DNA of 64,000 nucleotides from the NCBI GenBank assembly GCA_022823725.1, contig JAJEHL010000026.1, positions 558,001 to 622,000 of the forward strand. The letters run 5' to 3'. The position numbers were made by a program, and so were the translations under genes. This stretch comes from Candidatus Latescibacterota bacterium (GTDB lineage: Bacteria; Latescibacterota; UBA2968). The notes under the pieces are model-generated. The model worked only from the letters and a program-made list of their open reading frames with translations. It had not been told where the DNA came from and made no database searches. Below, in pieces: positions 1 through 64,000 of this stretch (its first letter is position 1; every line of letters begins with the position of its first letter).

Positions 1-665
1 TGTGCGGCTGCGGTTTTTCCAAATGCTTCTTGCTGGTCTATGGGATATGTGCGCGTGAGGATATTTTCGTCGGGTTTTTTGCCGGATTCGGCAATTGCGC
101 CCACGAGTTCGACGAGTTCGTCGCGCAGTCCTGAGAAGACCCGGGTCAGGTTTTCAGAGGTTTCACCGGGTTCATAGTCGTCTAATAGGGTGTCGTAAGG
201 TGTTTCGCCCGTGTTCAGCGCATTTACTTGTTGATGTTTTAGTTCGAGGATCTTTGTGAGGTGGGGTTGGAACAGGGCGTAGTCGGATTTTTCGCGGGCT
301 TCTCGCCATACTTGCTGCGAGATGGTGGCTACGCGGGCGAGTTCTTCGACGAGGGTGCGGGGCAGTTTGATGGCCCGATCGTAGTCCCGGCGGAGTTCTC
401 GTACGTTGACTGTGGCTTCGGAGCGTGGGTCGGATATTAGATCGCTGTTTTCTATTTCAGAGAGCCAGTCGCCAATTTGAGGGGCGGTTGCGCGTTCGTG
501 TATCATGCCGGTGAGCAGTGCGAGTTGCTCGGCGCGATGCCCGGCTCCGCCTTTGGGCATGTAGGTTTGTTTGTCCCAGCCCAGTACACCGGCGCAGGAT
601 CCCAATAGGGAGATTTGTTTTATTTCTGCGATCAATCGCTGATATGTGGATTTGACATCGGCCAT
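1..665 (-). CDS. M32 carboxypeptidase (Taq type), N-terminal part
   Basis: Reading leftward from ATG at 665 gives 221 residues that run off the window edge, so the C-terminal part with the HEXXH zinc site is not visible. The start reads MADVKSTYQRLIAEIKQI and continues with LLGSCAGVLGWDKQTYMPKG and GHRAEQLALLTGMIHE, which is the typical opening of thermostable carboxypeptidase Taq (M32) enzymes: LL.S....L.WD..T.MP.GG...R..QLA.L. These cytoplasmic zinc enzymes remove C-terminal residues from peptides. A good ribosome binding site (AAGGAGT) lies 6 bases upstream of the ATG. The family call rests on motif memory only; full length and the active site cannot be checked here. Confidence 0.85.
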   Translation of the reverse strand, partial: MADVKSTYQRLIAEIKQISLLGSCAGVLGWDKQTYMPKGGAGHRAEQLALLTGMIHERATAPQIGDWLSEIENSDLISDPRSEATVNVRELRRDYDRAIKLPRTLVEELARVATISQQVWREAREKSDYALFQPHLTKILELKHQQVNALNTGETPYDTLLDDYEPGETSENLTRVFSGLRDELVELVGAIAESGKKPDENILTRTYPIDQQEAFGKTAAA

Positions 666-817
666 TTTTACTCCTTGTTATGATGTTTCAATACGACGCA
701 CAGTAGGACAAAATCTACGTACCTACCATGCACCCGTCAAGCGCAAATACCGTTTTCAGGTATCTACCAAGTCTCTGGTCTCAAGAGTTAGAGTTTGAAC
801 GCATATCAGAAAAGCAC

Positions 818-846
818 TTGAAAGAATACGCAATTCTGAGTATGCT
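818..846 (+). promoter_or_regulatory. Sigma-70-like promoter for the MNT gene
   Basis: TTGAAA (818-823), a 17-base spacer and TATGCT (841-846) precede the nucleotidyltransferase start at 883. Nothing else is recognisable in the 217-base gap between the divergent genes. Confidence 0.45.
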
Positions 847-882
847 TTGAGGAAGCCGGGTATAAAATAATGTGAGGGTAGT

Positions 883-1218
883 ATGGCAGTTGCTACGGAA
901 GATATGATTGCGGAAATGGTCAAGGCCATTGTGGATGAGGTTGATCCCGTGCAGATTATTCTTTTTGGGTCTCAAGCACGAGGCGAAGGCCATGAAGATT
1001 CCGATCTCGACTTTCTGCTCATTCAAGATCCGCCATTTACTGGTGAAAATGCTCGCCGGAAACAGATGGCAAGGCTCTTGATAAGATTTGCCCATACGCC
1101 TATTTCGCAAGATTTTTTGATCTATGCCCCTGATGAGATTGAAAGACTGGGGAAATTATCCAACCATGTCATTGCCCATGCTTTGAAAGAAGGAATAGTA
1201 CTCTATGAACGGGATTGA
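883..1218 (+). CDS. MNT-type nucleotidyltransferase (MntA-like antitoxin)
   Basis: 111 residues with the minimal nucleotidyltransferase signature GSQARGEGHEDSDLDFLL (about residues 29-46), the GSx(10)DxD pattern of the polymerase-beta fold. In HEPN-MNT toxin-antitoxin pairs this protein (MntA) adenylylates and so neutralises the HEPN ribonuclease. The spacing SD GAGGGT to ATG is good. The expected HEPN gene begins in the right place (ATG 1205, overlapping this stop) but is broken after 18 codons, so this antitoxin looks orphaned. The catalytic motif is intact, so the protein may still be active. Confidence 0.85.
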   Translation: MAVATEDMIAEMVKAIVDEVDPVQIILFGSQARGEGHEDSDLDFLLIQDPPFTGENARRKQMARLLIRFAHTPISQDFLIYAPDEIERLGKLSNHVIAHALKEGIVLYERD

Positions 1219-1261
1219 TGATGCGCGTGCTATGCTTTCAATGGCGGAAAACGATGCATGA
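1205..1261 (+). pseudogene. HEPN toxin gene remnant (first 18 codons)
   Basis: ATG at 1205 overlaps the end of the MNT gene, as HEPN genes often do, and reads MNGIDDARAMLSMAENDA before TGA. This resembles the first helix of HEPN domain proteins (…EARRLL.KAE.D). None of the following sequence in any frame continues as a HEPN domain; the stop (ATGA) overlaps the start of an unrelated gene at 1258. Inference: a deletion or recombination removed the rest of the toxin and fused the operon to a new downstream gene. Confidence 0.5.
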
Positions 1262-2016
1262 AAAATAACCGCGATGATATCCAGAGCCTTGTCGATGCGT
1301 TTTCGACAGAACCCGTGTGTGTGGCTGACGCGCTGTCGGATGGGCGGTTTTTTCTGGATGAGAAATACGATGCCCTGTCCCGGCGTCTCGGTGAGCTGTT
1401 CTGGTTGCCCGTGTCACATGCTTATGTCGTGTTTTGTTATGCGTATAGCGCGTTGTTTGGTATTCCGGATTTTACGCGTGAGGCTCTGATGCGGCAGCCC
1501 GATCGGTTTTCGCAAAAGCGTTTGGCGCTGACGATTCGCTCGACGAGTGGTTTTGTTCTCGATGGCTTTGGATATGATCGCCGCACGGATCGGTATCGCA
1601 AGGATATTTATTGGCCCGGTCCGGTTATTCGCAGTGTGCATGTGGAGAGTGTCAGGCACAATAAGGCGCGGATTTCCAATCCGGCGATGGCGTATTTTGG
1701 ATATCATCTTATCCGCGCAGCGGAATGGCTTTCTGTGCATCGCAAGGATGCGGATTTTTCTCGACAACGTCGGCGGCACTATGATTTTGTTGGTGACTTT
1801 TTCCGCACGGCTGATTATCCTTTCCCTGTGGAGCGCGGAGAGGCGAGGGAGTTTTCGAGGCAGGTCGATGGGTTGCTCGCCGGGGATGACTGTGCGGATT
1901 GCTGGCATAACTTATGTCATGCAGCAAGAGAATTGGGCGTGGATCTCGATCTCGAAGATCTCGCGTCTTTTTTGCCCAGACGCACGGGTGTATTTTTCGG
2001 GCAAGCGGTTTTTTAA
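1258..2016 (+). CDS. Unknown protein, weakly oxygenase (MpaB/DUF2236)-like
   Basis: 252 residues, start ATG overlapping the TGA of the HEPN remnant (ATGA). No family is firmly recognised. The middle part (RSTSGFVLDGFGYD… then GPVIRSVHVESVRHNKAR…AYFGYHLIRAAEWL) loosely resembles the layout of the MpaB/latex-clearing oxygenase family (DUF2236), where a histidine in an 'R.MHA.VR' helix binds haem. The match is by eye and weak. The protein is mostly helical, with no signal peptide or clear membrane segment. The ATG has no own ribosome binding site, so translation probably depends on coupling to the preceding genes. It could be a start-shifted or N-terminally truncated protein created by the same rearrangement that broke HEPN. 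Confidence 0.4.
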   Translation: MKNNRDDIQSLVDAFSTEPVCVADALSDGRFFLDEKYDALSRRLGELFWLPVSHAYVVFCYAYSALFGIPDFTREALMRQPDRFSQKRLALTIRSTSGFVLDGFGYDRRTDRYRKDIYWPGPVIRSVHVESVRHNKARISNPAMAYFGYHLIRAAEWLSVHRKDADFSRQRRRHYDFVGDFFRTADYPFPVERGEAREFSRQVDGLLAGDDCADCWHNLCHAARELGVDLDLEDLASFLPRRTGVFFGQAVF

Positions 2017-2105
2017 TTTGTTATTATAGGAGGCATGATATGTCGAAGAGCCTCTTTCACAAGGTCGCTCACTCTTTTTTCACTCTTTTCAGAAGGAGGC
2101 GTCAC

Positions 2106-2345
2106 ATGGCCCGGGTAGAAATTGAATATTGTGCAGCTTGAGGCTATGAAACACAATCCGTCGGGATGACGGATCAAATTGTCAATGCGTTTAAGCAGGA
2201 TATCGAAGCTATTACCCTGATTCCGTCCAGCGGTGGTCGCTTTGAGGTTACGGTTGATGGCGAACTGGTGTTTTCCAAACTCAAGGAAAAACGCTTTCCG
2301 GAATACGAGGAGATTCAACCGCATATTCAAAGTCGGATTTCGTGA
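2106..2345 (+). CDS. SelW/Rdx-family selenoprotein (in-frame UGA, Sec12)
   Basis: ATG 2106 has a strong SD (AGAAGGAGG, 2091-2099). The frame reads MARVEIEYCAA, then TGA at 2139-2141, then continues open for 67 codons to TGA at 2343. The continuation contains TLIPSSGGRFEVTVDGELVF and KRFPEYEEIQPHI. Both sides are one SelT/SelW/SelH (Rdx) domain of normal size (79 residues), a thioredoxin-like fold whose redox motif is CxxC or CxxU. The UGA falls exactly at the second redox position (C9-A-A-U12). A perfect hairpin 14 bases after the UGA fits a bacterial SECIS. An in-frame upstream ATG at 2040 (with GGAGG) would add 22 residues, but the family starts at the later site. Partner proteins and physiological substrate are unknown; members are thought to act as small thiol oxidoreductases. 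Confidence 0.85.
2142..2175 (+). promoter_or_regulatory. Bacterial SECIS-like hairpin
   Basis: Seven perfect base pairs, ATCCGTC (2156-2162) with GACGGAT (2168-2174), close a loop GGGAT (2163-2167). The loop guanines lie about 22 bases from the UGA, within the 16-37 base range described for bacterial SECIS elements that bind SelB. The hairpin is inside the coding region, as expected in bacteria. Confidence 0.65.
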
Positions 2346-2408
2346 ATTGGGGATGTAGGAAAAGTAAATGAGCCGGGACAAAAAAGCTCCGGCTCAAAGG
2401 AGGCTTTC

Positions 2409-3446
2409 ATGAGCGATCTCAATGTCGGCATTGTTGGACTCGGCTGGGTAGCCGGGGCGCATATTGATACGTTTAAGGCAGTCAATGGTGCAAATGTCAC
2501 GGCGATATGTTCTCGCCGGGATCACAACGAGGATGATCTTGCAGCAGAATACGGCACGCCTTTGAAGGCGTATAAGAATTACGATGATATGATCGCAGAT
2601 CCCGATATTCATATTATCGATATTTGCACGCCACACAAATTTCACGCGGATCAGGCGGTTGCGGCTGCCGAGGCGGGCAAACACCTGCTGATCGAAAAGC
2701 CTATTTGTTTGTCTTATGAGGATCTCAAACGGGTGCGCGATGCGATTGTCGCAGCCGGTGTGCAGTCCTGTGTTTGTTTTGAGTGTCGCTTTAGCGCGCA
2801 TTTTTCTATGATCCGCTCGATTATTGACGAGGGGTTGCTCGGCGAGTTGCACTATGGCGAGGTTGATTATTACCACGGGATTGGTCCCTGGTATGGTCAA
2901 TTTGAATGGAATGTGAAGAAGGATTTTGCCGGGTCGAGTTTGCTCACTGCAGGGTGTCACGCCCTGGATGCGTGTCTGTTCTTTATGGATGGCGATGTGG
3001 AAGAGGTGACCAGCCTGGCTACGAGATCAAAATCCGATATTTTTGAGCCTTATGAGTACGATACGACCACGGTTTCTCTTCTCAAATTTGCCAATGGCAA
3101 TGCGGCGAAGGTGACTTCGTGTGTCGATTGTTTGCAGCCCTATTATTTTCATATTCATCTCGTCGGTTCCGAAGGTAGCTTGCTGGACAATCGCATCTAT
3201 TCGCACAAGTTGCACGGTATGAGCAAAGAGAGGTGGAGTACGCTGGAGACATCGTTGATTGATTCTGGCGATGTAGCAGATCACCCTTATGAGCCGCAGT
3301 TCCAGGCATTTGTGGATGGTATCAATGCCAATGAGCCGATGCCGCGCACAAATTTTGATATTGCTTTTGAGACCCACCGCGTCAATTTTGCTGCCGATCT
3401 TTCGGCGTCGGAGGGGCGCACAGTCAATCTTTCGGAATTTGATTGA
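2409..3446 (+). CDS. Gfo/Idh/MocA-family oxidoreductase
   Basis: 345 residues; SD AAAGGAGG 7 bases before ATG. The N-terminal Rossmann fold starts [16 protein letters not shown] (nucleotide-binding GxGxxA variant) and the diagnostic EKP motif occurs as [10 protein letters not shown] near residue 100. The C-terminal half fits the alpha/beta substrate domain of the family, with a conserved '[12 protein letters not shown]' segment carrying the catalytic-type histidine. Members are NAD(P)-dependent dehydrogenases of sugars or inositols, cytoplasmic; the substrate cannot be told. It stands alone, followed by a terminator, although the sulfatase and UxuA-like genes further on suggest that the organism degrades complex sugars. 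Confidence 0.9.
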
Positions 3447-3466
3447 TGGGATGATGAGGATCGCAG

Positions 3467-3501
3467 AAACCCACTCGCGAGGATAGCGGGTGGGTTTTTT
3501 T
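3467..3501 (+). terminator. Rho-independent terminator
   Basis: Stem AACCCAC-TCGC / GCGGGTGGGTT with a run of seven T on the + strand, ending the oxidoreductase gene. It overlaps the last codon of the convergent trmH-like gene. Confidence 0.85.
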
Positions 3502-4270
3502 ATTTATGCGAGAGATTAAAGAGGAGGATGCCGCTTGCGACTGCGATGTTGAGCGATTCGACCGGGGCGGCCATGGGTATGGTGACGGTGTGATCGGATA
3601 GGGCGAGGAGGGCGGGGTCGATGCCGAAGGCTTCGTTGCCGAGGAGGAGGGCTACGGGATTTTGGATTTGGAGTTTGTGGAAGGAGATGCCGCTGGTGTG
3701 TGCTGCGATGATCTGGATGTTGCGCTGGCGGAGTTGGTGTAACAGGGCGGGTCCGTCTTGAAGGGGAAAGATGGGGAGGCGAAAGATGGTGCCCATGGTG
3801 GCGCGTACGACTTTGGGGTTATAGACTTCGACGGATCCGCGGGTGAGAAAGATGCCTTTGCATCCGGCGGCTTCGGCTGTTCGCATGATGACGCCCAGGT
3901 TGCCGGGGTCAGAGACGCGGTCGAGAATGAGGAATGGGCCAGGGGTGTTGAGGACGGTTTTGCGATCATAGGTCGGCATTGATACTACACCAAGTACGCC
4001 TTGTGGTGTGTCTGTGTCTGACATGTGTTTGAAGGCGCGCCAGTCGGTTTGCTGGATGGGGATGCGTTGTGCGAGAGTCGCCTGGTAGAGGTTTTCGAGG
4101 CGCGTGTTGCGGGCGATGCTTTCGCGGCAGAAGATGAGTTGTTCGAGGGTGTCACTGCTTTTGAGTGCTTCTTCGCAGAGACGAATGCCCTCTATGAGGT
4201 ATTTTTGTTCTGCCCGACGCATTTTGCGGCGTTTCAGATTCAGGATTTTTTTTGCGTTTTTGATGGCCAT
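3500..4270 (-). CDS. TrmH/SpoU-family RNA 2'-O-methyltransferase
   Basis: 256 residues. An N-terminal substrate-binding part (KKILNLKRRKMRRAEQKYLIEG) is followed by the SPOUT knot motifs: motif 1 DPGNLGVIMRTAEAAG, motif 2 LLLGNEAFGI and motif 3 IPMAAPVESLNIAVASGILL near the C-terminus. This is the length and order of RlmB/TrmH-like enzymes that methylate ribose of rRNA or tRNA using S-adenosylmethionine. It is the last gene of the leftward ccm operon, three bases after ccmD. The exact RNA target cannot be told from sequence. Confidence 0.9.
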   Translation of the reverse strand: MAIKNAKKILNLKRRKMRRAEQKYLIEGIRLCEEALKSSDTLEQLIFCRESIARNTRLENLYQATLAQRIPIQQTDWRAFKHMSDTDTPQGVLGVVSMPTYDRKTVLNTPGPFLILDRVSDPGNLGVIMRTAEAAGCKGIFLTRGSVEVYNPKVVRATMGTIFRLPIFPLQDGPALLHQLRQRNIQIIAAHTSGISFHKLQIQNPVALLLGNEAFGIDPALLALSDHTVTIPMAAPVESLNIAVASGILLFNLSHK

Positions 4271-4273
4271 GGG

Positions 4274-4423
4274 TTATGAGGGGTTGTCTTTGGTGATGGT
4301 GGCGCGTAGTTCACGCAGTTCTTCCCATATCGCTTTTTCGCATTTGGACAGGCTCAAGAAGTAGAGCAGGATGGCGACCCATATTATGATGTACGCCGCG
4401 GTCATATATTCGAGGTGTTGCAT
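4274..4423 (-). CDS. ccmD: CcmD-like small haem-exporter protein
   Basis: A 49-residue reading frame with SD GGAGG seven bases before ATG 4423. It has one membrane helix (TAAYIIIWVAILLYFLSL) followed by a charged, helical tail (KCEKAIWEELRELRATI), the layout of CcmD. CcmD binds CcmABC and helps release haem-loaded CcmE. Its place directly after ccmC supports the call. Confidence 0.8.
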   Translation of the reverse strand: MQHLEYMTAAYIIIWVAILLYFLSLSKCEKAIWEELRELRATITKDNPS

Positions 4424-4442
4424 AAGTTCCTCCGGGAAAAAG

Positions 4443-5120
4443 TTATATTTCAGCTTTGAGCGATTCGAGTTCGTTTTGTGCTTTTGCGAGTGATACGCGC
4501 TTGAAGAGCAGGGCGAAAAAGAGCGCGAAGAAGGTTATGACGCAAAAGAAGAAGGCCGCTTTCATGTCGGGCGGCAGGCTGATTTCTTCGCCGCGAACCA
4601 CTTCGGGATGGTGCGTGCGCCACAGTTTGGTGGCGTAATGGATGAAGGGCACATTGAGGAATCCGATGATGCCGAGTACTGCGCGAAAGCGCGCGCTTTG
4701 AACCGGATCTTCGAGGTAGGCGCGCAACATGTGATACGCTGCGAGGATGAGCCAGAGTATGAGTGTGAGTGTGAGTTGTGCATCCCAGACCCACCACGCG
4801 CCCCAGATGGGTTTTGCCCAGATCGCGCCTGTGATTAAGACCAGGGTGCCAAAGAGCAAGCTCACTTCGGCTGAACAAGCGGCCCACAGGTCGCAGTTTT
4901 TGTCGCGTTTCCACAGGTAGAATATGCTAAAGACGAAGCAGAGAAAGCTGCCCAGGAACATTGAGAAGGCAGATGGGACGTGGTAGTAGAATATTTTTTG
5001 TGCCAGTCCCATTTCTTTTTCTATTCCGGCATAGACGAATACCAGGTAGGGTGCAATGCCCAGGCAGATGAGCGCGAGAATGCCGAAGACAAGGGGAAGA
5101 ATGTAGGGTTTTTGGTGCAT
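4443..5120 (-). CDS. ccmC: Cytochrome c maturation haem protein CcmC
   Basis: 225 residues with six predicted membrane helices. The tryptophan-rich motif WGAWWVWDAQLTLTLIL (about residues 107-122) is the haem-handling WWD domain of CcmC/CcmF/CcsA proteins, and histidines flank it (YYHVPSAF before, FIHYATKLWRTHHP after). CcmC loads haem onto CcmE at the outer face of the inner membrane. It follows ccmB by two bases and precedes ccmD in the leftward ccm operon. Confidence 0.93.
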   Translation of the reverse strand: MHQKPYILPLVFGILALICLGIAPYLVFVYAGIEKEMGLAQKIFYYHVPSAFSMFLGSFLCFVFSIFYLWKRDKNCDLWAACSAEVSLLFGTLVLITGAIWAKPIWGAWWVWDAQLTLTLILWLILAAYHMLRAYLEDPVQSARFRAVLGIIGFLNVPFIHYATKLWRTHHPEVVRGEEISLPPDMKAAFFFCVITFFALFFALLFKRVSLAKAQNELESLKAEI

Positions 5121-5122
5121 TG

Positions 5123-5794
5123 TCAGTCCTCCAGGACATATTCAAATAAGAGCAGGCAGGCAGCGATGTAGAGCGCGACAAAAGCACTGCTGAGTACGAG
5201 CCAGTCTGTGATTTCACTGCCTTCGAGAACTGCGCGAAAGGATTCGATGGCTGCGAGAAGTGCCGGGATGAATATGGGCAGTGTGAGCAGGGGCAAGAAG
5301 GCTTCTCGCAATCGGGTGTTGAGCGACATGGCGGAGAAGAGGGTGCCAATGGTCGCAAAGCCGAGGGTGCCGAGCAAGATGGGGAGGATGAGACGCGGGA
5401 GTGCTTGTGCGATTTGCAGGTTGAGAAAGATGACGAGGGTGGGCAAGATGAGTGCCTGGAGTATGAGCATGGTGAGGGTGTTGCCCAGCATTTTGCCCAG
5501 GAAGATCGCACCGGGATCTGCGGGTGTGAGGCGCAATCCCATCAGGCAGTCGTTTTGTTGTTCGATGGCAAAAGATCGGCTGAGGCCCAGCAGTCCTGCA
5601 AATGCCGTGGCGATCCAGAAGATGCCGGGGGCTACGGTTTTTATGATTGGGGATCCGGGTTCATATATAAAATTGAAGATGATCACGATTAGCAATGCGA
5701 AGAAGGCCATGGCACTGAGGCGTTCTCTGGTGCGCCATTCGGTTTTGAGGTCTTTTTGGAGAATGGCGAGGGTTTGTGTAAGGAAGATGGGCAT
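5123..5794 (-). CDS. ccmB: Haem exporter permease CcmB
   Basis: 223 residues; six membrane segments and the CcmB family opening (QTLAILQKDLKTEWRTRERL) followed by the typical FAIEQQNDCLMGLRLTP block. With CcmA it forms the ABC-type complex that uses ATP to release haem-loaded CcmE from CcmCD. It lies between ccmA (three-base gap) and ccmC (two-base gap). Confidence 0.93.
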   Translation of the reverse strand: MPIFLTQTLAILQKDLKTEWRTRERLSAMAFFALLIVIIFNFIYEPGSPIIKTVAPGIFWIATAFAGLLGLSRSFAIEQQNDCLMGLRLTPADPGAIFLGKMLGNTLTMLILQALILPTLVIFLNLQIAQALPRLILPILLGTLGFATIGTLFSAMSLNTRLREAFLPLLTLPIFIPALLAAIESFRAVLEGSEITDWLVLSSAFVALYIAACLLLFEYVLED

Positions 5795-5797
5795 TTT

Positions 5798-6505
5798 TTA
5801 TTCGGTGGTTTTGTTTTCGTAGAGGGTTTGCAATGCGGATTCACTGATGTCTTTTGCCGATGCTTCGTGTACTAATTGGCCCTGGAAGAGGATGCCAAAG
5901 CGGTCTGCGAGCGCGAGGCCCCGTGCGAGGTCATGTGTGACGAGGAAGATGGTGCGTCCTTCTGCCTTGAGGGTGGTGATCATGTTCGCTAATATTGATT
6001 GAGCCGATGTATCGAGACCGGTGAAGGGTTCGTCGAGTAAGAGGATCGATGGGTGGTGCAAGATGGCGCGGGCAATGGCCAGTCGCTGTTTCATGCCCCG
6101 GGAGTATTTGTGTATCCGATCGCGCTGGCGGTTTTTCAGGCCAACGGTGAGGAGGACTTTTTCTATGCGGGTGTTGAGGTTTTGAAGGCCGTACATGCGT
6201 CCGTAAAATGCGAGGTTTTCTCGCGCCGTGAGGTCGTCGTAGAGCATGGTTTGATGCGAGATGAATCCGATGTTTTTGCGTATTTCATGCGGGTTGCGCC
6301 GGGTGTCTATGCCGCTGATCCAGATGTCGCCCGATGATGGTTTGGCCAATGTGGCGATGAGGCGCAACAGGGTTGTTTTGCCCGCTCCGTTTGGACCAAA
6401 GAGTGCAAAAATACATCCCGTTGGTACGGTGAGGTTTATGTCTTGCAGAGCCGTGATATGACCAAAACGGCGGGTTGTGTTCTGTATGTCAATGACCGTG
6501 TTCAT
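5798..6505 (-). CDS. ccmA: Haem exporter ATPase CcmA
   Basis: 235-residue ABC ATPase: Walker A GPNGAGKTTLL (about 35-45), signature YSRGMKQRLAIARA, Walker B ILLLDEPFTGLD and switch histidine in VTHD. Small size without membrane helices and the adjacency to ccmB identify it as CcmA. Its ATG overlaps the preceding gene's stop region by four bases, indicating translational coupling. Confidence 0.93.
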   Translation of the reverse strand: MNTVIDIQNTTRRFGHITALQDINLTVPTGCIFALFGPNGAGKTTLLRLIATLAKPSSGDIWISGIDTRRNPHEIRKNIGFISHQTMLYDDLTARENLAFYGRMYGLQNLNTRIEKVLLTVGLKNRQRDRIHKYSRGMKQRLAIARAILHHPSILLLDEPFTGLDTSAQSILANMITTLKAEGRTIFLVTHDLARGLALADRFGILFQGQLVHEASAKDISESALQTLYENKTTE

Positions 6506-7653
6506 TGGTTGCTATCTGATAGATCAATGACTTCGGCTTTGAGGGCATTGCGTCTGTTTTTGTAATCGTCTTCTGAGAGTTTGCCGCTTTCATATCGCTC
6601 GTCGAGGTCGGCGATTTGTTCGAGGAGAATTGTACGCCGATTGGGGGTTGTTTTGAGCGAGCGCATGTAGATGACGAGGATTGCGAGTGCGAGCGCACTG
6701 GCAGCAATGATTCCTATTGTGGTTTGTAAATTGGGTGTGAGGCTGAATTCGGATGATGAGAGTCTGATGTCGATCTGTGTGCCGGGCGCGAGTTGTTCGG
6801 CGCCAAATCGCTGAAAGACCTGATTGCCCAGGGTTATGCCGCCGAGGTCTTGAAGTATTGTTGTGGAGACAGGGGTATCAGCCGGTTGGACAAACAAGTC
6901 CATGCCCGCGGTGGGATAGGTGATGCGTTGTGCGATGCGGTTGGACGGGGGTATGGAAAATGTAAAAAAGGTCTGGCTATTTCCGGGGATGATAGGGCGT
7001 GGGTCAACGAGTAATGTATCGTGCAGGTGTACGCCTTGTGGTGCGCGGATAAAGTCGGTTACGCCGTCGGGTAAGGGTATTTCCAGGCCGTGACCATGGT
7101 CGCCGCCCGTGAGGTAGGTGCGGTCGCCGTGGTTGTGTACGATGAAAATATATGTGACTGTGCCAGCCTGAGCGTCGAGGAGGATGTGGTGTGAAGATAG
7201 GGATATGGCGGTGTCGGAGTCCGTGGTTTCAAATACGGAGATGTCAACAATGTCGCCCGCTGGTGCCGGGTTGCCGGGATAGTCTATACCGTTGTATCGG
7301 GCGAGTAGCATGGGCGGTGGGTCGGCACCCGGGTCTGAGGGTACGTCGAGGATAAATTGACCTTTACTGTCGGTGGTGTCGCGCACAATGGTGATGTCCC
7401 CGGTTTCATGAAGGATGTATGAGACTTCAATATTGGGTTCGACACGGTTGAGGGTCTGGTTGACGACGCGACCCGTGAGCGCGAAGATAGGGGTGGAAAT
7501 AAAAAGTGCAAGCATTACCAGATGCGTATAGACGCACAGGCGCAGCACTGAATTACGACCACCAGTGCAGGCTCTACAACGCAGCGGAGCAAGTAATCGA
7601 CGGAACAAGGTGTGAAATTGAGTAACCAGTGTGATCATGGTTGATGATCCCAT
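6502..7653 (-). CDS. Carboxypeptidase-regulatory-like membrane protein of the ccm operon
   Basis: An exported protein with a transthyretin-like beta domain near the N-terminus (LTGRVVNQTLNRVEPNIEVS… DSKGQFILDVP), a long beta-rich periplasmic part, one membrane helix (TIGIIAASALALAILVIYM) and a short cytoplasmic tail (LLEQIADLDERYESGKLSED). That tail resembles the one of the CcmI-like protein at 15038 (DLDERYESGKLSEDDY versus ELDFDYRMGKVEEDDY). The start is uncertain: GTG at 7548 or ATG at 7515 would give a proper signal peptide ending IFALTG, and the 5' part up to 7653 may be junction sequence from the adjacent island. It may help hold or guide apocytochrome; that role is inferred only from position. 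Confidence 0.65.
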   Translation of the reverse strand: MGSSTMITLVTQFHTLFRRLLAPLRCRACTGGRNSVLRLCVYTHLVMLALFISTPIFALTGRVVNQTLNRVEPNIEVSYILHETGDITIVRDTTDSKGQFILDVPSDPGADPPPMLLARYNGIDYPGNPAPAGDIVDISVFETTDSDTAISLSSHHILLDAQAGTVTYIFIVHNHGDRTYLTGGDHGHGLEIPLPDGVTDFIRAPQGVHLHDTLLVDPRPIIPGNSQTFFTFSIPPSNRIAQRITYPTAGMDLFVQPADTPVSTTILQDLGGITLGNQVFQRFGAEQLAPGTQIDIRLSSSEFSLTPNLQTTIGIIAASALALAILVIYMRSLKTTPNRRTILLEQIADLDERYESGKLSEDDYKNRRNALKAEVIDLSDSNQ

Positions 7654-7705
7654 TCTTTTCGAAGGTTATCCATATATGTCCCCCGTTCCATGTATCCCCC
7701 CGTTT

Positions 7706-7815
7706 GAATACGATTGATTAGTGTTGGATCATACTCTAACCCACTCAATATCATCAACCTGCCCAAAACAGTCAATCTTTATTGATTCATCCACTGGCAG
7801 AGCATGCGTAACGTC
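7706..7815 (-). pseudogene. Fragment of an Rpn/PD-(D/E)XK nuclease gene
   Basis: About 110 bases closely match an internal segment of the intact gene at 8384-9277 (positions 8663-8775), including 'atcatactctaacccactca' and 'ttattgattcatccac', with scattered substitutions. No start or stop remains. It marks an earlier duplication or insertion of the same element. Confidence 0.7.
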
Positions 7816-7818
7816 AGT

Positions 7819-7884
7819 TAATCTATAACTTCTGGCAAACAACAAAGGCTACGTCTTTCGAGGCGTAGCCTTTTCTCATTCCCT
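7819..7884. repeat. Hairpin repeat, copy 1 of 3
   Basis: Conserved unit of about 65 bases: AATCTATAACTTCTGGCAAA, then a hairpin GGCTACG..CGTAGCC between an A run and TTTT, then CTCAT. Near-identical copies lie at 9566-9628 and 10304-10363. The hairpin plus T run could act as a terminator, but conservation of the flanks shows that the whole unit was copied. Confidence 0.8.
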
Positions 7885-7911
7885 CTTTTTTCTCAATCTA
7901 TCCTATAACCT

Positions 7912-8076
7912 CTATTTCCACGTCTCCAGCAGCGCGTATAATGGCGGTGTCATTGTATCCAAATTCGGATCTGGAAAGGTATTATAAGAAAGCCCAACAA
8001 GAACCATCATTGTTGGGCCTGATGCGATTAGATCATCCGGATTCTCAAATCCTACTTTGGTAGATTTTGTTGGCAT
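7912..8076 (-). pseudogene. Truncated retropepsin-like aspartic protease (N-terminus)
   Basis: ATG at 8076 overlaps the stop of the next gene (TAATG), so it is translationally coupled. The 54 residues include LIASGPTMMVLVGLSY and PPLYALLETWK, then stop. This is the N-terminal strand region of clan AA proteases (…GPT..V.IG…ALVDTGA); the frame ends just where the catalytic DTGA should be, and the Asp is Glu. Such proteases commonly follow a small partner gene like the one at 8076-8351. The remainder of the protease is absent, replaced by repeat copy 1. Confidence 0.5.
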
Positions 8077-8351
8077 TATGCCTTTTCAAAGTTAATAGTG
8101 GAAGCAGCACTCAAAACTGTGGGTAATCCACTTCTGTATAGACTTTCTGGTGCCCCAACTTGAAGAATCAAGAAAACGCTGTCTCTGAATTTTTTGACAG
8201 CTTCGAGTATCGCTTCATCCTCCGTATCAAAGACCCCATTGAGTTCACCTTCGTAGATAATAACCCACTTACCAAAGTGGTCAAGCTCAAGGCCCTCTTC
8301 GCACAATTTGTTGTACGCGGAAATTTCATCTTTAAGTGTCCTGGCCTTCAT
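8076..8351 (-). CDS. Small protein, aspartic-protease partner type
   Basis: 91 residues. Core GKWVIIYEGELNGVFDTED followed by EAILEAVKKFRDSVFLILQV resembles a widespread family of small proteins ('F.LI..GE..G.FDT..EAL..G..RFG..PFLV') usually encoded immediately upstream of a retropepsin-like protease; the same coupling is seen here (stop/start overlap at 8074-8078). The function of the family is unknown. Because the protease gene is broken, this copy is probably non-functional in its usual role. Confidence 0.55.
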   Translation of the reverse strand: MKARTLKDEISAYNKLCEEGLELDHFGKWVIIYEGELNGVFDTEDEAILEAVKKFRDSVFLILQVGAPESLYRSGLPTVLSAASTINFEKA

Positions 8352-8383
8352 GGCGGCATCTCGTCATATATTGAAAAATCGCG

Positions 8384-9277
8384 TCACGCATCTAATACGC
8401 GCTGAAATGCCTCGAGATTGGACACCTGTATCGCCGCACGGTGCAATTGCTTGAGGTGTTGCAAATCGTCTATAGCGGTAATGCGGTCAGAGATAGGATG
8501 TGCCTTACCCAGACCAAATCGAATCTCCAACACATCAAGGAGATCTTCAATGGCGCGTTGCCTACCCCCCTGCTCAATGCCTTGCTCAATACCCAGTTGC
8601 TTAATGTATTGTGCAAACGACGATTCACGCATAATGGCATCCATAAGACCCTCCTGTAATAGAATACGATTGATCAGGCTCCGATCATACTCTAACCCAC
8701 TCAATATCATCAACCGACCCAAAAAGTCAACCTTTATTGATTCATCCACCCGCAGCGCATTTGTCGCGTCAACACAGTGATGTAACCACGCCTCCGAATC
8801 CATTCCAACAGGACGTTGCATCAACGGCACGAACGGAAACAAGCCCGAAGGTCCGCTATCTATAATCTCCTGTCCCTCTATCTCACCCAACCGGATCACT
8901 GTGTACTCCATCAAAACAGGACGGCCGGATATTTCATGATTAAAGTATCCCGGATCGCGCCGACCTGCATTGCGCCGCAAGTAGATCACACTGGAATAAA
9001 TCGGCAAGTTGTGACGCTCAATCGCACGTATAATATAGCCCGCCATGCGCAGCGGCATAGATGGATCGTCAGTGGTTTGAAACTCGTGATGTATCAATGC
9101 CTCCTTGCCCGCGATATGGACGCGGATAAGGCTATCGGCATGTCGTGTTTCAACCGTGGTTTGCTCTGTGTCGAGTATATCGAGGACTTCTACATCGTCC
9201 TGTCCAAATGTGAGTTGAATGAAGTCTTTGGGATAGGTCTGGATGAGATCTTTGGAGACAGAGTCATATTCGGCCAT
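8384..9277 (-). CDS. Rpn/YhgA-like PD-(D/E)XK nuclease family protein
   Basis: 297 residues. The N-terminal nuclease core shows D48 (HADSLIRVHI) and E65-x-Q67 (ALIHHEFQTT), the D..ExQ form of the PD-(D/E)XK site found in Rpn recombination-promoting nucleases and related 'putative transposases'. A low-complexity hinge (GIEQGIEQGGRQRAIEDLL) precedes a helical tail with FGLG, typical of the family. These proteins promote RecA-independent recombination and are often found in decaying clusters. Here a fragment of a second copy lies at 7706-7815 and three hairpin repeats surround it. Confidence 0.8.
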   Translation of the reverse strand: MAEYDSVSKDLIQTYPKDFIQLTFGQDDVEVLDILDTEQTTVETRHADSLIRVHIAGKEALIHHEFQTTDDPSMPLRMAGYIIRAIERHNLPIYSSVIYLRRNAGRRDPGYFNHEISGRPVLMEYTVIRLGEIEGQEIIDSGPSGLFPFVPLMQRPVGMDSEAWLHHCVDATNALRVDESIKVDFLGRLMILSGLEYDRSLINRILLQEGLMDAIMRESSFAQYIKQLGIEQGIEQGGRQRAIEDLLDVLEIRFGLGKAHPISDRITAIDDLQHLKQLHRAAIQVSNLEAFQRVLDA

Positions 9278-9565
9278 GTGAGATGCCCTGAGTCTGATGG
9301 ATGAATTTTACATGCAACAGTCAGACACAAAGCAAATATCGCGCCAACATCTCAGAATTGAGCGATAAATTGTATGGACAGAATCCAAGTACCTCCCATC
9401 ATGCTTTTAATATGCTATATTGCGCCCTAACTTGAATGTAAGGCTCGCCTTTGGAGACACGGACAAACGGAACGCGCAGGGATGCGAAAGGGTACATTTT
9501 GAGCGATGAATGGGCGGTTATGTGAAAGATATGTACCGCTTGATCAGGTGGTAGTGATTCTTGCG
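9278..9565. other. Gap without recognisable gene
   Basis: About 290 bases between the nuclease start and repeat copy 2. No open frame with a credible start, no tRNA and no strong hairpin were seen; a TATGCTATATTG stretch near 9413 could be a promoter for the leftward nuclease. Confidence 0.4.
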
Positions 9566-9628
9566 TAATCTATAACTTTTGGCAAATAACAAAGGCTACG
9601 TCTTTCGAGGCGTAGCCTTTTCTCATAA
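9566..9628. repeat. Hairpin repeat, copy 2 of 3
   Basis: Same unit as at 7819-7884 (AATCTATAACTTTTGGCAAA then the GGCTACG..CGTAGCC hairpin and TTTTCTCAT). No gene ends directly before it on the + strand, which argues that it is a dispersed repeat and not only a terminator. The 260 bases from here to 9891 hold no supported gene. Confidence 0.8.
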
Positions 9629-9891
9629 CCTGCTTCTGTACTATCCTAATATGTCTGCGGCCCCATGTATCCCTTGTTTTTTTAAATATCGGTTGCGCTT
9701 TAATCCTTAATACCGTATTCTCAAAAGGATAAAGGCCGCGTTTAGGAGCGCGGGCCATCGGAGAAAATTCCTATACAAAAGATGTGCCATGAATATAGAG
9801 GTTTAACTACTGCGGTTAATGCTTTTAATCGCAGAGTTTGGCAGAATAGTCCGCCTTTTACTCACGCAGTGAAAAGCCTTTGGAGGTTGTT

Positions 9892-10305
9892 ATGGCTGAA
9901 GCCACCGTGAAATCAATACAGGAAGAAAATCCTATCTATCCATTCTCTGATCAGTTGTGGAGAAATGCTTTAGATTTAGATGACAATTTAAATCGCTCCT
10001 TTGAGAAAAATATAGCAACATCTTTTCAATTACAAACGGAATTTGTACTATCTACTACTGGTCAATGGCCTATTGTTGCTGAAAAATCTGATGATGGGTC
10101 ATGGGCCGTGTATTTTAAGGATGCTCCAGATATAATCGCGGGTAGTAATGATAGTTTAGAGGACGCATTAGTTGGTTTAGCAGAAATCGTCAATGACGAT
10201 CTCCAGGACAGCAGAGAAAACAAAGATAATATCTCTCCATATCAGGCAAAACGGCATCAGTTTCTGAGAAAGGTTTTCAATCGTGAGGCTGAAATTATTA
10301 CTTAA
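9892..10305 (+). CDS. HicB-like domain protein
   Basis: 137 residues from ATG 9892, chosen for its SD (TTTGGAGG, six bases upstream) over an in-frame ATG at 9880. The segment PIVAEKSDDGSWAVYFKDAP followed by DSLEDALVGLAEIVNDDL resembles the HicB antitoxin fold (P.I.E…DG.Y.V.FPDLPG….T.EEAL..A). No HicA-like toxin is next to it, so it may be a solitary member. Base composition is A+T-rich like the following methyltransferase genes. Repeat copy 3 follows directly and could terminate it. Confidence 0.5.
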   Translation: MAEATVKSIQEENPIYPFSDQLWRNALDLDDNLNRSFEKNIATSFQLQTEFVLSTTGQWPIVAEKSDDGSWAVYFKDAPDIIAGSNDSLEDALVGLAEIVNDDLQDSRENKDNISPYQAKRHQFLRKVFNREAEIIT

Positions 10306-10363
10306 TTCATAGCTTCTGGTAAACAACAAAGGCTACGTCTTTCGAGGCGTAGCCTTTTCTCAT
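10304..10363. repeat. Hairpin repeat, copy 3 of 3
   Basis: Starts at the stop codon of the HicB-like gene (TTAATTCATAGCTTCTGGTA), then the same GGCTACG..CGTAGCC hairpin with T run. In this position it can serve as a rho-independent terminator. Confidence 0.8.
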
Positions 10364-10416
10364 TTCCTACTTTGGCTCTATCCTATATAATCCCCGTAAA
10401 AATAATAAAAAGAATC

Positions 10417-10458
10417 TTGACAGCAGTGTATTTATATCATAAGATATAAATACACTGC
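10417..10458 (+). promoter_or_regulatory. Promoter covered by a 36-bp perfect palindrome (operator)
   Basis: TTGACA (10417-10422) is followed after 17 bases by TAAGAT (10440-10445). GCAGTGTATTTATATC (10423-10438) and its exact complement GATATAAATACACTGC (10443-10458) are separated by only ATAA, filling the -35/-10 spacer and overlapping the -10. The first gene downstream starts with a Xre-type HTH domain, so autorepression through this site is likely. Confidence 0.75.
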
Positions 10459-10508
10459 CTGTGCTCATTTGAGCATCATAAAATTGATTTTACTATAAAG
10501 GAAATCAA

Positions 10509-12266
10509 ATGGGACAATTTCAAGACCGACTGATCAAATTCAGGAATGATAAAGGACTTTCGCAGCAAAATTTAGCGGAGTCCATCGGAGTTGGACAAGT
10601 GACAGTGGCACGTTGGGAAAACGGAACTTCAAAACCATCACCTCTCGCGGCTGTAAAATTGGAGGAGATAGGCTTTGGAAAGATTGATAATAGTGACACG
10701 AAACTCGCGTCTTCCCCAAAGGTCGCTCATACACCAGAAGAAAGAAAAAAGTTGAGAGACCGCATCAGATATAGAATTGGACTAGGAGAAAAAAGTTTCA
10801 GATTTGACCCCGCTCCATATGTGATAAATAGTGCTGACGATCAAGTAGATTTTTTTGAGACTTTATTTTCTCTTCAAGAACAATCAAAACTTCCCATTTC
10901 CGAGATCGAGTATATAAAACGTCTTTCACTAGTATCAGCAGTTCCAGGAATAATTCCTGCTCAGTCAGAACTCGAAAACCCAAAACTGAATGCTAAAAAT
11001 TGGAACCCGAATTATGGACCACATGGCTGGCACCGATATGTGGGACGCTTTCCTCCACATCTCGTAAGATCAATAATTAATCATTTTGGTATAAAAAAGA
11101 ATGAAACTCTTTGTGATCCCTTTGCTGGTAGCGGCACGACTTTAGTAGAAGGGAGGTTACTGGGGCTAAAAGGAACAGGAGTTGATATTTGTCCATTGTC
11201 TTGCTTAATAAGCCGAACCAAAAGCAAATTTCCGGAATCCACTTCTATGCTCGAGAAATTGAGTGAGGAATTAATAACATTTTATAGAGACCGTTGGGAT
11301 GTTTTCAATGGACAAAAAAAAATAGATGAAGTTGATTCCGATACTATAATCAGCAGAAAGGGCAATTCAATTCCTAATTTTTCTAATGTCGAAAAGTGGT
11401 TTTCTCCTGAGGCCTTGTTAGGCACATCGATAGTAGTTGAATTCGCACAAACGTTAAATGGCTACCAGCAAGATGCTATTTGCTGTGCGCTTTCTTCCAG
11501 TATGAGAAGTATTGGAAATGTTGATGTTGATGTAGTTAGAGCTGAGTATCGAAAAACCCCTCGCCAGAATGTTGATGTCTTGAAATTAGTTACCCGTGTT
11601 CTAAGAAAAATGATTGGAGATATTGGCAAATCTTTAGAGACACATCAAGGTCTGATTGGGTCTTCGGATGATATAGAAATTATCGAATCTAGTCTTTTAG
11701 AAGCAAACCTTCCCTCGGATTCGGTGGATTATGTTATTACTTCACCTCCATATGGAGTAGAGGCCATTAGTTATCTCAGAACACATTTGTTAAGCTACCG
11801 GTCCCTTCAACCTATCTTGGGCTATGATCCTTACAGTTTTAACGATAAAATAATCGGGGCTGAATATGTCAAAGAGAATGGTACTACAAAAGCGAATTGG
11901 TTGGCTTCGGATTATAGTAGTACTTTTAAACACTTTTTTCAAAACGAAGCTTTAGAAGAATCCGCTAAAATACTTCGGCGTAAAGACATGATGATGCATT
12001 TTTTTGATGATATGGTTAACGTTGCTAAGCTGTTCAGAAACATGATACGAAAAAATGGCAAAATAGCCTTTGTTGTTGGAAATAAGAAAATTGGGGATTA
12101 TGTTATTCCGACAGCTGAGATCATATCAGAAATTTTTGAATCTTGTGGATTAGAACTGTACGATACTATTGGTCACAAATTGAAGTGTAATAATAGTAAT
12201 TCAGAAGTCCCTTGGCAGGAACGGATCATACAAGACGAATTTGTGTTATTATTTACTAGAAGGTAA
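10509..12266 (+). CDS. Xre HTH-DNA methyltransferase fusion
   Basis: 585 residues; SD AAAGGA before ATG. Residues 1-55 form a Xre/Cro HTH (LSQQNLAESIGVGQVTVARW). The methyltransferase part has SAM-binding motif I DPFAGSGTT (203-211) and catalytic motif IV TSPPYG (411-416), the SPPY signature of N4-cytosine or N6-adenine amino-methyltransferases. Motif I comes before motif IV with about 200 residues between, which probably hold target-recognition sequence. HTH-fused methyltransferases of type II systems repress their own promoter, and a long palindrome lies there. A+T-rich codon use differs from the flanking ccm genes. First gene of a restriction-modification-like operon; the target sequence is unknown. 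Confidence 0.85.
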   Translation: MGQFQDRLIKFRNDKGLSQQNLAESIGVGQVTVARWENGTSKPSPLAAVKLEEIGFGKIDNSDTKLASSPKVAHTPEERKKLRDRIRYRIGLGEKSFRFDPAPYVINSADDQVDFFETLFSLQEQSKLPISEIEYIKRLSLVSAVPGIIPAQSELENPKLNAKNWNPNYGPHGWHRYVGRFPPHLVRSIINHFGIKKNETLCDPFAGSGTTLVEGRLLGLKGTGVDICPLSCLISRTKSKFPESTSMLEKLSEELITFYRDRWDVFNGQKKIDEVDSDTIISRKGNSIPNFSNVEKWFSPEALLGTSIVVEFAQTLNGYQQDAICCALSSSMRSIGNVDVDVVRAEYRKTPRQNVDVLKLVTRVLRKMIGDIGKSLETHQGLIGSSDDIEIIESSLLEANLPSDSVDYVITSPPYGVEAISYLRTHLLSYRSLQPILGYDPYSFNDKIIGAEYVKENGTTKANWLASDYSSTFKHFFQNEALEESAKILRRKDMMMHFFDDMVNVAKLFRNMIRKNGKIAFVVGNKKIGDYVIPTAEIISEIFESCGLELYDTIGHKLKCNNSNSEVPWQERIIQDEFVLLFTRR

Positions 12267-12273
12267 TATCATC

Positions 12274-12774
12274 GTGGCGAGAATGAGAGAAGATTACATC
12301 CATTATTCCATAAGGAACTATCTGCGTGCTCAAGGCTGGTTATTGATCGCTGGCCAATATCCTGATGGCTCAGATGATGAATTATCTGCGCTAAATATCA
12401 CCGATCCTGTTGTGGCGCGTGATAATAGTCCTGATCCTCGTAGGCATAGTCAGAATAAAATAGTTCCGGATTTAGTCTGTAGTAAAAATAACGTGATTCT
12501 TATAATCGAAATGAAGCCTTCCTATTCTGAGATAGATGAAAGGAAATTAGTGGATCTATTGACTGAAAGATATGAAGATATGGTGGCGTCGTTACAAGAT
12601 TTTCTGAGTGCGAAAGGAATTGTTTTAGAAAAATCCATTGAGGAATACACCTTCGTACCCTGTTTAGCTTTTTCTGCATCAAGCCGTTATAATAAAAGGC
12701 AGGATTTTTGTTACTTCAGAGTTCATGATTTACATACGCTTGAGTTTGAAGGTAATACCTCTATATCTATATAA
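12274..12774 (+). CDS. PD-(D/E)XK nuclease-like protein (candidate restriction endonuclease)
   Basis: 166 residues. I chose GTG 12274, nine bases after AGAAGG; ATG 12283 is the alternative. The core KIVPDLVCSKNNVILIIEMK shows P65-D66, twelve residues, E79-x-K81: a canonical PD-(D/E)XK site with a hydrophobic strand before the Glu. The remainder is helical and has no recognised domain. It is sandwiched between two methyltransferase genes (gaps of 7 and 9 bases), which fits a restriction endonuclease or nicking subunit. No family name can be given; an alternative is a very-short-patch or accessory nuclease. Confidence 0.65.
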   Translation: MARMREDYIHYSIRNYLRAQGWLLIAGQYPDGSDDELSALNITDPVVARDNSPDPRRHSQNKIVPDLVCSKNNVILIIEMKPSYSEIDERKLVDLLTERYEDMVASLQDFLSAKGIVLEKSIEEYTFVPCLAFSASSRYNKRQDFCYFRVHDLHTLEFEGNTSISI

Positions 12775-12783
12775 GAGATACAC

Positions 12784-13953
12784 ATGCCAAAATTAAATAT
12801 ACAAAGCGAAATTAAAAAAATTGATTGGGATTTCACGAACGCAGAAACGCAATATCTTACGCACGCTGTTCATAGATACTCCGGCAAATTTATACCGCAA
12901 ATTGCACAAGCAGTCATAAAGTTGACAACTAAAACAGACGATTTAGTTCTTGATCTTTTCTGTGGCTCAGGGACTACACTATTGGAGTGTGCATTAAACA
13001 AAAGGAAATCCATAGGCGTAGATCTTAATCCCTTGGCAGTTCTGATTTCAAAAACAAAAACAACACCCATAAAAGCTTCAATGCTTGATAACTTTTATAC
13101 CGAGATTGAAGAATATAGTAGAGGTTTCAGCAAAAACGAGAGCCTCAATCTGGACCTCTTCGAAGAAACAGGACAATCCTCCGATGAAATAGAGAAAGCA
13201 GTAACTCAAGATTTTAGATGGCAAGACAATTGGTTTGTGAAATGGTTTAGAGAGGAAATTAGGTTTGAGTTAATAGCTCTCTATCGAAAGATCGCAACAT
13301 ATTCTTGTTCAGAGTGCAGAAATATCGGTTTTACGGCGTTTAGCGATATTTTACGAAAAAGCAGCAATGCTCACAGCTCTTACCCAAATGTCATGTTTGA
13401 CAAAAATAAGACTCCTCCACCATTACCAACACCACGCTTTCTTGAAAGACTTAAAGAAATCATCTCGGCCGTTAAAAAGCTTGATGATGTGCTGAAGCCA
13501 GATTATATCCCGATAGTAATTAGATCAAACGCAAACTGCTTACCGCTGCCAGATTGTAGTATTGATGCTGTTATTACTCATCCGCCTTATATTGGCAGTA
13601 TCCCATACGCGGAATATGGCATTCTAAGTTTAGGATGGCTAGGTCATGATCATAAATATATCGACAAGATTTTAACTGGAGGTAAGCGACAATCCAAAGA
13701 TGTAGTTGAGAGATTTAGGAATGATTTTCGGATGATTTTGGCAGAATCTTGGCGAGTTCTCAGACCCGGAAAAACTCTATTTTTGATGGTCGGGAATCCT
13801 ACTGTAAAAGGACAGCGTATTGATTTATGCGAAATGACCAAGGAGCTAGCGTTACCTATAGGATTTAAGCTTCAGGGATTACATACGAGAAATGGCATAA
13901 ATAGACGAGCCAATTTAATGGGGTTGGAGAGCCTAATGTTTTTTCAAAAGTAG
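12784..13953 (+). CDS. DNA amino-methyltransferase, second of the module
   Basis: 389 residues. Motif I is LDLFCGSGTT (56-65) and motif IV THPPYIG (264-270), in the same I-before-IV order and wide spacing as the HTH-methyltransferase at 10509, but without an HTH. Preceding conserved words include HAVHRYSGKFIPQIAQAVI, as found in several uncharacterised amino-methyltransferases. Two methyltransferases beside one nuclease usually mean an asymmetric recognition site with each strand methylated separately; this is inference. The last third ends with motif-like NPTVKGQRIDLCEM and a short C-terminus. Confidence 0.8.
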   Translation: MPKLNIQSEIKKIDWDFTNAETQYLTHAVHRYSGKFIPQIAQAVIKLTTKTDDLVLDLFCGSGTTLLECALNKRKSIGVDLNPLAVLISKTKTTPIKASMLDNFYTEIEEYSRGFSKNESLNLDLFEETGQSSDEIEKAVTQDFRWQDNWFVKWFREEIRFELIALYRKIATYSCSECRNIGFTAFSDILRKSSNAHSSYPNVMFDKNKTPPPLPTPRFLERLKEIISAVKKLDDVLKPDYIPIVIRSNANCLPLPDCSIDAVITHPPYIGSIPYAEYGILSLGWLGHDHKYIDKILTGGKRQSKDVVERFRNDFRMILAESWRVLRPGKTLFLMVGNPTVKGQRIDLCEMTKELALPIGFKLQGLHTRNGINRRANLMGLESLMFFQK

Positions 13954-13968
13954 AAATGTGTAATTTAT

Positions 13969-14928
13969 TCATAAAGCAGATTTAGGCAAGTAGCCATCTG
14001 AAAATAGAATACCATCTGCTGCGAGTCTAAACAATTTGATATCTTTTCGTTTGCGCGAACCTTGAGCTGTAGTCTGCCATTTTTCTTTACTAACTTCTGG
14101 AAAATGCAGCACAAGATTTTTAGTCCTATTTTGCATACCTGAACAATACAGATAAAGATATAGTATAGACATACCTGTGTATGGGTCAGATCTTATATTT
14201 CTCATGCCAATTTTATATAAAACAGTTTCATGGCATTTTAAATTATTTGTATCGGAGTTATGGAGTTCTGGTAACATACTCGAGCGGTCAATCGAGACGG
14301 AGCTTGGTGGATCGTCATATTGTGCAGGATTCACTACATCTGTAGAAATGAATCTTTTCCTTTCAGCCTCTTGTTCTCGCTCAAATTCTGATGTTTTTAT
14401 AGCCTGTATGAGATCATCCCAATACAATTTTGGATATAAATCAAAAAATAGGGCCAAATAATCTTTCATACGTATGTCTTTGCTTGAATTCTGTATGATT
14501 TCATATCCTTCATCAACAGGCCAATTAATAGTTGAGACGGCTGCTTTTTCTATGCTTGCCAGATTTTTTAGTGCTTGAAAGAGTCGTAGATTCATGTATC
14601 GTGGTCCTTGAGTGGAACCACCATGCTTATATGCAGCATAAGGTCCAAAGTAAACCACAGGTATTCGCATTTGAGCTGCTGCCGCAAGGCGTGCGAAGCG
14701 TTGTCCAACGTTGTGTCCACTGGGTACTTCTATCGTTCTTTCAATAACTAAAATCGGCTTACCTTGGTCTGTTAAAACAATATCGGGCTTATCATATGCC
14801 AATACATTACTTAAAAGTTCTGGCATATCTGGTTGAATCGGAAATGGTGAGAGTATTGCATCATTAAGTTTTGGATGTAAAGACTGAAACCATATTCCCT
14901 CTTGAATACTATCAAAAAATATCTCCAT
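13969..14928 (-). CDS. PD..ExT nuclease-like protein convergent to the methyltransferases
   Basis: 319 residues, convergent with the methyltransferase operon (15-base gap). Near residue 48 it reads DKPDIVLTDQGKPILVIERT: P48-D49, then E63-x-T65 at the end of a hydrophobic strand, a PD-(D/E)XK-type core in which the usual Lys is Thr. Following text GHNVGQRFARLAAAAQMRIP and VVYFGPYAAYKHGG suggests an intact alpha/beta core. No family name is known to me. A+T-rich composition and position support membership in the same R-M-like module, perhaps as a second nuclease subunit, but an independent function is possible. Confidence 0.5.
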   Translation of the reverse strand: MEIFFDSIQEGIWFQSLHPKLNDAILSPFPIQPDMPELLSNVLAYDKPDIVLTDQGKPILVIERTIEVPSGHNVGQRFARLAAAAQMRIPVVYFGPYAAYKHGGSTQGPRYMNLRLFQALKNLASIEKAAVSTINWPVDEGYEIIQNSSKDIRMKDYLALFFDLYPKLYWDDLIQAIKTSEFEREQEAERKRFISTDVVNPAQYDDPPSSVSIDRSSMLPELHNSDTNNLKCHETVLYKIGMRNIRSDPYTGMSILYLYLYCSGMQNRTKNLVLHFPEVSKEKWQTTAQGSRKRKDIKLFRLAADGILFSDGYLPKSAL

Positions 14929-14982
14929 AGTTCACTCTTTGCCTTTCTCTCATAGAATTCCTCTATATAATCCGCCATACAA

Positions 14983-15034
14983 CGCCTTTTATCTGCGTCT
15001 ATCCCTGTTTTCACAGGGACATGCCTGCGGATAG
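14983..15034 (-). repeat. Interspersed repeat family B, short copy
   Basis: Read leftward: ATCCGCAGGCATGTCCC, a small hairpin, then AGGGATAGACGCAGAT and AAAGGCG. It matches the repeats at 18331 and 25872 but lacks their middle part. It lies exactly at the right edge of the island interrupting the ccm operon. Confidence 0.6.
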
Positions 15035-15037
15035 TAT

Positions 15038-15418
15038 TCACTCGCGTTTTCTTTTCCCGTGGCGAATGGCGGCGATTTCTTTTTCTATCTGGTCGGAGAT
15101 TCCCTGCGGTTTGCGCGCGGGGCGGTTTGCGCGTTCAGTGGCTTTGTCGAGGGATTTGATGAGTTCTACTGCTTGTGCCGTATAACGGGCGCGGGTTTGC
15201 CGGTAGTCGTCTTCTTCGACTTTTCCCATGCGATAGTCAAAGTCGAGTTCGCGGATGGCTTCATAGACCATGTCGCGCTGTTCGATCAGTTCGCGGCGTC
15301 GCGCTTCTCTGCGGGAGATCTGGTTGATGGTTTTGGCGTCGTCGCGGGGGTCGAACAGCGGTGTGAATATAAAGAGCAAGATGCCCGCTGCGATGAGGAT
15401 AAAAGCGGCAATGATCAT
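15038..15418 (-). CDS. CcmI-like cytochrome c maturation membrane protein
   Basis: 126 residues: one N-terminal membrane helix (IIAAFILIAAGILLFIFTPLF), a charged helix and the segment YEAIRELDFDYRMGKVEEDD typical of the N-terminal part of CcmI-like proteins. CcmI presents apocytochrome to the CcmF/CcmH lyase; this short form lacks the C-terminal TPR domain. Its ATG overlaps the ccmH stop (TAATG in reverse order). The next operon gene to the left is separated by the island at 7654-15037. Confidence 0.7.
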   Translation of the reverse strand: MIIAAFILIAAGILLFIFTPLFDPRDDAKTINQISRREARRRELIEQRDMVYEAIRELDFDYRMGKVEEDDYRQTRARYTAQAVELIKSLDKATERANRPARKPQGISDQIEKEIAAIRHGKRKRE

Positions 15419-15876
15419 TACTCTCGCTCCTTGAGGTCGCTTTCGAGGCGGTCGAGGTACGGGTCATCGCGCGCGGGTTGTGCTGTTGATGTGGCGGGTG
15501 TTTTTGTTTTTGACCAGGTTCGGATTACGCTGCGTACGCCGAAGAATCCGAGGAGAAGAACGAGGGGTGGCATGATCCATGCTACGAGGTTGAAGCCTTT
15601 GGCTGGCGGTTTGGAGAGGATTTCCAGGCCAAATTCACTTATATAAGCATCGATAATGGCCTGCGGCGTTTGACCGGAGGCCAGCATTTTTTTGATGCGG
15701 TCTTTCTGTTGCAGTGCATACCCACAAATGCATTCGTCCAGGGGGCGGCGCGGGCAGTCCCCGCACAAGCAGGCGAGTTCTTTGCCCACTTCATCGATCT
15801 GTTCCTGGGTCACTTCGGCGCGGACGGGTATTGCGAAGAGAAGAAAGAATATTGGGATGAGGATTGCGGGCTTCAT
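15418..15876 (-). CDS. ccmH: Cytochrome c maturation thiol protein CcmH
   Basis: 152 residues from ATG 15876, which gives a clean signal peptide (KPAILIPIFFLLFAIPVRAE). The periplasmic part has LACLCGDCPRRPLDECICGY, a cysteine-rich variant of the LRCxxC motif with which CcmH reduces the apocytochrome CxxCH disulfide. A helix (LVAWIMPPLVLLLGFFGV) anchors it and a short tail follows. The extra cysteines match the 'CPCGCC…C.C' style known in deltaproteobacterial CcmH. The start overlaps the ccmF stop by four bases. Confidence 0.85.
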   Translation of the reverse strand: MKPAILIPIFFLLFAIPVRAEVTQEQIDEVGKELACLCGDCPRRPLDECICGYALQQKDRIKKMLASGQTPQAIIDAYISEFGLEILSKPPAKGFNLVAWIMPPLVLLLGFFGVRSVIRTWSKTKTPATSTAQPARDDPYLDRLESDLKERE

Positions 15877-17858
15877 GCCATCGCCTCCCGCATTTGCAAT
15901 GCCTGTTTTTCGCGCTTGTCGGGCCACATGACGATGATGGTGCCGATTGTGATTATCCACGCACCTATCCAGACCCACATGACGAGGGGGTTGATGTACA
16001 GGTGAAAGAGGGCGATTTCTTCGCCGTCTCGCATGTCAACGCCCTGATAGAGCGCGTAGAGGTCTTCTCGCAGGTTGGAGCGAATGGCGACTTCTGTGGT
16101 TCTTTGTTGATCTTGTCGCTTGTAATAGACTTTCTGGTGGGGCCACATGGTGCCCAATCGCTGTCCGTGTTTATAGACGCCGAGCTGGGCGACGATATCC
16201 GCGGTGAGTGGATTGACGGATTCGGTAATGCCTTCATAGGTGAGGGTGTAGGGTCCGATGTCGGTGGATTCCAAGTATTTGAGTTCGACCTGGGAATCTT
16301 TGTTGAATGCATTGCCGGTAAATCCGATGAAGAGCAGGACCACGCCAAAGTGGATGATATAACCACCGTATCGACGGCGATTTCGCCGGGTGAGGTTGAC
16401 GATTGCGCGGAGATAGGATTCGCCAGAGCTGCTGCCGCGCGCGCGCGCGCCGCGATGAAATTCGGTGATGATGGTGCCTGTGACAAAGCCGCAGAAGATG
16501 AAGGAGATGATGGCGTAGATGTCGCGTACGCCCAGGGCGATGGCGACGATGCCGCAGATCAGTCCCATGATGCTCGATCCCGTGAAGTGCTTTCTCAGGC
16601 TTTTGCCCGAGGTGCGCCGCCAGGCGAGCAAGGGTCCTATGCCCGTGAGTACGAGCAGGAGCAGGCCAATGGGTACCATGACGGTGTTGAAGTAGGGGGG
16701 ACCTACGGTGATTTTGTCACCGGTAACGGCTTCGGAGATGACGGGAAACATGACGCCCCAAAAGACGGCGAATGTGGCGGTGAGGAAGAGCAGGTTGTTG
16801 AGCAAAAAACCACCTTCGCGCGAGATGGGAGATTCGTATTGTGTTTTGGTTTTGAGCAGGTCCAGACGCGAGACGAGGAGGAGGCTTGAGAAGATGACGA
16901 TCAGGACGACGAGGACGCCAAACCAGGGCCCAATGGGAGACTGGGCAAACGCGTGTACGGAGGATACGACGCCACTTCGCGTGAGGAAGGTGCCGTAGAT
17001 GCACAGGGTGTAGGTGGCGATGATGAGGACCATGTTCCAGATTTTGAGCATGCCCTTTTTTTCCTGGATCATGACGGAGTGCAAGAAGGCCGTGCCGGTT
17101 AGCCAGGGCAAGAGGGCGGCGTTTTCGACCGGGTCCCAGCCCCAGTATCCGCCCCAGCCGAGTACGACGTAGGCCCATTTGCCGCCGAGGAGTTGTCCCG
17201 TGCCCAGGAAGAACCAGGCGAGGAGGGTCCAGCGGCGGGTGGTGCGAATCCACTCTTCGTCGATTTGTCTGGATAAGAGGGCGGCCATTGCAAAGGCAAA
17301 GGGTACGGTAAAGCCGACGTAGCCGTGATAGAGCATTGGGGGGTGGATGGCCATGACGGGATGGACGAGCAGGGGGTTCATGCCGGTTCCATCGGGCATG
17401 GCGCGCGGCATGGTGACAAATGGATTTTCGTGGATGCAGATGAGCGCGAGGAAGAAGGCGAGCGTGAAGGACATGATGGCTGTGGCATAAGAGGCGAGGG
17501 GGCCGCGAAAGGCACGGGTTTTTATGACGGCAAAGAATATGAATCCGGATAGAATCAATGCCCAGAGTAAGAGCGATCCCTGCATGCCGGACCAGACGGC
17601 TGTGAATTTATAGCCGGTGTACAGGTCGCGGCTGGAGTGGGTGGCGATGTAATGGACATCGAAGCGGTCTGTGAGGAAGAGCACTTCGAGAATGGCCATG
17701 GCGGAGAGGCAGAGCAAAAAACCGGTGAGGACTGCGCGTTCAGTGCTCAGGATGAGGCCCATTCGCCGGGTTTTGGCCGCTAATATTGCGGCGATGACCG
17801 CATAAGCCGAGGTGAATAGGGCGATATAAAGGAGAAAGTTACCGAGTTGTGGGAGCAT
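15873..17858 (-). CDS. ccmF: Haem lyase CcmF
   Basis: 661 residues and about fifteen membrane helices, the usual CcmF length. The haem-handling motif GWGGYWGWDPVENAALLPW lies near residue 235 and is preceded by conserved LVHPVMAIHPPMLYHGYVG; a later histidine occurs in TEFHRGARARG and a large periplasmic domain sits before the last helix. CcmF takes haem from CcmE and, with CcmH, ligates it to apocytochromes. It is the second gene of the leftward ccm operon. Confidence 0.95.
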   Translation of the reverse strand: MLPQLGNFLLYIALFTSAYAVIAAILAAKTRRMGLILSTERAVLTGFLLCLSAMAILEVLFLTDRFDVHYIATHSSRDLYTGYKFTAVWSGMQGSLLLWALILSGFIFFAVIKTRAFRGPLASYATAIMSFTLAFFLALICIHENPFVTMPRAMPDGTGMNPLLVHPVMAIHPPMLYHGYVGFTVPFAFAMAALLSRQIDEEWIRTTRRWTLLAWFFLGTGQLLGGKWAYVVLGWGGYWGWDPVENAALLPWLTGTAFLHSVMIQEKKGMLKIWNMVLIIATYTLCIYGTFLTRSGVVSSVHAFAQSPIGPWFGVLVVLIVIFSSLLLVSRLDLLKTKTQYESPISREGGFLLNNLLFLTATFAVFWGVMFPVISEAVTGDKITVGPPYFNTVMVPIGLLLLVLTGIGPLLAWRRTSGKSLRKHFTGSSIMGLICGIVAIALGVRDIYAIISFIFCGFVTGTIITEFHRGARARGSSSGESYLRAIVNLTRRNRRRYGGYIIHFGVVLLFIGFTGNAFNKDSQVELKYLESTDIGPYTLTYEGITESVNPLTADIVAQLGVYKHGQRLGTMWPHQKVYYKRQDQQRTTEVAIRSNLREDLYALYQGVDMRDGEEIALFHLYINPLVMWVWIGAWIITIGTIIVMWPDKREKQALQMREAMA

Positions 17859-17873
17859 GTATTTGGGTCTCGT

Positions 17874-18311
17874 TTATTCGTACGATGCTTTGATTTCTTC
17901 GTAGCTCTGGCTTTCGTATTTGGAAGGGCATTTGGCGAGCATGTTGTCGGCTATAAAGATGCCATTGGGTCCGATTTCGCCTTCGAGTACGACATCGGCT
18001 TCTTCGCGGAAGGTGTCGGGTACGACGCCGGTGTAGCGGATGGTGCGTTTGTTGGCTGATGGATCTTGGTCGATGAGGTCAGCGATTTCAAATTCGACGG
18101 TGCGGTTGCCGTCGCGGGAGATGATGGTGCCGGGGATGACTTTGCCGGCGAGTTTGAAGCGGGTGTTGGCAAATTCGGTTTCGCGCGCTTCCAGTTCGGA
18201 GACGGTGAGGTAGTACAGCGACATTTTTTCAGAGCTATACACGATCATGGTGAGCAAGCTGGCGATAATGACGGCAAATCCAGCGATGAATTTTATTTTT
18301 TTCGTGGTCAT
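17874..18311 (-). CDS. ccmE: Haem chaperone CcmE, CxxxY type
   Basis: 145 residues from ATG 18311 (SD AGAGG seven bases upstream), with an N-terminal membrane anchor (KFIAGFAVIIASLLTMIVY) and the OB-fold typical of CcmE (TRFKLAGKVIPGTI, VVLEGEIGPNGIFIADNML). The usual haem-binding HxxxY is replaced by C128-P-S-K-Y132. This Cys form is known from archaea and some deltaproteobacteria (System I*), where the Cys binds haem covalently. First gene of the ccm operon, 15 bases before ccmF. Confidence 0.92.
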   Translation of the reverse strand: MTTKKIKFIAGFAVIIASLLTMIVYSSEKMSLYYLTVSELEARETEFANTRFKLAGKVIPGTIISRDGNRTVEFEIADLIDQDPSANKRTIRYTGVVPDTFREEADVVLEGEIGPNGIFIADNMLAKCPSKYESQSYEEIKASYE

Positions 18312-18330
18312 TTCAACCTCTGTGAAAAAA

Positions 18331-18420
18331 GTATCCGCAGGCATGTCCCCCGTATAAAAACACTACGGGGCAGGCTCTGCAGGTGTAAGCAGGGATGGAC
18401 ACAGATGGACACAGATGAAA
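18331..18420 (+). repeat. Interspersed repeat family B, full copy
   Basis: ATCCGCAGGCATGTCCC, then CCCGTATAAAAACACTACGGGG (a hairpin), CAGGCTCTGCAGGTGTAAGC, then AGGGATGGACACAGATG with an extra direct GGACACAGAT copy. The same unit occurs at 25872 and in shortened form at 14983. The rest of the gap up to 18546 holds nothing recognisable. Confidence 0.75.
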
Positions 18421-18546
18421 GGCCTTTTATGTCTGGTGTCTTGAGTGTGTTGAAGTGAGAGCTGTTGTCTTACTAACGCAGGACAACCCTTGCCTGTGTT
18501 GCCCAATATCAGTTACAAAGATAGACAAGTCTCATGATATGAACAA

Positions 18547-19413
18547 CTATTTTAAGCCCAGTTGTGCGCGGTAGGCGATGTCTTCAACTTTGTTTTTGTT
18601 CCAGTAGTCGATCATTGTGGTATGCGTTTTGCGCGCTGTGGTCGTGGTCCAGCGACCCCGGCGTTGCGTGGATTCTTCCCAGCCGAGGATGGCGTGGGGA
18701 TAGTTTTTTTCAAAGGTTATGGCGAGTTTGCGGCCGATGGAGGTGTAAGTAAGGGTATAAACCGAGGTCTCGTCGCCTATGGTGAATTCTGCGTTGGCGG
18801 TTTGGACATCGGGGAGGGTGTGGGTCAGGCGCTGGAATAGCATGCCGGGGATGATCTGGATTTCACCTGTGGGCAAGCGTTCGGGTGCCAATCGGATGCG
18901 CGTCCAGATTTCGTCTTCGAGAATGGCGCCGGGTATTGTGAGGTCGTGGTCGCCGTCGCTTTGAAAATAAGACCGTAGCGTGGCTTTGTATTCGCCGTTG
19001 CGATGGTTTATTTGGGCGAAGGTGTGTCCGCACCATTCCTGGGCTGTGCTGGTGACTTTGAGTGTGCGCGTTTGGTCGGGTGATACGGGTGTGAATACAG
19101 AGGTCATGATAGAGTAGGGATAGAGGCCCGTTGTAAATTGGCGCATGGCGTTGAGTTTGAGTACGGAGGTGCTCGGTCCGTCGCCGCGTTCGTGCTTTAC
19201 GTGTTTGTCTGTGAGAAAGTTCTCGGTTACGAAGATGAGGACGGCGTCGCCGTCATAAATACCGCGGTATTGCGCCTGTTTGAGTTCATAGCGGGTGATT
19301 TCCGCGAGGCCCGCGTACCATTGTTTCTTGAATGCGTCATCCCAGGGTTTTACTTCTGCAGGGGCTGGGGCAATGAGGATGATGGTGAAAAATATGGTGA
19401 TTAATTGTCGCAT
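18547..19413 (-). CDS. Secreted protein of unknown function ('septum formation inhibitor Maf'-misnamed family)
   Basis: 288 residues from ATG 19413 (SD AAAGGAG), with a signal peptide (MRQLITIFFTIILIAPAPAE). The conserved string LKLNAMRQFTTGLYPYSIM followed by TSVFTPV and TSTAQEWCGHTFAQINH is shared with a family frequent in Bacteroidota that databases often mislabel as Maf; true Maf is a cytoplasmic nucleotide pyrophosphatase and shows no such motif. The body is beta-rich and probably periplasmic. Longer upstream reading frame is ignored because it has no start signal and precedes the signal peptide. Confidence 0.65.
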   Translation of the reverse strand: MRQLITIFFTIILIAPAPAEVKPWDDAFKKQWYAGLAEITRYELKQAQYRGIYDGDAVLIFVTENFLTDKHVKHERGDGPSTSVLKLNAMRQFTTGLYPYSIMTSVFTPVSPDQTRTLKVTSTAQEWCGHTFAQINHRNGEYKATLRSYFQSDGDHDLTIPGAILEDEIWTRIRLAPERLPTGEIQIIPGMLFQRLTHTLPDVQTANAEFTIGDETSVYTLTYTSIGRKLAITFEKNYPHAILGWEESTQRRGRWTTTTARKTHTTMIDYWNKNKVEDIAYRAQLGLK

Positions 19414-19524
19414 TGCGTGCTCCTTTTGAGGGATATGGGAGGGGCCAATATAGTACCGCGAAATTTTTGTATTGGTCGTATATTGGTATTTACGCGGGCA
19501 TGAATATAAACACGGAGCGATAAT

Positions 19525-21021
19525 ATGCGACCGAATTTTTTGATTTTTTGCGTGGATCAGATGCAGGCTTATTGCATGGGGTGCAATGGGCATCCGGATG
19601 TACAGACGCCGAATCTGGATCGCCTGGCACAGGATGGCGTTTTGTTTCGCCGCAATTATTGCTCGCATCCGGTGTGCCAGCCGTCTCGGGCTTCTTTGAT
19701 TACTGGATTGACGCCTTCGCAACACGGGTTGATACAAAATGGCATGAGTCTGTCCGAGGAGATGCCGACTGTGACGGGGGCACTGTCCGAAGCGGGGTAT
19801 CGCACGCATGCGGCGGGTAAGTTGCATTTGCAGCCTTTTTCGGGTGGTGATTCATGGGAGAACCGATATCGGTGGTATAGCGGTGAGGTGACGCATTTGC
19901 CCGAGGGTTATTACGGTTTTGGCGAGACGGATTATGTTGGGGGACATGTGAATTATGTTTGCGGGGATTATCGAAATTGGTTGGAAGAAGAATATCCCGA
20001 TGTCGCGCAAAAGGATCATCCGGAGGACGGTCCTTCAACATGTGTTCCCTATGCTCAGTTTTCGGCGTATCAGAATTTTGGCTATCAGACCTGGAAGATC
20101 GATCAGATTCCGACTGAGTTGCATTACAATCACTGGATTACAGATCGCACGATGGCTTTTATAGATGGTTTAGACGAGGGTGAAAATTTTTTTGCGTGGT
20201 GTTCTTTTCCCGATCCGCATCATCCTTTTGTGGCTTGCAGGCCGTATAGCGAGATGTACGATCCCGGGGCTTTAACGCTGCCGGAGACATTTGTTGTTGA
20301 CGAAGATCCAGCTTCTGATAGTTTGCTACGCAGAGTCGGTCCCGCTTGGTTCAATGGCGATGAGGCGGATTTGCGGCAGGTGATGGCGCAGACTTATGGC
20401 ATGATTTCGCATATTGACGATAATGTGGGGCGCGCGATTGATTTTTTGCAGGCGAAGGGGTTGTACGATCATACGGTTGTTGCGTTTATTGCGGATCACG
20501 GGGAGTACCTGGGGTCACACCATTTGTGGCATAAGACGCCATGGCAGTGGGAGGAGTTGCTGCGCGTGCCGTATATCTGGCGGGTGCCCGGGGGACAGAC
20601 GGGTGTTTGCGATGATGTGGTGAGTAATTTGGATTTTGTGCCGACTGTGCTGGATTATGCGGGGATAGATCAAGTTGCTATGCGTTTTCGGTGGGAGGAT
20701 TGGGCTGTTGAGGGTTTTGAGTTGCCCGGGCGTTCGTTGCGTGCTTTTATTAATGATGGTGCGGATATGTCCGACCGCGCGGCGTTTGTGGAGATGGGGT
20801 CTATGCGGACGCTGATTACAGAGCGTTACAAAATTGTGGTGGATGCTTCGGGTATTGGACATAATGTGCTGGTGGATCTGGAGAATGATCCACGCGAGAA
20901 AGTAAATTTGTGGGATTGTTCGGAGGCGCGGGATGTGAAGGCAGAGCTTTTGGCGCGTTTGATGCGGGAGAGTATTCGCTGTTCGCGTATGGATAATCCC
21001 AAAATTACACCTGGTGCATGA
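19525..21021 (+). CDS. Sulfatase (formylglycine type), first
   Basis: 498 residues. N-terminal metal site FLIFCVDQMQ (D11 with Q/D following), then the activation motif C51-Q-P-S-R55 in HPVCQPSRASLITG, whose Cys is converted to formylglycine. Further ligands are visible in VAFIADHGEYLGSHHLWHK. No signal peptide is seen, so it is probably cytoplasmic. Sulfatases of this type remove sulfate esters from sugars or choline-type substrates. It is the first of four rightward genes; the second sulfatase follows after 15 bases. Confidence 0.92.
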   Translation: MRPNFLIFCVDQMQAYCMGCNGHPDVQTPNLDRLAQDGVLFRRNYCSHPVCQPSRASLITGLTPSQHGLIQNGMSLSEEMPTVTGALSEAGYRTHAAGKLHLQPFSGGDSWENRYRWYSGEVTHLPEGYYGFGETDYVGGHVNYVCGDYRNWLEEEYPDVAQKDHPEDGPSTCVPYAQFSAYQNFGYQTWKIDQIPTELHYNHWITDRTMAFIDGLDEGENFFAWCSFPDPHHPFVACRPYSEMYDPGALTLPETFVVDEDPASDSLLRRVGPAWFNGDEADLRQVMAQTYGMISHIDDNVGRAIDFLQAKGLYDHTVVAFIADHGEYLGSHHLWHKTPWQWEELLRVPYIWRVPGGQTGVCDDVVSNLDFVPTVLDYAGIDQVAMRFRWEDWAVEGFELPGRSLRAFINDGADMSDRAAFVEMGSMRTLITERYKIVVDASGIGHNVLVDLENDPREKVNLWDCSEARDVKAELLARLMRESIRCSRMDNPKITPGA

Positions 21022-21036
21022 ACAAAAGGAGATGTT

Positions 21037-22443
21037 ATGGCTAACAAACCAAATGTTATTGTATTTTTTACGGATCAACAGCGTTGGGACTGTATGGCAG
21101 CGCATGGCAATCCATTGGGGATTACGCCCAATCTGGATCGCGCGGCTCAGCACGGGACACATGTGTACAATAGTTTTACGTGTCAACCGGTGTGTGGTCC
21201 GGCGCGTTCGTGTTTGCAGACGGGGATGTACGCGAGTGAGACGGGGGTGTATCGCAATGGGATTGGGCTGAATCCCGATCACAAGACGCTTGCGCAGTGT
21301 TTTAATGATGCGGGCTATCACACGGGGTATATTGGGAAGTGGCATCTGGCGACGAGTGGGCGCGGTTTTGTGCCGGAAGAAGCGCGTGGTGGGTACCAGT
21401 TTTGGCTCGCGGCAAATGCGCTTGAGGGGACGTCTGATACGTATGATTGCGTCGTTTATGATAATGATAATCAGGAGGTGAAGTTGCCCGGTTATCGGGT
21501 CGATGCGCTGACGGATGCGGCGATCCAGTATGTGGATGAACATCAGAGCGATCCCTTTTATTTGTTTATTTCGTTTTTGGAGCCGCATCACCAGAATCAT
21601 CTGGATGATTATCCGCCGCCGGATGGGTATCGCGAGATGTATGCCGGGCGATGGACGCCACCCGATTTGGCGGGATTGCCCACGCATCCTTCTGCTGAGG
21701 GTGAATATCCCGGCGCGGTTCCCACGGGGGGGAGTACGCAGCAGCATTTGGGTGGGTACTGGGGGATGGTCAAGCGGTTGGATGAGGCTTATGGGCGTTT
21801 GCTCGATGCGCTGAAGAGTTTGGGGCTGTTAGAGGATACGATTGTGTTGTTTACTTCTGATCACGCCTGCCATTTCCGCACCCGCAATAAGGAATACAAG
21901 CGTTCGTGTCACGAGAGTTCTATCCGTACGCCAACGGTGTTGACGGGGGGTCCGTTTACAGGCGGGGGTACGTTGGGCGAGTTGGTGAGTCTGGTGGATT
22001 TGCCGCCGACGCTGCTGGATGGCGCGGGGTTGGAGATTCCCGATCAGATGTCGGGGCGTTCCGTGCTTCCCATTTTGGGCGGTGGCGGGAGGTCGCTTGC
22101 GGATCCCTGGCCGGATGATGTGTTTGTGCAGATTTCAGAGAGTGGTATTGGTCGCGCGGTTCGCACAAAGCGATGGAAGTACGCGGTCCAAAGCGATGCG
22201 GTACCGTCCGGTGCAGAGGGTGCGAGAAGTTATGACGAGGCGTATTTGTACGATCTGGAGGCAGATCCGTACGAGTTGCGCAATTTGATTGGCTATGAAA
22301 GCCACCGTGCGGTTGCAGATCGAATGAAGGCGCGGTTGCTCGGGTATATTCGAGATGTTGAGGGGTATGTTCCCGAGATTGTCGATGCCGTAGAACGACA
22401 AGGTGGTCAACGGCGGGTGTCCGATGCCGAGGTTGAGAGTTAA
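21037..22443 (+). CDS. Sulfatase (formylglycine type), second
   Basis: 468 residues; SD AAAGGAGA before ATG. Metal-site start NVIVFFTDQQRWD and activation motif C53-G-P-A-R57 (PVCGPARSCLQTG), the CxPAR variant accepted by formylglycine-generating enzyme. The later ligand block reads IVLFTSDHACHFRTRN, and GKWHLATSG is the conserved lysine/histidine region. It is clearly paralogous to the preceding gene but diverged, suggesting a different sulfated substrate. No signal peptide is seen. Confidence 0.92.
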   Translation: MANKPNVIVFFTDQQRWDCMAAHGNPLGITPNLDRAAQHGTHVYNSFTCQPVCGPARSCLQTGMYASETGVYRNGIGLNPDHKTLAQCFNDAGYHTGYIGKWHLATSGRGFVPEEARGGYQFWLAANALEGTSDTYDCVVYDNDNQEVKLPGYRVDALTDAAIQYVDEHQSDPFYLFISFLEPHHQNHLDDYPPPDGYREMYAGRWTPPDLAGLPTHPSAEGEYPGAVPTGGSTQQHLGGYWGMVKRLDEAYGRLLDALKSLGLLEDTIVLFTSDHACHFRTRNKEYKRSCHESSIRTPTVLTGGPFTGGGTLGELVSLVDLPPTLLDGAGLEIPDQMSGRSVLPILGGGGRSLADPWPDDVFVQISESGIGRAVRTKRWKYAVQSDAVPSGAEGARSYDEAYLYDLEADPYELRNLIGYESHRAVADRMKARLLGYIRDVEGYVPEIVDAVERQGGQRRVSDAEVES

Positions 22444-22499
22444 AAATTAGGAACGGTACAACTGCTTAGCAGTTTATTGGGATGTGAAAGGTGGTAAAA

Positions 22500-23519
22500 A
22501 TGTACATTCAAGATCAGGTTCATTACGACAATTTGGACGATGATATTTTGAGTTTTTACAGGGCGATTAGCGTGGATTCGATTCATCTCGAATTGCGGGG
22601 TGGACGAGCGCCTGCAAAATCGGCTAAGCGCAGTGGCACGGGTGTGGCGAATACGGCGCTGGCACAGCGGCTTCACGCGGGGGAGGATTGTACGGAGGAA
22701 TTTGAGAAGGCGCGGGAGTTGGTGGAGTCCCACGGCATGAGGTTGAATAATATTTTTATGCCGTGTTGGGAGGAGATTGCGCTGGCTATGGAAGACCGGG
22801 ATGAGAAGATCGGATTCTGGTGTCAGATGCTGGCGTCGCTGGGCAGGGCGGGGATTCCGTGTTTGGGCTGGAATTTCAAGCCGATGGGGAATTTTCGGAC
22901 GCCTTCAGATACGGGTCGCGGTGGGGTGAGCTATAGTACGTTTGACTATGCGTATTTTAGTGAGAATCGTCCAGAGCAACACGATCCGCCCGTTTCAGAG
23001 GAGACGATGTGGGCAAATATGGAGGTGTTTTTACAGGCGGTGATTCCCGTTGCGGAGAAGGCGGGGGTGCGTATGGCTCTGCACCCAGATGATCCGCCGG
23101 TTCCTGAGCCTCTGGGTGGTATTGCACAGATTTGTTCTTCGCAGGATCAGTTCAGGCGCACGCTTTTTGAGATTGCGCCCGGCGAGCACAATGGCATGTT
23201 ATTTTGCCAGGGGTGTATGACGGAGTTGCTGGGTGAGGGCGTTTACGATGCGATTGCCGAGATGGCTTCGAATAATAAAATTGTTTGGGTGCATTTCCGC
23301 AATGTGAAGGGTCAGTTGCCGCGGTTTGCCGAGGTTTTTATGGATGAGGGCGATATCGATATGAAACGCGCGATGGCGGTTTATCGCGATAATGGGTTCA
23401 ATGGTCCGTATATGATGGATCATACGCCGAGGTTTGCCCATTCCGCATATACGCAGTTGCACGGCAAGGCGTATGCGATTGGGTATATCCGCGCGTTGAT
23501 CGATGATGTTTATGGATGA
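22500..23519 (+). CDS. UxuA-like mannonate dehydratase family protein
   Basis: 339 residues from ATG 22500, eight bases after AAAGGTGG; GTG 22491 is an alternative. TIM-barrel motifs of the UxuA family are present: MALHPDDPPVPEPLGGIAQI, FCQGCMTELLGEGVYDAI, IVWVHFRNVKG with FMDEGDIDM, and a final MMDHTPR. The His, Cys, His and Asp residues in these words are the Mn/Fe ligands and the catalytic acid in mannonate dehydratase, which turns D-mannonate into 2-keto-3-deoxygluconate. Position next to two sulfatases suggests use of sulfated uronic-acid glycans; this link is inference. Confidence 0.85.
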   Translation: MYIQDQVHYDNLDDDILSFYRAISVDSIHLELRGGRAPAKSAKRSGTGVANTALAQRLHAGEDCTEEFEKARELVESHGMRLNNIFMPCWEEIALAMEDRDEKIGFWCQMLASLGRAGIPCLGWNFKPMGNFRTPSDTGRGGVSYSTFDYAYFSENRPEQHDPPVSEETMWANMEVFLQAVIPVAEKAGVRMALHPDDPPVPEPLGGIAQICSSQDQFRRTLFEIAPGEHNGMLFCQGCMTELLGEGVYDAIAEMASNNKIVWVHFRNVKGQLPRFAEVFMDEGDIDMKRAMAVYRDNGFNGPYMMDHTPRFAHSAYTQLHGKAYAIGYIRALIDDVYG

Positions 23520-23596
23520 CGCAAATTTTGGAATTGACGATGTGAGATGGCGTGACTATCCTATGCGGGCGATTTTTTGATCGGAGAAGGGAAACC

Positions 23597-25873
23597 ATGT
23601 TTGGACTTTTGAAACGGTATATGCACTGGTTGCACACGCGGTGGCCTTCGGGCACGGTGGAGAAGTTGCCCGAGATGAATGAGGATGGGTCAACGGCGGT
23701 GCCAGGGCTGTACATTGTGGGGGATTTGACGGGGATTCCGCTGTTGAAGTTTTCGTCGGATACGGGCGCGCGGGCGGTGCAGACGATTGCGGATGATGCG
23801 GGGTTTGAGAGGCGGACGCAGCGGGATGGGGTGCGCGATCTGGTGATTATTGGTGGGGGTGTGTCGGGTATGGCAGCGGGTATTGAGGCGAGAAATCGGG
23901 GATTGGATTTTGTGCTGTTAGAGGCGTCAGAGCGGTTTTCTACGGTGGTGAATTTTCCAAAGGCGAAGCCGATTTATACGTATCCGACGGATATGGTTCC
24001 CGCAGGTGATTTGCAGTTTTCAGATCGGGCAGATGTGAAGGAGCGGTTGTTGGAGGAGTTGGAGGAGCGGACCGCGGATATCGAGCCGGTGTTTGCGCGG
24101 GCGGAGTGCGTGCAGCGGGAGGGGGATGTGTTGCGGGTGGTAATTCCCGATGGGGAGGATTTGCTGGCGCACCGGGTGATTGTGGCGATTGGTCGGTCGG
24201 GCAATTTTAGAAAGTTAAATGTGCCGGGTGAGGATCTGGATAAGGTGATGAACCGGTTGCACGATCCAAAGGATTATGCCGGTCAGGATGTGCTGGTGGT
24301 CGGTGGCGGTGATAGTGCGCTGGAGACGGCGATTGCAATTGCCGAGTCCGGTGGGCGGGTGACGCTGTCGTATCGGCGCGCGGAATTGAGCCGTCCCAAG
24401 CCCGAGAATGTGGAGAAGATTGAGGTGCTTTCGGGTGGGGATCACTTGCGGATGGCACTGGCGAGTGAGGTGAAGGCTATTGATGAGCAGGAGGTGGTGC
24501 TTTCGACGGGCGAGGGTGATGAGGCGATGCCCAATGATGCGGTGTTTTCCATGATTGGGCGCGAGGCGCCGCTGGATTTTTTCAGGCGGTCGGGTGTGCC
24601 GATTAGAGGGGAATGGCGCGTGGGTACGTGGGTGTCTTTTGGGTTGATTATGCTGGCGTGTGTGTTTGTGTATCACTGGAAGACGGGTGCGGGGATTCCG
24701 ATTTACGAGTGGTTTAAGGGGGCAAAGCTGTTTCCGTTTAATTTGATGCCTGCAGAGGATAAGTCGGGTCTTTTCGGGACGGTGTGGACATCGATGACGC
24801 AGCCGGGTTTTTATTATTCGCTGGCTTATTGTGCGTGTGTGGTGGGGTTTGGGATTCGCAGGATTAATCGACGGCAGACGCCTTATGTGACGGTGCAGAC
24901 GGTGACGCTGATGGTTATTCAGTGTGTGCCTCTGTTTTTGTTGCCGTACATTTTCTTGCCGTGGCTGGGTCACAATGGTTGGTTTTCCGATGGTGCTTTT
25001 CTGAAGCCTGTGGCAGATGCGTTGTTCCCGGCGACGGAGTGGGATGCACACGGGCGGGAGTACTGGCGGAGTTTGGGTTTTATTCTGGCGTGGCCGCTGT
25101 TTTTCTGGAATGTGTTTACGAGTCAGCCGCTGGGGTGGTGGCTGGGTATTAGTCTGGTGCAGACTTTTGTGGTGATTCCATTGATTATCTGGCGCTGGGG
25201 CAAGGGGGCTTATTGCGGGTGGATTTGTTCGTGTGGGGCATTGGCAGAGACGATGGGGGATATGCATCGGCAGAAGATGCCGCACGGTCCTGTTTGGAAT
25301 CGGATGAATATGGTGGGGCAGGTGATTTTGGTTCTGGCTTTTGTGCTTTTGGCGTTGCGGATTGCGGGCTGGTTGTTGCCTTATGATCACTGGGTGAATG
25401 CGGGGTATATGGGGCTGTTTATGGGGAAGGATGTGAATTGGGGCGGTCTGGTGTTTCCGCTGACGTTTTTGAATTATCAGTGGTTTGTGGATTTGTTTTT
25501 GGCGGGTATTATTGGGGTGGGTTTTTACTGGCATTTTAGCGGGCGGATGTGGTGCCGGTTTGCGTGTCCCTTAGCTGCGTTGATGCATGTTTATGCGCGG
25601 TTTTCGCGGTTTCGGATTTTTGCAGATAAGAAGAAGTGTATTTCGTGTAGTGTGTGTACGTCGGTGTGCCATCAGGGTATCGATGTGATGAATTTTGCGA
25701 ATAAGGGTTTGCCTATGGAAGACCCGGAGTGCGTGCGGTGTTCGGCTTGTGTGCAGAGTTGTCCGACGGGTGTGTTGTCGTTTGGGCAGATCGATCCTGC
25801 GACAGGTAGAGTCGCCAGGATAGATAGGTTGGCGGCGTCACGCGTGGTGATGGCAGAGGAGGGGGAAGTGTGA
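23597..25873 (+). CDS. FAD/NAD(P) oxidoreductase fused to NapH-like membrane polyferredoxin
   Basis: 758 residues from ATG 23597 (SD GGAGAAGGG). The N-terminal half is a thioredoxin-reductase-like flavoprotein with two dinucleotide sites (LVIIGGGVSGMAAGIEA and VLVVGGGDSALETAIAIA). Unusually, the FAD-contact motif normally found at the C-terminal end (VPGLYIVGDLTGIPLLKFSS) comes first. The second half has about six membrane helices with cysteine clusters CGWICSCG and CRFACP, then two 4Fe-4S motifs CISCSVCTSVCHQG and CVRCSACVQSCPTG, as in NapH/RdxA/CcoG-type proteins. It probably moves electrons between NAD(P)H and a membrane or periplasmic acceptor; the partner is unknown. Confidence 0.85.
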   Translation: MFGLLKRYMHWLHTRWPSGTVEKLPEMNEDGSTAVPGLYIVGDLTGIPLLKFSSDTGARAVQTIADDAGFERRTQRDGVRDLVIIGGGVSGMAAGIEARNRGLDFVLLEASERFSTVVNFPKAKPIYTYPTDMVPAGDLQFSDRADVKERLLEELEERTADIEPVFARAECVQREGDVLRVVIPDGEDLLAHRVIVAIGRSGNFRKLNVPGEDLDKVMNRLHDPKDYAGQDVLVVGGGDSALETAIAIAESGGRVTLSYRRAELSRPKPENVEKIEVLSGGDHLRMALASEVKAIDEQEVVLSTGEGDEAMPNDAVFSMIGREAPLDFFRRSGVPIRGEWRVGTWVSFGLIMLACVFVYHWKTGAGIPIYEWFKGAKLFPFNLMPAEDKSGLFGTVWTSMTQPGFYYSLAYCACVVGFGIRRINRRQTPYVTVQTVTLMVIQCVPLFLLPYIFLPWLGHNGWFSDGAFLKPVADALFPATEWDAHGREYWRSLGFILAWPLFFWNVFTSQPLGWWLGISLVQTFVVIPLIIWRWGKGAYCGWICSCGALAETMGDMHRQKMPHGPVWNRMNMVGQVILVLAFVLLALRIAGWLLPYDHWVNAGYMGLFMGKDVNWGGLVFPLTFLNYQWFVDLFLAGIIGVGFYWHFSGRMWCRFACPLAALMHVYARFSRFRIFADKKKCISCSVCTSVCHQGIDVMNFANKGLPMEDPECVRCSACVQSCPTGVLSFGQIDPATGRVARIDRLAASRVVMAEEGEV

Positions 25874-26096
25874 TCCGCAGGCATGTCCCCCGTATAAAAG
25901 CACTACGGGGCAGGCTCTGTGGGTGTAAGCAGGGATGACGCAGAAAAAACGCGAGTAATTTGAGCGTTTTACGCAGATGAAAAAGAGGGACAATGACGTG
26001 TGTAGGGGCGAGGCATGCCTCGCCCGTCATCGCGGTATGATTCCCGTATAAAAGCACTACGGGGCATGGTTGAGCCGCGATCCAGAATGTTTTGGT
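25872..26096 (+). repeat. Composite of interspersed repeats (families B and A)
   Basis: A family B copy (ATCCGCAGGCATGTCCC with CCCGTATAAAAG and GTGTAAGCAGGGATG) starts at the stop codon of the polyferredoxin gene. A 20-bp perfect palindrome GGGCGAGGCATGCCTCGCCC (26006-26025) follows, then a family A element (GTCATCGCGGTATG … TTGAGCCGCGATCCAG, 26026-26083) that carries the family B hairpin inside its loop. No gene lies in the 287-base gap. Confidence 0.75.
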
Positions 26097-26160
26097 TAAT
26101 ATAAAGCCGGGGTTAATTTTCACAGGACTCTGCTGAGTCTAAAATTACAGGAGGGTAGTA

Positions 26161-26814
26161 ATGTTGAGCGTCATACGTTTGTTGTGTTTGGGACTGGTGT
26201 CATCGCTTGTGATGGCGGATACGGGTTTTGCCGAGAAGTACCAGATTGACCGGGCGCATTCGTCGGTCGGGTTTTCGATTCGGCACTTTGTGAGCCGCAC
26301 GGCGGGCAGGTTTAATCAGTTTGGTGGCACCATTGATTACGATCCTGCGACGCCCGAGAAGATGATGATTGAAACGACGATTCAGACGAGAAGTATCGAT
26401 ACGGGGAATCAGCGTCGCGATGATCATTTGCGCGGTGCGGATTTCTTTGAGGTGGAGACTTATCCGACGATCGCGTTTAAGAGTACGTCGGCTGTGAAAG
26501 AAGGGGAAAAAATTCTGGTGACGGGTGATTTGACGATGCACGGCGTGACAAAGAGCGTTACGTTGCCGGTGACGGTGCTCGGCGTTGGTACGCATCCGCA
26601 GCGCGGCACGCCTCTGGCTGGTTTTGAGACCGAGTTGACGCTGTTGTGTTCGGATTTTGGCGTGAATAGCTGGGCGAATTTTGCCAATGTGCTGGGGGAT
26701 GAGGTGCGCGTGAATATTACGATTGAAGCGGGGCCGCCGAGACAGGCGCGGGGCCAGCAGGGTCGGCGCGGTGGTCAAGGTGGTCGTGGTGGTCGTGGCG
26801 GTGGTGGGAATTAA
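26161..26814 (+). CDS. YceI-family periplasmic protein with Gly/Arg-rich tail
   Basis: 217 residues; SD AGGAGGG before ATG. A signal peptide (RLLCLGLVSSLVMADTGFAE) precedes the lipocalin-like YceI domain: YQIDRAHSSVGFSIRHFVSR, then DYDP, DDHLRGADFFEVETYPTIAF and VTGDLTMHGVTKSVTLPV. The family binds polyisoprenoid lipids. The last ~25 residues are an RGG-like tail (GRRGGQGGRGGRGGGGN), not usual in YceI proteins. No close operon partner. Confidence 0.9.
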   Translation: MLSVIRLLCLGLVSSLVMADTGFAEKYQIDRAHSSVGFSIRHFVSRTAGRFNQFGGTIDYDPATPEKMMIETTIQTRSIDTGNQRRDDHLRGADFFEVETYPTIAFKSTSAVKEGEKILVTGDLTMHGVTKSVTLPVTVLGVGTHPQRGTPLAGFETELTLLCSDFGVNSWANFANVLGDEVRVNITIEAGPPRQARGQQGRRGGQGGRGGRGGGGN

Positions 26815-26918
26815 GTAGGAGGGAAATCCTTTTCCCGATTCTTTACCTAATAGCCCGTAAAGCCCAACTGCTTCAGCGTTGGGAGTAGTCACGCATCAAT
26901 TGACCCTATCAAAAGGGT

Positions 26919-26962
26919 CGTCATCGCGGCATGCTTAAAGCCGCGATCCAGAAGGTTTTGTT
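26919..26962. repeat. Interspersed palindromic repeat family A
   Basis: CGTCATCGCGGCATGC, TTAAA, then GCCGCGATCCAGAAGGTTTT: an imperfect palindrome with a conserved ATCCAG tail. Same family as at 26026, 42084 and 52502. Confidence 0.75.
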
Positions 26963-26971
26963 TGCCATCGC

Positions 26972-27008
26972 TAAAAAAATCCCATCCTGAGTTCAGGGTG
27001 GGATTTTT
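26972..27008. terminator. Bidirectional terminator
   Basis: Stem AATCCCATCCTGA / TCAGGGTGGGATT flanked by A run on the left and T run on the right. It lies between convergent yceI (+) and the leftward gene ending at 27031, and can serve both. Confidence 0.8.
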
Positions 27009-27030
27009 CCTTTGTCTCACATCTCGTGTC

Positions 27031-28296
27031 TCACATCTCGGTAATTGCAACTCTTTTTTTGAATGTGTCGAGGTCGATTTTTTGGCTGGCGTAGGCTTCA
27101 ATGTCGCGTTTGGCAACGCGGAAGAGGATGCGGTCGGGAGGTTTTATATCGGTTGTTTTGTCTTTGTTTGTGCGACCGATTTTGTAATGGCTCTGTCCAA
27201 TGAGGTTGGTGTGAACGATGATGGATTCCTCTGGTGATAAGCCGCGCAGGGTGGGACCGTAGTCTGCAAGGGTTTCTATGACCGCGGTTTTGAGTGCGTC
27301 GGTGTTCTTGGGTTCGAAGTGTAACAGGGAGGGTTTTTGCGAGACGAGAAAGAGCGCGCCTATGCCTTTTTGATAGAAGCCCATGCTTTTGGTGTCACTC
27401 AAAAAGCGAAGATCCGTATTCTTTTTGAGAATATTGGACAAAATGTCGGCCATGATGTCGATTCTGTTATTGCGCGAGGGCTGTGGTTCGTGTTCGCGGA
27501 AGGTGATTCGATCATAGAAGGTTTGTTCGTCAATTTTCCCCCGGTTGTATGCTTCGATATCGCGTTTGGTGACGGTGGCTTCAAGCGGTTCTTTTTTTGA
27601 AGCCTCCATTCGTATTTTCAACGTTTCCAGTTGTTTTTTCGAAGCTTCGTGCGTTTTGTTCACAGTCTCCATCCGTTTTTTGAAGGCTTCTTTATTTAAA
27701 GCATCCCTCTGTCTGTCGAAGTGTGAGAAACTAAAGCTGTGGAAGTCGGGTTCTGACGAGTGCAAGAGAATGGTTATGCGATCATCATCTTTGAGTTGTC
27801 CAATGGTATTTCCATAGATGCTTAAAAATTCGGTGATTTGTTTTTTTGTGGCTTCATTTTGACTTTGAGAGGCTTCCGATTTCTTTTCGGTCATAGAAAA
27901 TTCGAGGATTTCTTCTTCTTCATTTTCACTGCTTTTGTCACCTTTACTCTTTTGTATTCGCAGAACTCTGTCGCCTCTAATCATCTGTCTTTGAATAATA
28001 TCTTCGTCGAATATAGCAATATCACTGCTTTCGTCTTTACCAATCGCACGCACCCGGACCTCGTATTTTTGCGTCCCACCGCTGGCAATGAGTAAGACGC
28101 CGTGATTTTCGATATAAAGACCTGTTGTGGAAACTTTTTTCTCGTCAAAAAATTGGTTGAGTATGCTTTCCTGAATGGAGAGGTCGCGTTTCATGCGTTT
28201 CCAGTCCATGTCGGCGAGGGCCGAAGTGCAAAAGGCAAAGAGAGCTATTCCTGTAAAGAGGATGGTTTGCGCGATTTTTCTTGTGACACATCTCAT
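27031..28296 (-). CDS. Exported protein of unknown function with internal duplication
   Basis: 421 residues; a signal peptide (TILFTGIALFAFCTSALAD) starts it. No family is recognised. A sentence is repeated: TVTKRDIEAYNRGKIDEQTF near residue 250 and RVAKRDIEAYASQKIDLDTF at the C-terminus, so two homologous lobes are likely. A charged helical middle (KKRMETVNKTHEASKKQLET) suggests a coiled coil. It is the last gene of the ECF sigma operon; its start overlaps the stop of the 124-residue gene by four bases. Being co-translated with a sigma/anti-sigma pair, it may be an output or sensor of that envelope pathway. Confidence 0.6.
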   Translation of the reverse strand: MRCVTRKIAQTILFTGIALFAFCTSALADMDWKRMKRDLSIQESILNQFFDEKKVSTTGLYIENHGVLLIASGGTQKYEVRVRAIGKDESSDIAIFDEDIIQRQMIRGDRVLRIQKSKGDKSSENEEEEILEFSMTEKKSEASQSQNEATKKQITEFLSIYGNTIGQLKDDDRITILLHSSEPDFHSFSFSHFDRQRDALNKEAFKKRMETVNKTHEASKKQLETLKIRMEASKKEPLEATVTKRDIEAYNRGKIDEQTFYDRITFREHEPQPSRNNRIDIMADILSNILKKNTDLRFLSDTKSMGFYQKGIGALFLVSQKPSLLHFEPKNTDALKTAVIETLADYGPTLRGLSPEESIIVHTNLIGQSHYKIGRTNKDKTTDIKPPDRILFRVAKRDIEAYASQKIDLDTFKKRVAITEM

Positions 28297-28667
28297 TTTG
28301 ATTTCTCCTTTTTTGCAGGACGATGTTTTGTCGTGCTGATTGGTATATATGTTATTTTGTCATCGGGTCTTAAAAGCAGGTCGCTTGTGGTGTAGATGGC
28401 TTTATCAGCCGGGCGCAAGAGTAAGTCGCGGGCGTTGGAGTTAGAGCGTTCTGAGATAAAAATTTTAATTCTCCTGCCCAGGGAATCGGAGAGTGCCTTG
28501 CTCAAAGAATCGAGTTGTGCGTTATGGGGCACCGATATTGTATCGAGTTGTGCGATTTTTATCCGTGTGTCCGATAGCGTTTTGTCAGATGCGTGAATAT
28601 TCCAGACGAGGGATAGCAAGATCGGTGCTGTCATCAGTGCTGTGAGTTTTCCGATTTCGCGCTTCAT
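28293..28667 (-). CDS. Small exported protein of the sigma-factor operon
   Basis: 124 residues with a signal peptide (LTALMTAPILLSLVWNIHAS). No family is recognised. It contains a repeated phrase, ARDLLLRPADKAIYTTSDLL and LRPDDKITYIP, and a lysine-rich C-terminus. It overlaps both neighbours by four bases (ATGA), so it is tightly coupled to the anti-sigma factor before it and the 421-residue exported protein after it. Confidence 0.55.
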   Translation of the reverse strand: MKREIGKLTALMTAPILLSLVWNIHASDKTLSDTRIKIAQLDTISVPHNAQLDSLSKALSDSLGRRIKIFISERSNSNARDLLLRPADKAIYTTSDLLLRPDDKITYIPISTTKHRPAKKEKSK

Positions 28668-29425
28668 GGGGTTTTTCTTCCTGTGGGTATGGTGCGGTAT
28701 GGTCGGTTATCTTCAGGTACGATGAGAACTTCAGCTGCGTTATCATAGAAAAATAGCTCTTTTTTAACAGAGTCCATCTGTGTCAGGATATGTCCATAGC
28801 GGTTTTCCTGCGCGTTGTAGAGGATCTGTAGCCCGCGGTCTATGTGCAGGAGGTCCTGTTGACGCTGGTTTTCGAGTTCGCTTACGAGGCGGATGAAGGT
28901 GTTGTTGACTTCAGCGCGCTGCTGGTTTTGCGATGTTTGGACGAGGCGATGGGTGTAGTCGATTAGATTTTGTTGATGGATGATAAATTCGCCGCGCGTG
29001 ATGGGGGCATCTAATGAGATGACTTCAGAGGTGTCGGCTATGGCGATTTGTTCAGGTGGATCGCTGGATCGCAGGCCGATAGAGGCGTGGAATGCGCCGT
29101 CTCGTATGGCAAATTCGATGTTGAGAAAGGTGAAGATGAGGATTGCGGCGATGGCCACGCCTGCAGCAGCCCAGGTTTTGGGGTATCGCGTGGGGAGCAG
29201 GTTTTGCCAGAGGGGTTGACGTTCCTGTACGAAGACGAGGTCCATGTTGGGGTTTTCATCGCTCCAGGCATTGAGGATGCGGGATGTGCTGCCCAGTTCT
29301 TCAAGGGTTTGGCTGCATGACGGGCAGGTTTCAATGTGGGCTTTGAGGCGTTCGTGCTCGTTTGGACGGATGTCTTCGTCGTAGAGATAGGCGATGAGTT
29401 GTTCGCGGGTGATGTCACAGTTCAT
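28664..29425 (-). CDS. Anti-sigma factor with zinc-finger (ZAS) domain
   Basis: 253 residues from ATG 29425, overlapping the sigma gene stop by 11 bases. The N-terminal ZAS motif is HIETCPSC (Hx3Cx2C) following an early Cys in MNCDITREQLIAYL. One membrane helix (TWAAAGVAIAAILIFTFLNI) follows, then a periplasmic domain rich in Gln/Glu helices (RGEFIIHQQNLIDYTHRLVQ). Such proteins hold the adjacent ECF sigma factor inactive at the membrane until an envelope signal arrives. Confidence 0.85.
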   Translation of the reverse strand: MNCDITREQLIAYLYDEDIRPNEHERLKAHIETCPSCSQTLEELGSTSRILNAWSDENPNMDLVFVQERQPLWQNLLPTRYPKTWAAAGVAIAAILIFTFLNIEFAIRDGAFHASIGLRSSDPPEQIAIADTSEVISLDAPITRGEFIIHQQNLIDYTHRLVQTSQNQQRAEVNNTFIRLVSELENQRQQDLLHIDRGLQILYNAQENRYGHILTQMDSVKKELFFYDNAAEVLIVPEDNRPYRTIPTGRKTP

Positions 29426-29975
29426 AACGCACCATGTCCTCGCTGATGTGCCAGCGATCAAAGATTTTTTTGAGGGCAGAGAGACCGTAATACATTCTGG
29501 ATTTGACGGTGTTGATGGGCACTTTAAGTGTTTCGGCTATTTCGGTGAATTTGAGTCCCTGATATTCTTTCATGATGATGACGACGCGCTGTTCTTCGGG
29601 CAAGTTTTGCAGTGCGCGGTTGAGCAGGTCCCGAACGCTTTGTTCGTGAGCCAGCGCGTCTGGGGGCGTTGTTGTGTCTGCTATGGGGGTGTCGAGTGTG
29701 TCGAGGGAGATAAGGCTGCGACGACGGCCAGCGTCTCTACAGGCGTTGAGCGCGATTTGATAGATCCATGAGGTGAATTTGTCGGGGTCGCGCAGACGCC
29801 GCATGCTTTTGTACGCGCGAATAAAGGTTTGCTGACACAGATCGCGCGCGTCGTCTCTATTGCCCGCATAGCGCAGGACAAAGTTGTAGATCGGACACTC
29901 CCAGCGTTTGACCAGGATATTAAAGGCCGCGATTTGCCCGGCTCGGAACTGGGCAATTAATTCCGCATCGTTCAT
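29415..29975 (-). CDS. ECF-family RNA polymerase sigma factor
   Basis: 186 residues. Region 2 is seen in RYAGNRDDARDLCQQTFIRA and FTSWIYQIALNACRD, region 4 in LNRALQNLPEEQRVVIIMKE and LKFTEIAETLKVPINTVKSR (HTH). The family directs RNA polymerase to a small regulon; the partner anti-sigma gene overlaps its end. A weak AGGT ribosome site precedes ATG 29975. Promoter sequence for autoregulation (AAC…) was not found with certainty. Confidence 0.93.
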   Translation of the reverse strand: MNDAELIAQFRAGQIAAFNILVKRWECPIYNFVLRYAGNRDDARDLCQQTFIRAYKSMRRLRDPDKFTSWIYQIALNACRDAGRRRSLISLDTLDTPIADTTTPPDALAHEQSVRDLLNRALQNLPEEQRVVIIMKEYQGLKFTEIAETLKVPINTVKSRMYYGLSALKKIFDRWHISEDMVRYEL

Positions 29976-30131
29976 ACAGTGAACCTGAGTTGGGGTTCTG
30001 TGTGTTGTTCACCTTTCAAGACGTTTGGTTTGGGCGAAAAGTTTTAATGATTGTTGAATTTTTTTATATTTTGAAGAAAAGTGCGTCATTCCGTTTTTGC
30101 GGAGAAGGTCATACGATTCAAATTTGTTGAT

Positions 30132-33100
30132 ATGATAGATCAATACGCAAAATACCTGATTTTTCTGATGCTCGTGGGATCGAGTGTGTGTTTTGGGGCA
30201 GAGCCTTTTACGCCTCGTCATCCAGATCCCGTGCGTGAGTCCTGGCGCTGGCAATCTTTTCCGGAATTGAAGGGGCAAAGGGCGTCGTGTTTGGCGCAGG
30301 ACGGTGATGGCAATTTTTTATTTGGAACGGATGATGGTATTTATCGCTACGATGGGATAAACTGGCGTCTCTTTCCGTTTGATGAGGGGATGGTGGGGGC
30401 GCAGATCAACGCGCTTTATGTCGCACGGGACGGACGTGTTTATGTGGGGTCTGACCGGGGTATTAGCCGTTTTGAGAATGGGATGTGGGAACGGGTATTT
30501 CCATTACAGGGAGATAAATGGAATACCTATGATTTGATGGAGGCAAAGGATGGGAGTTTGTGGGCGGGTACGGAATGGGGTGCGCTCAGGTTGACGGCGG
30601 AGGGGGCAAGGCTGTATGTGGCTGCAGAAGATACTATGGGTATTCGAGAGATGGTGTCCGATGCGGTGACTTTTGTTGTGGTTCCAGGTCGCGTTTTGCC
30701 CGGGAGACCCGATCAGCGTTTTGTGGTGTATGATGTGTGTGAAGCACCCGACGGAGCGATCTGGTTTGGAGATCTCCACGGCGATCTGATTCGATTCACA
30801 TTAGAAGATGTTTATCAACGTTTTGATGGGGAGATAGATCAGGGTGTGTATCCGAGGATGTGTGTGACAAAGGATGGCGTTGTTTGGGTCGTGTATGGCG
30901 ATAATAGCGAGAGCGTCAACCGGTTTGATGGCGAGAAGTGGGAGGCTCTTGAAATTGGTGGGGTCGGTCACAGTCATCATTATACATCTATCCTGGAAAG
31001 TCGGGATGGGACGCTCTGGATTGGTGGCAGTCGCTTGATTGCTTATAGGAATGGCGTGTGGCGCGTTTATGATTCGACAGATATTGTGTCTTTACCTTCG
31101 CACCGCACGGAACTTTTCGAAGCAGCAGATGGCGCGCTTTGGATTATGGGCCGCGAACAGGAAGTTGCGCGTCTGGATCTGAGTGAGAATTACTTTCAGA
31201 CTTATGACGGTCTCATTTTTCAGTGTGATACGGACGGGGCGCAGTGGTTTATCTCGCAGGATAACGGTGTTGTGCGTCGTGATGGGCAAGGGTGGACGCG
31301 GTTTGGCGTGGAAGATGGTTTGATGGATATGCCGAGTAAGCTGATTGTGACGCGAGAGGGCGCGTTGTGGGCTGTGGGTAGTCACGAGCGTGTCGCGGCT
31401 ACAGCGCGGTTGGATGATTCTGAATGGGTTATGAAACGCCATCCTCAGCTTTCATGGGGTGTTGATCCGCGCGGGGTTTATGAGGCGTTTGACGGCACAT
31501 TGTGGTTTGTTGCGGCTGCGGATTGGTGGTTATATGATGGCTTTCTCGGTGGGGTGGTGGCTTTTGATGGGGCGAATTGGACACATCATACTCCTTCGAT
31601 GATGACGCGCTACGCTTATGGGATCGGGCAGAGTTCTGATGGTGTTTTGTGGTTTGGCGGGCAGCTATTCGGTTTTGACGGTACGCGAGAGGTGCAATTT
31701 ACAGGTCCGGAGACACTGAAGAATGATTTTATCGATGCTGTCTATACTCAGGGGGATCTGTGGTTGGGGTCTCGAACTTATGGGGTTTTTCGATATGATG
31801 GGACGGAGTGGCACCAGTTCGATTACCAGGACGGGCTGGCGAATAACAGGGTCCGCAGTATTTTTCAGGATCGGGCTGGTACGATTTGGGTGGGGACAGC
31901 AGAGGGTGTTAGCCGATTTGATGGGCGCACATGGTTGCCACAGGCTTTACCTTCTGAACTTCCGCGCACAGAGTTTTATGATCCGATTCTTCAGTCTGGA
32001 GACGGGGCATTCTGGCTCAATTCTGTATCTGATGTAGATGCCTGGCTCAGACGGTCAGAACCCGAGGGCGTTGCGGTGTCCTGGACTCTGCGTACGATCC
32101 GATATGTGCCAGAGACGGATCCACCTGAAACCCTGATGGCCATTGGTCAGGATGAGGTCTCTCAGGGCGGAAAGATAAATTTCGCGTGGACGGGGATAGA
32201 TGCCTGGCTAAGTACGCTGCGCGAAGATCTGCAATACACCCATCGTTTGAACGGTGGGGAGTGGTCGCCATATAGCGAGGATACAATCCTATCCTTTGAG
32301 GGTCTGGATGTAGGGACGCATACGGTTGAGGTTAAAGCGCGCGATCTGGCGTTTAATGAAGATCCCACACCGATTGTGATGTCGTTCAATGTTGTTCCGC
32401 TGATGTGGCGCCGTCTGTGGTTTATTAGCCTGATTGTGGGATTTGTGATCCTTACGGGTTATCTGATTTCGCGGATTATTGTCAGGGATCGGAGGCTGCA
32501 GAAAGCAAATGAAGATCTTGCATCTGCTAACGAGACGCAACTCCTGCAGTCCGCGCGTCTGGTGTCACTGGGGCAAATGGTTGCGGGCGTGGCGCACGAG
32601 CTTAACCAGCCGTTGACCGCCGTCGAGACAAGTGCTGGGGATATTTGTCTGCGGTTGAAGGAGGGTATGCCGCTTGAGACTGACGAGTTGAGGGAGATGA
32701 TGGAGGATGTTCGGGGTGTGGTCGATAGGATGGCGGGTACTGTTGATCACTTGCGCGTGTTTTCGCGCGATGTGTCCCAGGAGCCGCGCCAGGCGATGGA
32801 TGTGAATGAGGTGATACAGAGTAGTTTGAAGTTGATGGGTTCGCAGCTTGAGAATCACGGGATTGATCTGGTTCTGGATCTTTCTGACGCGCTCCCAAAG
32901 GTCTGGGGACATTTGCATCCGCTCGAGCAGGTTGTTCTCAATTTGCTGTCAAATGCTCGGGATACAGTGGATGAGCGGGCGGAGATGGAGGGGACGGGGT
33001 ATGATAAGCAGGTCCGGGTCCGAACGCGGGGTGAGGACAATGTGGTTGTTGTTGAGGTGGAGGATAATGGGGTTGGGATGGATGAGGCGACAAGGCAGCG

Positions 33101-33302
33101 TCTTTTTGAGCCGTTTTTTACGACAAAGGATGCGGACCGGGGTACGGGTTTGGGGCTGTCAATTACGTATGCTATTGTTCGCAATCACGATGGGGAGATT
33201 ACTGTGGAGAGTGAAGAGGGCGCAGGGACGATGTTCAGGGTGATGTTGCCGGTGGCGGAGAGGGACCTGCCGCGGGCTTCGACGCGCCAAAGCTCACACT
33301 AA
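30132..33302 (+). CDS. Periplasmic propeller-sensor histidine kinase
   Basis: About 1056 residues from ATG 30132, which gives a signal peptide (KYLIFLMLVGSSVCFGAEPF); an upstream GTG at 30081 would add 17 residues. The periplasmic part is a beta-propeller of Reg_prop-type repeats (GNFLFGTDDGIYRYDGINWR, GTIWVGTAEGVSRFDGRTW) followed by a Y_Y_Y domain (QYTHRLNGGEWSPYSEDTIL). After one helix come HisKA (LVSLGQMVAGVAHELNQPLT) and HATPase (LNLLSNARDTVDE, DNGVGMDEAT, GTGLGLSITYAIV). No receiver domain is attached. The 3' end overlaps the convergent LRR gene by 68 bases. The NtrC-type regulator at 40681 is a possible partner. Confidence 0.92.
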   Translation: MIDQYAKYLIFLMLVGSSVCFGAEPFTPRHPDPVRESWRWQSFPELKGQRASCLAQDGDGNFLFGTDDGIYRYDGINWRLFPFDEGMVGAQINALYVARDGRVYVGSDRGISRFENGMWERVFPLQGDKWNTYDLMEAKDGSLWAGTEWGALRLTAEGARLYVAAEDTMGIREMVSDAVTFVVVPGRVLPGRPDQRFVVYDVCEAPDGAIWFGDLHGDLIRFTLEDVYQRFDGEIDQGVYPRMCVTKDGVVWVVYGDNSESVNRFDGEKWEALEIGGVGHSHHYTSILESRDGTLWIGGSRLIAYRNGVWRVYDSTDIVSLPSHRTELFEAADGALWIMGREQEVARLDLSENYFQTYDGLIFQCDTDGAQWFISQDNGVVRRDGQGWTRFGVEDGLMDMPSKLIVTREGALWAVGSHERVAATARLDDSEWVMKRHPQLSWGVDPRGVYEAFDGTLWFVAAADWWLYDGFLGGVVAFDGANWTHHTPSMMTRYAYGIGQSSDGVLWFGGQLFGFDGTREVQFTGPETLKNDFIDAVYTQGDLWLGSRTYGVFRYDGTEWHQFDYQDGLANNRVRSIFQDRAGTIWVGTAEGVSRFDGRTWLPQALPSELPRTEFYDPILQSGDGAFWLNSVSDVDAWLRRSEPEGVAVSWTLRTIRYVPETDPPETLMAIGQDEVSQGGKINFAWTGIDAWLSTLREDLQYTHRLNGGEWSPYSEDTILSFEGLDVGTHTVEVKARDLAFNEDPTPIVMSFNVVPLMWRRLWFISLIVGFVILTGYLISRIIVRDRRLQKANEDLASANETQLLQSARLVSLGQMVAGVAHELNQPLTAVETSAGDICLRLKEGMPLETDELREMMEDVRGVVDRMAGTVDHLRVFSRDVSQEPRQAMDVNEVIQSSLKLMGSQLENHGIDLVLDLSDALPKVWGHLHPLEQVVLNLLSNARDTVDERAEMEGTGYDKQVRVRTRGEDNVVVVEVEDNGVGMDEATRQRLFEPFFTTKDADRGTGLGLSITYAIVRNHDGEITVESEEGAGTMFRVMLPVAERDLPRASTRQSSH

Positions 33303-34803
33303 CCCCTCTGCTCTGAAGTGCCGGAATGAGCGTGTTGATTGATGTCGCATTTAACGGGTTATTTCTCACATAAACCCAATCTCCACTACCCAATCCCGTA
33401 TTTGCGACCAGAGGCGCGAGATCCGATATGCTGTTGCTGTAAAGAGACAGCTTTTCCAGAAGGTTCAATCCCGAAAGGGGTGTGATGTCCGATATGTTGT
33501 TGCTTTCAAGATCCAGCAATCTTAGACTATTCAACCCTGAAAGGGGTGTGATGTCCGATATGCTGTTGCTGGGAAGATACAGGCCTTCCAGACTGTTCAA
33601 CCCTGAAAGGGGTGTGATATCCGATATGCTGTTGCTTTCAAGAAACAGCCATTCCAGACTGTTCAACCTTGAAAGGGGTGTGATGTCCGATATGTTGTTG
33701 TTGGAAAGATACAGCCATTCCAGATTGTTCAATCCCAAGAGGGGTGTGATGTCCGATATGTTGTTGCTGGAAAAAGCCAGCCATTCCAGACGGTGCAATC
33801 TCGAAAGGGGTGTGATGTCCGATATGTTGTTGTTGTAAAGAGATAGCTTTGTCAGGTTAATTGCAAACTCAAGCCCGGTCAGATCGCGAATATTCTCGTT
33901 TGGAGCCTCAAGGCTCGTTAAGACCACCATGTCACCTCTGGTGATCGGAGTACCCTCCGCCATGTCGAGACTGTTCTCGATAGCAGCGATCAGATTCTCA
34001 TCCGGAATTGCAACGAGCATTGCAATTCCGCCAGAGGAAGATCCCTCTTTACCAAAGTTGTTGACAAAGATCAGAAAATCGGAAAATCCTATCTCGTTAT
34101 TGCTATCCAGATCATACCTGGCGTCATACATCCCATCGCCACGACTTGTCTCAAAGTGATTTGCAAATAGCAAAAAATCGGAAATATTAACCTCACCATT
34201 CCCATTAAAATCACCAGTTAGCACACTCGATGTCCCTATATCTGCCGATTTTGCAAAACTAATCACGAACCTGATAGGATCATCTGGCGAGACGTGCTGA
34301 GAAAGCGGGCTCAGTGCCTGGTCTCTTACAGATTCGGGTAATGACGCCAATAATTCATCCAAAAGAACCGGGCGTATAATATGCAGTGAATCCGCCGTAG
34401 CCGTGTACGTATAATTGAGTGGATCTTCATTTTCGCGTGTTATGATGAGTTCATGGGTATCGGACATGATGGTGTAATTGCCTCCGTATTGGCTCGTATC
34501 GTGTACAGTGACCGTAAGCAGAACCCATAATAATGCAGAGACATTGGCCACTGTATTGTAGTTCGCTTGAATACTGCCATCTGAATCCAAAATCAGTGTG
34601 CCGTTGATTTCGCCTTCAACTGTAAGAGGTTGTACAGCTTGCGCGAGCGTAGCCGGAATATAAGCGTTCAGGCTAACCTTATGGGCTATCCAGGAACCGG
34701 TGAGATCCCCACCTTGAGGCTCGGGGGCTTCTGGTAGAACACCCGCGTCTGCCTGTCCAAATGTTATGCAGGTCATCACGAGTAGAACACGGTTTCGCAG
34801 CAT
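33235..34803 (-). CDS. Secreted leucine-rich-repeat protein with dockerin-like EF hands
   Basis: 522 residues with signal peptide (MLRNRVLLVMTCITFGQADA). A beta-rich N-terminal region is followed by two calcium-loop repeats (FNGNGEVNISDFLLFANHF and LDSNNEIGFSDFLIFVNNFG) of dockerin/EF-hand type, then about eight internalin-like LRR units of 22 residues (NNISDITPLSRLNSLEWLFL). The 66-base DNA repeat is highly conserved between 33425 and 33855. The last 17 residues (SKPAAGPSPPPATSP) come from the antisense of the kinase gene, so the natural C-terminus was probably lost. Extracellular binding role likely; ligand unknown. Confidence 0.85.
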   Translation of the reverse strand: MLRNRVLLVMTCITFGQADAGVLPEAPEPQGGDLTGSWIAHKVSLNAYIPATLAQAVQPLTVEGEINGTLILDSDGSIQANYNTVANVSALLWVLLTVTVHDTSQYGGNYTIMSDTHELIITRENEDPLNYTYTATADSLHIIRPVLLDELLASLPESVRDQALSPLSQHVSPDDPIRFVISFAKSADIGTSSVLTGDFNGNGEVNISDFLLFANHFETSRGDGMYDARYDLDSNNEIGFSDFLIFVNNFGKEGSSSGGIAMLVAIPDENLIAAIENSLDMAEGTPITRGDMVVLTSLEAPNENIRDLTGLEFAINLTKLSLYNNNISDITPLSRLHRLEWLAFSSNNISDITPLLGLNNLEWLYLSNNNISDITPLSRLNSLEWLFLESNSISDITPLSGLNSLEGLYLPSNSISDITPLSGLNSLRLLDLESNNISDITPLSGLNLLEKLSLYSNSISDLAPLVANTGLGSGDWVYVRNNPLNATSINTLIPALQSRGVSVSFGASKPAAGPSPPPATSP

Positions 34804-35135
34804 CTTAAATTGTCCTCACAATTTTTGTACTTTTCATGATAATGAAATTTTAATTTTACTATGAATGATAAATATTAGGTAAAAGAACTTTAGTTTATTT
34901 TTTCGAGATTTCCTTGAAAAATCCGAATTGTGTTCCGATTATGTTTTGCAAATATTAAGAAATTTTGAGGATTATTGTCAGGATATAAAATGTTAATTAT
35001 GAAGGATTTAGTTGCTGAATTAAAATAGAATGTCTAAAATATGTTAATTCTGAAAAATACGGTAGAGTGTACGGATCTATATTTTTCCAATAAGAGAAAA
35101 TGAGACATTTATTTGTTTCTCATTTCCAAATGTTT
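34804..35135. other. A+T-rich gap without gene
   Basis: About 330 bases of strikingly A+T-rich DNA upstream of the LRR gene. It has no open frame of note. TTGAAA near 34912 and several TAAAAT/TAATTC stretches could act as promoters for the leftward LRR gene. Confidence 0.5.
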
Positions 35136-35264
35136 CTATGGTATTTCCATACCGCGTAGCGATAATTCGACTGGTGAGTTGGGTTCAAGCCCGATCTGGA
35201 CAGCGAGCGGTTTGGGAATACGCAGGGCTAAACTATTGCCCCATTTCTGCACGCGGGTTTCCAT
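35136..35264 (-). pseudogene. Truncated second mazE (AbrB-type antitoxin) gene
   Basis: ATG 35264 with SD AGGAGG reads METRVQKWGNSLALRIPKPL and continues nearly identically to mazE at 37853 up to VELSLRG, then diverges to MEIP and stops: 42 residues in place of 80. Homology continues into the upstream region to about 35336. There is no toxin gene beside it, so it is a partial duplication. Confidence 0.8.
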
Positions 35265-35395
35265 ATCTTTCCTCCTCTAAATAGTAGATACAATGAAGGT
35301 ATATTGAGACCTGGAATTTATCAAGGCCGATTTTGCATCGTGCTCCCGCAATCAGGGTGATGTTGCCGGTGTTGGAGAAGGATAGTGCGATGGTG

Positions 35396-36931
35396 TCAAT
35401 GACCAGATGACTCCGCATAGGACGCATAAGCCGATCGCACGATTTCCTCGGACAGCTTATCGCGGATGGCATAATTGCGGCGACGTGCCCAGTATCTCGC
35501 CCACCGTTCGTCGCTGGTTATCCAATTGTCCCAATAGAAGACACCATTTACGATCCCGGGGTACTGAGCTATGGTGTTGATGAGTGCCTGATAGATGTTG
35601 GCCTGAGTTTCCCGCCCGTCATCCAGCCCATTGCCGTTCAAATCGGTAAATACGAATCGCCGGTTTTGCGCTGATGTATCACCTGGTCTTTCGGATGTTT
35701 CAACCACATCCATAGCACCGTATTCGGTAAATACAATGGGCCGGTCGGGGTTTGTGTTCGCAAGGGGAATGAGCTGGTTTTGGAATATCTGCCTGTAACT
35801 CGTCTGGAAATTTTCGACGCTCAGTACTGTTGACGGACGCGAGTCCGCCAGTGGAAACCACGCACTGATTCCCACAATGTCGAGATCGAGGTCTTCCCAT
35901 AGATGACCTGCGCCCGATCCCGGTCCGTAAAAGTGGGATGCTGTGAGTGCGTCGTAGTGCATGTCATAGGTTAGCAAGCCACTGTACACGGCGCGCACGC
36001 TCTGCACCATTGATCTGAGTTCCCGACCAAAATCATTGGTCATATAACGTCCTGAACGCGTTCTAAAAAGCCGATCAGTCTCCGTGCCCAACGAATACAA
36101 TCGCACGCCTTCGTCCTCTGCAATTCTGGCAAAGTGTACTGCCTGTTGCGTATAGGTTGCCCAGAACTCGGCGACAAAACGCCGGTGATCCGGATGATTT
36201 GGACGCCAGGGCCAGTATTGGGGCAATATCAATCCATAAATATTCGGATTATCAGGCGGAACGCCGGTGGGTGCCGGGTCTCCGAGTTGCCACCTTCTTA
36301 CCGGGCGTACGGCGGTTTCAGCCTTATCGGCTTCGAATGCGAGGGTCAGATATACGTCAATCCCGTGATTTCTAAATTCCCGGATCAATTGTCTGAGTGC
36401 TTCATCGGTAAAAGTGGGGATATCTACATCTGATGAGTACACGCGCTCGACCGTGCTATCCATGCTGTCGTTGTAATGCAGCGCGACGGATAGGCCGATC
36501 CAGTTTATATGCAGGCTCTTTAGCCATTCGATATAGTCCAGGGGTATGAGAGTTCCGACCCTCCCAGCAGCTTCCCATTTATCTACGACATATCCAGTAT
36601 CTCCCCAATTGCCCGCAGCATGGATGGCGCGTAGTGGGAAATTTATCATCCCATCCATCGTCCGGGGCACTGTTTTGCCAAAGTTGCTGGCAAAGATCAG
36701 AAAGTCTGAAAATGCAATCGCGCCATCGCCATCCAGGTCGAATCGGTCTTCATACGTCTCGTCACCTTGTTTTGAACCGAATTTGTCGGCGAAGAGCAAG
36801 AAGTCTGGAAGATCCACAACGCCGTTTTTGTCAAAGTCGGGGAGAGGGCTGGATTGTGATGCGTGCGCCAGAGGTAGCCAGGTCCATAGACAGCTTGTAA
36901 TGACCACGAGCAGGATACACAAACGCTTCAT
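35396..36931 (-). CDS. Secreted glycoside hydrolase (GH113/GH5-like) with EF-hand repeats
   Basis: 511 residues from ATG 36931 (SD AAAGGTG). Signal peptide KRLCILLVVITSCLWTWLPL, two calcium-loop repeats (FDKNGVVDLPDFLLFADKFG, LDGDGAIAFSDFLIFASNFG), then a TIM-barrel domain: INWIGLSVALHY, HGIDVYLTLAFEAD, VRLYSLGTETDRL (Glu as likely acid/base) and PIVFTEYGAMDV (Glu as likely nucleophile). This fits clan GH-A, close in style to GH113 beta-mannanases. The repeats match those of the neighbouring LRR protein, so both may share a location outside the cell. Substrate is a guess. Confidence 0.75.
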   Translation of the reverse strand: MKRLCILLVVITSCLWTWLPLAHASQSSPLPDFDKNGVVDLPDFLLFADKFGSKQGDETYEDRFDLDGDGAIAFSDFLIFASNFGKTVPRTMDGMINFPLRAIHAAGNWGDTGYVVDKWEAAGRVGTLIPLDYIEWLKSLHINWIGLSVALHYNDSMDSTVERVYSSDVDIPTFTDEALRQLIREFRNHGIDVYLTLAFEADKAETAVRPVRRWQLGDPAPTGVPPDNPNIYGLILPQYWPWRPNHPDHRRFVAEFWATYTQQAVHFARIAEDEGVRLYSLGTETDRLFRTRSGRYMTNDFGRELRSMVQSVRAVYSGLLTYDMHYDALTASHFYGPGSGAGHLWEDLDLDIVGISAWFPLADSRPSTVLSVENFQTSYRQIFQNQLIPLANTNPDRPIVFTEYGAMDVVETSERPGDTSAQNRRFVFTDLNGNGLDDGRETQANIYQALINTIAQYPGIVNGVFYWDNWITSDERWARYWARRRNYAIRDKLSEEIVRSAYASYAESSGH

Positions 36932-37022
36932 ACTGCACCTTTCTGTGTTAGAGACATGTCTCGCGGTCAAAATATATTTTCAGGCGCGATAGGCAAGCGC
37001 GTTCCATTGAAGTCCCAATAGG

Positions 37023-37060
37023 AAAAGCCCAACGGTCTATAGGTATCCGTTGGGCTTTTG
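37023..37060 (-). terminator. Terminator after mazEF
   Basis: AAAAGCCCAACGG / CCGTTGGGCTTTT, 13 perfect pairs with A and T runs on both sides. It can end leftward mazEF transcription before the glycosidase promoter. The bases from 37061 to 37257 contain only a short nonsense-interrupted frame (MKSLTRNLVPPCAGER). Confidence 0.8.
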
Positions 37061-37257
37061 TGTGCCATATCCCAATGATATATAATGTTTATATCTATTT
37101 TTATTTATTCGACAATTTTGTTGACAACAGTTCTGTCGAATATAAAAAAGAAAGAGAGAAGCCATGAAATCATTAACTCGAAACCTTGTTCCACCTTGCG
37201 CGGGAGAGCGCTAAGCACGATTCCGATCTCGCAAAAATGGGGCAAATGATATTTCCA

Positions 37258-37617
37258 TCACGGTCCATGTTCTCTTGATAGGAGCGTTTCAACTCTTTGT
37301 AAAACCGCATCCACTATCTCTGTGGGCAAAGGACATATCAACGTTGCATTTCTCGCCCGCCAATCCATGTTCTTGACCTGATCTGACAGAATAACACCCG
37401 TCACATCTAACCCGGCGGGAATGACGACCTCAAAGGGATACCCCTTCACTTGATTGGTAATTGGGCAGAGTATTGCCAAATGGGTCTTGCCATTATAAGC
37501 TCCCGGTGAGAGCACAACGGCGGGGCGACGTCCGGCTTGCTCGTGTCCCGCTTGTGGATTGAAGTTGATCCAGACCGCATCGCCGCGCTGTGGAACGTAC
37601 TCGTCTGGCTTCACCAT
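37258..37617 (-). CDS. mazF: MazF/PemK-type endoribonuclease toxin
   Basis: 119 residues. Family motifs are present: GDAVWINFNPQAGHEQAGRR then PAVVLSPGAYN, LAILCPITNQVKGYPFEVVI and GVILSDQVKNMDWRARNA. MazF toxins cut mRNA at short sequences when the antitoxin is degraded. It overlaps the mazE stop by seven bases, the usual arrangement with antitoxin first. Confidence 0.93.
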   Translation of the reverse strand: MVKPDEYVPQRGDAVWINFNPQAGHEQAGRRPAVVLSPGAYNGKTHLAILCPITNQVKGYPFEVVIPAGLDVTGVILSDQVKNMDWRARNATLICPLPTEIVDAVLQRVETLLSREHGP

Positions 37618-37853
37618 ATTTCACCGCCTGTCGCAGGTCCAGTATCTACTTCACCGTGTAAGTTGTGTTCCGTCACCTGGGATAAAAGGTCGTCCAATTT
37701 CAAGTCAGATGGCTTTACAGGTTCAATGACCAATTTCTTACCACGTAGTGATAATTCGACCGGTGAATTGGGTTCAAGGCCGATTTGGACAGCGAGTGGT
37801 TTGGGAATTCGCAGGGCTAAACTATTGCCCCATTTCTGCACACGGGTTTCCAT
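37611..37853 (-). CDS. mazE: MazE-type antitoxin (AbrB fold)
   Basis: 80 residues from ATG 37853 with SD AGGAGAAAAG. The swapped-hairpin DNA-binding segment is METRVQKWGNSLALRIPKPL; the acidic C-terminal part (LDDLLSQVTEHNLHGEVD) should bind the toxin. It is expected to repress its own promoter. A broken near-identical copy lies at 35136-35264. Upstream frame extension to 38054 is ignored because it lacks the family. Confidence 0.9.
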   Translation of the reverse strand: METRVQKWGNSLALRIPKPLAVQIGLEPNSPVELSLRGKKLVIEPVKPSDLKLDDLLSQVTEHNLHGEVDTGPATGGEIW

Positions 37854-38097
37854 ATCTTTTCTCCTTTGAGTAGTAGATACAATGAAGATACATTGAGGTT
37901 TGGAATTTATCAAGGCCGATTTTGTATAGTGCTCGCGCAATGGCAATGCGCGGTATTGCTTATTATATCTCATTGGTAGAGAATGGCTTATGTCGCGAAT
38001 AAATTTTGTCAACAATTTGGTTGACATTCTTTTTTCAAATATTATTTTGTCCACAGTTTTGTTGACAAAGATTTAATGAATCACCAGGAGACGCATC

Positions 38098-40554
38098 ATG
38101 AACAATTCTGATCGCCCAATCCGCAAGTTCAATCCGGGAACGTTTCAGTCCGATGAGGAGGTGATTGAGCAGTTCGCGGTGAGGGAACGCGAACGCGATA
38201 TGGTGCTTGGAGTGCTGCGCGGGAATATCGGTTCGCTGTCGTGTCAGCACGTTCTGATGGTCGCGCCTCGGGGGCGGGGAAAGACGATGTTGCTCGCGCG
38301 CGTCTCGGCGGAGTTGAATACTGATGAAGAACTCTCCAGATGTTTTTTGCCGGTTCGATTTATGGAGGAGAGTCACGAGATATTCGATCTCGCGGATTTT
38401 TGGCTCGAGACGCTGTTCTATGTTGCGCGGGAGAGCATGAGGTACGATTCTGTGCTCGCGCGGGCGTTGCGAGAGACACACGCCGATTTAACTGATCGCT
38501 GGGATGAGGAATCGCTCGCGGATCGCGCCCGTGACACTGTTCTGGATGCGGCTGATCAGTTGGGCAAAAAGCTCGTTCTTATGGTCGAAAACCTGCAGGC
38601 GCTCTGCGAAGATGTGGATGGCGATTTTGGCTGGCAACTGCGCGACGTATTGGAGTCCGAGCCTCGGATCGTGCTGCTCGCTACTGCGACGAGTCGTTTT
38701 GAGGGGCTGGAAGACTCGGCGGCGCCGTTTTTTGAGTTGTTCCGAATTGTCGATCTGGAACCGCTGAGTACCGAGGATTGTTGCCGTCTGTGGGAGATGA
38801 TCAGCCGCGAGGAGGTGACTGAGCGCGAAATCAGGCCGCTCGAGATCCTGACCGGTGGTAATCCCCGCCTTCTGGTTATGGTCGCTGAGTTCGCACAGCA
38901 CAGGTCGTTGCGCCAGTTGATGGAAGAATTGGTGACGCTGATTGACGAGCATACCGAGTATTTCCGCAGTTATCTGGAGGCTTTGCCCAGGGGCGAACGC
39001 CGCGTGTATCTCGCGTTGATTGATTTTTGGCGACCGTCGAGTACGAGCGAGATCGCGGTACGGGCGCGTATGGGGGTTCGGCCCGTATCGACGATGCTCG
39101 GTCGGCTTGTCAACCGGGGTGCGGTCGTTGTGGAGGGAACAGGCAGGAGGCGACTGTACTCTGCGGGAGAACCTCTCTATAGCATCTATTACAAGCTGCG
39201 GCGCGAACGCGACGAGGCGACAGTTATGAGCAGTCTGATCCATTTCATGATGGCGTTTTACGGGGTAGGCGAGTTGTACCAAATGTCTGGTCGGCTGAGT
39301 TTGGAGGCGGCAGAGTCAAAGGTTATTCGCGAGGGTATTGAGCATGCGCTCGCCGAACAACCGCATGTTGAGGACAGTTTTTTGCGCGTGGCATGGTCGG
39401 CCGTCAAATATATACCGGACAGGGCGACGGCAAATGCGCCATTTACGGCGGAACTGCGTTTACAAAAGGAGATCCAAACAGCGCTTGATGAGAAAGAATT
39501 TGAAAAGGTCATCGAGATTGGGGACCATTTTATTGCTTCAGGAGGCGTGGATGCATCTCTCATGCCAGAGTCTCTCGTCGCCTACATATTGCATGTGAAG
39601 GCTATTGCTTATGAAAAATTGAAAGATTTTCAGGGGGTGGTCGCGGTTTGCGATGAGATGGTTGGGCGTTTCGACGACGCGGGTGACCATACACTTCGGG
39701 CACGGATGGCCCGGGTATTGATCCACGGGGCAAGAGCGCGATATGAACTGGGGGCGTTGGGGTTAGCGGTATCTGCGTATGAGGATGTGATCGCGCGTTT
39801 TGATACCAGTGAGACGCCCGATTTCCAGTTTCCGGTCGCTCTGGCGTTGTTGAAAAAGGGAGATTTGCAAGTTCAACGGGGAGAGTTGGATTTGGCGGTG
39901 TCAGTGTATGAGGATGTGATCGCGCGTTTTGGGACCAGTGATGTGTCAGGGATTCAGGTTCTGGTCGCCTGGGCGTTGTTGAAAAAGGGAGATATGCAGG
40001 TCCAGCAGGGAGAGTTGGATTTGGCGGTGTCAGTGTATGAGGATGTGATCGCGCGTTTTGATACCAGTGATGTGCCAGCGATTCAGGTTCTGGTCGCCTG
40101 GGCGTTGTCCCAAAAGGGTATGATACAAATTAAGGTGGGGCGTATGAAAGAAGCTTTGCTCATAAGTGAAGAGCTCGAGGGAAGACTCGGTGTGTTGGAT
40201 GACGATGAGAAGGTGGTGTTTGTATGGCGAGCGAGGTATGTGCAGGCTTTGGCACTGCTGCTAAGGAACAGACAACGGATGGCTATGGATGTGTTTCGGT
40301 CGGCGTATGCTGTGTTCCTGCCTGACGACGAGACGATGATGTACGAGATGCTACAGCTCGCGCCCGATTTGATCGCAAATGGTGCCTCTGAGCGCGATCT
40401 TGTCGATATCCTCCTGTCCAGAAGGAAATCCGATGCGCTGGAACCCCTTATTGTTGCTTTGCGACAGCGTACCGGCGAGGTGGTTCGCGTGCCTGTAGAA
40501 GTTCTTGAGGTCGCGAAGGATATCAACAGGCGTATTGATATGAGAAACAGGTAA
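38098..40554 (+). CDS. AAA/STAND-type ATPase with C-terminal TPR-like repeats
   Basis: 818 residues; SD CAGGAGA before ATG. P-loop APRGRGKTMLL (about 56-66), Walker B-like LVLMVENLQAL, sensor-like LLATATSRF and GGNPRLLVM (sensor 2) give an Orc/Cdc6-like AAA core. A winged-helix region (STSEIAVRARMGVRPVSTML) follows. The C-terminal third has helical TPR-like units, including near-exact 43-residue repeats (ELDLAVSVYEDVIARF). No effector domain is recognised. This layout occurs in regulatory and in defence STAND proteins; which applies here is unknown. Confidence 0.75.
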   Translation: MNNSDRPIRKFNPGTFQSDEEVIEQFAVRERERDMVLGVLRGNIGSLSCQHVLMVAPRGRGKTMLLARVSAELNTDEELSRCFLPVRFMEESHEIFDLADFWLETLFYVARESMRYDSVLARALRETHADLTDRWDEESLADRARDTVLDAADQLGKKLVLMVENLQALCEDVDGDFGWQLRDVLESEPRIVLLATATSRFEGLEDSAAPFFELFRIVDLEPLSTEDCCRLWEMISREEVTEREIRPLEILTGGNPRLLVMVAEFAQHRSLRQLMEELVTLIDEHTEYFRSYLEALPRGERRVYLALIDFWRPSSTSEIAVRARMGVRPVSTMLGRLVNRGAVVVEGTGRRRLYSAGEPLYSIYYKLRRERDEATVMSSLIHFMMAFYGVGELYQMSGRLSLEAAESKVIREGIEHALAEQPHVEDSFLRVAWSAVKYIPDRATANAPFTAELRLQKEIQTALDEKEFEKVIEIGDHFIASGGVDASLMPESLVAYILHVKAIAYEKLKDFQGVVAVCDEMVGRFDDAGDHTLRARMARVLIHGARARYELGALGLAVSAYEDVIARFDTSETPDFQFPVALALLKKGDLQVQRGELDLAVSVYEDVIARFGTSDVSGIQVLVAWALLKKGDMQVQQGELDLAVSVYEDVIARFDTSDVPAIQVLVAWALSQKGMIQIKVGRMKEALLISEELEGRLGVLDDDEKVVFVWRARYVQALALLLRNRQRMAMDVFRSAYAVFLPDDETMMYEMLQLAPDLIANGASERDLVDILLSRRKSDALEPLIVALRQRTGEVVRVPVEVLEVAKDINRRIDMRNR
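39754..40135 (+). repeat. 129-bp in-frame tandem repeats in the AAA-TPR gene
   Basis: Units beginning GAGTTGGATTTGGCGGTGTC at 39883 and 40012 are almost identical; a third, more diverged unit precedes them (near 39754). Each encodes 43 residues. Confidence 0.8.
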
Positions 40555-40680
40555 ATTGCAATGCATAGAAACATTAATATGCACAAGAGCATATTCTGAA
40601 TGCGTGACCTTGCTTTTTCCTATTCCCGTCTTATTTTCTCAAAAACAAACGATTGTATATTTGGGAAGCGGGGTATAAGA

Positions 40681-42081
40681 ATGAATGAGCAGGTCAGTAT
40701 GACGGTCCTGGTGATCGATGATGATGCACATATCCGGACTGCGATTGGAAAATTTCTCATTGCGAGAGGGCATACGGTTATCGAAGCGGCGAATGGGGAG
40801 AGGGGTGTGGAGGTGGTGGAGAGCCAGGCTGTGGATATTGTGATTACAGATGTGAAGATGCCTAAGATGGATGGGTTTGAGGTGCTTCGGCGGGTGCGTT
40901 CTGTTGCGCCTGAGACCGAAGTGATTGTAATTACCGGAGTTAAAGAGGCGGAGAATGCGTTTCGGGCGTTGCGAGAAGGGGCGTTTGATTTTTTCAATAA
41001 GCCTTTCAAGGTGGAGGAGTTGAATGCCGCTATTCAGCGCACGGTGCGCTATCAGATGATCCGAAAAGAGAAGGACAGGGTGCAAGACAGGTTGGATCAA
41101 TTCGTGGCGCAGGAGCGGGAGAGGAGCGGTTTGAATGCGCTGATAGGGGAGAGTGAGGCGGTTGTGAGGATGAAAGTGGAGATTCAGCAGGTGGCTGCGA
41201 CGGATCATACGACGGTGCTGATTGTTGGGGAGACGGGTACGGGGAAGGAATTGGTTGCGCGAGCCGTGCATAGCGAGAGCGATCGCGCTGGCGGTCCGTT
41301 TGTTCCGGTGAATTGCTCTGCGATTCCGGGCAATTTGTTTGAGAGCGCGTTTTTTGGGCACAAAAAGGGCGCGTTTACAGATGCGAGGGCAGATCAGAAG
41401 GGTCATTTTGAGATGGCAGATGGGGGTACGCTGTTTTTGGATGAGATCGGGGATATGCCGCTGGATATGCAGGTGCGTTTGTTGCGTGTTCTGGAGGATC
41501 GATGCATTCGTCCCGTGGGGAGTAGTGATGAGATCGCTGTGGATGTGCGCGTGGTTGCGGCGACCAATAGGGCGCTTGGTGTAGCGGTGAGGGATGGGTC
41601 TTTTAGAGAGGATTTGTATTACAGGTTGAATGTGTTTGCGATTCAAGTGCCGCCGTTGCGCGAGCGAGTGGGGGATGTGCTGTTCCTGGCGCGGCATTTT
41701 TTGGCTAATTGTGCACGCAATTTGGGAAAGTCGTTGGTGGGATTTTCGAGAGAGGCGGAGGAATTGCTTCAGAGACAGGTGTTTCCGGGTAATGTCCGGA
41801 TGCTGAAGAATGCAGTTGAACGGGCAGCGATTTTGTGTGGGAATGGGGAGATTGAGGCGGATGATCTGGATTTTGATCTGGTTGGGGATGGTTTCGGGGA
41901 TAGATGGGTTGAACAGGTGGTGCAGTCCTTTTCCGAGGATCAGATGAATTTGCCCGCGGTTGAGCGGGTACTGCTTCAAGAGGCTTTGCGACGGACAGAG
42001 GGGAACCAGGTTCAGGCAGCCGCGCTTCTGGGTGTTTCGCGGATGGTGCTGAGGAATAGGATGAAGAGGTATGGGTTGTAA
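40681..42081 (+). CDS. NtrC-family sigma-54-dependent response regulator
   Basis: 466 residues from ATG 40681. Receiver domain: VIDDDAHIRT with phospho-acceptor D57 (VITDVKMPKMDGFE), VITG and FFNKPF. AAA+ domain: Walker A GETGTGKEL, sigma-54 contact loop KKGAFTDARADQKG (GAFTDA in place of GAFTGA), Walker B GGTLFLDEIGDM, RLNVFAIQVPPLRER. The C-terminal Fis-type HTH reads EGNQVQAAALLGVSRMVLRN. It activates sigma-54 promoters on phosphorylation. The nearest kinase without a regulator is at 30132. Confidence 0.93.
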   Translation: MNEQVSMTVLVIDDDAHIRTAIGKFLIARGHTVIEAANGERGVEVVESQAVDIVITDVKMPKMDGFEVLRRVRSVAPETEVIVITGVKEAENAFRALREGAFDFFNKPFKVEELNAAIQRTVRYQMIRKEKDRVQDRLDQFVAQERERSGLNALIGESEAVVRMKVEIQQVAATDHTTVLIVGETGTGKELVARAVHSESDRAGGPFVPVNCSAIPGNLFESAFFGHKKGAFTDARADQKGHFEMADGGTLFLDEIGDMPLDMQVRLLRVLEDRCIRPVGSSDEIAVDVRVVAATNRALGVAVRDGSFREDLYYRLNVFAIQVPPLRERVGDVLFLARHFLANCARNLGKSLVGFSREAEELLQRQVFPGNVRMLKNAVERAAILCGNGEIEADDLDFDLVGDGFGDRWVEQVVQSFSEDQMNLPAVERVLLQEALRRTEGNQVQAAALLGVSRMVLRNRMKRYGL

Positions 42082-42083
42082 AG

Positions 42084-42128
42084 CCGTCATCGCGGCATGT
42101 TTTTGAGCCGCGATCCAGAAGGTTTGGT
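42084..42128. repeat. Interspersed palindromic repeat family A
   Basis: CCGTCATCGCGGCATG, TTTTT, GAGCCGCGATCCAGAAGGTT. It lies between the two convergent stops at 42081 and 42143 and may help termination there. Confidence 0.8.
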
Positions 42129-42142
42129 TGTCTTTTTTTGCA

Positions 42143-43324
42143 TTATGTGTCTCCCAATATGCGAATGTACAATGTGCCGCTGAATCGCACTTGTGTGCGT
42201 TTCAGTGTTTCGATTTTTTTCTCTTTTTCTGTTAGTTCTTGTTCCATTCGCCTCAGTTCGAGGTAGTGAATCGGTGGATAAGCCATTTTTGCGGTTTCCA
42301 GTTTTTCACGAATTCTCCACATTTCCTCTGATAGATTTTTTACGCGTTCTGATAAATTTTGAAGGACGGGTTGAAGCCGCGTGATGTCTCCTTTTCGGGC
42401 AAACTGAAATTTCAATGATCGGGAGGTGACGGTGATGGCATTGGGAGTTTCAGGCCCGGGGGAGAATGTATCAGATGCGTTGAGCCGTCCAGATACAAAA
42501 CTGTTTTCGGGGATCTGATTTACCAGTTGCTCATAGGTTTCGTTTTTCAACTGGCGCATCTGTATTTGTACGGGGCGGTCCGTTTTCCGCACGCGCACTT
42601 TGTCCGGTAAGATGGCGCCGTGTTCTCCGCATGTTTGAACCTGTCCGTTGTATATGATCCAGAACATGGTGGGTCTGGCGTCGAGGATCACACCTTCTCC
42701 GCGTATGTGCTCCCGCGTGTATCGCCAGCGTCCTTCAAAGGTTAAGATGGTTTCTGTGTCGGGTTGTCGGTAATCTGCGTACGCAGCAGAGGGCGTGGCC
42801 ATGAGGTATCTGAATGATTGCCAGATGCCTCCCGTGTGCAATATGGGCAGAAATATCAGGAGCATGAGCAAGAGTCCGATTAACAGATAGCCTTCTCCCA
42901 TAGATCCGGTTTTGATTCTGTATTTTGCACTGTTAGGGAAGACACAGGCCGCGAGATGGGGATAAAACAGGGGTACACCGCTCCTGGTGGCGCAATCGGC
43001 GATTATATGGCTCATATAGCCCAGGAGCAGGGCCGCGTAACACGAGGCTTGATAGATGAGCAGGGGCCAGATCATAACCGATAGGGCGAGCAGGCAGAGT
43101 AGCGAGTGTGTGATGGTGCGGTGTCCCCATTGCCTCTCGATGGGGATGGATGCAAATGGGAGCACGCGACCGATATAGCTTTTTGGTGAATCTATATCCG
43201 GGAGCACGCTTCCTATGATGGCGCATGCGACTGCGGGGAGATTGCGGTGAAGGGGCATGGAGAAGAACGAAAAGGACCCCGCTACGGTGAGTAGTCCGAA
43301 TGCAATGTGTGTCGGTGCGGTCAT
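42143..43324 (-). CDS. YdjM/DUF457-type membrane hydrolase with coiled-coil extension
   Basis: 393 residues from ATG 43324, overlapping the AAA gene stop by four bases. The N-terminal half has the membrane-bound metal-dependent hydrolase pattern: PTHIAFGLLT, IIGSVLPDIDSPKS, RQWGHRTITHSLLCL (His ligands) and LLGYMSHIIADCATRSGVPL, as in YdjM (DUF457). The C-terminal half is extra: a beta region and a coiled coil (NLSERVKNLSEEMWRIREKL, EQELTEKEKKIETLK). YdjM-type proteins are thought to modify lipids or envelope components. Its strict coupling with an AAA ATPase is unusual. Confidence 0.75.
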   Translation of the reverse strand: MTAPTHIAFGLLTVAGSFSFFSMPLHRNLPAVACAIIGSVLPDIDSPKSYIGRVLPFASIPIERQWGHRTITHSLLCLLALSVMIWPLLIYQASCYAALLLGYMSHIIADCATRSGVPLFYPHLAACVFPNSAKYRIKTGSMGEGYLLIGLLLMLLIFLPILHTGGIWQSFRYLMATPSAAYADYRQPDTETILTFEGRWRYTREHIRGEGVILDARPTMFWIIYNGQVQTCGEHGAILPDKVRVRKTDRPVQIQMRQLKNETYEQLVNQIPENSFVSGRLNASDTFSPGPETPNAITVTSRSLKFQFARKGDITRLQPVLQNLSERVKNLSEEMWRIREKLETAKMAYPPIHYLELRRMEQELTEKEKKIETLKRTQVRFSGTLYIRILGDT

Positions 43325-44166
43325 CGTTTGAACCTGTACATGAAGAATCGAATGCCTACGAGTATCGCGCTGCCGATGCCAGCGAGTACATAGCCCTCCA
43401 TGCTCCCGATACCACGCATGAAGAATCTCGCTGCGACCACTGTGAGTAAGAGGAGGACGACTACGGCGGTGAGGTCGATCTGGTTTCGGGCGCCTGTATG
43501 AGATACCTGTCGCACGGCGGATCGGGTTACGGCGGGTTCTTTGCGGAGTCTTTCGACGATTTCGATGATGGCGCGTGGGTTGCCAGCACTTTGTTGCAAG
43601 ATGTGGGTTTCGGTCATGTGGTAGTCTTCTATTTTTGCGCCGGTAGCACATTGTCGAATGAGGTTTTTTGCTTCTGGAGTGGATAAGGGTTCTATTTCTA
43701 TGCGGTCGAATTTCCAGAAGTGTTTTTCGTACGTTTTTTTGATTTCGTGCAGGGCGGTTATGATGGTGAATTTGTGGCTGAGTTTGTCGATTAGGCGGCC
43801 GACGGAGGGTGTCATGTCGGATAGGTCATCGACGATTAAGACGCATTCGTTTTTTGTTACTGCGTCGAGTACCATGTCTGTCCAGGCTTGAATGGTTTCG
43901 CGGGTGTGTCGTTTTTTGATTTTTTCAAAGTCCTCATTATGCGGATAGAGTTTTCCGCTTTTGTGAAGTTCTTCCGCAATATTTATGAGGGCTTCTTTTA
44001 TTGGGGATAGGGTTTTTACTTTGAGGACATGGTCTGCGTCGAGCTGTGCGAGGAGATGGCTTTTGCCTATGCCGACGGGACCGATGAGCAGGGTGTCGAT
44101 GCGTTTTGATAGGTTTTCTTCTATCAAGCGCAGTTTTTCTTTTCGATCTGCTGACGGGTGTATCAT
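43321..44166 (-). CDS. AAA ATPase with C-terminal membrane helices
   Basis: 281 residues. P-loop LLIGPVGIGKSHLLAQLD (about 26-43), Walker B CVLIVDDLSDM, then sensor region FTIITALHEIKK and GNPRAIIEIVERL. Two membrane helices close the protein (LTAVVVLLLLTVVAARFFM and YVLAGIGSAILVGIRFFMY). Translation is coupled to the YdjM-like gene. A 21-bp three-copy array lies about 145 bases upstream. A membrane-tethered ATPase working on or with the hydrolase is likely; the process is unknown. Confidence 0.7.
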   Translation of the reverse strand: MIHPSADRKEKLRLIEENLSKRIDTLLIGPVGIGKSHLLAQLDADHVLKVKTLSPIKEALINIAEELHKSGKLYPHNEDFEKIKKRHTRETIQAWTDMVLDAVTKNECVLIVDDLSDMTPSVGRLIDKLSHKFTIITALHEIKKTYEKHFWKFDRIEIEPLSTPEAKNLIRQCATGAKIEDYHMTETHILQQSAGNPRAIIEIVERLRKEPAVTRSAVRQVSHTGARNQIDLTAVVVLLLLTVVAARFFMRGIGSMEGYVLAGIGSAILVGIRFFMYRFKR

Positions 44167-44310
44167 GAGAAACGCCCTCCTGTATGGGTTGGAATTGAAA
44201 CTTCGTGCCCTTTATACAGCGCAAAAATCGTGCCAAAAATTGCAAAAAACCCGTAACTGCTTGCAGGAGAGCGCATTTTTAGAAAATGCCGAAAATTGAG
44301 CATGCGGCCA

Positions 44311-44375
44311 ACTGTTTCAAATGAAACAGTAAGTGTTCCAAATGAAACAGTTGGTGTGTCATATGAAACAGTTGG
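44311..44375. promoter_or_regulatory. Three tandem 21-bp repeats with palindromic core
   Basis: TGAAACAG recurs at 44322, 44343 and 44364, exactly 21 bases apart. Each is preceded by a half-site: TGTTTCAAA, TGTTCCAAA, TGTGTCATA. The first unit is a perfect palindrome TGTTTCA-AA-TGAAACA. It starts right after the pyrK stop and lies in the 209-base leader of the AAA/YdjM pair. The two-turn spacing puts all sites on one DNA face, as in cooperative operators. Confidence 0.7.
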
Positions 44376-45167
44376 TTACCACACAATTTCGTGGGCGTTG
44401 ACGACGGGTCCTTCGAGGCAGACGCGGCGATAGCGCTGGTCTTCGGTGGGATAGGTTTTGTATTCGACCACGCATCCGACACAGGCGCCGAAACCGCAGG
44501 CCATGTGGTTTTCGAGGGAGGCAAAGCAGGGGGTGTTTAATTCGGCGGCGATGTCGGCTACGCGCGCCATCATGGGATGGGGACCACAGGTGAGGATGGT
44601 GGTGTGGTTCGGGAGGGTGTGTTCGGCAATGCGTTCTGTGACAAATCCGCGGTGGCCCACACTGCCGTCATCGGTGGCGATGTGGAGGGGGAGGTCGGCG
44701 GGTAGAAGTGCGGACATGTCGGGCAGGCGCGCGGCATTTGCTGCGCCCATGAGGTAGATCATGTCGGAACGGCGGTCGGGGTGTTCCCACGCCAGAAATG
44801 CGAGGGGGACGAGGCCGACGCCACCGGCGACGAGGAGGATGCGTTTGGTTTCTGGGGGGGCAAAAGGACGGCCCAGGGGTCCGATGACATTAAATTGGTC
44901 GCCACATTGGGCAACGGATAAGCGTTCGGTGCCGGGTCCGATGACGTCGTAGATGAGGTCGAGCCAGCCAGCTTTGCGATCTGCGCGCAATACGCTGAAG
45001 GGGCGGCGAAGATATGGTGATTCCGTCAGGATTTGCAGGAATTGCGCTGGGCGAGAGATGGTTGCGAGTTCGGGCGCGTGCAGGCGCATGAGATATACGC
45101 CCTGTGCAATGGGGTCGTTTTTTTCGACGATGGCAGTTTCGGAGATGAAGTTCGGGATTTCGGGCAT
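44376..45167 (-). CDS. pyrK: Dihydroorotate dehydrogenase electron-transfer subunit PyrK
   Basis: 263 residues with the ferredoxin-reductase layout: FAD-binding YLRRPFSVLRAD (RPxS), a nucleotide-binding segment ILLVAGGVGLVPLAFLAW, TILTCGPHPMM, and the 2Fe-2S cluster cysteines in ENHMACGFGACVGCVVE with a fourth in RRVCLEGPVVNAHEI. PyrK passes electrons from PyrD-bound FMN to NAD in pyrimidine synthesis. No pyrD is in the window, but carB lies in the same operon. Confidence 0.92.
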   Translation of the reverse strand: MPEIPNFISETAIVEKNDPIAQGVYLMRLHAPELATISRPAQFLQILTESPYLRRPFSVLRADRKAGWLDLIYDVIGPGTERLSVAQCGDQFNVIGPLGRPFAPPETKRILLVAGGVGLVPLAFLAWEHPDRRSDMIYLMGAANAARLPDMSALLPADLPLHIATDDGSVGHRGFVTERIAEHTLPNHTTILTCGPHPMMARVADIAAELNTPCFASLENHMACGFGACVGCVVEYKTYPTEDQRYRRVCLEGPVVNAHEIVW

Positions 45168-45170
45168 TAT

Positions 45171-47270
45171 CTACTCTGGCGGTTCAAAATAGATGGATAT
45201 GTCTATCCACATGTCGCGCGGCGCGTCTTCGTGTATGCCGGGTTCAAAGGTGTATTGTTTTACGGCTTCCACTGCGGCACTGTGAAATAATTCGGGTCCA
45301 GAGGTTACATGGACTTCGCCCACGTTGCCGTTTTTTAAGATCAGCAAGCGCAGGATGACTGTGGCGGGTTTGCCATCGGCTCTGGCTTCTTCGGGGTATT
45401 CGGGTTCGATTTCTTCTACGACCTGAGGTTCTTCGTCGGCATCTACGGCTTCCATGATACCGCCTCCGATAATGACATCGGGTTTGAAGGCGGGTTTTGG
45501 GGCGGGTGTTTTTTGTGTTCTGAGCTTTGATATATCAGGTGGGGTATCCGTTGTATCAGATCGCGTTGTGTCGGGTTGAGTCTCCGACGGTTGCGTTTGG
45601 GTGGTGTCTGCTGGTTCGGGCGGGGGGTCGAGGAATTTGCCTTCGAGTTTGTCGGTTGCAATTTTGCCGTATTGTGTCAGGGGATACCGCTCCTGCACTT
45701 GTTCGTAAATGGTTTTTGCCTGTTCGCGTTGGTCCAGGTCGTTTTCGTAGGTCCAGGCGAGGGCAAAAAGGGCTTTTGGCGCAAAGAGACTGTTGGGATA
45801 TTCGTCGGCTATTTGTCGATAGATGGGTGCGATATCCTGTGCGGGTGTGCCTTCCTGGATGCGTTTTTCTGCTTGCAGAAATCGCGTTTCTGCCAGGGCA
45901 TCATCGGCGTGTTTTTGATTGAGGCGCGTCCGAGCTTCAACGGCATAAGGCGTGTTGGGGTGTTGGTCGAGGAGCAGTTGGAAGTGTTCGCGCGCTGCGG
46001 GTTCATTTTTCAGGCTGTCGGCATAAATAAGTCCGATGGCATAATGCACTTTGGGTGCGAGATCAGAACTGTCGGACAGGCTCAATACGCGTTGATAAAT
46101 ACTCAGGGATGAATCGGGTTCGCCGAGATTAAAGAGGTATAGTTCGGCGAGATCAAAAAGGGGTCCCAATGCTTTTTGCGGGTCTTCGGCTTTTTCGATC
46201 TGATTTTGATAGCGTTCGAGTGCTACGAGGTCTTTTTGCCGTTGCAAAGCGAGTTGGCCTTCGTCCGAGCTTCGATCTTCGCGAACGGCTTTTTCAAATA
46301 GTTCTTTGGCTTTTTCCAGGTTTTTACGCGATTTTTGTTCGATGAGGCCCAGGCGGTAAAACGCTTCTGCACTGTATTCGCTACGGGGGTATTTTTTTCC
46401 GACATCACTGTAAATTTCTTCCGCAGTTTCAACTTGATCTTTCTGTTGGTATATAAGCGCCTGTTTGAGGCGGATTTCGGCTTCGTAAATGCGAAGCCGT
46501 TTGATTTTTAATATTTTCTGGTACGTGTCCAGAGCCTCGTCGTATTTCTGCTGGCGCTCGAGGGTTTCGCCAATTTTGACGCGGGTTTCAAAATTTGTTC
46601 TGGTATCGGGTTTTGATTTTAGCACGTTTTCGTAGGCTTCAAGTGCGTCATCGTATCGGTTTAATTCGAGGAGGTTATTGCCCACGCCTTGCCAGGCCCG
46701 CGCGCGCAATTTGTGCTTTTTGTCGAGTGTTTCGAGTAGTGTCTTATAGGATATAATCGCGTCTTCTCTATTGCCCTGTGTGGCTTCCATTTCCGCGAGT
46801 GCCAAATTTGATAGGCCGTACAACTCCGGATCGGTTTTTTTGTCGAAAAGAGAAAATGTAGTCCGCGCTTCATTGGTGCGGTTCATTGCCCAGAGTGCGA
46901 GGCCCTGCCAGTAGCGCGTTTCGGGGATTAGTTCACTTTGTGGAAAGAGTTTTTGCAGTTCTTGAAATTTGGTCAGTGCTTCGGCGTAGTCTGCGCGCCA
47001 ATAAGACGCTTTGCCGATGAGTAGCAGACTGTCGTCGAACCATTTGCTATCGGGAAAGTATTTGAGCACGATGGATGCCTTGACAATGGCCCGCTGGTAG
47101 AGCGCGCGATAGGTCGCAGGCGTTATTCGGCTGCCGGGATTTTCGGATTCGAGGCGTTTTAGTTCGGCAATATTGTAATGTTGTTTGGCATTGTAAAAGG
47201 TGTTGTAGTACACACTTTTGCAAGCCAGACAAAGGAAGCAGATGGACGCGATGTAGATGAGACGAGACAT
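45171..47270 (-). CDS. TPR lipoprotein with C-terminal TonB domain
   Basis: 699 residues. A lipobox (SICFLCLAC, Cys17) is followed by about a dozen TPR-type units (for example FYRLGLIEQKSRKNLEKAKE and LDTYQKILKIKRLRIYEAEI), a Pro/Thr-rich linker, and a TonB C-terminal domain (EPEYPEEARADGKPATVILR … SAAVEAVKQYTFEPG). TonB domains normally sit on a membrane-anchored protein; here the anchor is a lipid and the spacer is TPR. It probably acts in the periplasm as a scaffold. Its place between pyrK and carB seems functionally unrelated. Confidence 0.85.
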   Translation of the reverse strand: MSRLIYIASICFLCLACKSVYYNTFYNAKQHYNIAELKRLESENPGSRITPATYRALYQRAIVKASIVLKYFPDSKWFDDSLLLIGKASYWRADYAEALTKFQELQKLFPQSELIPETRYWQGLALWAMNRTNEARTTFSLFDKKTDPELYGLSNLALAEMEATQGNREDAIISYKTLLETLDKKHKLRARAWQGVGNNLLELNRYDDALEAYENVLKSKPDTRTNFETRVKIGETLERQQKYDEALDTYQKILKIKRLRIYEAEIRLKQALIYQQKDQVETAEEIYSDVGKKYPRSEYSAEAFYRLGLIEQKSRKNLEKAKELFEKAVREDRSSDEGQLALQRQKDLVALERYQNQIEKAEDPQKALGPLFDLAELYLFNLGEPDSSLSIYQRVLSLSDSSDLAPKVHYAIGLIYADSLKNEPAAREHFQLLLDQHPNTPYAVEARTRLNQKHADDALAETRFLQAEKRIQEGTPAQDIAPIYRQIADEYPNSLFAPKALFALAWTYENDLDQREQAKTIYEQVQERYPLTQYGKIATDKLEGKFLDPPPEPADTTQTQPSETQPDTTRSDTTDTPPDISKLRTQKTPAPKPAFKPDVIIGGGIMEAVDADEEPQVVEEIEPEYPEEARADGKPATVILRLLILKNGNVGEVHVTSGPELFHSAAVEAVKQYTFEPGIHEDAPRDMWIDISIYFEPPE

Positions 47271-47275
47271 GGGAG

Positions 47276-49087
47276 TTAAGGAGTATGAAAGTCCTGGAGT
47301 GAACGGATGCGAATTGCGCTGTTGTTTTTGAGCGATTGGATGCCGGCAACAGCCGCCGCCGCGCCCGATAAGGTGGTTGTGTAGGGCAGGCCATATTGAA
47401 CGGCGGCCTTGCGAATTTCGGGGTCGGCGGCTTGAGATTGTTCTCCTGCGGGCGTGTTGATCATGAGAGAAATTTCGCCGTTTTTGATGGCGTCGAGGAT
47501 ATTTGGGCGCCCTTCCTGGATTTTGAAGATCAGGTTGCAGGCTATGTTGTGGTTTTGGAGAAAGGCGCGAGTGCCTCGGGTGGCAATCAGACGAAAGTTC
47601 ATGTCGGATAGTTGTTGGGCAATCGGTATAAGTCCTTCCTTATCGTGGTCGTTGACACTCAAAAATACGGTTCCATCCTGGGGCAGGCGCACGCCTGCAC
47701 CGAGTTGCGCTTTTTGAAAGCTGAGGCCAAAGTCGGTATCTATGCCCATGACTTCCCCCGTGGATTTCATTTCGGGACCGAGTACGGTGTCAACGCCGGG
47801 AAATTTGTTGAAGGGCAAGACGGCTTCTTTGACGGCAATGTGGTTGATGGGCACTTCTCGGGTAAAGTCCTGTTCTACAAGTGTGCGTCCGACCATTGCG
47901 CGGACAGCGACTTTTGCCAGGGGCACGCCGATGGCTTTGCTGACAAAGGGGACAGTTCGGGATGCCCTGGGGTTGACTTCTATAATAAATACGTCTTCGC
48001 CTTGAATGGCAAACTGAATGTTCATGAGGCCGACCACGTTGAGTGCTCTGGCCAGGGCGCGCGTGTGGCTTCGCAGCTCATTGAGGTTGGCGTCGGAGAT
48101 CTGGTACGGGGGCAAGACGCAGGCACTATCGCCAGAGTGAACGCCCGCACTTTCGATGTGTTGCATGATGCCGCCGATGACGACCGCTGTTGGATCTGCT
48201 ACGGCATCGACATCAAATTCGTGTGCGTCTTCTAAAAATCGGTCGATGAGGATGGGGCGTTCAGGAGAGGCTTCTATTGCATTGCGCATATAGGCGATGA
48301 GGGCGTCGCGGTCATATACAATTGCCATTGCGCGACCCCCGAGTACGTAAGAGGGGCGCACGAGAACTGGATATCCGATTTGTTCGGCTATGGCGATTGC
48401 TTCATCGGTGCTTACTGCGGTGCCGTTTTCGGGTTGTCGTATGCCCAGTTTTTTGATGAGGGCGCCAAAGCGTTTGCGATCTTCGGCCAGGTCAATGGCG
48501 TCGGGCGATGTGCCGGCGATGTTGAGGCCTCCGCGTTCGAGGTCGCGCGCGAGGTTGAGCGGTGTTTGTCCGCCGAATTGGACGATGACGCCGTCGGGTT
48601 GTTCAATATCGGCAATGCTGAGTACGTCTTCGGCAGTGAGTGGTTCAAAGTAGAGTTTGTCAGATGTGTCGTAGTCGGTGGAGACGGTTTCGGGGTTGGA
48701 GTTGACCATGATGGTCTCATAGCCGTCTTCTTTGAGGGCATAGGAGGCGTGACAACAACAATAGTCGAATTCGATGCCCTGTCCAATGCGATTGGGACCG
48801 CCGCCCAGGATCATGATTTTTTGGCGATCGGATCGGATGGCTTCGTTGTCTGTCTCATAGGTCGAATAGTGATACGGTGTATAGGCTTCAAATTCGGCCG
48901 CGCATGTATCTACAGTTTTGAATACGGGCGCAACGCCGAGTTCTTTTCGCAGGGCGCGAACAGTCCATTCGTCACTTTGCCACAGGTGTGCCAGTTGGCG
49001 GTCAGAGAAGCCGTGGCGTTTGGCTTTGAGCAGGTCTGCGCGAGAGATACGCGATTTTAAGTCGTTGAGTGTGTGCTGTTTTGTCAT
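47276..49087 (-). CDS. carB: Carbamoyl-phosphate synthase large subunit, C-terminal half (split carB)
   Basis: 603 residues covering the second half of CarB: end of the oligomerisation domain (LLKAKRHGFSDRQLAHLWQS), the second ATP-grasp domain (IMILGGGPNRIGQGIEFDYC, YPVLVRPSYVLGGRAM, EVNPRASRTVPFVSKA) and the MGS-like allosteric domain (FLSVNDHDKEGLIPIAQQLS). It forms carbamoyl phosphate from carbamate with ATP. The N-terminal half is a separate frame two bases upstream, as in Aquifex and some archaea. Confidence 0.93.
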   Translation of the reverse strand: MTKQHTLNDLKSRISRADLLKAKRHGFSDRQLAHLWQSDEWTVRALRKELGVAPVFKTVDTCAAEFEAYTPYHYSTYETDNEAIRSDRQKIMILGGGPNRIGQGIEFDYCCCHASYALKEDGYETIMVNSNPETVSTDYDTSDKLYFEPLTAEDVLSIADIEQPDGVIVQFGGQTPLNLARDLERGGLNIAGTSPDAIDLAEDRKRFGALIKKLGIRQPENGTAVSTDEAIAIAEQIGYPVLVRPSYVLGGRAMAIVYDRDALIAYMRNAIEASPERPILIDRFLEDAHEFDVDAVADPTAVVIGGIMQHIESAGVHSGDSACVLPPYQISDANLNELRSHTRALARALNVVGLMNIQFAIQGEDVFIIEVNPRASRTVPFVSKAIGVPLAKVAVRAMVGRTLVEQDFTREVPINHIAVKEAVLPFNKFPGVDTVLGPEMKSTGEVMGIDTDFGLSFQKAQLGAGVRLPQDGTVFLSVNDHDKEGLIPIAQQLSDMNFRLIATRGTRAFLQNHNIACNLIFKIQEGRPNILDAIKNGEISLMINTPAGEQSQAADPEIRKAAVQYGLPYTTTLSGAAAAVAGIQSLKNNSAIRIRSLQDFHTP

Positions 49088-49089
49088 AG

Positions 49090-50538
49090 TTAGTCCATTA
49101 GAGCGCCGAGTTCTTTTTCGACTTCGACGAGTTGTCGCATGTTGTCGAGGAACCAGGGATCAATTTTGGTGGCGTCAAAAATTTCCTGTACAGACAGCCC
49201 GGCGTCATAAGCCGTTTTGAGATAGGCCAATCGCTGCGAGTTGGGTTCGCGCAGGCCGCGTTCAAGGGCTTCGCGCGAGAGGGTGTTGGGGTGAATGTCT
49301 TTGCCGTCGGCACCAAATCCAGCGCGGCCGATTTCGAGAGAGCGCAAGCCTTTTTGCAGTGCTTCTTTAAACGTGCGACCTATGGCCATGGTTTCACCTA
49401 CGGATTTCATTTGTGTACCCAACAGATCAGCGGTTTGGGGAAATTTTTCAAATGTCCAGCGCGGGATTTTGATGACGCAATAGTCGATGGTGGGTTCAAA
49501 TGAGGCGGGTGTTTCGCGCGTGATGTCGTTTTGAATTTCGTCCAGGGTGTATCCAATGGCGAGCTTGGCGGCTATTTTGGCTATGGGAAAGCCCGTGGCT
49601 TTTGAGGCGAGTGCAGAACTGCGGGATACGCGGGGGTTCATTTCTATGACGACGCGCCGGCCCGTGTTGGGATCTACTGCAAATTGGATGTTGGAGCCGC
49701 CGGTTTCTACGCCGATTTCGCGGATGCAGGCGATGGCGTCATCGCGCATTTCCTGATATTCTTTGTCGGTGAGCGTTTGCGCCGGTGCCACGGTGATGGA
49801 GTCGCCCGTGTGTACGCCCATGGGATCGAAGTTTTCTATGGAGCAGATGATGACGACATTGTCGTTTTGATCGCGCATGACTTCAAGTTCGAATTCTTTC
49901 CAGCCAATGATGGACTCTTCTACGAGGATCTCTGTGGTGGGCGATAGGCTGAGGCCGTGTGCAGCAGCGTGTCTGAATTCTTCGATGTTGTACGCGGTGC
50001 CAGCACCTGTGCCACCCAGGGTGTAGGATGGGCGGATGATGGCTGGGAATCCGATATCAGCAGTGATGTCGAGTGCTTCTTTGAGGGTGTAGGCAAATCG
50101 CCCTTTGGGGAAGTCGAGGCCGATTTTATTCATGGCTTTTTGAAAGGCTTCGCGGTTTTCGGCTTTTTCAATGGCGTGAGGTTTTGCGCCGATCATTTCG
50201 ACATCGAATTTTTCGAGTGTTCCCTGTTCGTGCAGGGCCATGGCGGTGTTGAGGCCCGTTTGTCCGCCCAGTGTTGGGAGGAGGGCATCTGGACGTTCTT
50301 TTTCGATGATGGCTGCACATACTTCGGGTGTGACGGGTTCGACATAAGTCTGGTCAGCCATTTCGGGGTCGGTCATGATGGTAGCGGGATTGCTGTTGAC
50401 CAGCACGACTTCGTATCCCTCTTCTTTGAGGGCTTTACAGGCTTGTGTGCCAGAGTAGTCAAATTCGCAGGCTTGTCCGATGACAATGGGACCAGAGCCG
50501 ATGAGCATTATTTTTTTGAGGTCGGTTCGTTTGGGCAT
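49090..50538 (-). CDS. carB: Carbamoyl-phosphate synthase large subunit, N-terminal half (split carB)
   Basis: 482 residues: first ATP-grasp domain ([60 protein letters not shown]) and the start of the oligomerisation domain, ending with [20 protein letters not shown] then stop. This half makes carboxyphosphate and carbamate. The break lies in the linker between halves, so both parts look complete and functional. It is 18 bases after nnr in the same leftward operon. No carA is in view. Confidence 0.93.
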
Positions 50539-50556
50539 TGGGAATAGGGTCCAAAA

Positions 50557-52176
50557 TCAGGTGGTGAGGTGCAAATCGAAACAATCTGTGCTATTGCGTA
50601 TCTGGTGAATGGCGGGGGCAAAGTTTTCGATGATGTCACGGGCTATCAGACTTATCTGTCCGGTTTTTTTTGCTGCGATATCAGCGGCGAGGCCGTGGAG
50701 ATAGACGGCTATACATGCAGCGTCTGAGCTTTCGAGCCCCTGACCGATGAGCGCGGCTATGAGGCCCGTTAGTACATCTCCTGTGCCGCCAGTGGCCATT
50801 CCCGGGTTGCCGGTTGGGTTGATGTGCGTTTCGCCTCCTGGCGTTGCGACGATGGTCGGCGCGCCTTTCAGGACGATGGTGGCTTCGACATCGGAAGCGA
50901 ATTTCAGGGCCAGAGCTATGGGGTCGCGCTGTATTTCGGCGATGCTACATCCGGTCAGGCGCGCAAACTCCCCGATGTGCGGGGTGAGTACCAGGGGCGT
51001 CTCGCAGTCGCGGATCGCATCGAGGTCACCGGCGAGGGCGTTGAGTGCGTCGGCGTCGATGACTGCGGGACAAACGCAGTCGCGCACGAGGCGGCGGATG
51101 AGTTCGACGGTTTCCCGATGGGTGCCTAATCCCGGCCCCATGGCGATGCTGTCGGCTGTGCGACAGGTGCGTTGTATTTCGCCCCGGGCACGCAGGGATA
51201 AGCATCTGACTTTTTTTACTTCGGGTAGTGGGTGGGTCATTGCTTCGGTGACTTTGATTTCGAGTATGTCGTTGAGGCTTTTGGGCACGCCGAGTGTGAC
51301 GAGGCCCGCGCCTCCTTTGAGTGCCGAGAGTGCCGAGAGTGCCGCCGCGCCTGTGAGTCCCACGGATCCGGCGAGGATATATACTCTGCCGCAATCTCCT
51401 TTGTGGGCGTCGGGTTCCCGTTGGGGGAGCAGGCGAGCGCAGCGGCGGTTGTCGATCAGGTAGGTGCTGATGCGTTCGCGCTCAATTGCCGAGGGGGGGA
51501 TCCCGATGTCGATGAGGTGCAATTTGCCGCATTGGGTGCGTCCGGGGAAGAAGAAGTGTCCAATGCGAGGCAGTGCAAATGTGACTGTGCAGGTTGCGGT
51601 TGCACAGGGTCCTTCGATTTTGCCCGTGTCGGCGTTGAGTCCAGAGGGTATATCTACGGCGACTATGGGGCATTTGGCGCGGGTGAGTGCGTCTATGAGG
51701 TCGGCGTATATGCCGCGGGGAGGTCCCTGGATACCCGTGCCCAATAGGGCGTCAACGGCGATGTCGGCATTGGTGAGTGCGTTTTGTACTGTTGCGATGC
51801 GGTCAACTGACTGCACAATGTCCGGGGGCAGTCGGTTGAGGTTGGTTTTTGCATCGCCTGTTATTTCGCTGGCGGATGTGGCTGTGAATACCTGGACTTT
51901 TGCACCGCTTTGGGCAGCTTGTCTGGCAACGACAAAACCGTCGCCGCCATTATTGCCTTTGCCACACAAGATGACGATATGCCGGTTTAGGAGTTCGCCC
52001 AACAGGTTTTCTACTACCCGGGTTACACCCTGGCCGGCGGCTTCCATAAGTTCAATGCTCGGCACACCACTGTCAATTGCCCGACGGTCAATGGATGCCA
52101 TCTGGGAGCCGGTGATAAGCTCAGTCATAGGGGAGGGTGCGAGGTCGTGTACGCGGTATGAAATTTTCTGGGCCAT
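50557..52176 (-). CDS. nnr: Bifunctional NAD(P)H-hydrate epimerase/dehydratase
   Basis: 539 residues. The N-terminal epimerase (YjeF_N) has SIELMEAAGQGV, VILCGKGNNGGDGFVVARQA and DALLGTGIQGPPRG. The C-terminal dehydratase (ribokinase-like) has KGDCGRVYILAGSVGLTGAA, AMGPGLGTHRETVEL, LVLTPHIGEFARL, VLKGAPTIVATP and the catalytic NPGMATGGTGDVLTGLIAAL. It repairs damaged NAD(P)H hydrates. Start: ATG 52176 is kept, though ATG 52128 (MTELITGSQM) is nearer to the usual family beginning. First gene of the nnr-carB-TPR/TonB-pyrK operon. Confidence 0.93.
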   Translation of the reverse strand: MAQKISYRVHDLAPSPMTELITGSQMASIDRRAIDSGVPSIELMEAAGQGVTRVVENLLGELLNRHIVILCGKGNNGGDGFVVARQAAQSGAKVQVFTATSASEITGDAKTNLNRLPPDIVQSVDRIATVQNALTNADIAVDALLGTGIQGPPRGIYADLIDALTRAKCPIVAVDIPSGLNADTGKIEGPCATATCTVTFALPRIGHFFFPGRTQCGKLHLIDIGIPPSAIERERISTYLIDNRRCARLLPQREPDAHKGDCGRVYILAGSVGLTGAAALSALSALKGGAGLVTLGVPKSLNDILEIKVTEAMTHPLPEVKKVRCLSLRARGEIQRTCRTADSIAMGPGLGTHRETVELIRRLVRDCVCPAVIDADALNALAGDLDAIRDCETPLVLTPHIGEFARLTGCSIAEIQRDPIALALKFASDVEATIVLKGAPTIVATPGGETHINPTGNPGMATGGTGDVLTGLIAALIGQGLESSDAACIAVYLHGLAADIAAKKTGQISLIARDIIENFAPAIHQIRNSTDCFDLHLTT

Positions 52177-52318
52177 GTTGCTGTTTTGTGCCTAAAAATA
52201 CAGGAAGGGCACGGGCAACGCAAATTCTTTTTTGGTGGATGTGGTCATTGAGTATTTGTTTGCTAAATAGAGGAAAAACAAAGTTTAAGTGTGTTTAAGT
52301 TGCGTTGATACAAACCGC

Positions 52319-52347
52319 TTGACACAGATGGTGCGCTTGTCTATACT
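52319..52347 (+). promoter_or_regulatory. Strong sigma-70 promoter for tRNA-Ser
   Basis: TTGACA (52319-52324), exactly 17 bases, TATACT (52342-52347). The tRNA starts 13 bases after the -10. Confidence 0.8.
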
Positions 52348-52360
52348 TTTCGGATGATGC

Positions 52361-52448
52361 GGTGGGGTGCGAGAGCGGTCGAATCGGGCGGTCTTGAAAA
52401 CCGTTGACCTTCACGGGTCCGTGGGTTCGAATCCCACCCCCACCGCCA
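52361..52448 (+). tRNA. tRNA-Ser (anticodon UGA)
   Basis: 88 bases. Acceptor GGTGGGG pairs with CCCCACC, followed by G and encoded CCA. Anticodon loop CTTGAAA gives UGA (reads UCA). A long variable arm (TGACCTTCACGGGTCC region) and T loop GTTCGAATC confirm a class II serine tRNA. It is an ordinary Ser tRNA, not tRNA-Sec, which has an anticodon UCA. Confidence 0.95.
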
Positions 52449-52501
52449 TATTAAGTTTGAAGTGAGAAGTTTGAAGGGTAAGGGAAATCCTTTTCTCGAT
52501 T

Positions 52502-52564
52502 TCGTCATCGCGGCATGGTCCCCTGCTTAAAGCATGCAGGGGCATGCTTGAGCCGCGATCCAGC
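52502..52564. repeat. Interspersed palindromic repeat family A, expanded copy
   Basis: CGTCATCGCGGCATGG, an inner hairpin CCCCTGC…GCAGGGG, then CATGCTTGAGCCGCGATCCAG. The outer arms match the copies at 26026, 26919 and 42084; the inner hairpin is specific to this copy. It lies between the two tRNA-Ser genes. Confidence 0.8.
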
Positions 52565-52624
52565 TTTATTTACCTTGCATTTACATACGTCCTTTGTTAC
52601 TTTTCGGCGGTTCTTTTTTCAAGC

Positions 52625-52716
<92 letters not shown>

Positions 52717-52749
52717 AAAAATAAGCGGTTAATTCACAGGTCTTTTTAG

Positions 52750-54171
52750 ATGTCAGACACGGTTTTGCGTTTCGCGCCGTCTCCCACAGGTGGGTTTCAT
52801 GTGGGGAATGCGCGAACGGCGATTTTTAATCATCTTTACGCGAAGCACTATAAGGCAAAGTTGTTGTTGCGCGTGGAAGATACGGATCGAGAGCGTTTTA
52901 CAGAGTCGTCGCTTCAGACGATTCTGGACGGTTTGAACTGGCTCGGTGTTGATTTTGACGCCGAGCCAGTGTTTCAGTCGCGCAATGCCGAGGCGCATAA
53001 GCAAGCTGCCGTGCGTCTGGTGGAGACGGGTCATGCGTATTACGGCTATGAGACTGCCGAGGAGCTTGACGCGATGCGCCGGCAGGCGCAGGTCGAGAAG
53101 CGGCGCGTGCGCTACAATCGGGATTTGACACTGGAACAGCAAGCGGCTTATGAGGCTGAGGGACGGCCAAAGGTTGTGCGGTTTAAGGTGCCTGCGGGTG
53201 AGACGGTCTGGCACGATCGCATTCGGGGTGTGCAGCGGTGGGATAATGCCGAGGTGGAAGATTTTGTTTTGTTGCGGCCCGATGGGTCCCCTGTATATAA
53301 TCTCGCGGTGGTGGTGGATGATCACAATATGGGTGTGAATCTGGTGTTGCGGTCTGCTGATCATTTGTCTAATACACCGAAGCAGATTATGCTGTTTGAG
53401 GCGCTTTCGTGGATGGTGCCGGAGTATGGGCATTCGACGCTGATTTTGGGTCCCGATGGCAGTAAGTTGTCAAAGCGCCATGGTGCGACGACGATTTCGG
53501 AGTATCGGGAGCGGGGTTTTTTGTCGGATGCGATGTTCAATTATCTCGCGCTGTTGGGATGGGCGCCCGGGGATGAGCGCGAGGTGTTTGCGCGAGATGA
53601 GTTGACCGGGGCGTTTTCGGTTGAGGGGTTGCTCAAGAGAGACGCGATTTTTGACGAGAAGAAGCTGGTCTGGCTCAATGGCGAGCAGATGCGTCTTCGC
53701 CCGGTGAGCGCGGTTCTGGATGATGCGATACCGATTTGGATTGCGGAGGGTTGGCTTGCACAGGCAGAGGCTTCTGAGCGGCGGGATGAGTTGATGAGGA
53801 TTGCGGCGTTGTTGCAGCCGCGGTTGCATACGCTTGAGGATTTGAAGCATACGGGTTATTTTTTTGTGGATCCGGTGTCGTATGATGCAAAGACGGCTAA
53901 GAAGAACTGGAAGACGGATACGCCCGAGCGCGTTGGGATGATGATTGAGCGTTTGGAGGATTTGGATTCGTTTGGTGAGGGCGATATCGAGGGTGTGACG
54001 CGCACGCTATCTGGTGAACTGGGGATTTCGGCTTCCAGGCTTATTCATCCAACGCGGCTCGCGCTTTGTGGCGTTGGGTTTGGGCCGGGGTTGTTTGAAC
54101 TGATGGCTGTGCTCGGGCGGGAGACGTGTATTCGTCGGCTGAAGAAGGCACTGGAGGTTTTGGGGGCGTGA
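52750..54171 (+). CDS. gltX: Glutamyl-tRNA synthetase
   Basis: 473 residues, the usual bacterial length. The HIGH-like motif is FAPSPTGGFHVGNARTA, and the KMSKS-like loop is GSKLSKRHGATTI; RVEDTDRERF and YNLAVVVDDHNMGVN are typical GluRS words, and the C-terminal helical anticodon-binding domain is present. It charges tRNA-Glu. A serine tRNA lies 33 bases upstream and tRNA-Gln 37 bases downstream, so the enzyme may be co-transcribed with tRNAs. Whether it also mischarges tRNA-Gln is open. Confidence 0.95.
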   Translation: MSDTVLRFAPSPTGGFHVGNARTAIFNHLYAKHYKAKLLLRVEDTDRERFTESSLQTILDGLNWLGVDFDAEPVFQSRNAEAHKQAAVRLVETGHAYYGYETAEELDAMRRQAQVEKRRVRYNRDLTLEQQAAYEAEGRPKVVRFKVPAGETVWHDRIRGVQRWDNAEVEDFVLLRPDGSPVYNLAVVVDDHNMGVNLVLRSADHLSNTPKQIMLFEALSWMVPEYGHSTLILGPDGSKLSKRHGATTISEYRERGFLSDAMFNYLALLGWAPGDEREVFARDELTGAFSVEGLLKRDAIFDEKKLVWLNGEQMRLRPVSAVLDDAIPIWIAEGWLAQAEASERRDELMRIAALLQPRLHTLEDLKHTGYFFVDPVSYDAKTAKKNWKTDTPERVGMMIERLEDLDSFGEGDIEGVTRTLSGELGISASRLIHPTRLALCGVGFGPGLFELMAVLGRETCIRRLKKALEVLGA

Positions 54172-54208
54172 TGGTGCGTGCTATCCCGAAATTTTAATTA
54201 TATATTTT

Positions 54209-54282
54209 TGCCCCCTCGTCTAATGGCAAGACATGCGGCTCTGGACCGTAGAATCGGGGTTCGAATCCCTGGGGGGCAACCA
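54209..54282 (+). tRNA. tRNA-Gln (anticodon CUG)
   Basis: 74 bases. Acceptor TGCCCCC/GGGGGCA, A discriminator and encoded CCA. D arm CGTCTAATGGCAAGAC; anticodon stem TGCGG/CCGTA with loop CTCTGGA gives CUG (reads CAG); T loop GTTCGAATC. The gene lies directly after gltX and before a strong terminator. Confidence 0.93.
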
Positions 54283-54293
54283 ACTATATCTTC

Positions 54294-54340
54294 AAAGGCC
54301 GTAAGTTTTTGCTGTAAATGTACAGCACTTACGGCCTTTT
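54294..54340 (+). terminator. Rho-independent terminator of the gltX-tRNA-Gln unit
   Basis: AAAGGCCGTAAGT pairs with ACTTACGGCCTTT; an inner hairpin GCTGTAAATGTACAGC sits in the loop; TTTTGTTTTT follows. Confidence 0.9.
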
Positions 54341-54677
54341 GTTTTTCATGGTTTTGTTAAATAAAAAATGAGGGGACGGCAGGGAGGGATACCATTTACC
54401 TTGCCGCCCCCGAAGACCGAGCCTGAAGTGAAGGGATATCTCGGCCCGGTCGTTGTGTTCATGGGGATCTGTATTAAAGCTGATCGAACACTTAGACGGG
54501 CTGCAAGTGCTTTTGGTGTCAAATTTCGAGGGAAAAAATGGATCCTGGTACAAAAATATGGAGCGGTATAAAAAAGCTGAGTATTTATGGGATTTTTCCA
54601 CTAAATTATACTGCCAGCAATTCTCGTGTGATATGTGGCATGAATGATTCCTTTTCCATCCTTTTTGGAGATTTCCT
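54341..54677. other. Gap without supported gene
   Basis: About 330 bases. A 67-codon + frame starting at 54368 shows no family and no ribosome binding site, and its composition is mixed. I see no RNA gene. The end (TTTGGAGATTTCC) is the ribosome site of the next gene. Confidence 0.45.
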
Positions 54678-55019
54678 ATGATTTACGACATGCGGACCTA
54701 TGACCTGAATCCCGGTGCTTTGCAAGCCTATATGGATGCGGTGCGTGAGGTAGCGCTTCCTCTGCGCGAGGATTATGGTATCAAACTTGCCGGGTGGTAT
54801 TATACCGATATTGGAAAATTAAATCGCGTGGTTCACATCTGGGCGTATCGCGATTATACCCATTTTGATCAGGCGCGGCAGGCGGTGCGCAGCGATCCTC
54901 GATGGGTTAATGACTATCTGCCCCGCGTCAAAGGGCTTGTGGCTCGCCAGCAAGATCAAATTATGCTCGCGTCTGATTTTTTCGAGGCCAGGATTCCGGC
55001 TCTGTCGGAAGATGCATGA
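54678..55019 (+). CDS. NIPSNAP-family protein
   Basis: 113 residues; SD TTGGAGA before ATG. The protein is one dimeric ferredoxin-like alpha/beta barrel domain of NIPSNAP type: MIYDMRTYDLNPGALQAYMD, KLAGWYYTDIGKLNRVVHIW and RSDPRWVNDYLPRV. The family's biochemical role is unsettled; bacterial copies are often beside dehydrogenase and sugar genes. It stands alone and ends in a terminator. Confidence 0.88.
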   Translation: MIYDMRTYDLNPGALQAYMDAVREVALPLREDYGIKLAGWYYTDIGKLNRVVHIWAYRDYTHFDQARQAVRSDPRWVNDYLPRVKGLVARQQDQIMLASDFFEARIPALSEDA

Positions 55020-55046
55020 TCCCATTTTATTTTGTCGTAAAAAAAG

Positions 55047-55084
55047 AACGGGTAGAGAGTATTGCAATTCTCTACCCGTTTCCT
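55047..55084. terminator. Bidirectional terminator, copy 1
   Basis: AACGGGTAGAGA / TCTCTACCCGTT with ten-base loop and flanking A and T runs, between convergent genes. The same stem recurs at 56685. Confidence 0.88.
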
Positions 55085-55116
55085 TTTTGCTTGGGAGATT
55101 GATTAGTCAGGCAATG

Positions 55117-56070
55117 TCAGTCGTCATCTTTGCTCGGGATGTTGAGGCGGAATAACACGGGGTGGTGATCCGAGTAGTGCTGTGCAAATAGATTCCCATT
55201 GTACGGGTCGCCGGGATAGGTTTCGGAGCCTCGCCAGGTATCGCGCATCTGGTCGATGAGGTTGATGACTTGAAAGTCAAATTTTTCATCTATTTCGTCG
55301 AACTTAGCCGGGCGGTACATGACGTGGTCATAGGGTTTGCTGCTTTTGACCGATGTGTTCGTTTTTCGGCATTCGTCGTTGAGCGATACAAATCCCCGCG
55401 GTGTTGCTGCTTTAAGTTCCGCGGCGTTTTCGATGTTCATATCCCCTACGATGTAGAAGTCCTGCTCTTGCGCGTCATTGAGATCGATCCACTGGACGAT
55501 ACTCAAAAGTTCGGCTTTGCGTTCTTTTTTCTTGTTTTTGCCAGGGGATAAGTGGACGTTGATGACGACGAAGTCCATTTTGCCATCTATAGTGCGGAAG
55601 CTGTGGGCGTGCGGTACGCGCGGATATACGGGATGGGCAGAGCGGTCTTTTGCGAGGAATCCATTGGGTAGGTCATTGGCGATGGTCAGTTTGTCGGGTT
55701 TGTAAAAGACTGCGGACCATTCGGTGCTCGATCCTCTGTTGTGGATGTTTTCGCCTCTTCCCGTGTCTTCACAAGATAGGGAGAATTCAAAGCCCTGTGC
55801 GCTCATGGCGTCGAAGAATGCATCGGCTTCAAGGTCTTCACTATAGGGTGTGCCATCGCAGTATTGACCGTTATCGGGTGGGGCGACGAGTTCCTGGACG
55901 ACGACCAGGTCGTATTTTCCGACCAATCGGGCAAGTGCTTCGTTGTTCTTCTTTTTGTATAGACCGACGAATTTGATGTTGAAAGAACAGACTGTGATTT
56001 GTTGGTCAGAGACTCGTGGTTGGCAACCGAATAATAACAGTAGAATAAAAAATAAAAAATATCTTTTCAT
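55117..56070 (-). CDS. Endonuclease/exonuclease/phosphatase-family lipoprotein
   Basis: 317 residues from ATG 56070. Lipobox LLLLFGC (Cys16) predicts a membrane-anchored lipoprotein. The DNase I-like fold is intact: ITVCSFNIKF (Asn), VVVQELVAP (metal-binding Glu), VVINVHLSPG (His), YIVGDMNIE (Asp, Asn) and QHYSDHHPVLF (Asp-His). Such enzymes hydrolyse nucleic acids or phospholipids; the exported location suggests nucleotide scavenging. It follows the HEAT-like gene in the same direction. Confidence 0.85.
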   Translation of the reverse strand: MKRYFLFFILLLLFGCQPRVSDQQITVCSFNIKFVGLYKKKNNEALARLVGKYDLVVVQELVAPPDNGQYCDGTPYSEDLEADAFFDAMSAQGFEFSLSCEDTGRGENIHNRGSSTEWSAVFYKPDKLTIANDLPNGFLAKDRSAHPVYPRVPHAHSFRTIDGKMDFVVINVHLSPGKNKKKERKAELLSIVQWIDLNDAQEQDFYIVGDMNIENAAELKAATPRGFVSLNDECRKTNTSVKSSKPYDHVMYRPAKFDEIDEKFDFQVINLIDQMRDTWRGSETYPGDPYNGNLFAQHYSDHHPVLFRLNIPSKDDD

Positions 56071-56145
56071 GGCTTTTCCCGTAAAGCCCGAAATGCAGAA
56101 GCCGTTTTTGATGTAAGAATCTGTAATCCGAGCCAAGAACATCGC

Positions 56146-56592
56146 CTACTCCCCAAGGTCATTGATGACGTCAGAAATATAATCTCGCAACCACAATTCT
56201 GGCTCAGAATGCGATTTCAGAACTGGCAGAATCTCACGGTCGCCCCATAATTCCGCTGCTTGAACGGCGGTATCTCTAATCTCCACATCATCTAAAGCCA
56301 ACGCATCGCGCACGAGTTCGGAACGCCATGAGCTTGTTCCTAAATGTTCCTGGCGACCAAGACAACGCAGAACAGACGCCGCGAAGACCGGTTGCGTATC
56401 ATCTAAGGAAAAGGCTCTCAACCACTCGAGAATGTGCTGGTCTTCTCCAGATTGCAATGCGTGTCCTATCATGTCCTCAGCCTTATGGTGCATACCGTCC
56501 TCAAGAGGCTCGGCTTCAAAGGCTGCGTGCAATTTGTTTGCAAGTCGTGCTTGTTTGCAATCTTCATGTCGCCCATATTTGGGGTGAGTCAT
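56146..56592 (-). CDS. HEAT-like helical repeat protein, unknown function
   Basis: 148 residues from ATG 56592, chosen for its AGAGG ribosome site; ATG 56640 lacks one. The C-terminal part repeats HEAT-like helices (LVRDALALDDVEIRDTAVQA, AELWGDREILPVLKSHSEPE). No catalytic motif or signal peptide. It may be a small scaffold or immunity-type protein; nothing more can be said. Confidence 0.6.
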   Translation of the reverse strand: MTHPKYGRHEDCKQARLANKLHAAFEAEPLEDGMHHKAEDMIGHALQSGEDQHILEWLRAFSLDDTQPVFAASVLRCLGRQEHLGTSSWRSELVRDALALDDVEIRDTAVQAAELWGDREILPVLKSHSEPELWLRDYISDVINDLGE

Positions 56593-56684
56593 GTCGGCCT
56601 CTAATTCTTTAAAATAGAAGGGGAAGTTTACGTAGATCATGCTGGCTATATTAGAACAACAACCGGTTGGATAACTTTAGAAAG

Positions 56685-56722
56685 AAACGGGTAGAGAATT
56701 GTACTGTTCTCTACCCGTTTTA
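56685..56722. terminator. Terminator, copy 2
   Basis: AAACGGGTAGAGAA / TTCTCTACCCGTTT, stem nearly the same as at 55047. It lies upstream of the HEAT-like gene. Leftward of 56860 the sequence reads like the 3' end of a decayed gene (LRGLPEGKWLLELDGQYLI then stop), which this hairpin could once have terminated. Confidence 0.75.
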
Positions 56723-56867
56723 TGTTTTTTAAATCAAATATTGTCCATCCAACTCTAAAAGCCACTTTCCTTCAGGTAATCCTCTCAAACGATGGAATGT
56801 CCTCTGGCTCCTTCCATAGTAGTACGGCGAAGCGGTGTTCCTCTTAGATCAGGTCAGGCTCAGTATG

Positions 56868-57332
56868 TTAGGGGCTTTCAGAGCTTGATTCTCTCTGGCG
56901 AGACTTTTCTATTTCTTCCAAAACCTTCAAAAATTCACGAATGCGAACAATTTTAATGCCGGAATATTCCTTTGGTGGAAAATGTCGGATATTCTTCGTT
57001 ACAAGATAGTCTGCATTTCCCGACACAGCACATTCTAAAAAACGATTATCCAACTGGTCAGTGCAAATATTCAATTCAACTGATGGCTCCACCCAGTCAG
57101 ACTGCAAGCGTAACGTACTCAATACCCGTTCCTTTTCTTTTTGTTTTGAATCGGGGATTAACCAATCTGCTACTGTCCTGTATTCGTTCAAAATGGGTTG
57201 GGAGAGCAACAACTTAAAATAATCGTCTTCTCGGGTCATCCAATTGATGAGTTTTGCAGAAGCGCCCCGATTACTGAGAATCGCTGACATGATATGATTT
57301 GTATCGATTACAACGCGTACAATTCTATCCAT
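56868..57332 (-). CDS. PIN-domain toxin
   Basis: 154 residues. The PIN nuclease acids are visible: D10 in VVIDTNHIMSAIL, E in LSQPILNEYRTVADWL, and D in QLDNRFLECAVSGNADYLVT with KNIRHFP. Members cleave RNA in an Mg-dependent way. It follows its presumed antitoxin after nine bases. The C-terminal tail (SRQRESSSESP) is unstructured. Confidence 0.88.
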   Translation of the reverse strand: MDRIVRVVIDTNHIMSAILSNRGASAKLINWMTREDDYFKLLLSQPILNEYRTVADWLIPDSKQKEKERVLSTLRLQSDWVEPSVELNICTDQLDNRFLECAVSGNADYLVTKNIRHFPPKEYSGIKIVRIREFLKVLEEIEKSRQRESSSESP

Positions 57333-57341
57333 GAGTTGTGT

Positions 57342-57578
57342 CTATAATTTTCGGTACTTTTTTATGGCATCATCAATTGTCTTAGCTTTAATTCCACCTG
57401 TTTGCCGCACTTCAGAACGGATAGATTTGACATTTTCACAGAGTCGTTCTTTCCAGCCGAATTTTTCGTGTAATTTTACGAAGGCCACAATCGCTGCCTG
57501 CAAGTTTCCGTCGTAGTCATCTCTTACAATATCTCGGAAATGTTTTTCGAGACCTTTGGGCAAATCTATAGAAATCAT
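57342..57578 (-). CDS. Antitoxin partner of the PIN toxin
   Basis: 78 residues, MISIDLPKGLEKHFRDIVRD then a helical part with NLQAAIVAFVKLHEKFGW and KTIDDAIKKYRKL. The opening strand plus helices resembles ribbon-helix-helix antitoxins. A perfect 9-bp inverted repeat lies 49 bases upstream of the start. Confidence 0.7.
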   Translation of the reverse strand: MISIDLPKGLEKHFRDIVRDDYDGNLQAAIVAFVKLHEKFGWKERLCENVKSIRSEVRQTGGIKAKTIDDAIKKYRKL

Positions 57579-57626
57579 ATCAACCTCAACTTAAACTGGA
57601 GCCGATTGTCAAACTCGCTCCCCAAG

Positions 57627-57650
57627 CATCTCATCAATTGGGATGAGATG
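57627..57650. promoter_or_regulatory. Inverted repeat, likely operator of the PIN module
   Basis: CATCTCATC-AATTGG-GATGAGATG, nine perfect pairs, in the promoter region of the antitoxin-toxin pair. Confidence 0.5.
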
Positions 57651-57821
57651 GCAAAGGTCAGAAATTGCACGAGGTGTCAGAAGCTGAAATGGGAGACAGG
57701 TTAATTATACCCAGCTAAGGGCGACTCGTCAAGCATGAGGGGTTAGAAAAATACTTGAAGAACAGCTAAATTTTATCGACCTTGCACGCGTGTATATCTG
57801 ATCATTCTGAACAGGAGATTT

Positions 57822-58382
57822 ATGATGAGCGATGGACAAATCATTTTTCAAGATACATTTGACGGCGCGCTCGATAGCGGGTGGTCGTGGTTGCGGGAAC
57901 ATCCCGATGATTGGCGGATTCGGGATGGCGGTCTGGAGATTTGCGTGCGTCCCGGTGTGAAGGACACGGTGCAGAATGCTTTGCTCAGATCCGCGCCAGA
58001 TCGCGGTGAGGGGGCTTATGCGATTGAGGTTACGATTACAAATCACAGCCAGCCGACGCAGCAATACGAGCAGGCGGGTATTACGTGGTATCACAATGGG
58101 GAGCCGGTGTTCAAAGAGGTCAAGGAACTCATTGATGGCGATTTGTACATTATTCCCGGGAAACAGCCGATGCCAACGCAGAGTGTTCGTTTGCGTCTTG
58201 TTGTTACCGCGAGTACATGGGAGGCGCAGTTTCGAGCCGAGGGTGAGACCGCATTCCAGACTGCGGCTTCGGGCGAACTGCCTCCGCCGGGCGATGATCA
58301 GGTGAGTATCCAGTGTTATAATGGTCCGGAAGAAGGCGATCATTGGATACGGTTTTCGGATTTTTGCGTTAGGCGCGTATAA
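57822..58382 (+). CDS. DUF1349-like concanavalin-fold protein
   Basis: 186 residues; SD CAGGAGA; ATG 57822 or 57825. The protein is one beta-sandwich: IIFQDTFDGALDSGWSWLRE, WRIRDGGLEICVRP, QAGITWYHNGEPVFKEVKE and VSIQCYNGPEEGDHWIRFSD. This is typical of the DUF1349/regulation-of-xylan-like family, which binds or processes carbohydrates. No signal peptide. It stands alone and ends in a terminator. Confidence 0.75.
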   Translation: MMSDGQIIFQDTFDGALDSGWSWLREHPDDWRIRDGGLEICVRPGVKDTVQNALLRSAPDRGEGAYAIEVTITNHSQPTQQYEQAGITWYHNGEPVFKEVKELIDGDLYIIPGKQPMPTQSVRLRLVVTASTWEAQFRAEGETAFQTAASGELPPPGDDQVSIQCYNGPEEGDHWIRFSDFCVRRV

Positions 58383-58383
58383 A

Positions 58384-58416
58384 AAAAGCACCATCTCAAA
58401 AGAGGTGGTGCTTTTT
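58384..58416. terminator. Bidirectional terminator
   Basis: AAAGCACCATCTC / GAGGTGGTGCTTT with AAAA loop, between the convergent DUF1349-like and cold-shock genes. Confidence 0.88.
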
Positions 58417-58440
58417 GGTTAATTCTGAATTAATTTCAGA

Positions 58441-58641
58441 TTATTGCTTGGTGACATTCGCAGCCTGGAGCCCTTTGGGGCCCTGGGTAACGTCAAACTC
58501 AACCAAGTCACCTTCGGACAAAGACTTAAAGCCTTCGGCCTGGATCGCTGAGAAATGGACGAAAACGTCTTCGCCACCTTCTTGCTCGATAAAGCCGAAT
58601 CCTTTGGCGTCGTTAAACCATTTAACTCTTCCTTCTGCCAA
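58441..58641 (-). CDS. csp: Cold-shock protein (CspA family)
   Basis: 66 residues, the full [23 protein letters not shown] (RNP1 KGFGFI) and [15 protein letters not shown] (RNP2 VFVHF). It binds single-stranded RNA and DNA and loosens RNA structure. A leader of over 40 bases precedes it, bounded by the terminator at 58686. Confidence 0.96.
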
Positions 58642-58685
58642 CGTACTTCACCACCTTTCTACATCGAAAATTGCACATCAGATCG

Positions 58686-58721
58686 AAAAAAAGGCAAGAA
58701 TCAGAAGTTTCGATTCTTGCC
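58686..58721 (-). terminator. Terminator of the M28-FtsX gene
   Basis: GGCAAGAATC / GATTCTTGCC with T run on the - strand. It separates the large gene ending at 58861 from the csp gene; a role as csp leader hairpin is also possible. Confidence 0.75.
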
Positions 58722-58860
58722 ATACCGTCTTTTCAGGCCGATTGTACAGGAAACAAAACAACACATTCTTAATACTTGGGCACAAATACCCATTATACAA
58801 AGGCAAAGATACCCTTTATCATCTCAGAAGTCAACGTTTTTTCAAAAAAAAAGTTCCATC

Positions 58861-61800
58861 TTAAACTGTAGCTCCGGCGAGCATCATCTGTCCTTTTTCC
58901 GTGTACTGCGCCTTATCTTCTGGTGCTACGGTGCGCCAGATCAGGAATTGTTTGCGCAACGCGTTCATAAAATTCTTGTTGACCCGCCGCCATGACGAGG
59001 CATCGCCCGATAGCCGATCTATGGTCAATGTCATGGCAAAAATATTGTGCTCACCTGTGGGTACCGCTTCAAAATGCACCTGCTGGCTCACGCCCAGATC
59101 ATAAGGTGCCAACCAGATTGTTGTGTCAATTGTGTGTCCCTGTCCGGTTGCGGTTTTAACTGAGCCGAGCCGCGCGCCATCTGTGTAAAATGTGCCCAGG
59201 CTCTCACCTGCATGCGCCTGGAAGTAATCGACGAGGAACACGGACAGGCCAAATACGTCTTTGCCGCCTACGGTAAATGGAAATTCAAAATGCCAGCGGT
59301 CGCCATCTGGATCGGGGAATTTCCATCGGCGCGTCACGTCGGGCACGGCCATCAGGGATGCCTGGCGCGCGGGATAGATTGACGAGAGCAAGACCACCAG
59401 CATGACCAGCATTGAGGATGTTACGGTCGAGAGTGCCGAATAATTTACGGTAAGACCTTGTAAGGCATCTTGCCACAGTAAAACTTTGACGACACTCTGT
59501 CCCAAAAGATACCCGCCAACGGTTCCCAAAACAGCGTAAACACATGCCTCGGCAATAAACAAGAAGGCGATGTGTACAGGTGCTAATCCCACGGAAGAAT
59601 AGATGCTGATTTCGCGGAAGCGTTCATACACCGATCCCATCATGGTATTGAGCACGATCAGCGCGGCGACCAAAATGGGGATAAACAAATTGGCCATGCC
59701 TTGCAAAGATGTATTGCCCAGGGAACTGTAAACCGCGACGCGTATGCCGCCATCTGCTGTTGGAATGCCTGCAAATAATACCACTGATAATCGGGATAAA
59801 AAGGACTTGATCTCGGCTTCGACATCTATCTCTTCGTGAAATCGCACGGCTACGGACTGCAGTGGACTGCCCACATCGCGCAACAGGGCATAGGGTACGA
59901 TCAAAATATCATCGGGATCCAGATGTTCAAATGGCATGGTCTCGACTTCGGGGCGCTCCAATCCCTGCCGTTCGCGGGTCTCGGTTTGCGACATAACGGT
60001 AATAAATTCGTCTTCGGTGACCTGAAAATCTGCCGGTGCCAACGGTTCTTCATCCAGATCGACAAACAGACGCATTTTCTCAGAATTGATCAGTCCAATT
60101 ACTGTGAGTCTTTTGCCAAAAAGGCGGATGTGCGCCTTGCCGACATCTCGTTCTGTGATACCCAGGGTCTCCGCTACTCGATCGGGCAAAATACAGGCAG
60201 ACTCACCCGGTTGAAACCAGCGTCCGATTCGCAGCAGGGTATCGATCTGCGTCACCTGGGCTTCTTCGGGTGACGCCCCCAGGATTCCCTGAACGCGCGA
60301 ATTTTTCTCCCCATAACGCAATACGGCTTTTGATTTTTTGTCTTCTCTTGTGGCAACATACCAGCTTCGGGGGGTTACGGTGCCTCTGTCTTTGAAATTT
60401 ATTCGCGCATAATCATAAGCCGTGTCTTCCAGTGGTCCCCAGAATTTGCTTCTGATCAGTATGCCGGGATACGCGCCTTCTGTATCGCGTTGAAGTTGGT
60501 GAAATTCCAATGCGGATTTGATAGAGGTAAAAGATAGCACGGTAAATGTCAGCAATACCAGGGTTGCAAATGTCAACCAGGTGCGTAGTTTGCGCTTTTT
60601 CATATTGGCAATACCCAGTTGAAATGCCGCCACTGATGCGCTGACCCGTCCTACATCGGTTTCGTGCAATAATACTTCGGCGCTGCGGAGTCGCCGGATG
60701 TTCTCGTTGAATCGGCCCGATAAAATCGAGATCACAAAAATCGCCAGTGCCAGAATTACAAAAGCCAGCAAAATTACAAAGGGATTGGAGAGGTCAAATG
60801 CGGGGTGTACCTGGGAGAGAAATATCCAGATGATGACAAAGACCAGGCCGATTCCGCCGATTTGCATTCGAATATCGGAAAATGTAAAGATCAACCGCTC
60901 GAGGAAAAATGCACAGGGGATGACGAGTAGCATGAAGAAAATCACGCCGCGGATCACATCGTTTTGCGTTGTTTTCACGTCTGGATATGCCCGCGATTCA
61001 ATACCCATGCCCGCGCGTGTGTGTTTTACAAAAGCATCCCATTGCTTTTCCTGCAGTGCGGTTTCTGCTTCGTCCAGATGTTGTTTTGCCTGCGCGTGTA
61101 ATACTTCCAGTCGCTGGTTTTCGATTGAGTATTGGCGCAGTTTTCGCATGCGCGACTCGTTCAACATCCACATATCTCGCGCTGCCTGATAGGGCGTGCG
61201 GATTAAGGATCCCGATGACAGGGTTTGAAATCCCTCGCCCCGGGCATCCCACTCGGTGTCCGCGCTTTTTGCGTTGAGCAACAAATAGCGCACGCCAATA
61301 GCGCCTGCGCGCATGGCTATTTTCACTTTTTCACCCGGGGATGTATAGACTACGCCGACGGGTTCGTCCGGCCCAAATCCGATGTCATAACCGTATTCTT
61401 GCGGTGCGGTATTGCCCACGCCATAGACGCTGATATTGGATAGTGTGTTCAAATATCGAGGATCGACTGTGCCGTAAAAATCGGTTGCCACGCAGGGGAA
61501 TAGGATGACGGTTTGCTTTGTGATCCACCAGTTCATGTTGAAATGACCGCTGTAAATTTTACCCTGCCGTCCCTGGTTGGGCGCGTACGTGATTTCACCG
61601 CTGTGCGGATCGATGTAGTACGCCCGCACATGTACGCGGCGTTCAGCTACGCCCGGGATATAGTATTCGCCGTTTTCATCTGCGAGGTCGTAGTAAATGC
61701 GCCGCACGCCTTTGATTGATTTTTCCAGGCCCATGCGCATGGCGGCTATTGCACCTGGTCGCGATTTGTCGGGAGTGATACTGCGCCGAGGGAAGGTGCG

Positions 61801-63387
61801 TACATATCCTTTTAGGCCGCGCATGCGGTCGATGGGATCCAGTTTGTAATCGGGTAAAAATTCTTCGCTATTGAAGGATATATCCAGCATGCCCGCGAGT
61901 ACGCGAATCTGTTTGGTCAGGTTGGCGTAGTTCACATACTCGGCCCGATCCAGAGGGGTATCCACGCGGAATCGCGCGTCGTTCACGGTTGTCAATGACA
62001 GTGCCGGGGTGCCGGCATAGAGTACGACTTCGCTGTCGCTTTTGATATTTTCGCCGGGGATGTACATGTCCCAGGTCATGCCGCCTTTGGGGTTGATGCC
62101 ATCGACCATGACGTCTTTTGATGGCACGCCCATGCCTTCGGCAATGGCGGTTGCATAGCGTACAAAGGATTTGCTAAATGTGGCAAAAAATCGCGTGGAG
62201 AAGTAATTGACCGCGGTATTGACGCCAAATCCCGCTGTTTGGGTCGATACGCCTATTTCGTCTGTTTGGCTCGAGAGATCCAGGCCGATGAACAGGTCGA
62301 TGTCAATGGGTTCGGTCATGAGCGCGGCAAAGTGCTCTTCTTTGCGCGAGTGCCGGTTCAGGAAGTCGCATATACCCCGGAATCCCAGGTGGTGTGCGGA
62401 GGATGCGAGGAAGAGGACGGTGTATTTGGGACGATGTGCTTGAAAATATTCAGCGAGGCGCATAAGTGCGACGATGCCACACGCCATTTCAGCGCCGGGT
62501 GCCTGTGCGGGTACGACAGACATGGCGTCGTAGTAGGCGTTGATGACTACGATTTTTTTCTTCATTACTGGATCCGATCCTTCGATCCAGCCCAATACGT
62601 TGGCTGCGTCGTCTTTCTTCCAGGGCATTCGAGATTCGAGTTGTACTTCTATTTCGCCCTGGTCTGCCAACAGAGTGCGTAACTTCTCACCGCGCTCGCG
62701 GTCGATCCAGAATCGCTCTACAGTGTTGGGTACTTGCAAAAATTTTGTTTCGGCCTGTGTATAAGATGTGGTGTCTGGCGCGATGAAAATGATTTGTTGC
62801 GCGCCCAGAACAGCGGCGTTGAGCCATTTGTTCCAGGTGTTGAAGTTCAGGAGGACGACTGTGTTTTCTACATTTTTGCCGTCGTAGGCTTTAAATTCGC
62901 CGTCGCCGCCGTCGATCAGGCGCGTTCGTATGCCGCCCGGTGGCAAGGTGGAGGTTTTCACGAGGTTGGGCCATAGTCCGGAGAGCGGAAAGACTGCGCC
63001 GGAGGAGAGGATGGTTAATTGGCTGCCTTCATCTACGGGTGAGGTTACGCCATAAGTTTCTGTTTCTACGTTTTTTAGATCCAGCGCGCGGAAGCGCTGT
63101 TCGATAAATTTCGCGGCGGCATCGTGTCCCGGATAGCCCGGTACGCGGGATTTATATTGGGTAAAGGTCGCCATTAATGCGCGTACTTCGGCTTCTGTGA
63201 TTTCGCGTTTTACGCGATCAGCTACGACTTCAGCTCCCGGTACAGGGGCTGGTTCTACGGGTTCGGGGGGTTGTAATCCCAGCATATTACGTAGCAAAGG
63301 GTCAACCGTACCGGGTCCTGAGATGACCGCGCCAAACCCAAATACAGCAACCCCGATTATTGCCAACCAACCGATGCGACGAGACAT
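58861..63387 (-). CDS. M28-peptidase-like/FtsX permease fusion, degenerate active site
   Basis: 1508 residues. After an N-terminal anchor (IGWLAIIGVAVFGFGAVISG) comes an M28-like domain, then membrane helices around 850-900, an FtsX/MacB-type permease core (SVAAFQLGIANMKKRKLRTW; LFIPILVAALIVLNTMMGSV; RFREISIYSSVGLAPVHIAF) and a C-terminal beta domain. M28 metal ligands look lost: HxD is AYYDA (Y285/Y286), the GA.D site is GAE (E300), and the catalytic EE is HH (332-333). Fold words (VPGYPGHDAAAKFIEQRF) remain. No ATPase is adjacent. It is probably an envelope transport or lipoprotein-handling permease with a non-catalytic sensor domain. Confidence 0.8.
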   Translation of the reverse strand: MSRRIGWLAIIGVAVFGFGAVISGPGTVDPLLRNMLGLQPPEPVEPAPVPGAEVVADRVKREITEAEVRALMATFTQYKSRVPGYPGHDAAAKFIEQRFRALDLKNVETETYGVTSPVDEGSQLTILSSGAVFPLSGLWPNLVKTSTLPPGGIRTRLIDGGDGEFKAYDGKNVENTVVLLNFNTWNKWLNAAVLGAQQIIFIAPDTTSYTQAETKFLQVPNTVERFWIDRERGEKLRTLLADQGEIEVQLESRMPWKKDDAANVLGWIEGSDPVMKKKIVVINAYYDAMSVVPAQAPGAEMACGIVALMRLAEYFQAHRPKYTVLFLASSAHHLGFRGICDFLNRHSRKEEHFAALMTEPIDIDLFIGLDLSSQTDEIGVSTQTAGFGVNTAVNYFSTRFFATFSKSFVRYATAIAEGMGVPSKDVMVDGINPKGGMTWDMYIPGENIKSDSEVVLYAGTPALSLTTVNDARFRVDTPLDRAEYVNYANLTKQIRVLAGMLDISFNSEEFLPDYKLDPIDRMRGLKGYVRTFPRRSITPDKSRPGAIAAMRMGLEKSIKGVRRIYYDLADENGEYYIPGVAERRVHVRAYYIDPHSGEITYAPNQGRQGKIYSGHFNMNWWITKQTVILFPCVATDFYGTVDPRYLNTLSNISVYGVGNTAPQEYGYDIGFGPDEPVGVVYTSPGEKVKIAMRAGAIGVRYLLLNAKSADTEWDARGEGFQTLSSGSLIRTPYQAARDMWMLNESRMRKLRQYSIENQRLEVLHAQAKQHLDEAETALQEKQWDAFVKHTRAGMGIESRAYPDVKTTQNDVIRGVIFFMLLVIPCAFFLERLIFTFSDIRMQIGGIGLVFVIIWIFLSQVHPAFDLSNPFVILLAFVILALAIFVISILSGRFNENIRRLRSAEVLLHETDVGRVSASVAAFQLGIANMKKRKLRTWLTFATLVLLTFTVLSFTSIKSALEFHQLQRDTEGAYPGILIRSKFWGPLEDTAYDYARINFKDRGTVTPRSWYVATREDKKSKAVLRYGEKNSRVQGILGASPEEAQVTQIDTLLRIGRWFQPGESACILPDRVAETLGITERDVGKAHIRLFGKRLTVIGLINSEKMRLFVDLDEEPLAPADFQVTEDEFITVMSQTETRERQGLERPEVETMPFEHLDPDDILIVPYALLRDVGSPLQSVAVRFHEEIDVEAEIKSFLSRLSVVLFAGIPTADGGIRVAVYSSLGNTSLQGMANLFIPILVAALIVLNTMMGSVYERFREISIYSSVGLAPVHIAFLFIAEACVYAVLGTVGGYLLGQSVVKVLLWQDALQGLTVNYSALSTVTSSMLVMLVVLLSSIYPARQASLMAVPDVTRRWKFPDPDGDRWHFEFPFTVGGKDVFGLSVFLVDYFQAHAGESLGTFYTDGARLGSVKTATGQGHTIDTTIWLAPYDLGVSQQVHFEAVPTGEHNIFAMTLTIDRLSGDASSWRRVNKNFMNALRKQFLIWRTVAPEDKAQYTEKGQMMLAGATV

Positions 63388-63410
63388 GGTGTTCCTTTCA
63401 AAAAGGAATT

Positions 63411-63647
63411 TTAGCGATTCGAACCAAAGCGCGTTCGCGCATTGGGCAGTGTAATACCAACAAGACGTTTGTTGCGATAGTGGTAAATATTTCCGTCATC
63501 TTCCATCACACTGTCATTGGCACACTGGGGCTTTTCAAAGCTGAGATACAGGACATCAGCCCCTTCATCATAATCACTCCAAACTTGCGGATATGGCAAA
63601 CGCAACAGTTCTGTAGCAAATGTCAGGTCAATTGTGGACGTGTCCAT
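63411..63647 (-). CDS. DUF2283-family protein (probable antitoxin)
   Basis: 78 residues. SDYDEGADVLYLSFEKPQ and MEDDGNIYHYRNKRLVGITL are the DUF2283 signature (YD…ADVLYI…; G.I…I…G). It overlaps the end of the next gene upstream by 25 bases. In many genomes DUF2283 genes sit with small RNase-like toxin genes, and the neighbour here fits. Confidence 0.75.
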   Translation of the reverse strand: MDTSTIDLTFATELLRLPYPQVWSDYDEGADVLYLSFEKPQCANDSVMEDDGNIYHYRNKRLVGITLPNARTRFGSNR

Positions 63648-63970
63648 ATCGTAGTTCTCCTGCGCATAATTTTATCCGGCCTTGAAGTTAAAAATGCTGT
63701 AATAATGAATCCATCTTCTTCGTCGCGATATATGGCACTACAGGTCTTCTCTGTAATATTAGTTGCTGCATAATGCCGCAATGCAATTGTTGCTCCTAAT
63801 TCTCCTGTGACCAGGTAATCAGGATCGGCAACTGTTTCGAGCACCTTTTCCCGGTTTCCGACCATATAATCATGAGACTCAGTGATATGAACCCATTGCC
63901 TGTGGGTCAATCTTATCGTATGCCCGTTAACAGAGGGTACCGTTGACAAAACAATATCTTCAAGTGACAT
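63623..63970 (-). CDS. Small nuclease-like (BECR-fold type) protein, candidate toxin
   Basis: 115 residues, start ATG 63970. RLTHRQWVHITESHDYMVGN, LETVADPDYLVTGELGATIA and GFIITAFLTSRPDKI follow the pattern R.T..RW.HI..HP.M.G…V..P..V…G…AR.Y…V.Y…DGFI.TAY.TR of small Barnase/RelE-like (BECR) proteins, with His and Arg/Lys candidates for catalysis. The overlapping DUF2283 gene downstream suggests a toxin-antitoxin pair with toxin first. Confidence 0.6.
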   Translation of the reverse strand: MSLEDIVLSTVPSVNGHTIRLTHRQWVHITESHDYMVGNREKVLETVADPDYLVTGELGATIALRHYAATNITEKTCSAIYRDEEDGFIITAFLTSRPDKIMRRRTTIWTRPQLT

Positions 63971-64000
63971 AAAGCTAAAATATATAGTATATAGTGCAGG

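Follow-up and report, generated by a model that had tools for sequence, protein, structure and literature searches.

In bacteria, SelB bound to a hairpin delivers selenocysteyl-tRNA to a UGA codon, and selenocysteine is inserted there. Selenoproteins of the SelW-like type, which carry a CxxU motif (PF10262/TIGR02174), became known in 2005 to 2008 as the most abundant selenoproteins of marine prokaryotes. In the selenoproteome of the Sargasso Sea they were the most abundant family, with 48 genes, and their function was described as unclear (PMC1088965). The GOS survey also gave its largest count for this family, with 427 selenoproteins, 56 Cys homologs, and the motif CxxU (PMC2398784). A survey of 2006 found few SelW-like Cys homologs in selenocysteine-using organisms (PMC1794560), which is the same pattern as we see here. 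The family is also listed in reviews of 2022 (PMC9312934) and 2026 (PMC13188914).

Here we describe a SelW-like gene in a stretch of 64,000 nucleotides (nt), called the window, from the genome (5.3 Mb, 98% complete) of an uncultured Candidatus Latescibacterota bacterium. The gene is an ordinary member of the family. Going by their listings, none of the three open-access papers that mention both "Latescibacter" and "selenocysteine" has such a finding.

A SelW-like gene with an in-frame TGA

The features of the locus are given in Table 1. With the TGA taken as a residue, the short-form product is MARVEIEYCAAUGYETQSVGMTDQIVNAFKQDIEAITLIPSSGGRFEVTVDGELVFSKLKEKRFPEYEEIQPHIQSRIS, in which Cys is residue 9 and U is residue 12; 67 codons follow, and the gene ends with a TGA stop at 2343-2345. 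This translation agrees with an earlier note on this DNA, which had proposed the motif C9-A-A-U12, 67 codons downstream, and a read-through product of 79 residues. The translations in the three frames also fit the note's remark that a standard gene finder would miss the gene or call two fragments.

TABLE 1 Features of the SelW-like locus (positions are those of the window)
Feature	Position	Strand	Remarks
Uncharacterized protein, 252 residues, mostly helical	1258..2016	+	Constant upstream neighbor of the selenoprotein gene
AGGAGG ribosome-binding site for start 2040	2028..2033	+	Sequence
Probable in-frame N-terminal extension of the selenoprotein, MSKSLFHKVAHSFFTLFRRRRH	2040..2105	+	Frame, start, and ribosome-binding site kept in the genus; pN/pS
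AGGAGG ribosome-binding site for start 2106	2094..2099	+	Sequence
SelW-like (Rdx) selenoprotein CDS, short form	2106..2345	+	79 residues plus stop; CAAU at residues 9-12
TGA codon for selenocysteine, in frame (short-form residue 12)	2139-2141	+	Conserved in homologs
bSECIS hairpin	2156..2174	+	Core pairing 2158-2162/2168-2172 conserved; invariant G at 2164 in the loop (2163-2167)

The same note had claimed a family-length Rdx domain across the TGA, and this is what the curated models returned. PF10262 matched the short form over model positions 1-73 of 74 with 82.5 bits (cut-off, 22.6; E 2.5e-23), and TIGR02174 (CXXU_selWTH) scored 69.2 (cut-off, 34.2). The protein thus has the full-length domain above both cut-offs, and C9-A-A-U12 stands after the first strand, where Rdx proteins have CxxU or CxxC. 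The note had also proposed a comparison with the SelW, SelT, and SelH families, and here the SelW-related structures came out best. Among PDB sequences, the closest were structural-genomics entries related to SelW (2fa8, 2p0g, and others). An AlphaFold model made with 33 homologs had a pLDDT of at least 95 across most of the domain, and its best matches in a structure search were SelW-related crystal structures (TM 0.8-0.9 by target), with weaker matches to mouse SelW and thioredoxin. A thioredoxin-like fold with a CxxU motif suggests a thiol/selenol oxidoreductase. Most likely the product is a small protein of this kind, in which C-A-A-U would cycle between selenol/thiol and selenenylsulfide.

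The bSECIS hairpin

The earlier note described a perfect 7-bp hairpin with a GGGAT loop, 14 bases after the UGA. The hairpin is present as described (AUCCGUC, 2156-2162; loop GGGAU, 2163-2167; GACGGAU, 2168-2174), with its loop 21 nt past the UGA, and it was predicted again when the region downstream of the UGA was folded; however, only the inner five pairs are conserved. These were formed in 92-100% of 63 distinct sequences, whereas the outer two pairs were unformed in 16/40 and 20/40 sequences. The position of the hairpin is conserved across homologs, and several of the inner pairs covary between phyla. In the loop, the second base was G in all 63 distinct sequences and the fifth base was T in 61 of them. 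Codons +7 and +9 had a third-position entropy of 0 in the same set, whereas neighboring codons varied freely; such frozen third positions in hairpin codons indicate that the coding sequence is constrained by the RNA.

The folding energy of the hairpin region was ordinary (z = -0.13). Since folding energy alone gave no support, we used comparative evidence. In a gap-light alignment of 40 distinct sequences, the covariation score was 0.338, above all 500 shuffles (mean, 0.153; sd, 0.019), and slid pairings gave at most 0.096. Five of the seven pairs were changed on both sides, in 36 cells versus 7.1 expected from shuffles. An Rfam scan of the window at gathering cut-offs returned three tRNA matches only and no SECIS family.

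By analogy with established bacterial selenocysteine insertion, this hairpin, which lies inside the coding sequence, would recruit the SelB-GTP-selenocysteyl-tRNA complex, and the complex would decode the UGA at 2139 as selenocysteine during translation.

Selenocysteine machinery in the genome

A search of the genome found selA, selB, selD, and tRNA-Sec, as the earlier note had implied in crediting the organism with SelA/SelB/SelC/SelD. The selA and selB genes are adjacent on contig 31 (576 and 396 bits). The selD gene, on contig 25 (367 bits), has an in-frame TGA near its own N-terminus (VSCGGUASK) and is directly adjoined by tRNA-Sec, with anticodon UCA. Across the phylum, selB and the SelW-like gene were both present in 42/64 genomes and both absent in 18/64. 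A SelW-like gene without detected selB occurred in G032 and G063, both of which are fragmented genomes, and selB without a SelW-like gene occurred in G054 and G008.

Directly upstream of selD on contig 25 is a gene for a TlpA/AhpC-like protein (L016 2446-3269, - strand; PF00578, E 2.8e-15), which reads through a TGA in WASWUGC and would be a UxxC-type or Cys-replacing selenoprotein. This gene, selD, and tRNA-Sec likely form a selenium gene cluster.

Conservation of the TGA and alternative explanations

We found the SelW-like gene in 44/64 genomes of the phylum, at 48 places, and the residue-12 column held TGA in 48/48. A wider scan of 84,980 species genomes gave 42 loci, a set that partly overlaps with the first; 41 had TGA, and the sole Cys form (TGC) was the most distant locus, L116. 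One of the search peptides had Cys at residue 12, which left the scan open to Cys forms. The titles of the records named Candidatus Latescibacterota, Gemmatimonadota, Planctomycetota, Poribacteria, Chloroflexota (Thermomicrobiaceae, Anaerolineales, and Herpetosiphonaceae), Bacillota, and Acidimicrobiaceae. The first redox Cys was invariant among the 63 distinct sequences. No relatives of the gene were found in phage records or viral contigs, and a scan of the whole window for other genes reading through an in-frame TGA, judged by eye, gave only chance-looking candidates.

Could a Cys-containing Rdx gene have acquired the TGA by a nonsense mutation or a sequencing error? The codon is one base from a Cys codon, which is the sole point in favor, but the identical TGA appears in independent assemblies, many species, and several phyla, and the half of the gene downstream of it is under strong purifying selection (core pN/pS, 0.10). 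The residue at position 12 in orthologs was the check that the earlier note had named. TGA kept there and Cys in the lone exception leave in practice no room for a nonsense mutation, and we rejected both mutation and error as vanishingly improbable. Equally improbable is a genome-wide reassignment of TGA (for example, to Trp or Gly) in place of local recoding, in favor of which we found nothing. TGA serves as the terminal stop of the SelW-like gene and of many of its relatives, which rules out a general reassignment; moreover, the other genes of the window terminate normally, and the genome holds SelA, SelB, SelD, and tRNA-Sec.

What marks a selenoprotein gene was thus found here: an in-frame UGA conserved in homologs with a Cys alternative in one of them, a bSECIS shortly 3' of it whose small apical loop contains a G, and SelA, SelB, SelD, and tRNA-Sec in the genome. 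We conclude that 2106-2345 is almost certainly a genuine SelW-like Rdx selenoprotein gene, in which the UGA is recoded as selenocysteine by the SECIS and the host decoding machinery.

The probable N-terminal extension and choice of start

An ATG at 2040 opens a long form of the gene (2040-2345, 101 residues) with an extension of 22 residues. Judged from its sequence, translation from 2040 is likely. The working protein may then be the long form, or both forms may be made, in which case some of the SelW would have a basic amphipathic N-terminus for binding to a membrane or a partner; we consider this reading possible but hold it at slightly under an even chance. The question touches only the choice of start and leaves the selenoprotein reading as it is. 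The two starts each lie six bases past an AGGAGG. Within the genus, the frame, the start codon, and an upstream AGGAGG-like site are kept, and the frame survives a 6-nt in-frame indel (ten sequences). The extension had a pN/pS of 0.29 in frame versus 5.1 and 0.83 in the two other frames, by pooled pairwise counts, which are not independent. That paralogs in L066, L068, and L073 bear a different tail, at the C-terminus, also speaks for the long form. Against it, the extension was confined to most species of one genus and was absent from L037 (itself a member of that genus), from L038, and from other genera; its hydrophobic moment was no higher than that of shuffled sequences; and in the AlphaFold model it is disordered (pLDDT about 50).

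The paralogs just mentioned are second SelW-like copies, in G020, G022, and G023, and they also have the TGA. Their C-terminal tail, of about 35 residues, contains a CC pair and ends in a basic, hydrophobic stretch (SMGFRSLIAMLFRKAG in L066).

The upstream neighbor

The gene at 1258-2016 occurred at 17 places in 16 genomes of the phylum, and in 17/17 it was on the same strand and directly upstream of the SelW-like gene. These genomes belong to family f1, plus one genome of f2. The protein had no Pfam or NCBIfam match and no solved relative, and a fold search gave nothing significant; a weak globin-like match (E 1.2) was the sole one listed with a probability of >0.5. Because its CADC cysteines are not conserved among homologs, it is not obviously a redox partner. 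Its position suggests that it may be a partner of SelW. In a further step, which we regard as speculative and rather unlikely, SelW in one genus would be made in two forms from two starts, with the longer one directed by its basic N-terminus to a membrane or a partner and working with the 1258-2016 protein. If true, this would be the first dedicated partner for a bacterial SelW.

One copy of this gene, in L044 (G019), contains an internal TAG. In G036, the SelW-like gene and its upstream neighbor occur twice, on two contigs (L074 and L028); given its 7% estimated contamination, this duplicate may reflect a mixed bin.

Comparison with known systems

The locus holds nothing new as to the principle of decoding. 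It adds a Latescibacterota class to the selenocysteine-using organisms. It is also a clean example for annotation: comparison alone is enough to prove this short gene, which a UGA interrupts. Both the upstream neighbor and the added N-terminus offer starting points for finding out what SelW does in bacteria.

Compared with the bacterial SelW-like selenoproteins described previously (PMC1088965 and PMC2398784), the window gene has the same domain, CxxU motif, and marine occurrence, and likewise a SECIS that follows directly and has a G in its small apical loop. Nothing essential differs; the window gene has in addition the probable genus-specific N-terminal extension and the constant upstream neighbor. 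Against NF041051 (SelTWH_Campy equivalog), the SelT/SelW/SelH (seleno)protein of the Campylobacter type, it matched 69/70 model positions (E 1.3e-23) but scored 83 bits versus the equivalog cut-off of 88, which supports membership in the family but not assignment as this equivalog. With the Cys-containing Rdx crystal structures (2fa8, 2p0g, 3dex, 2obk, and 2oka), the window protein has its fold and sequence family in common, but it has selenocysteine in place of their second redox Cys.
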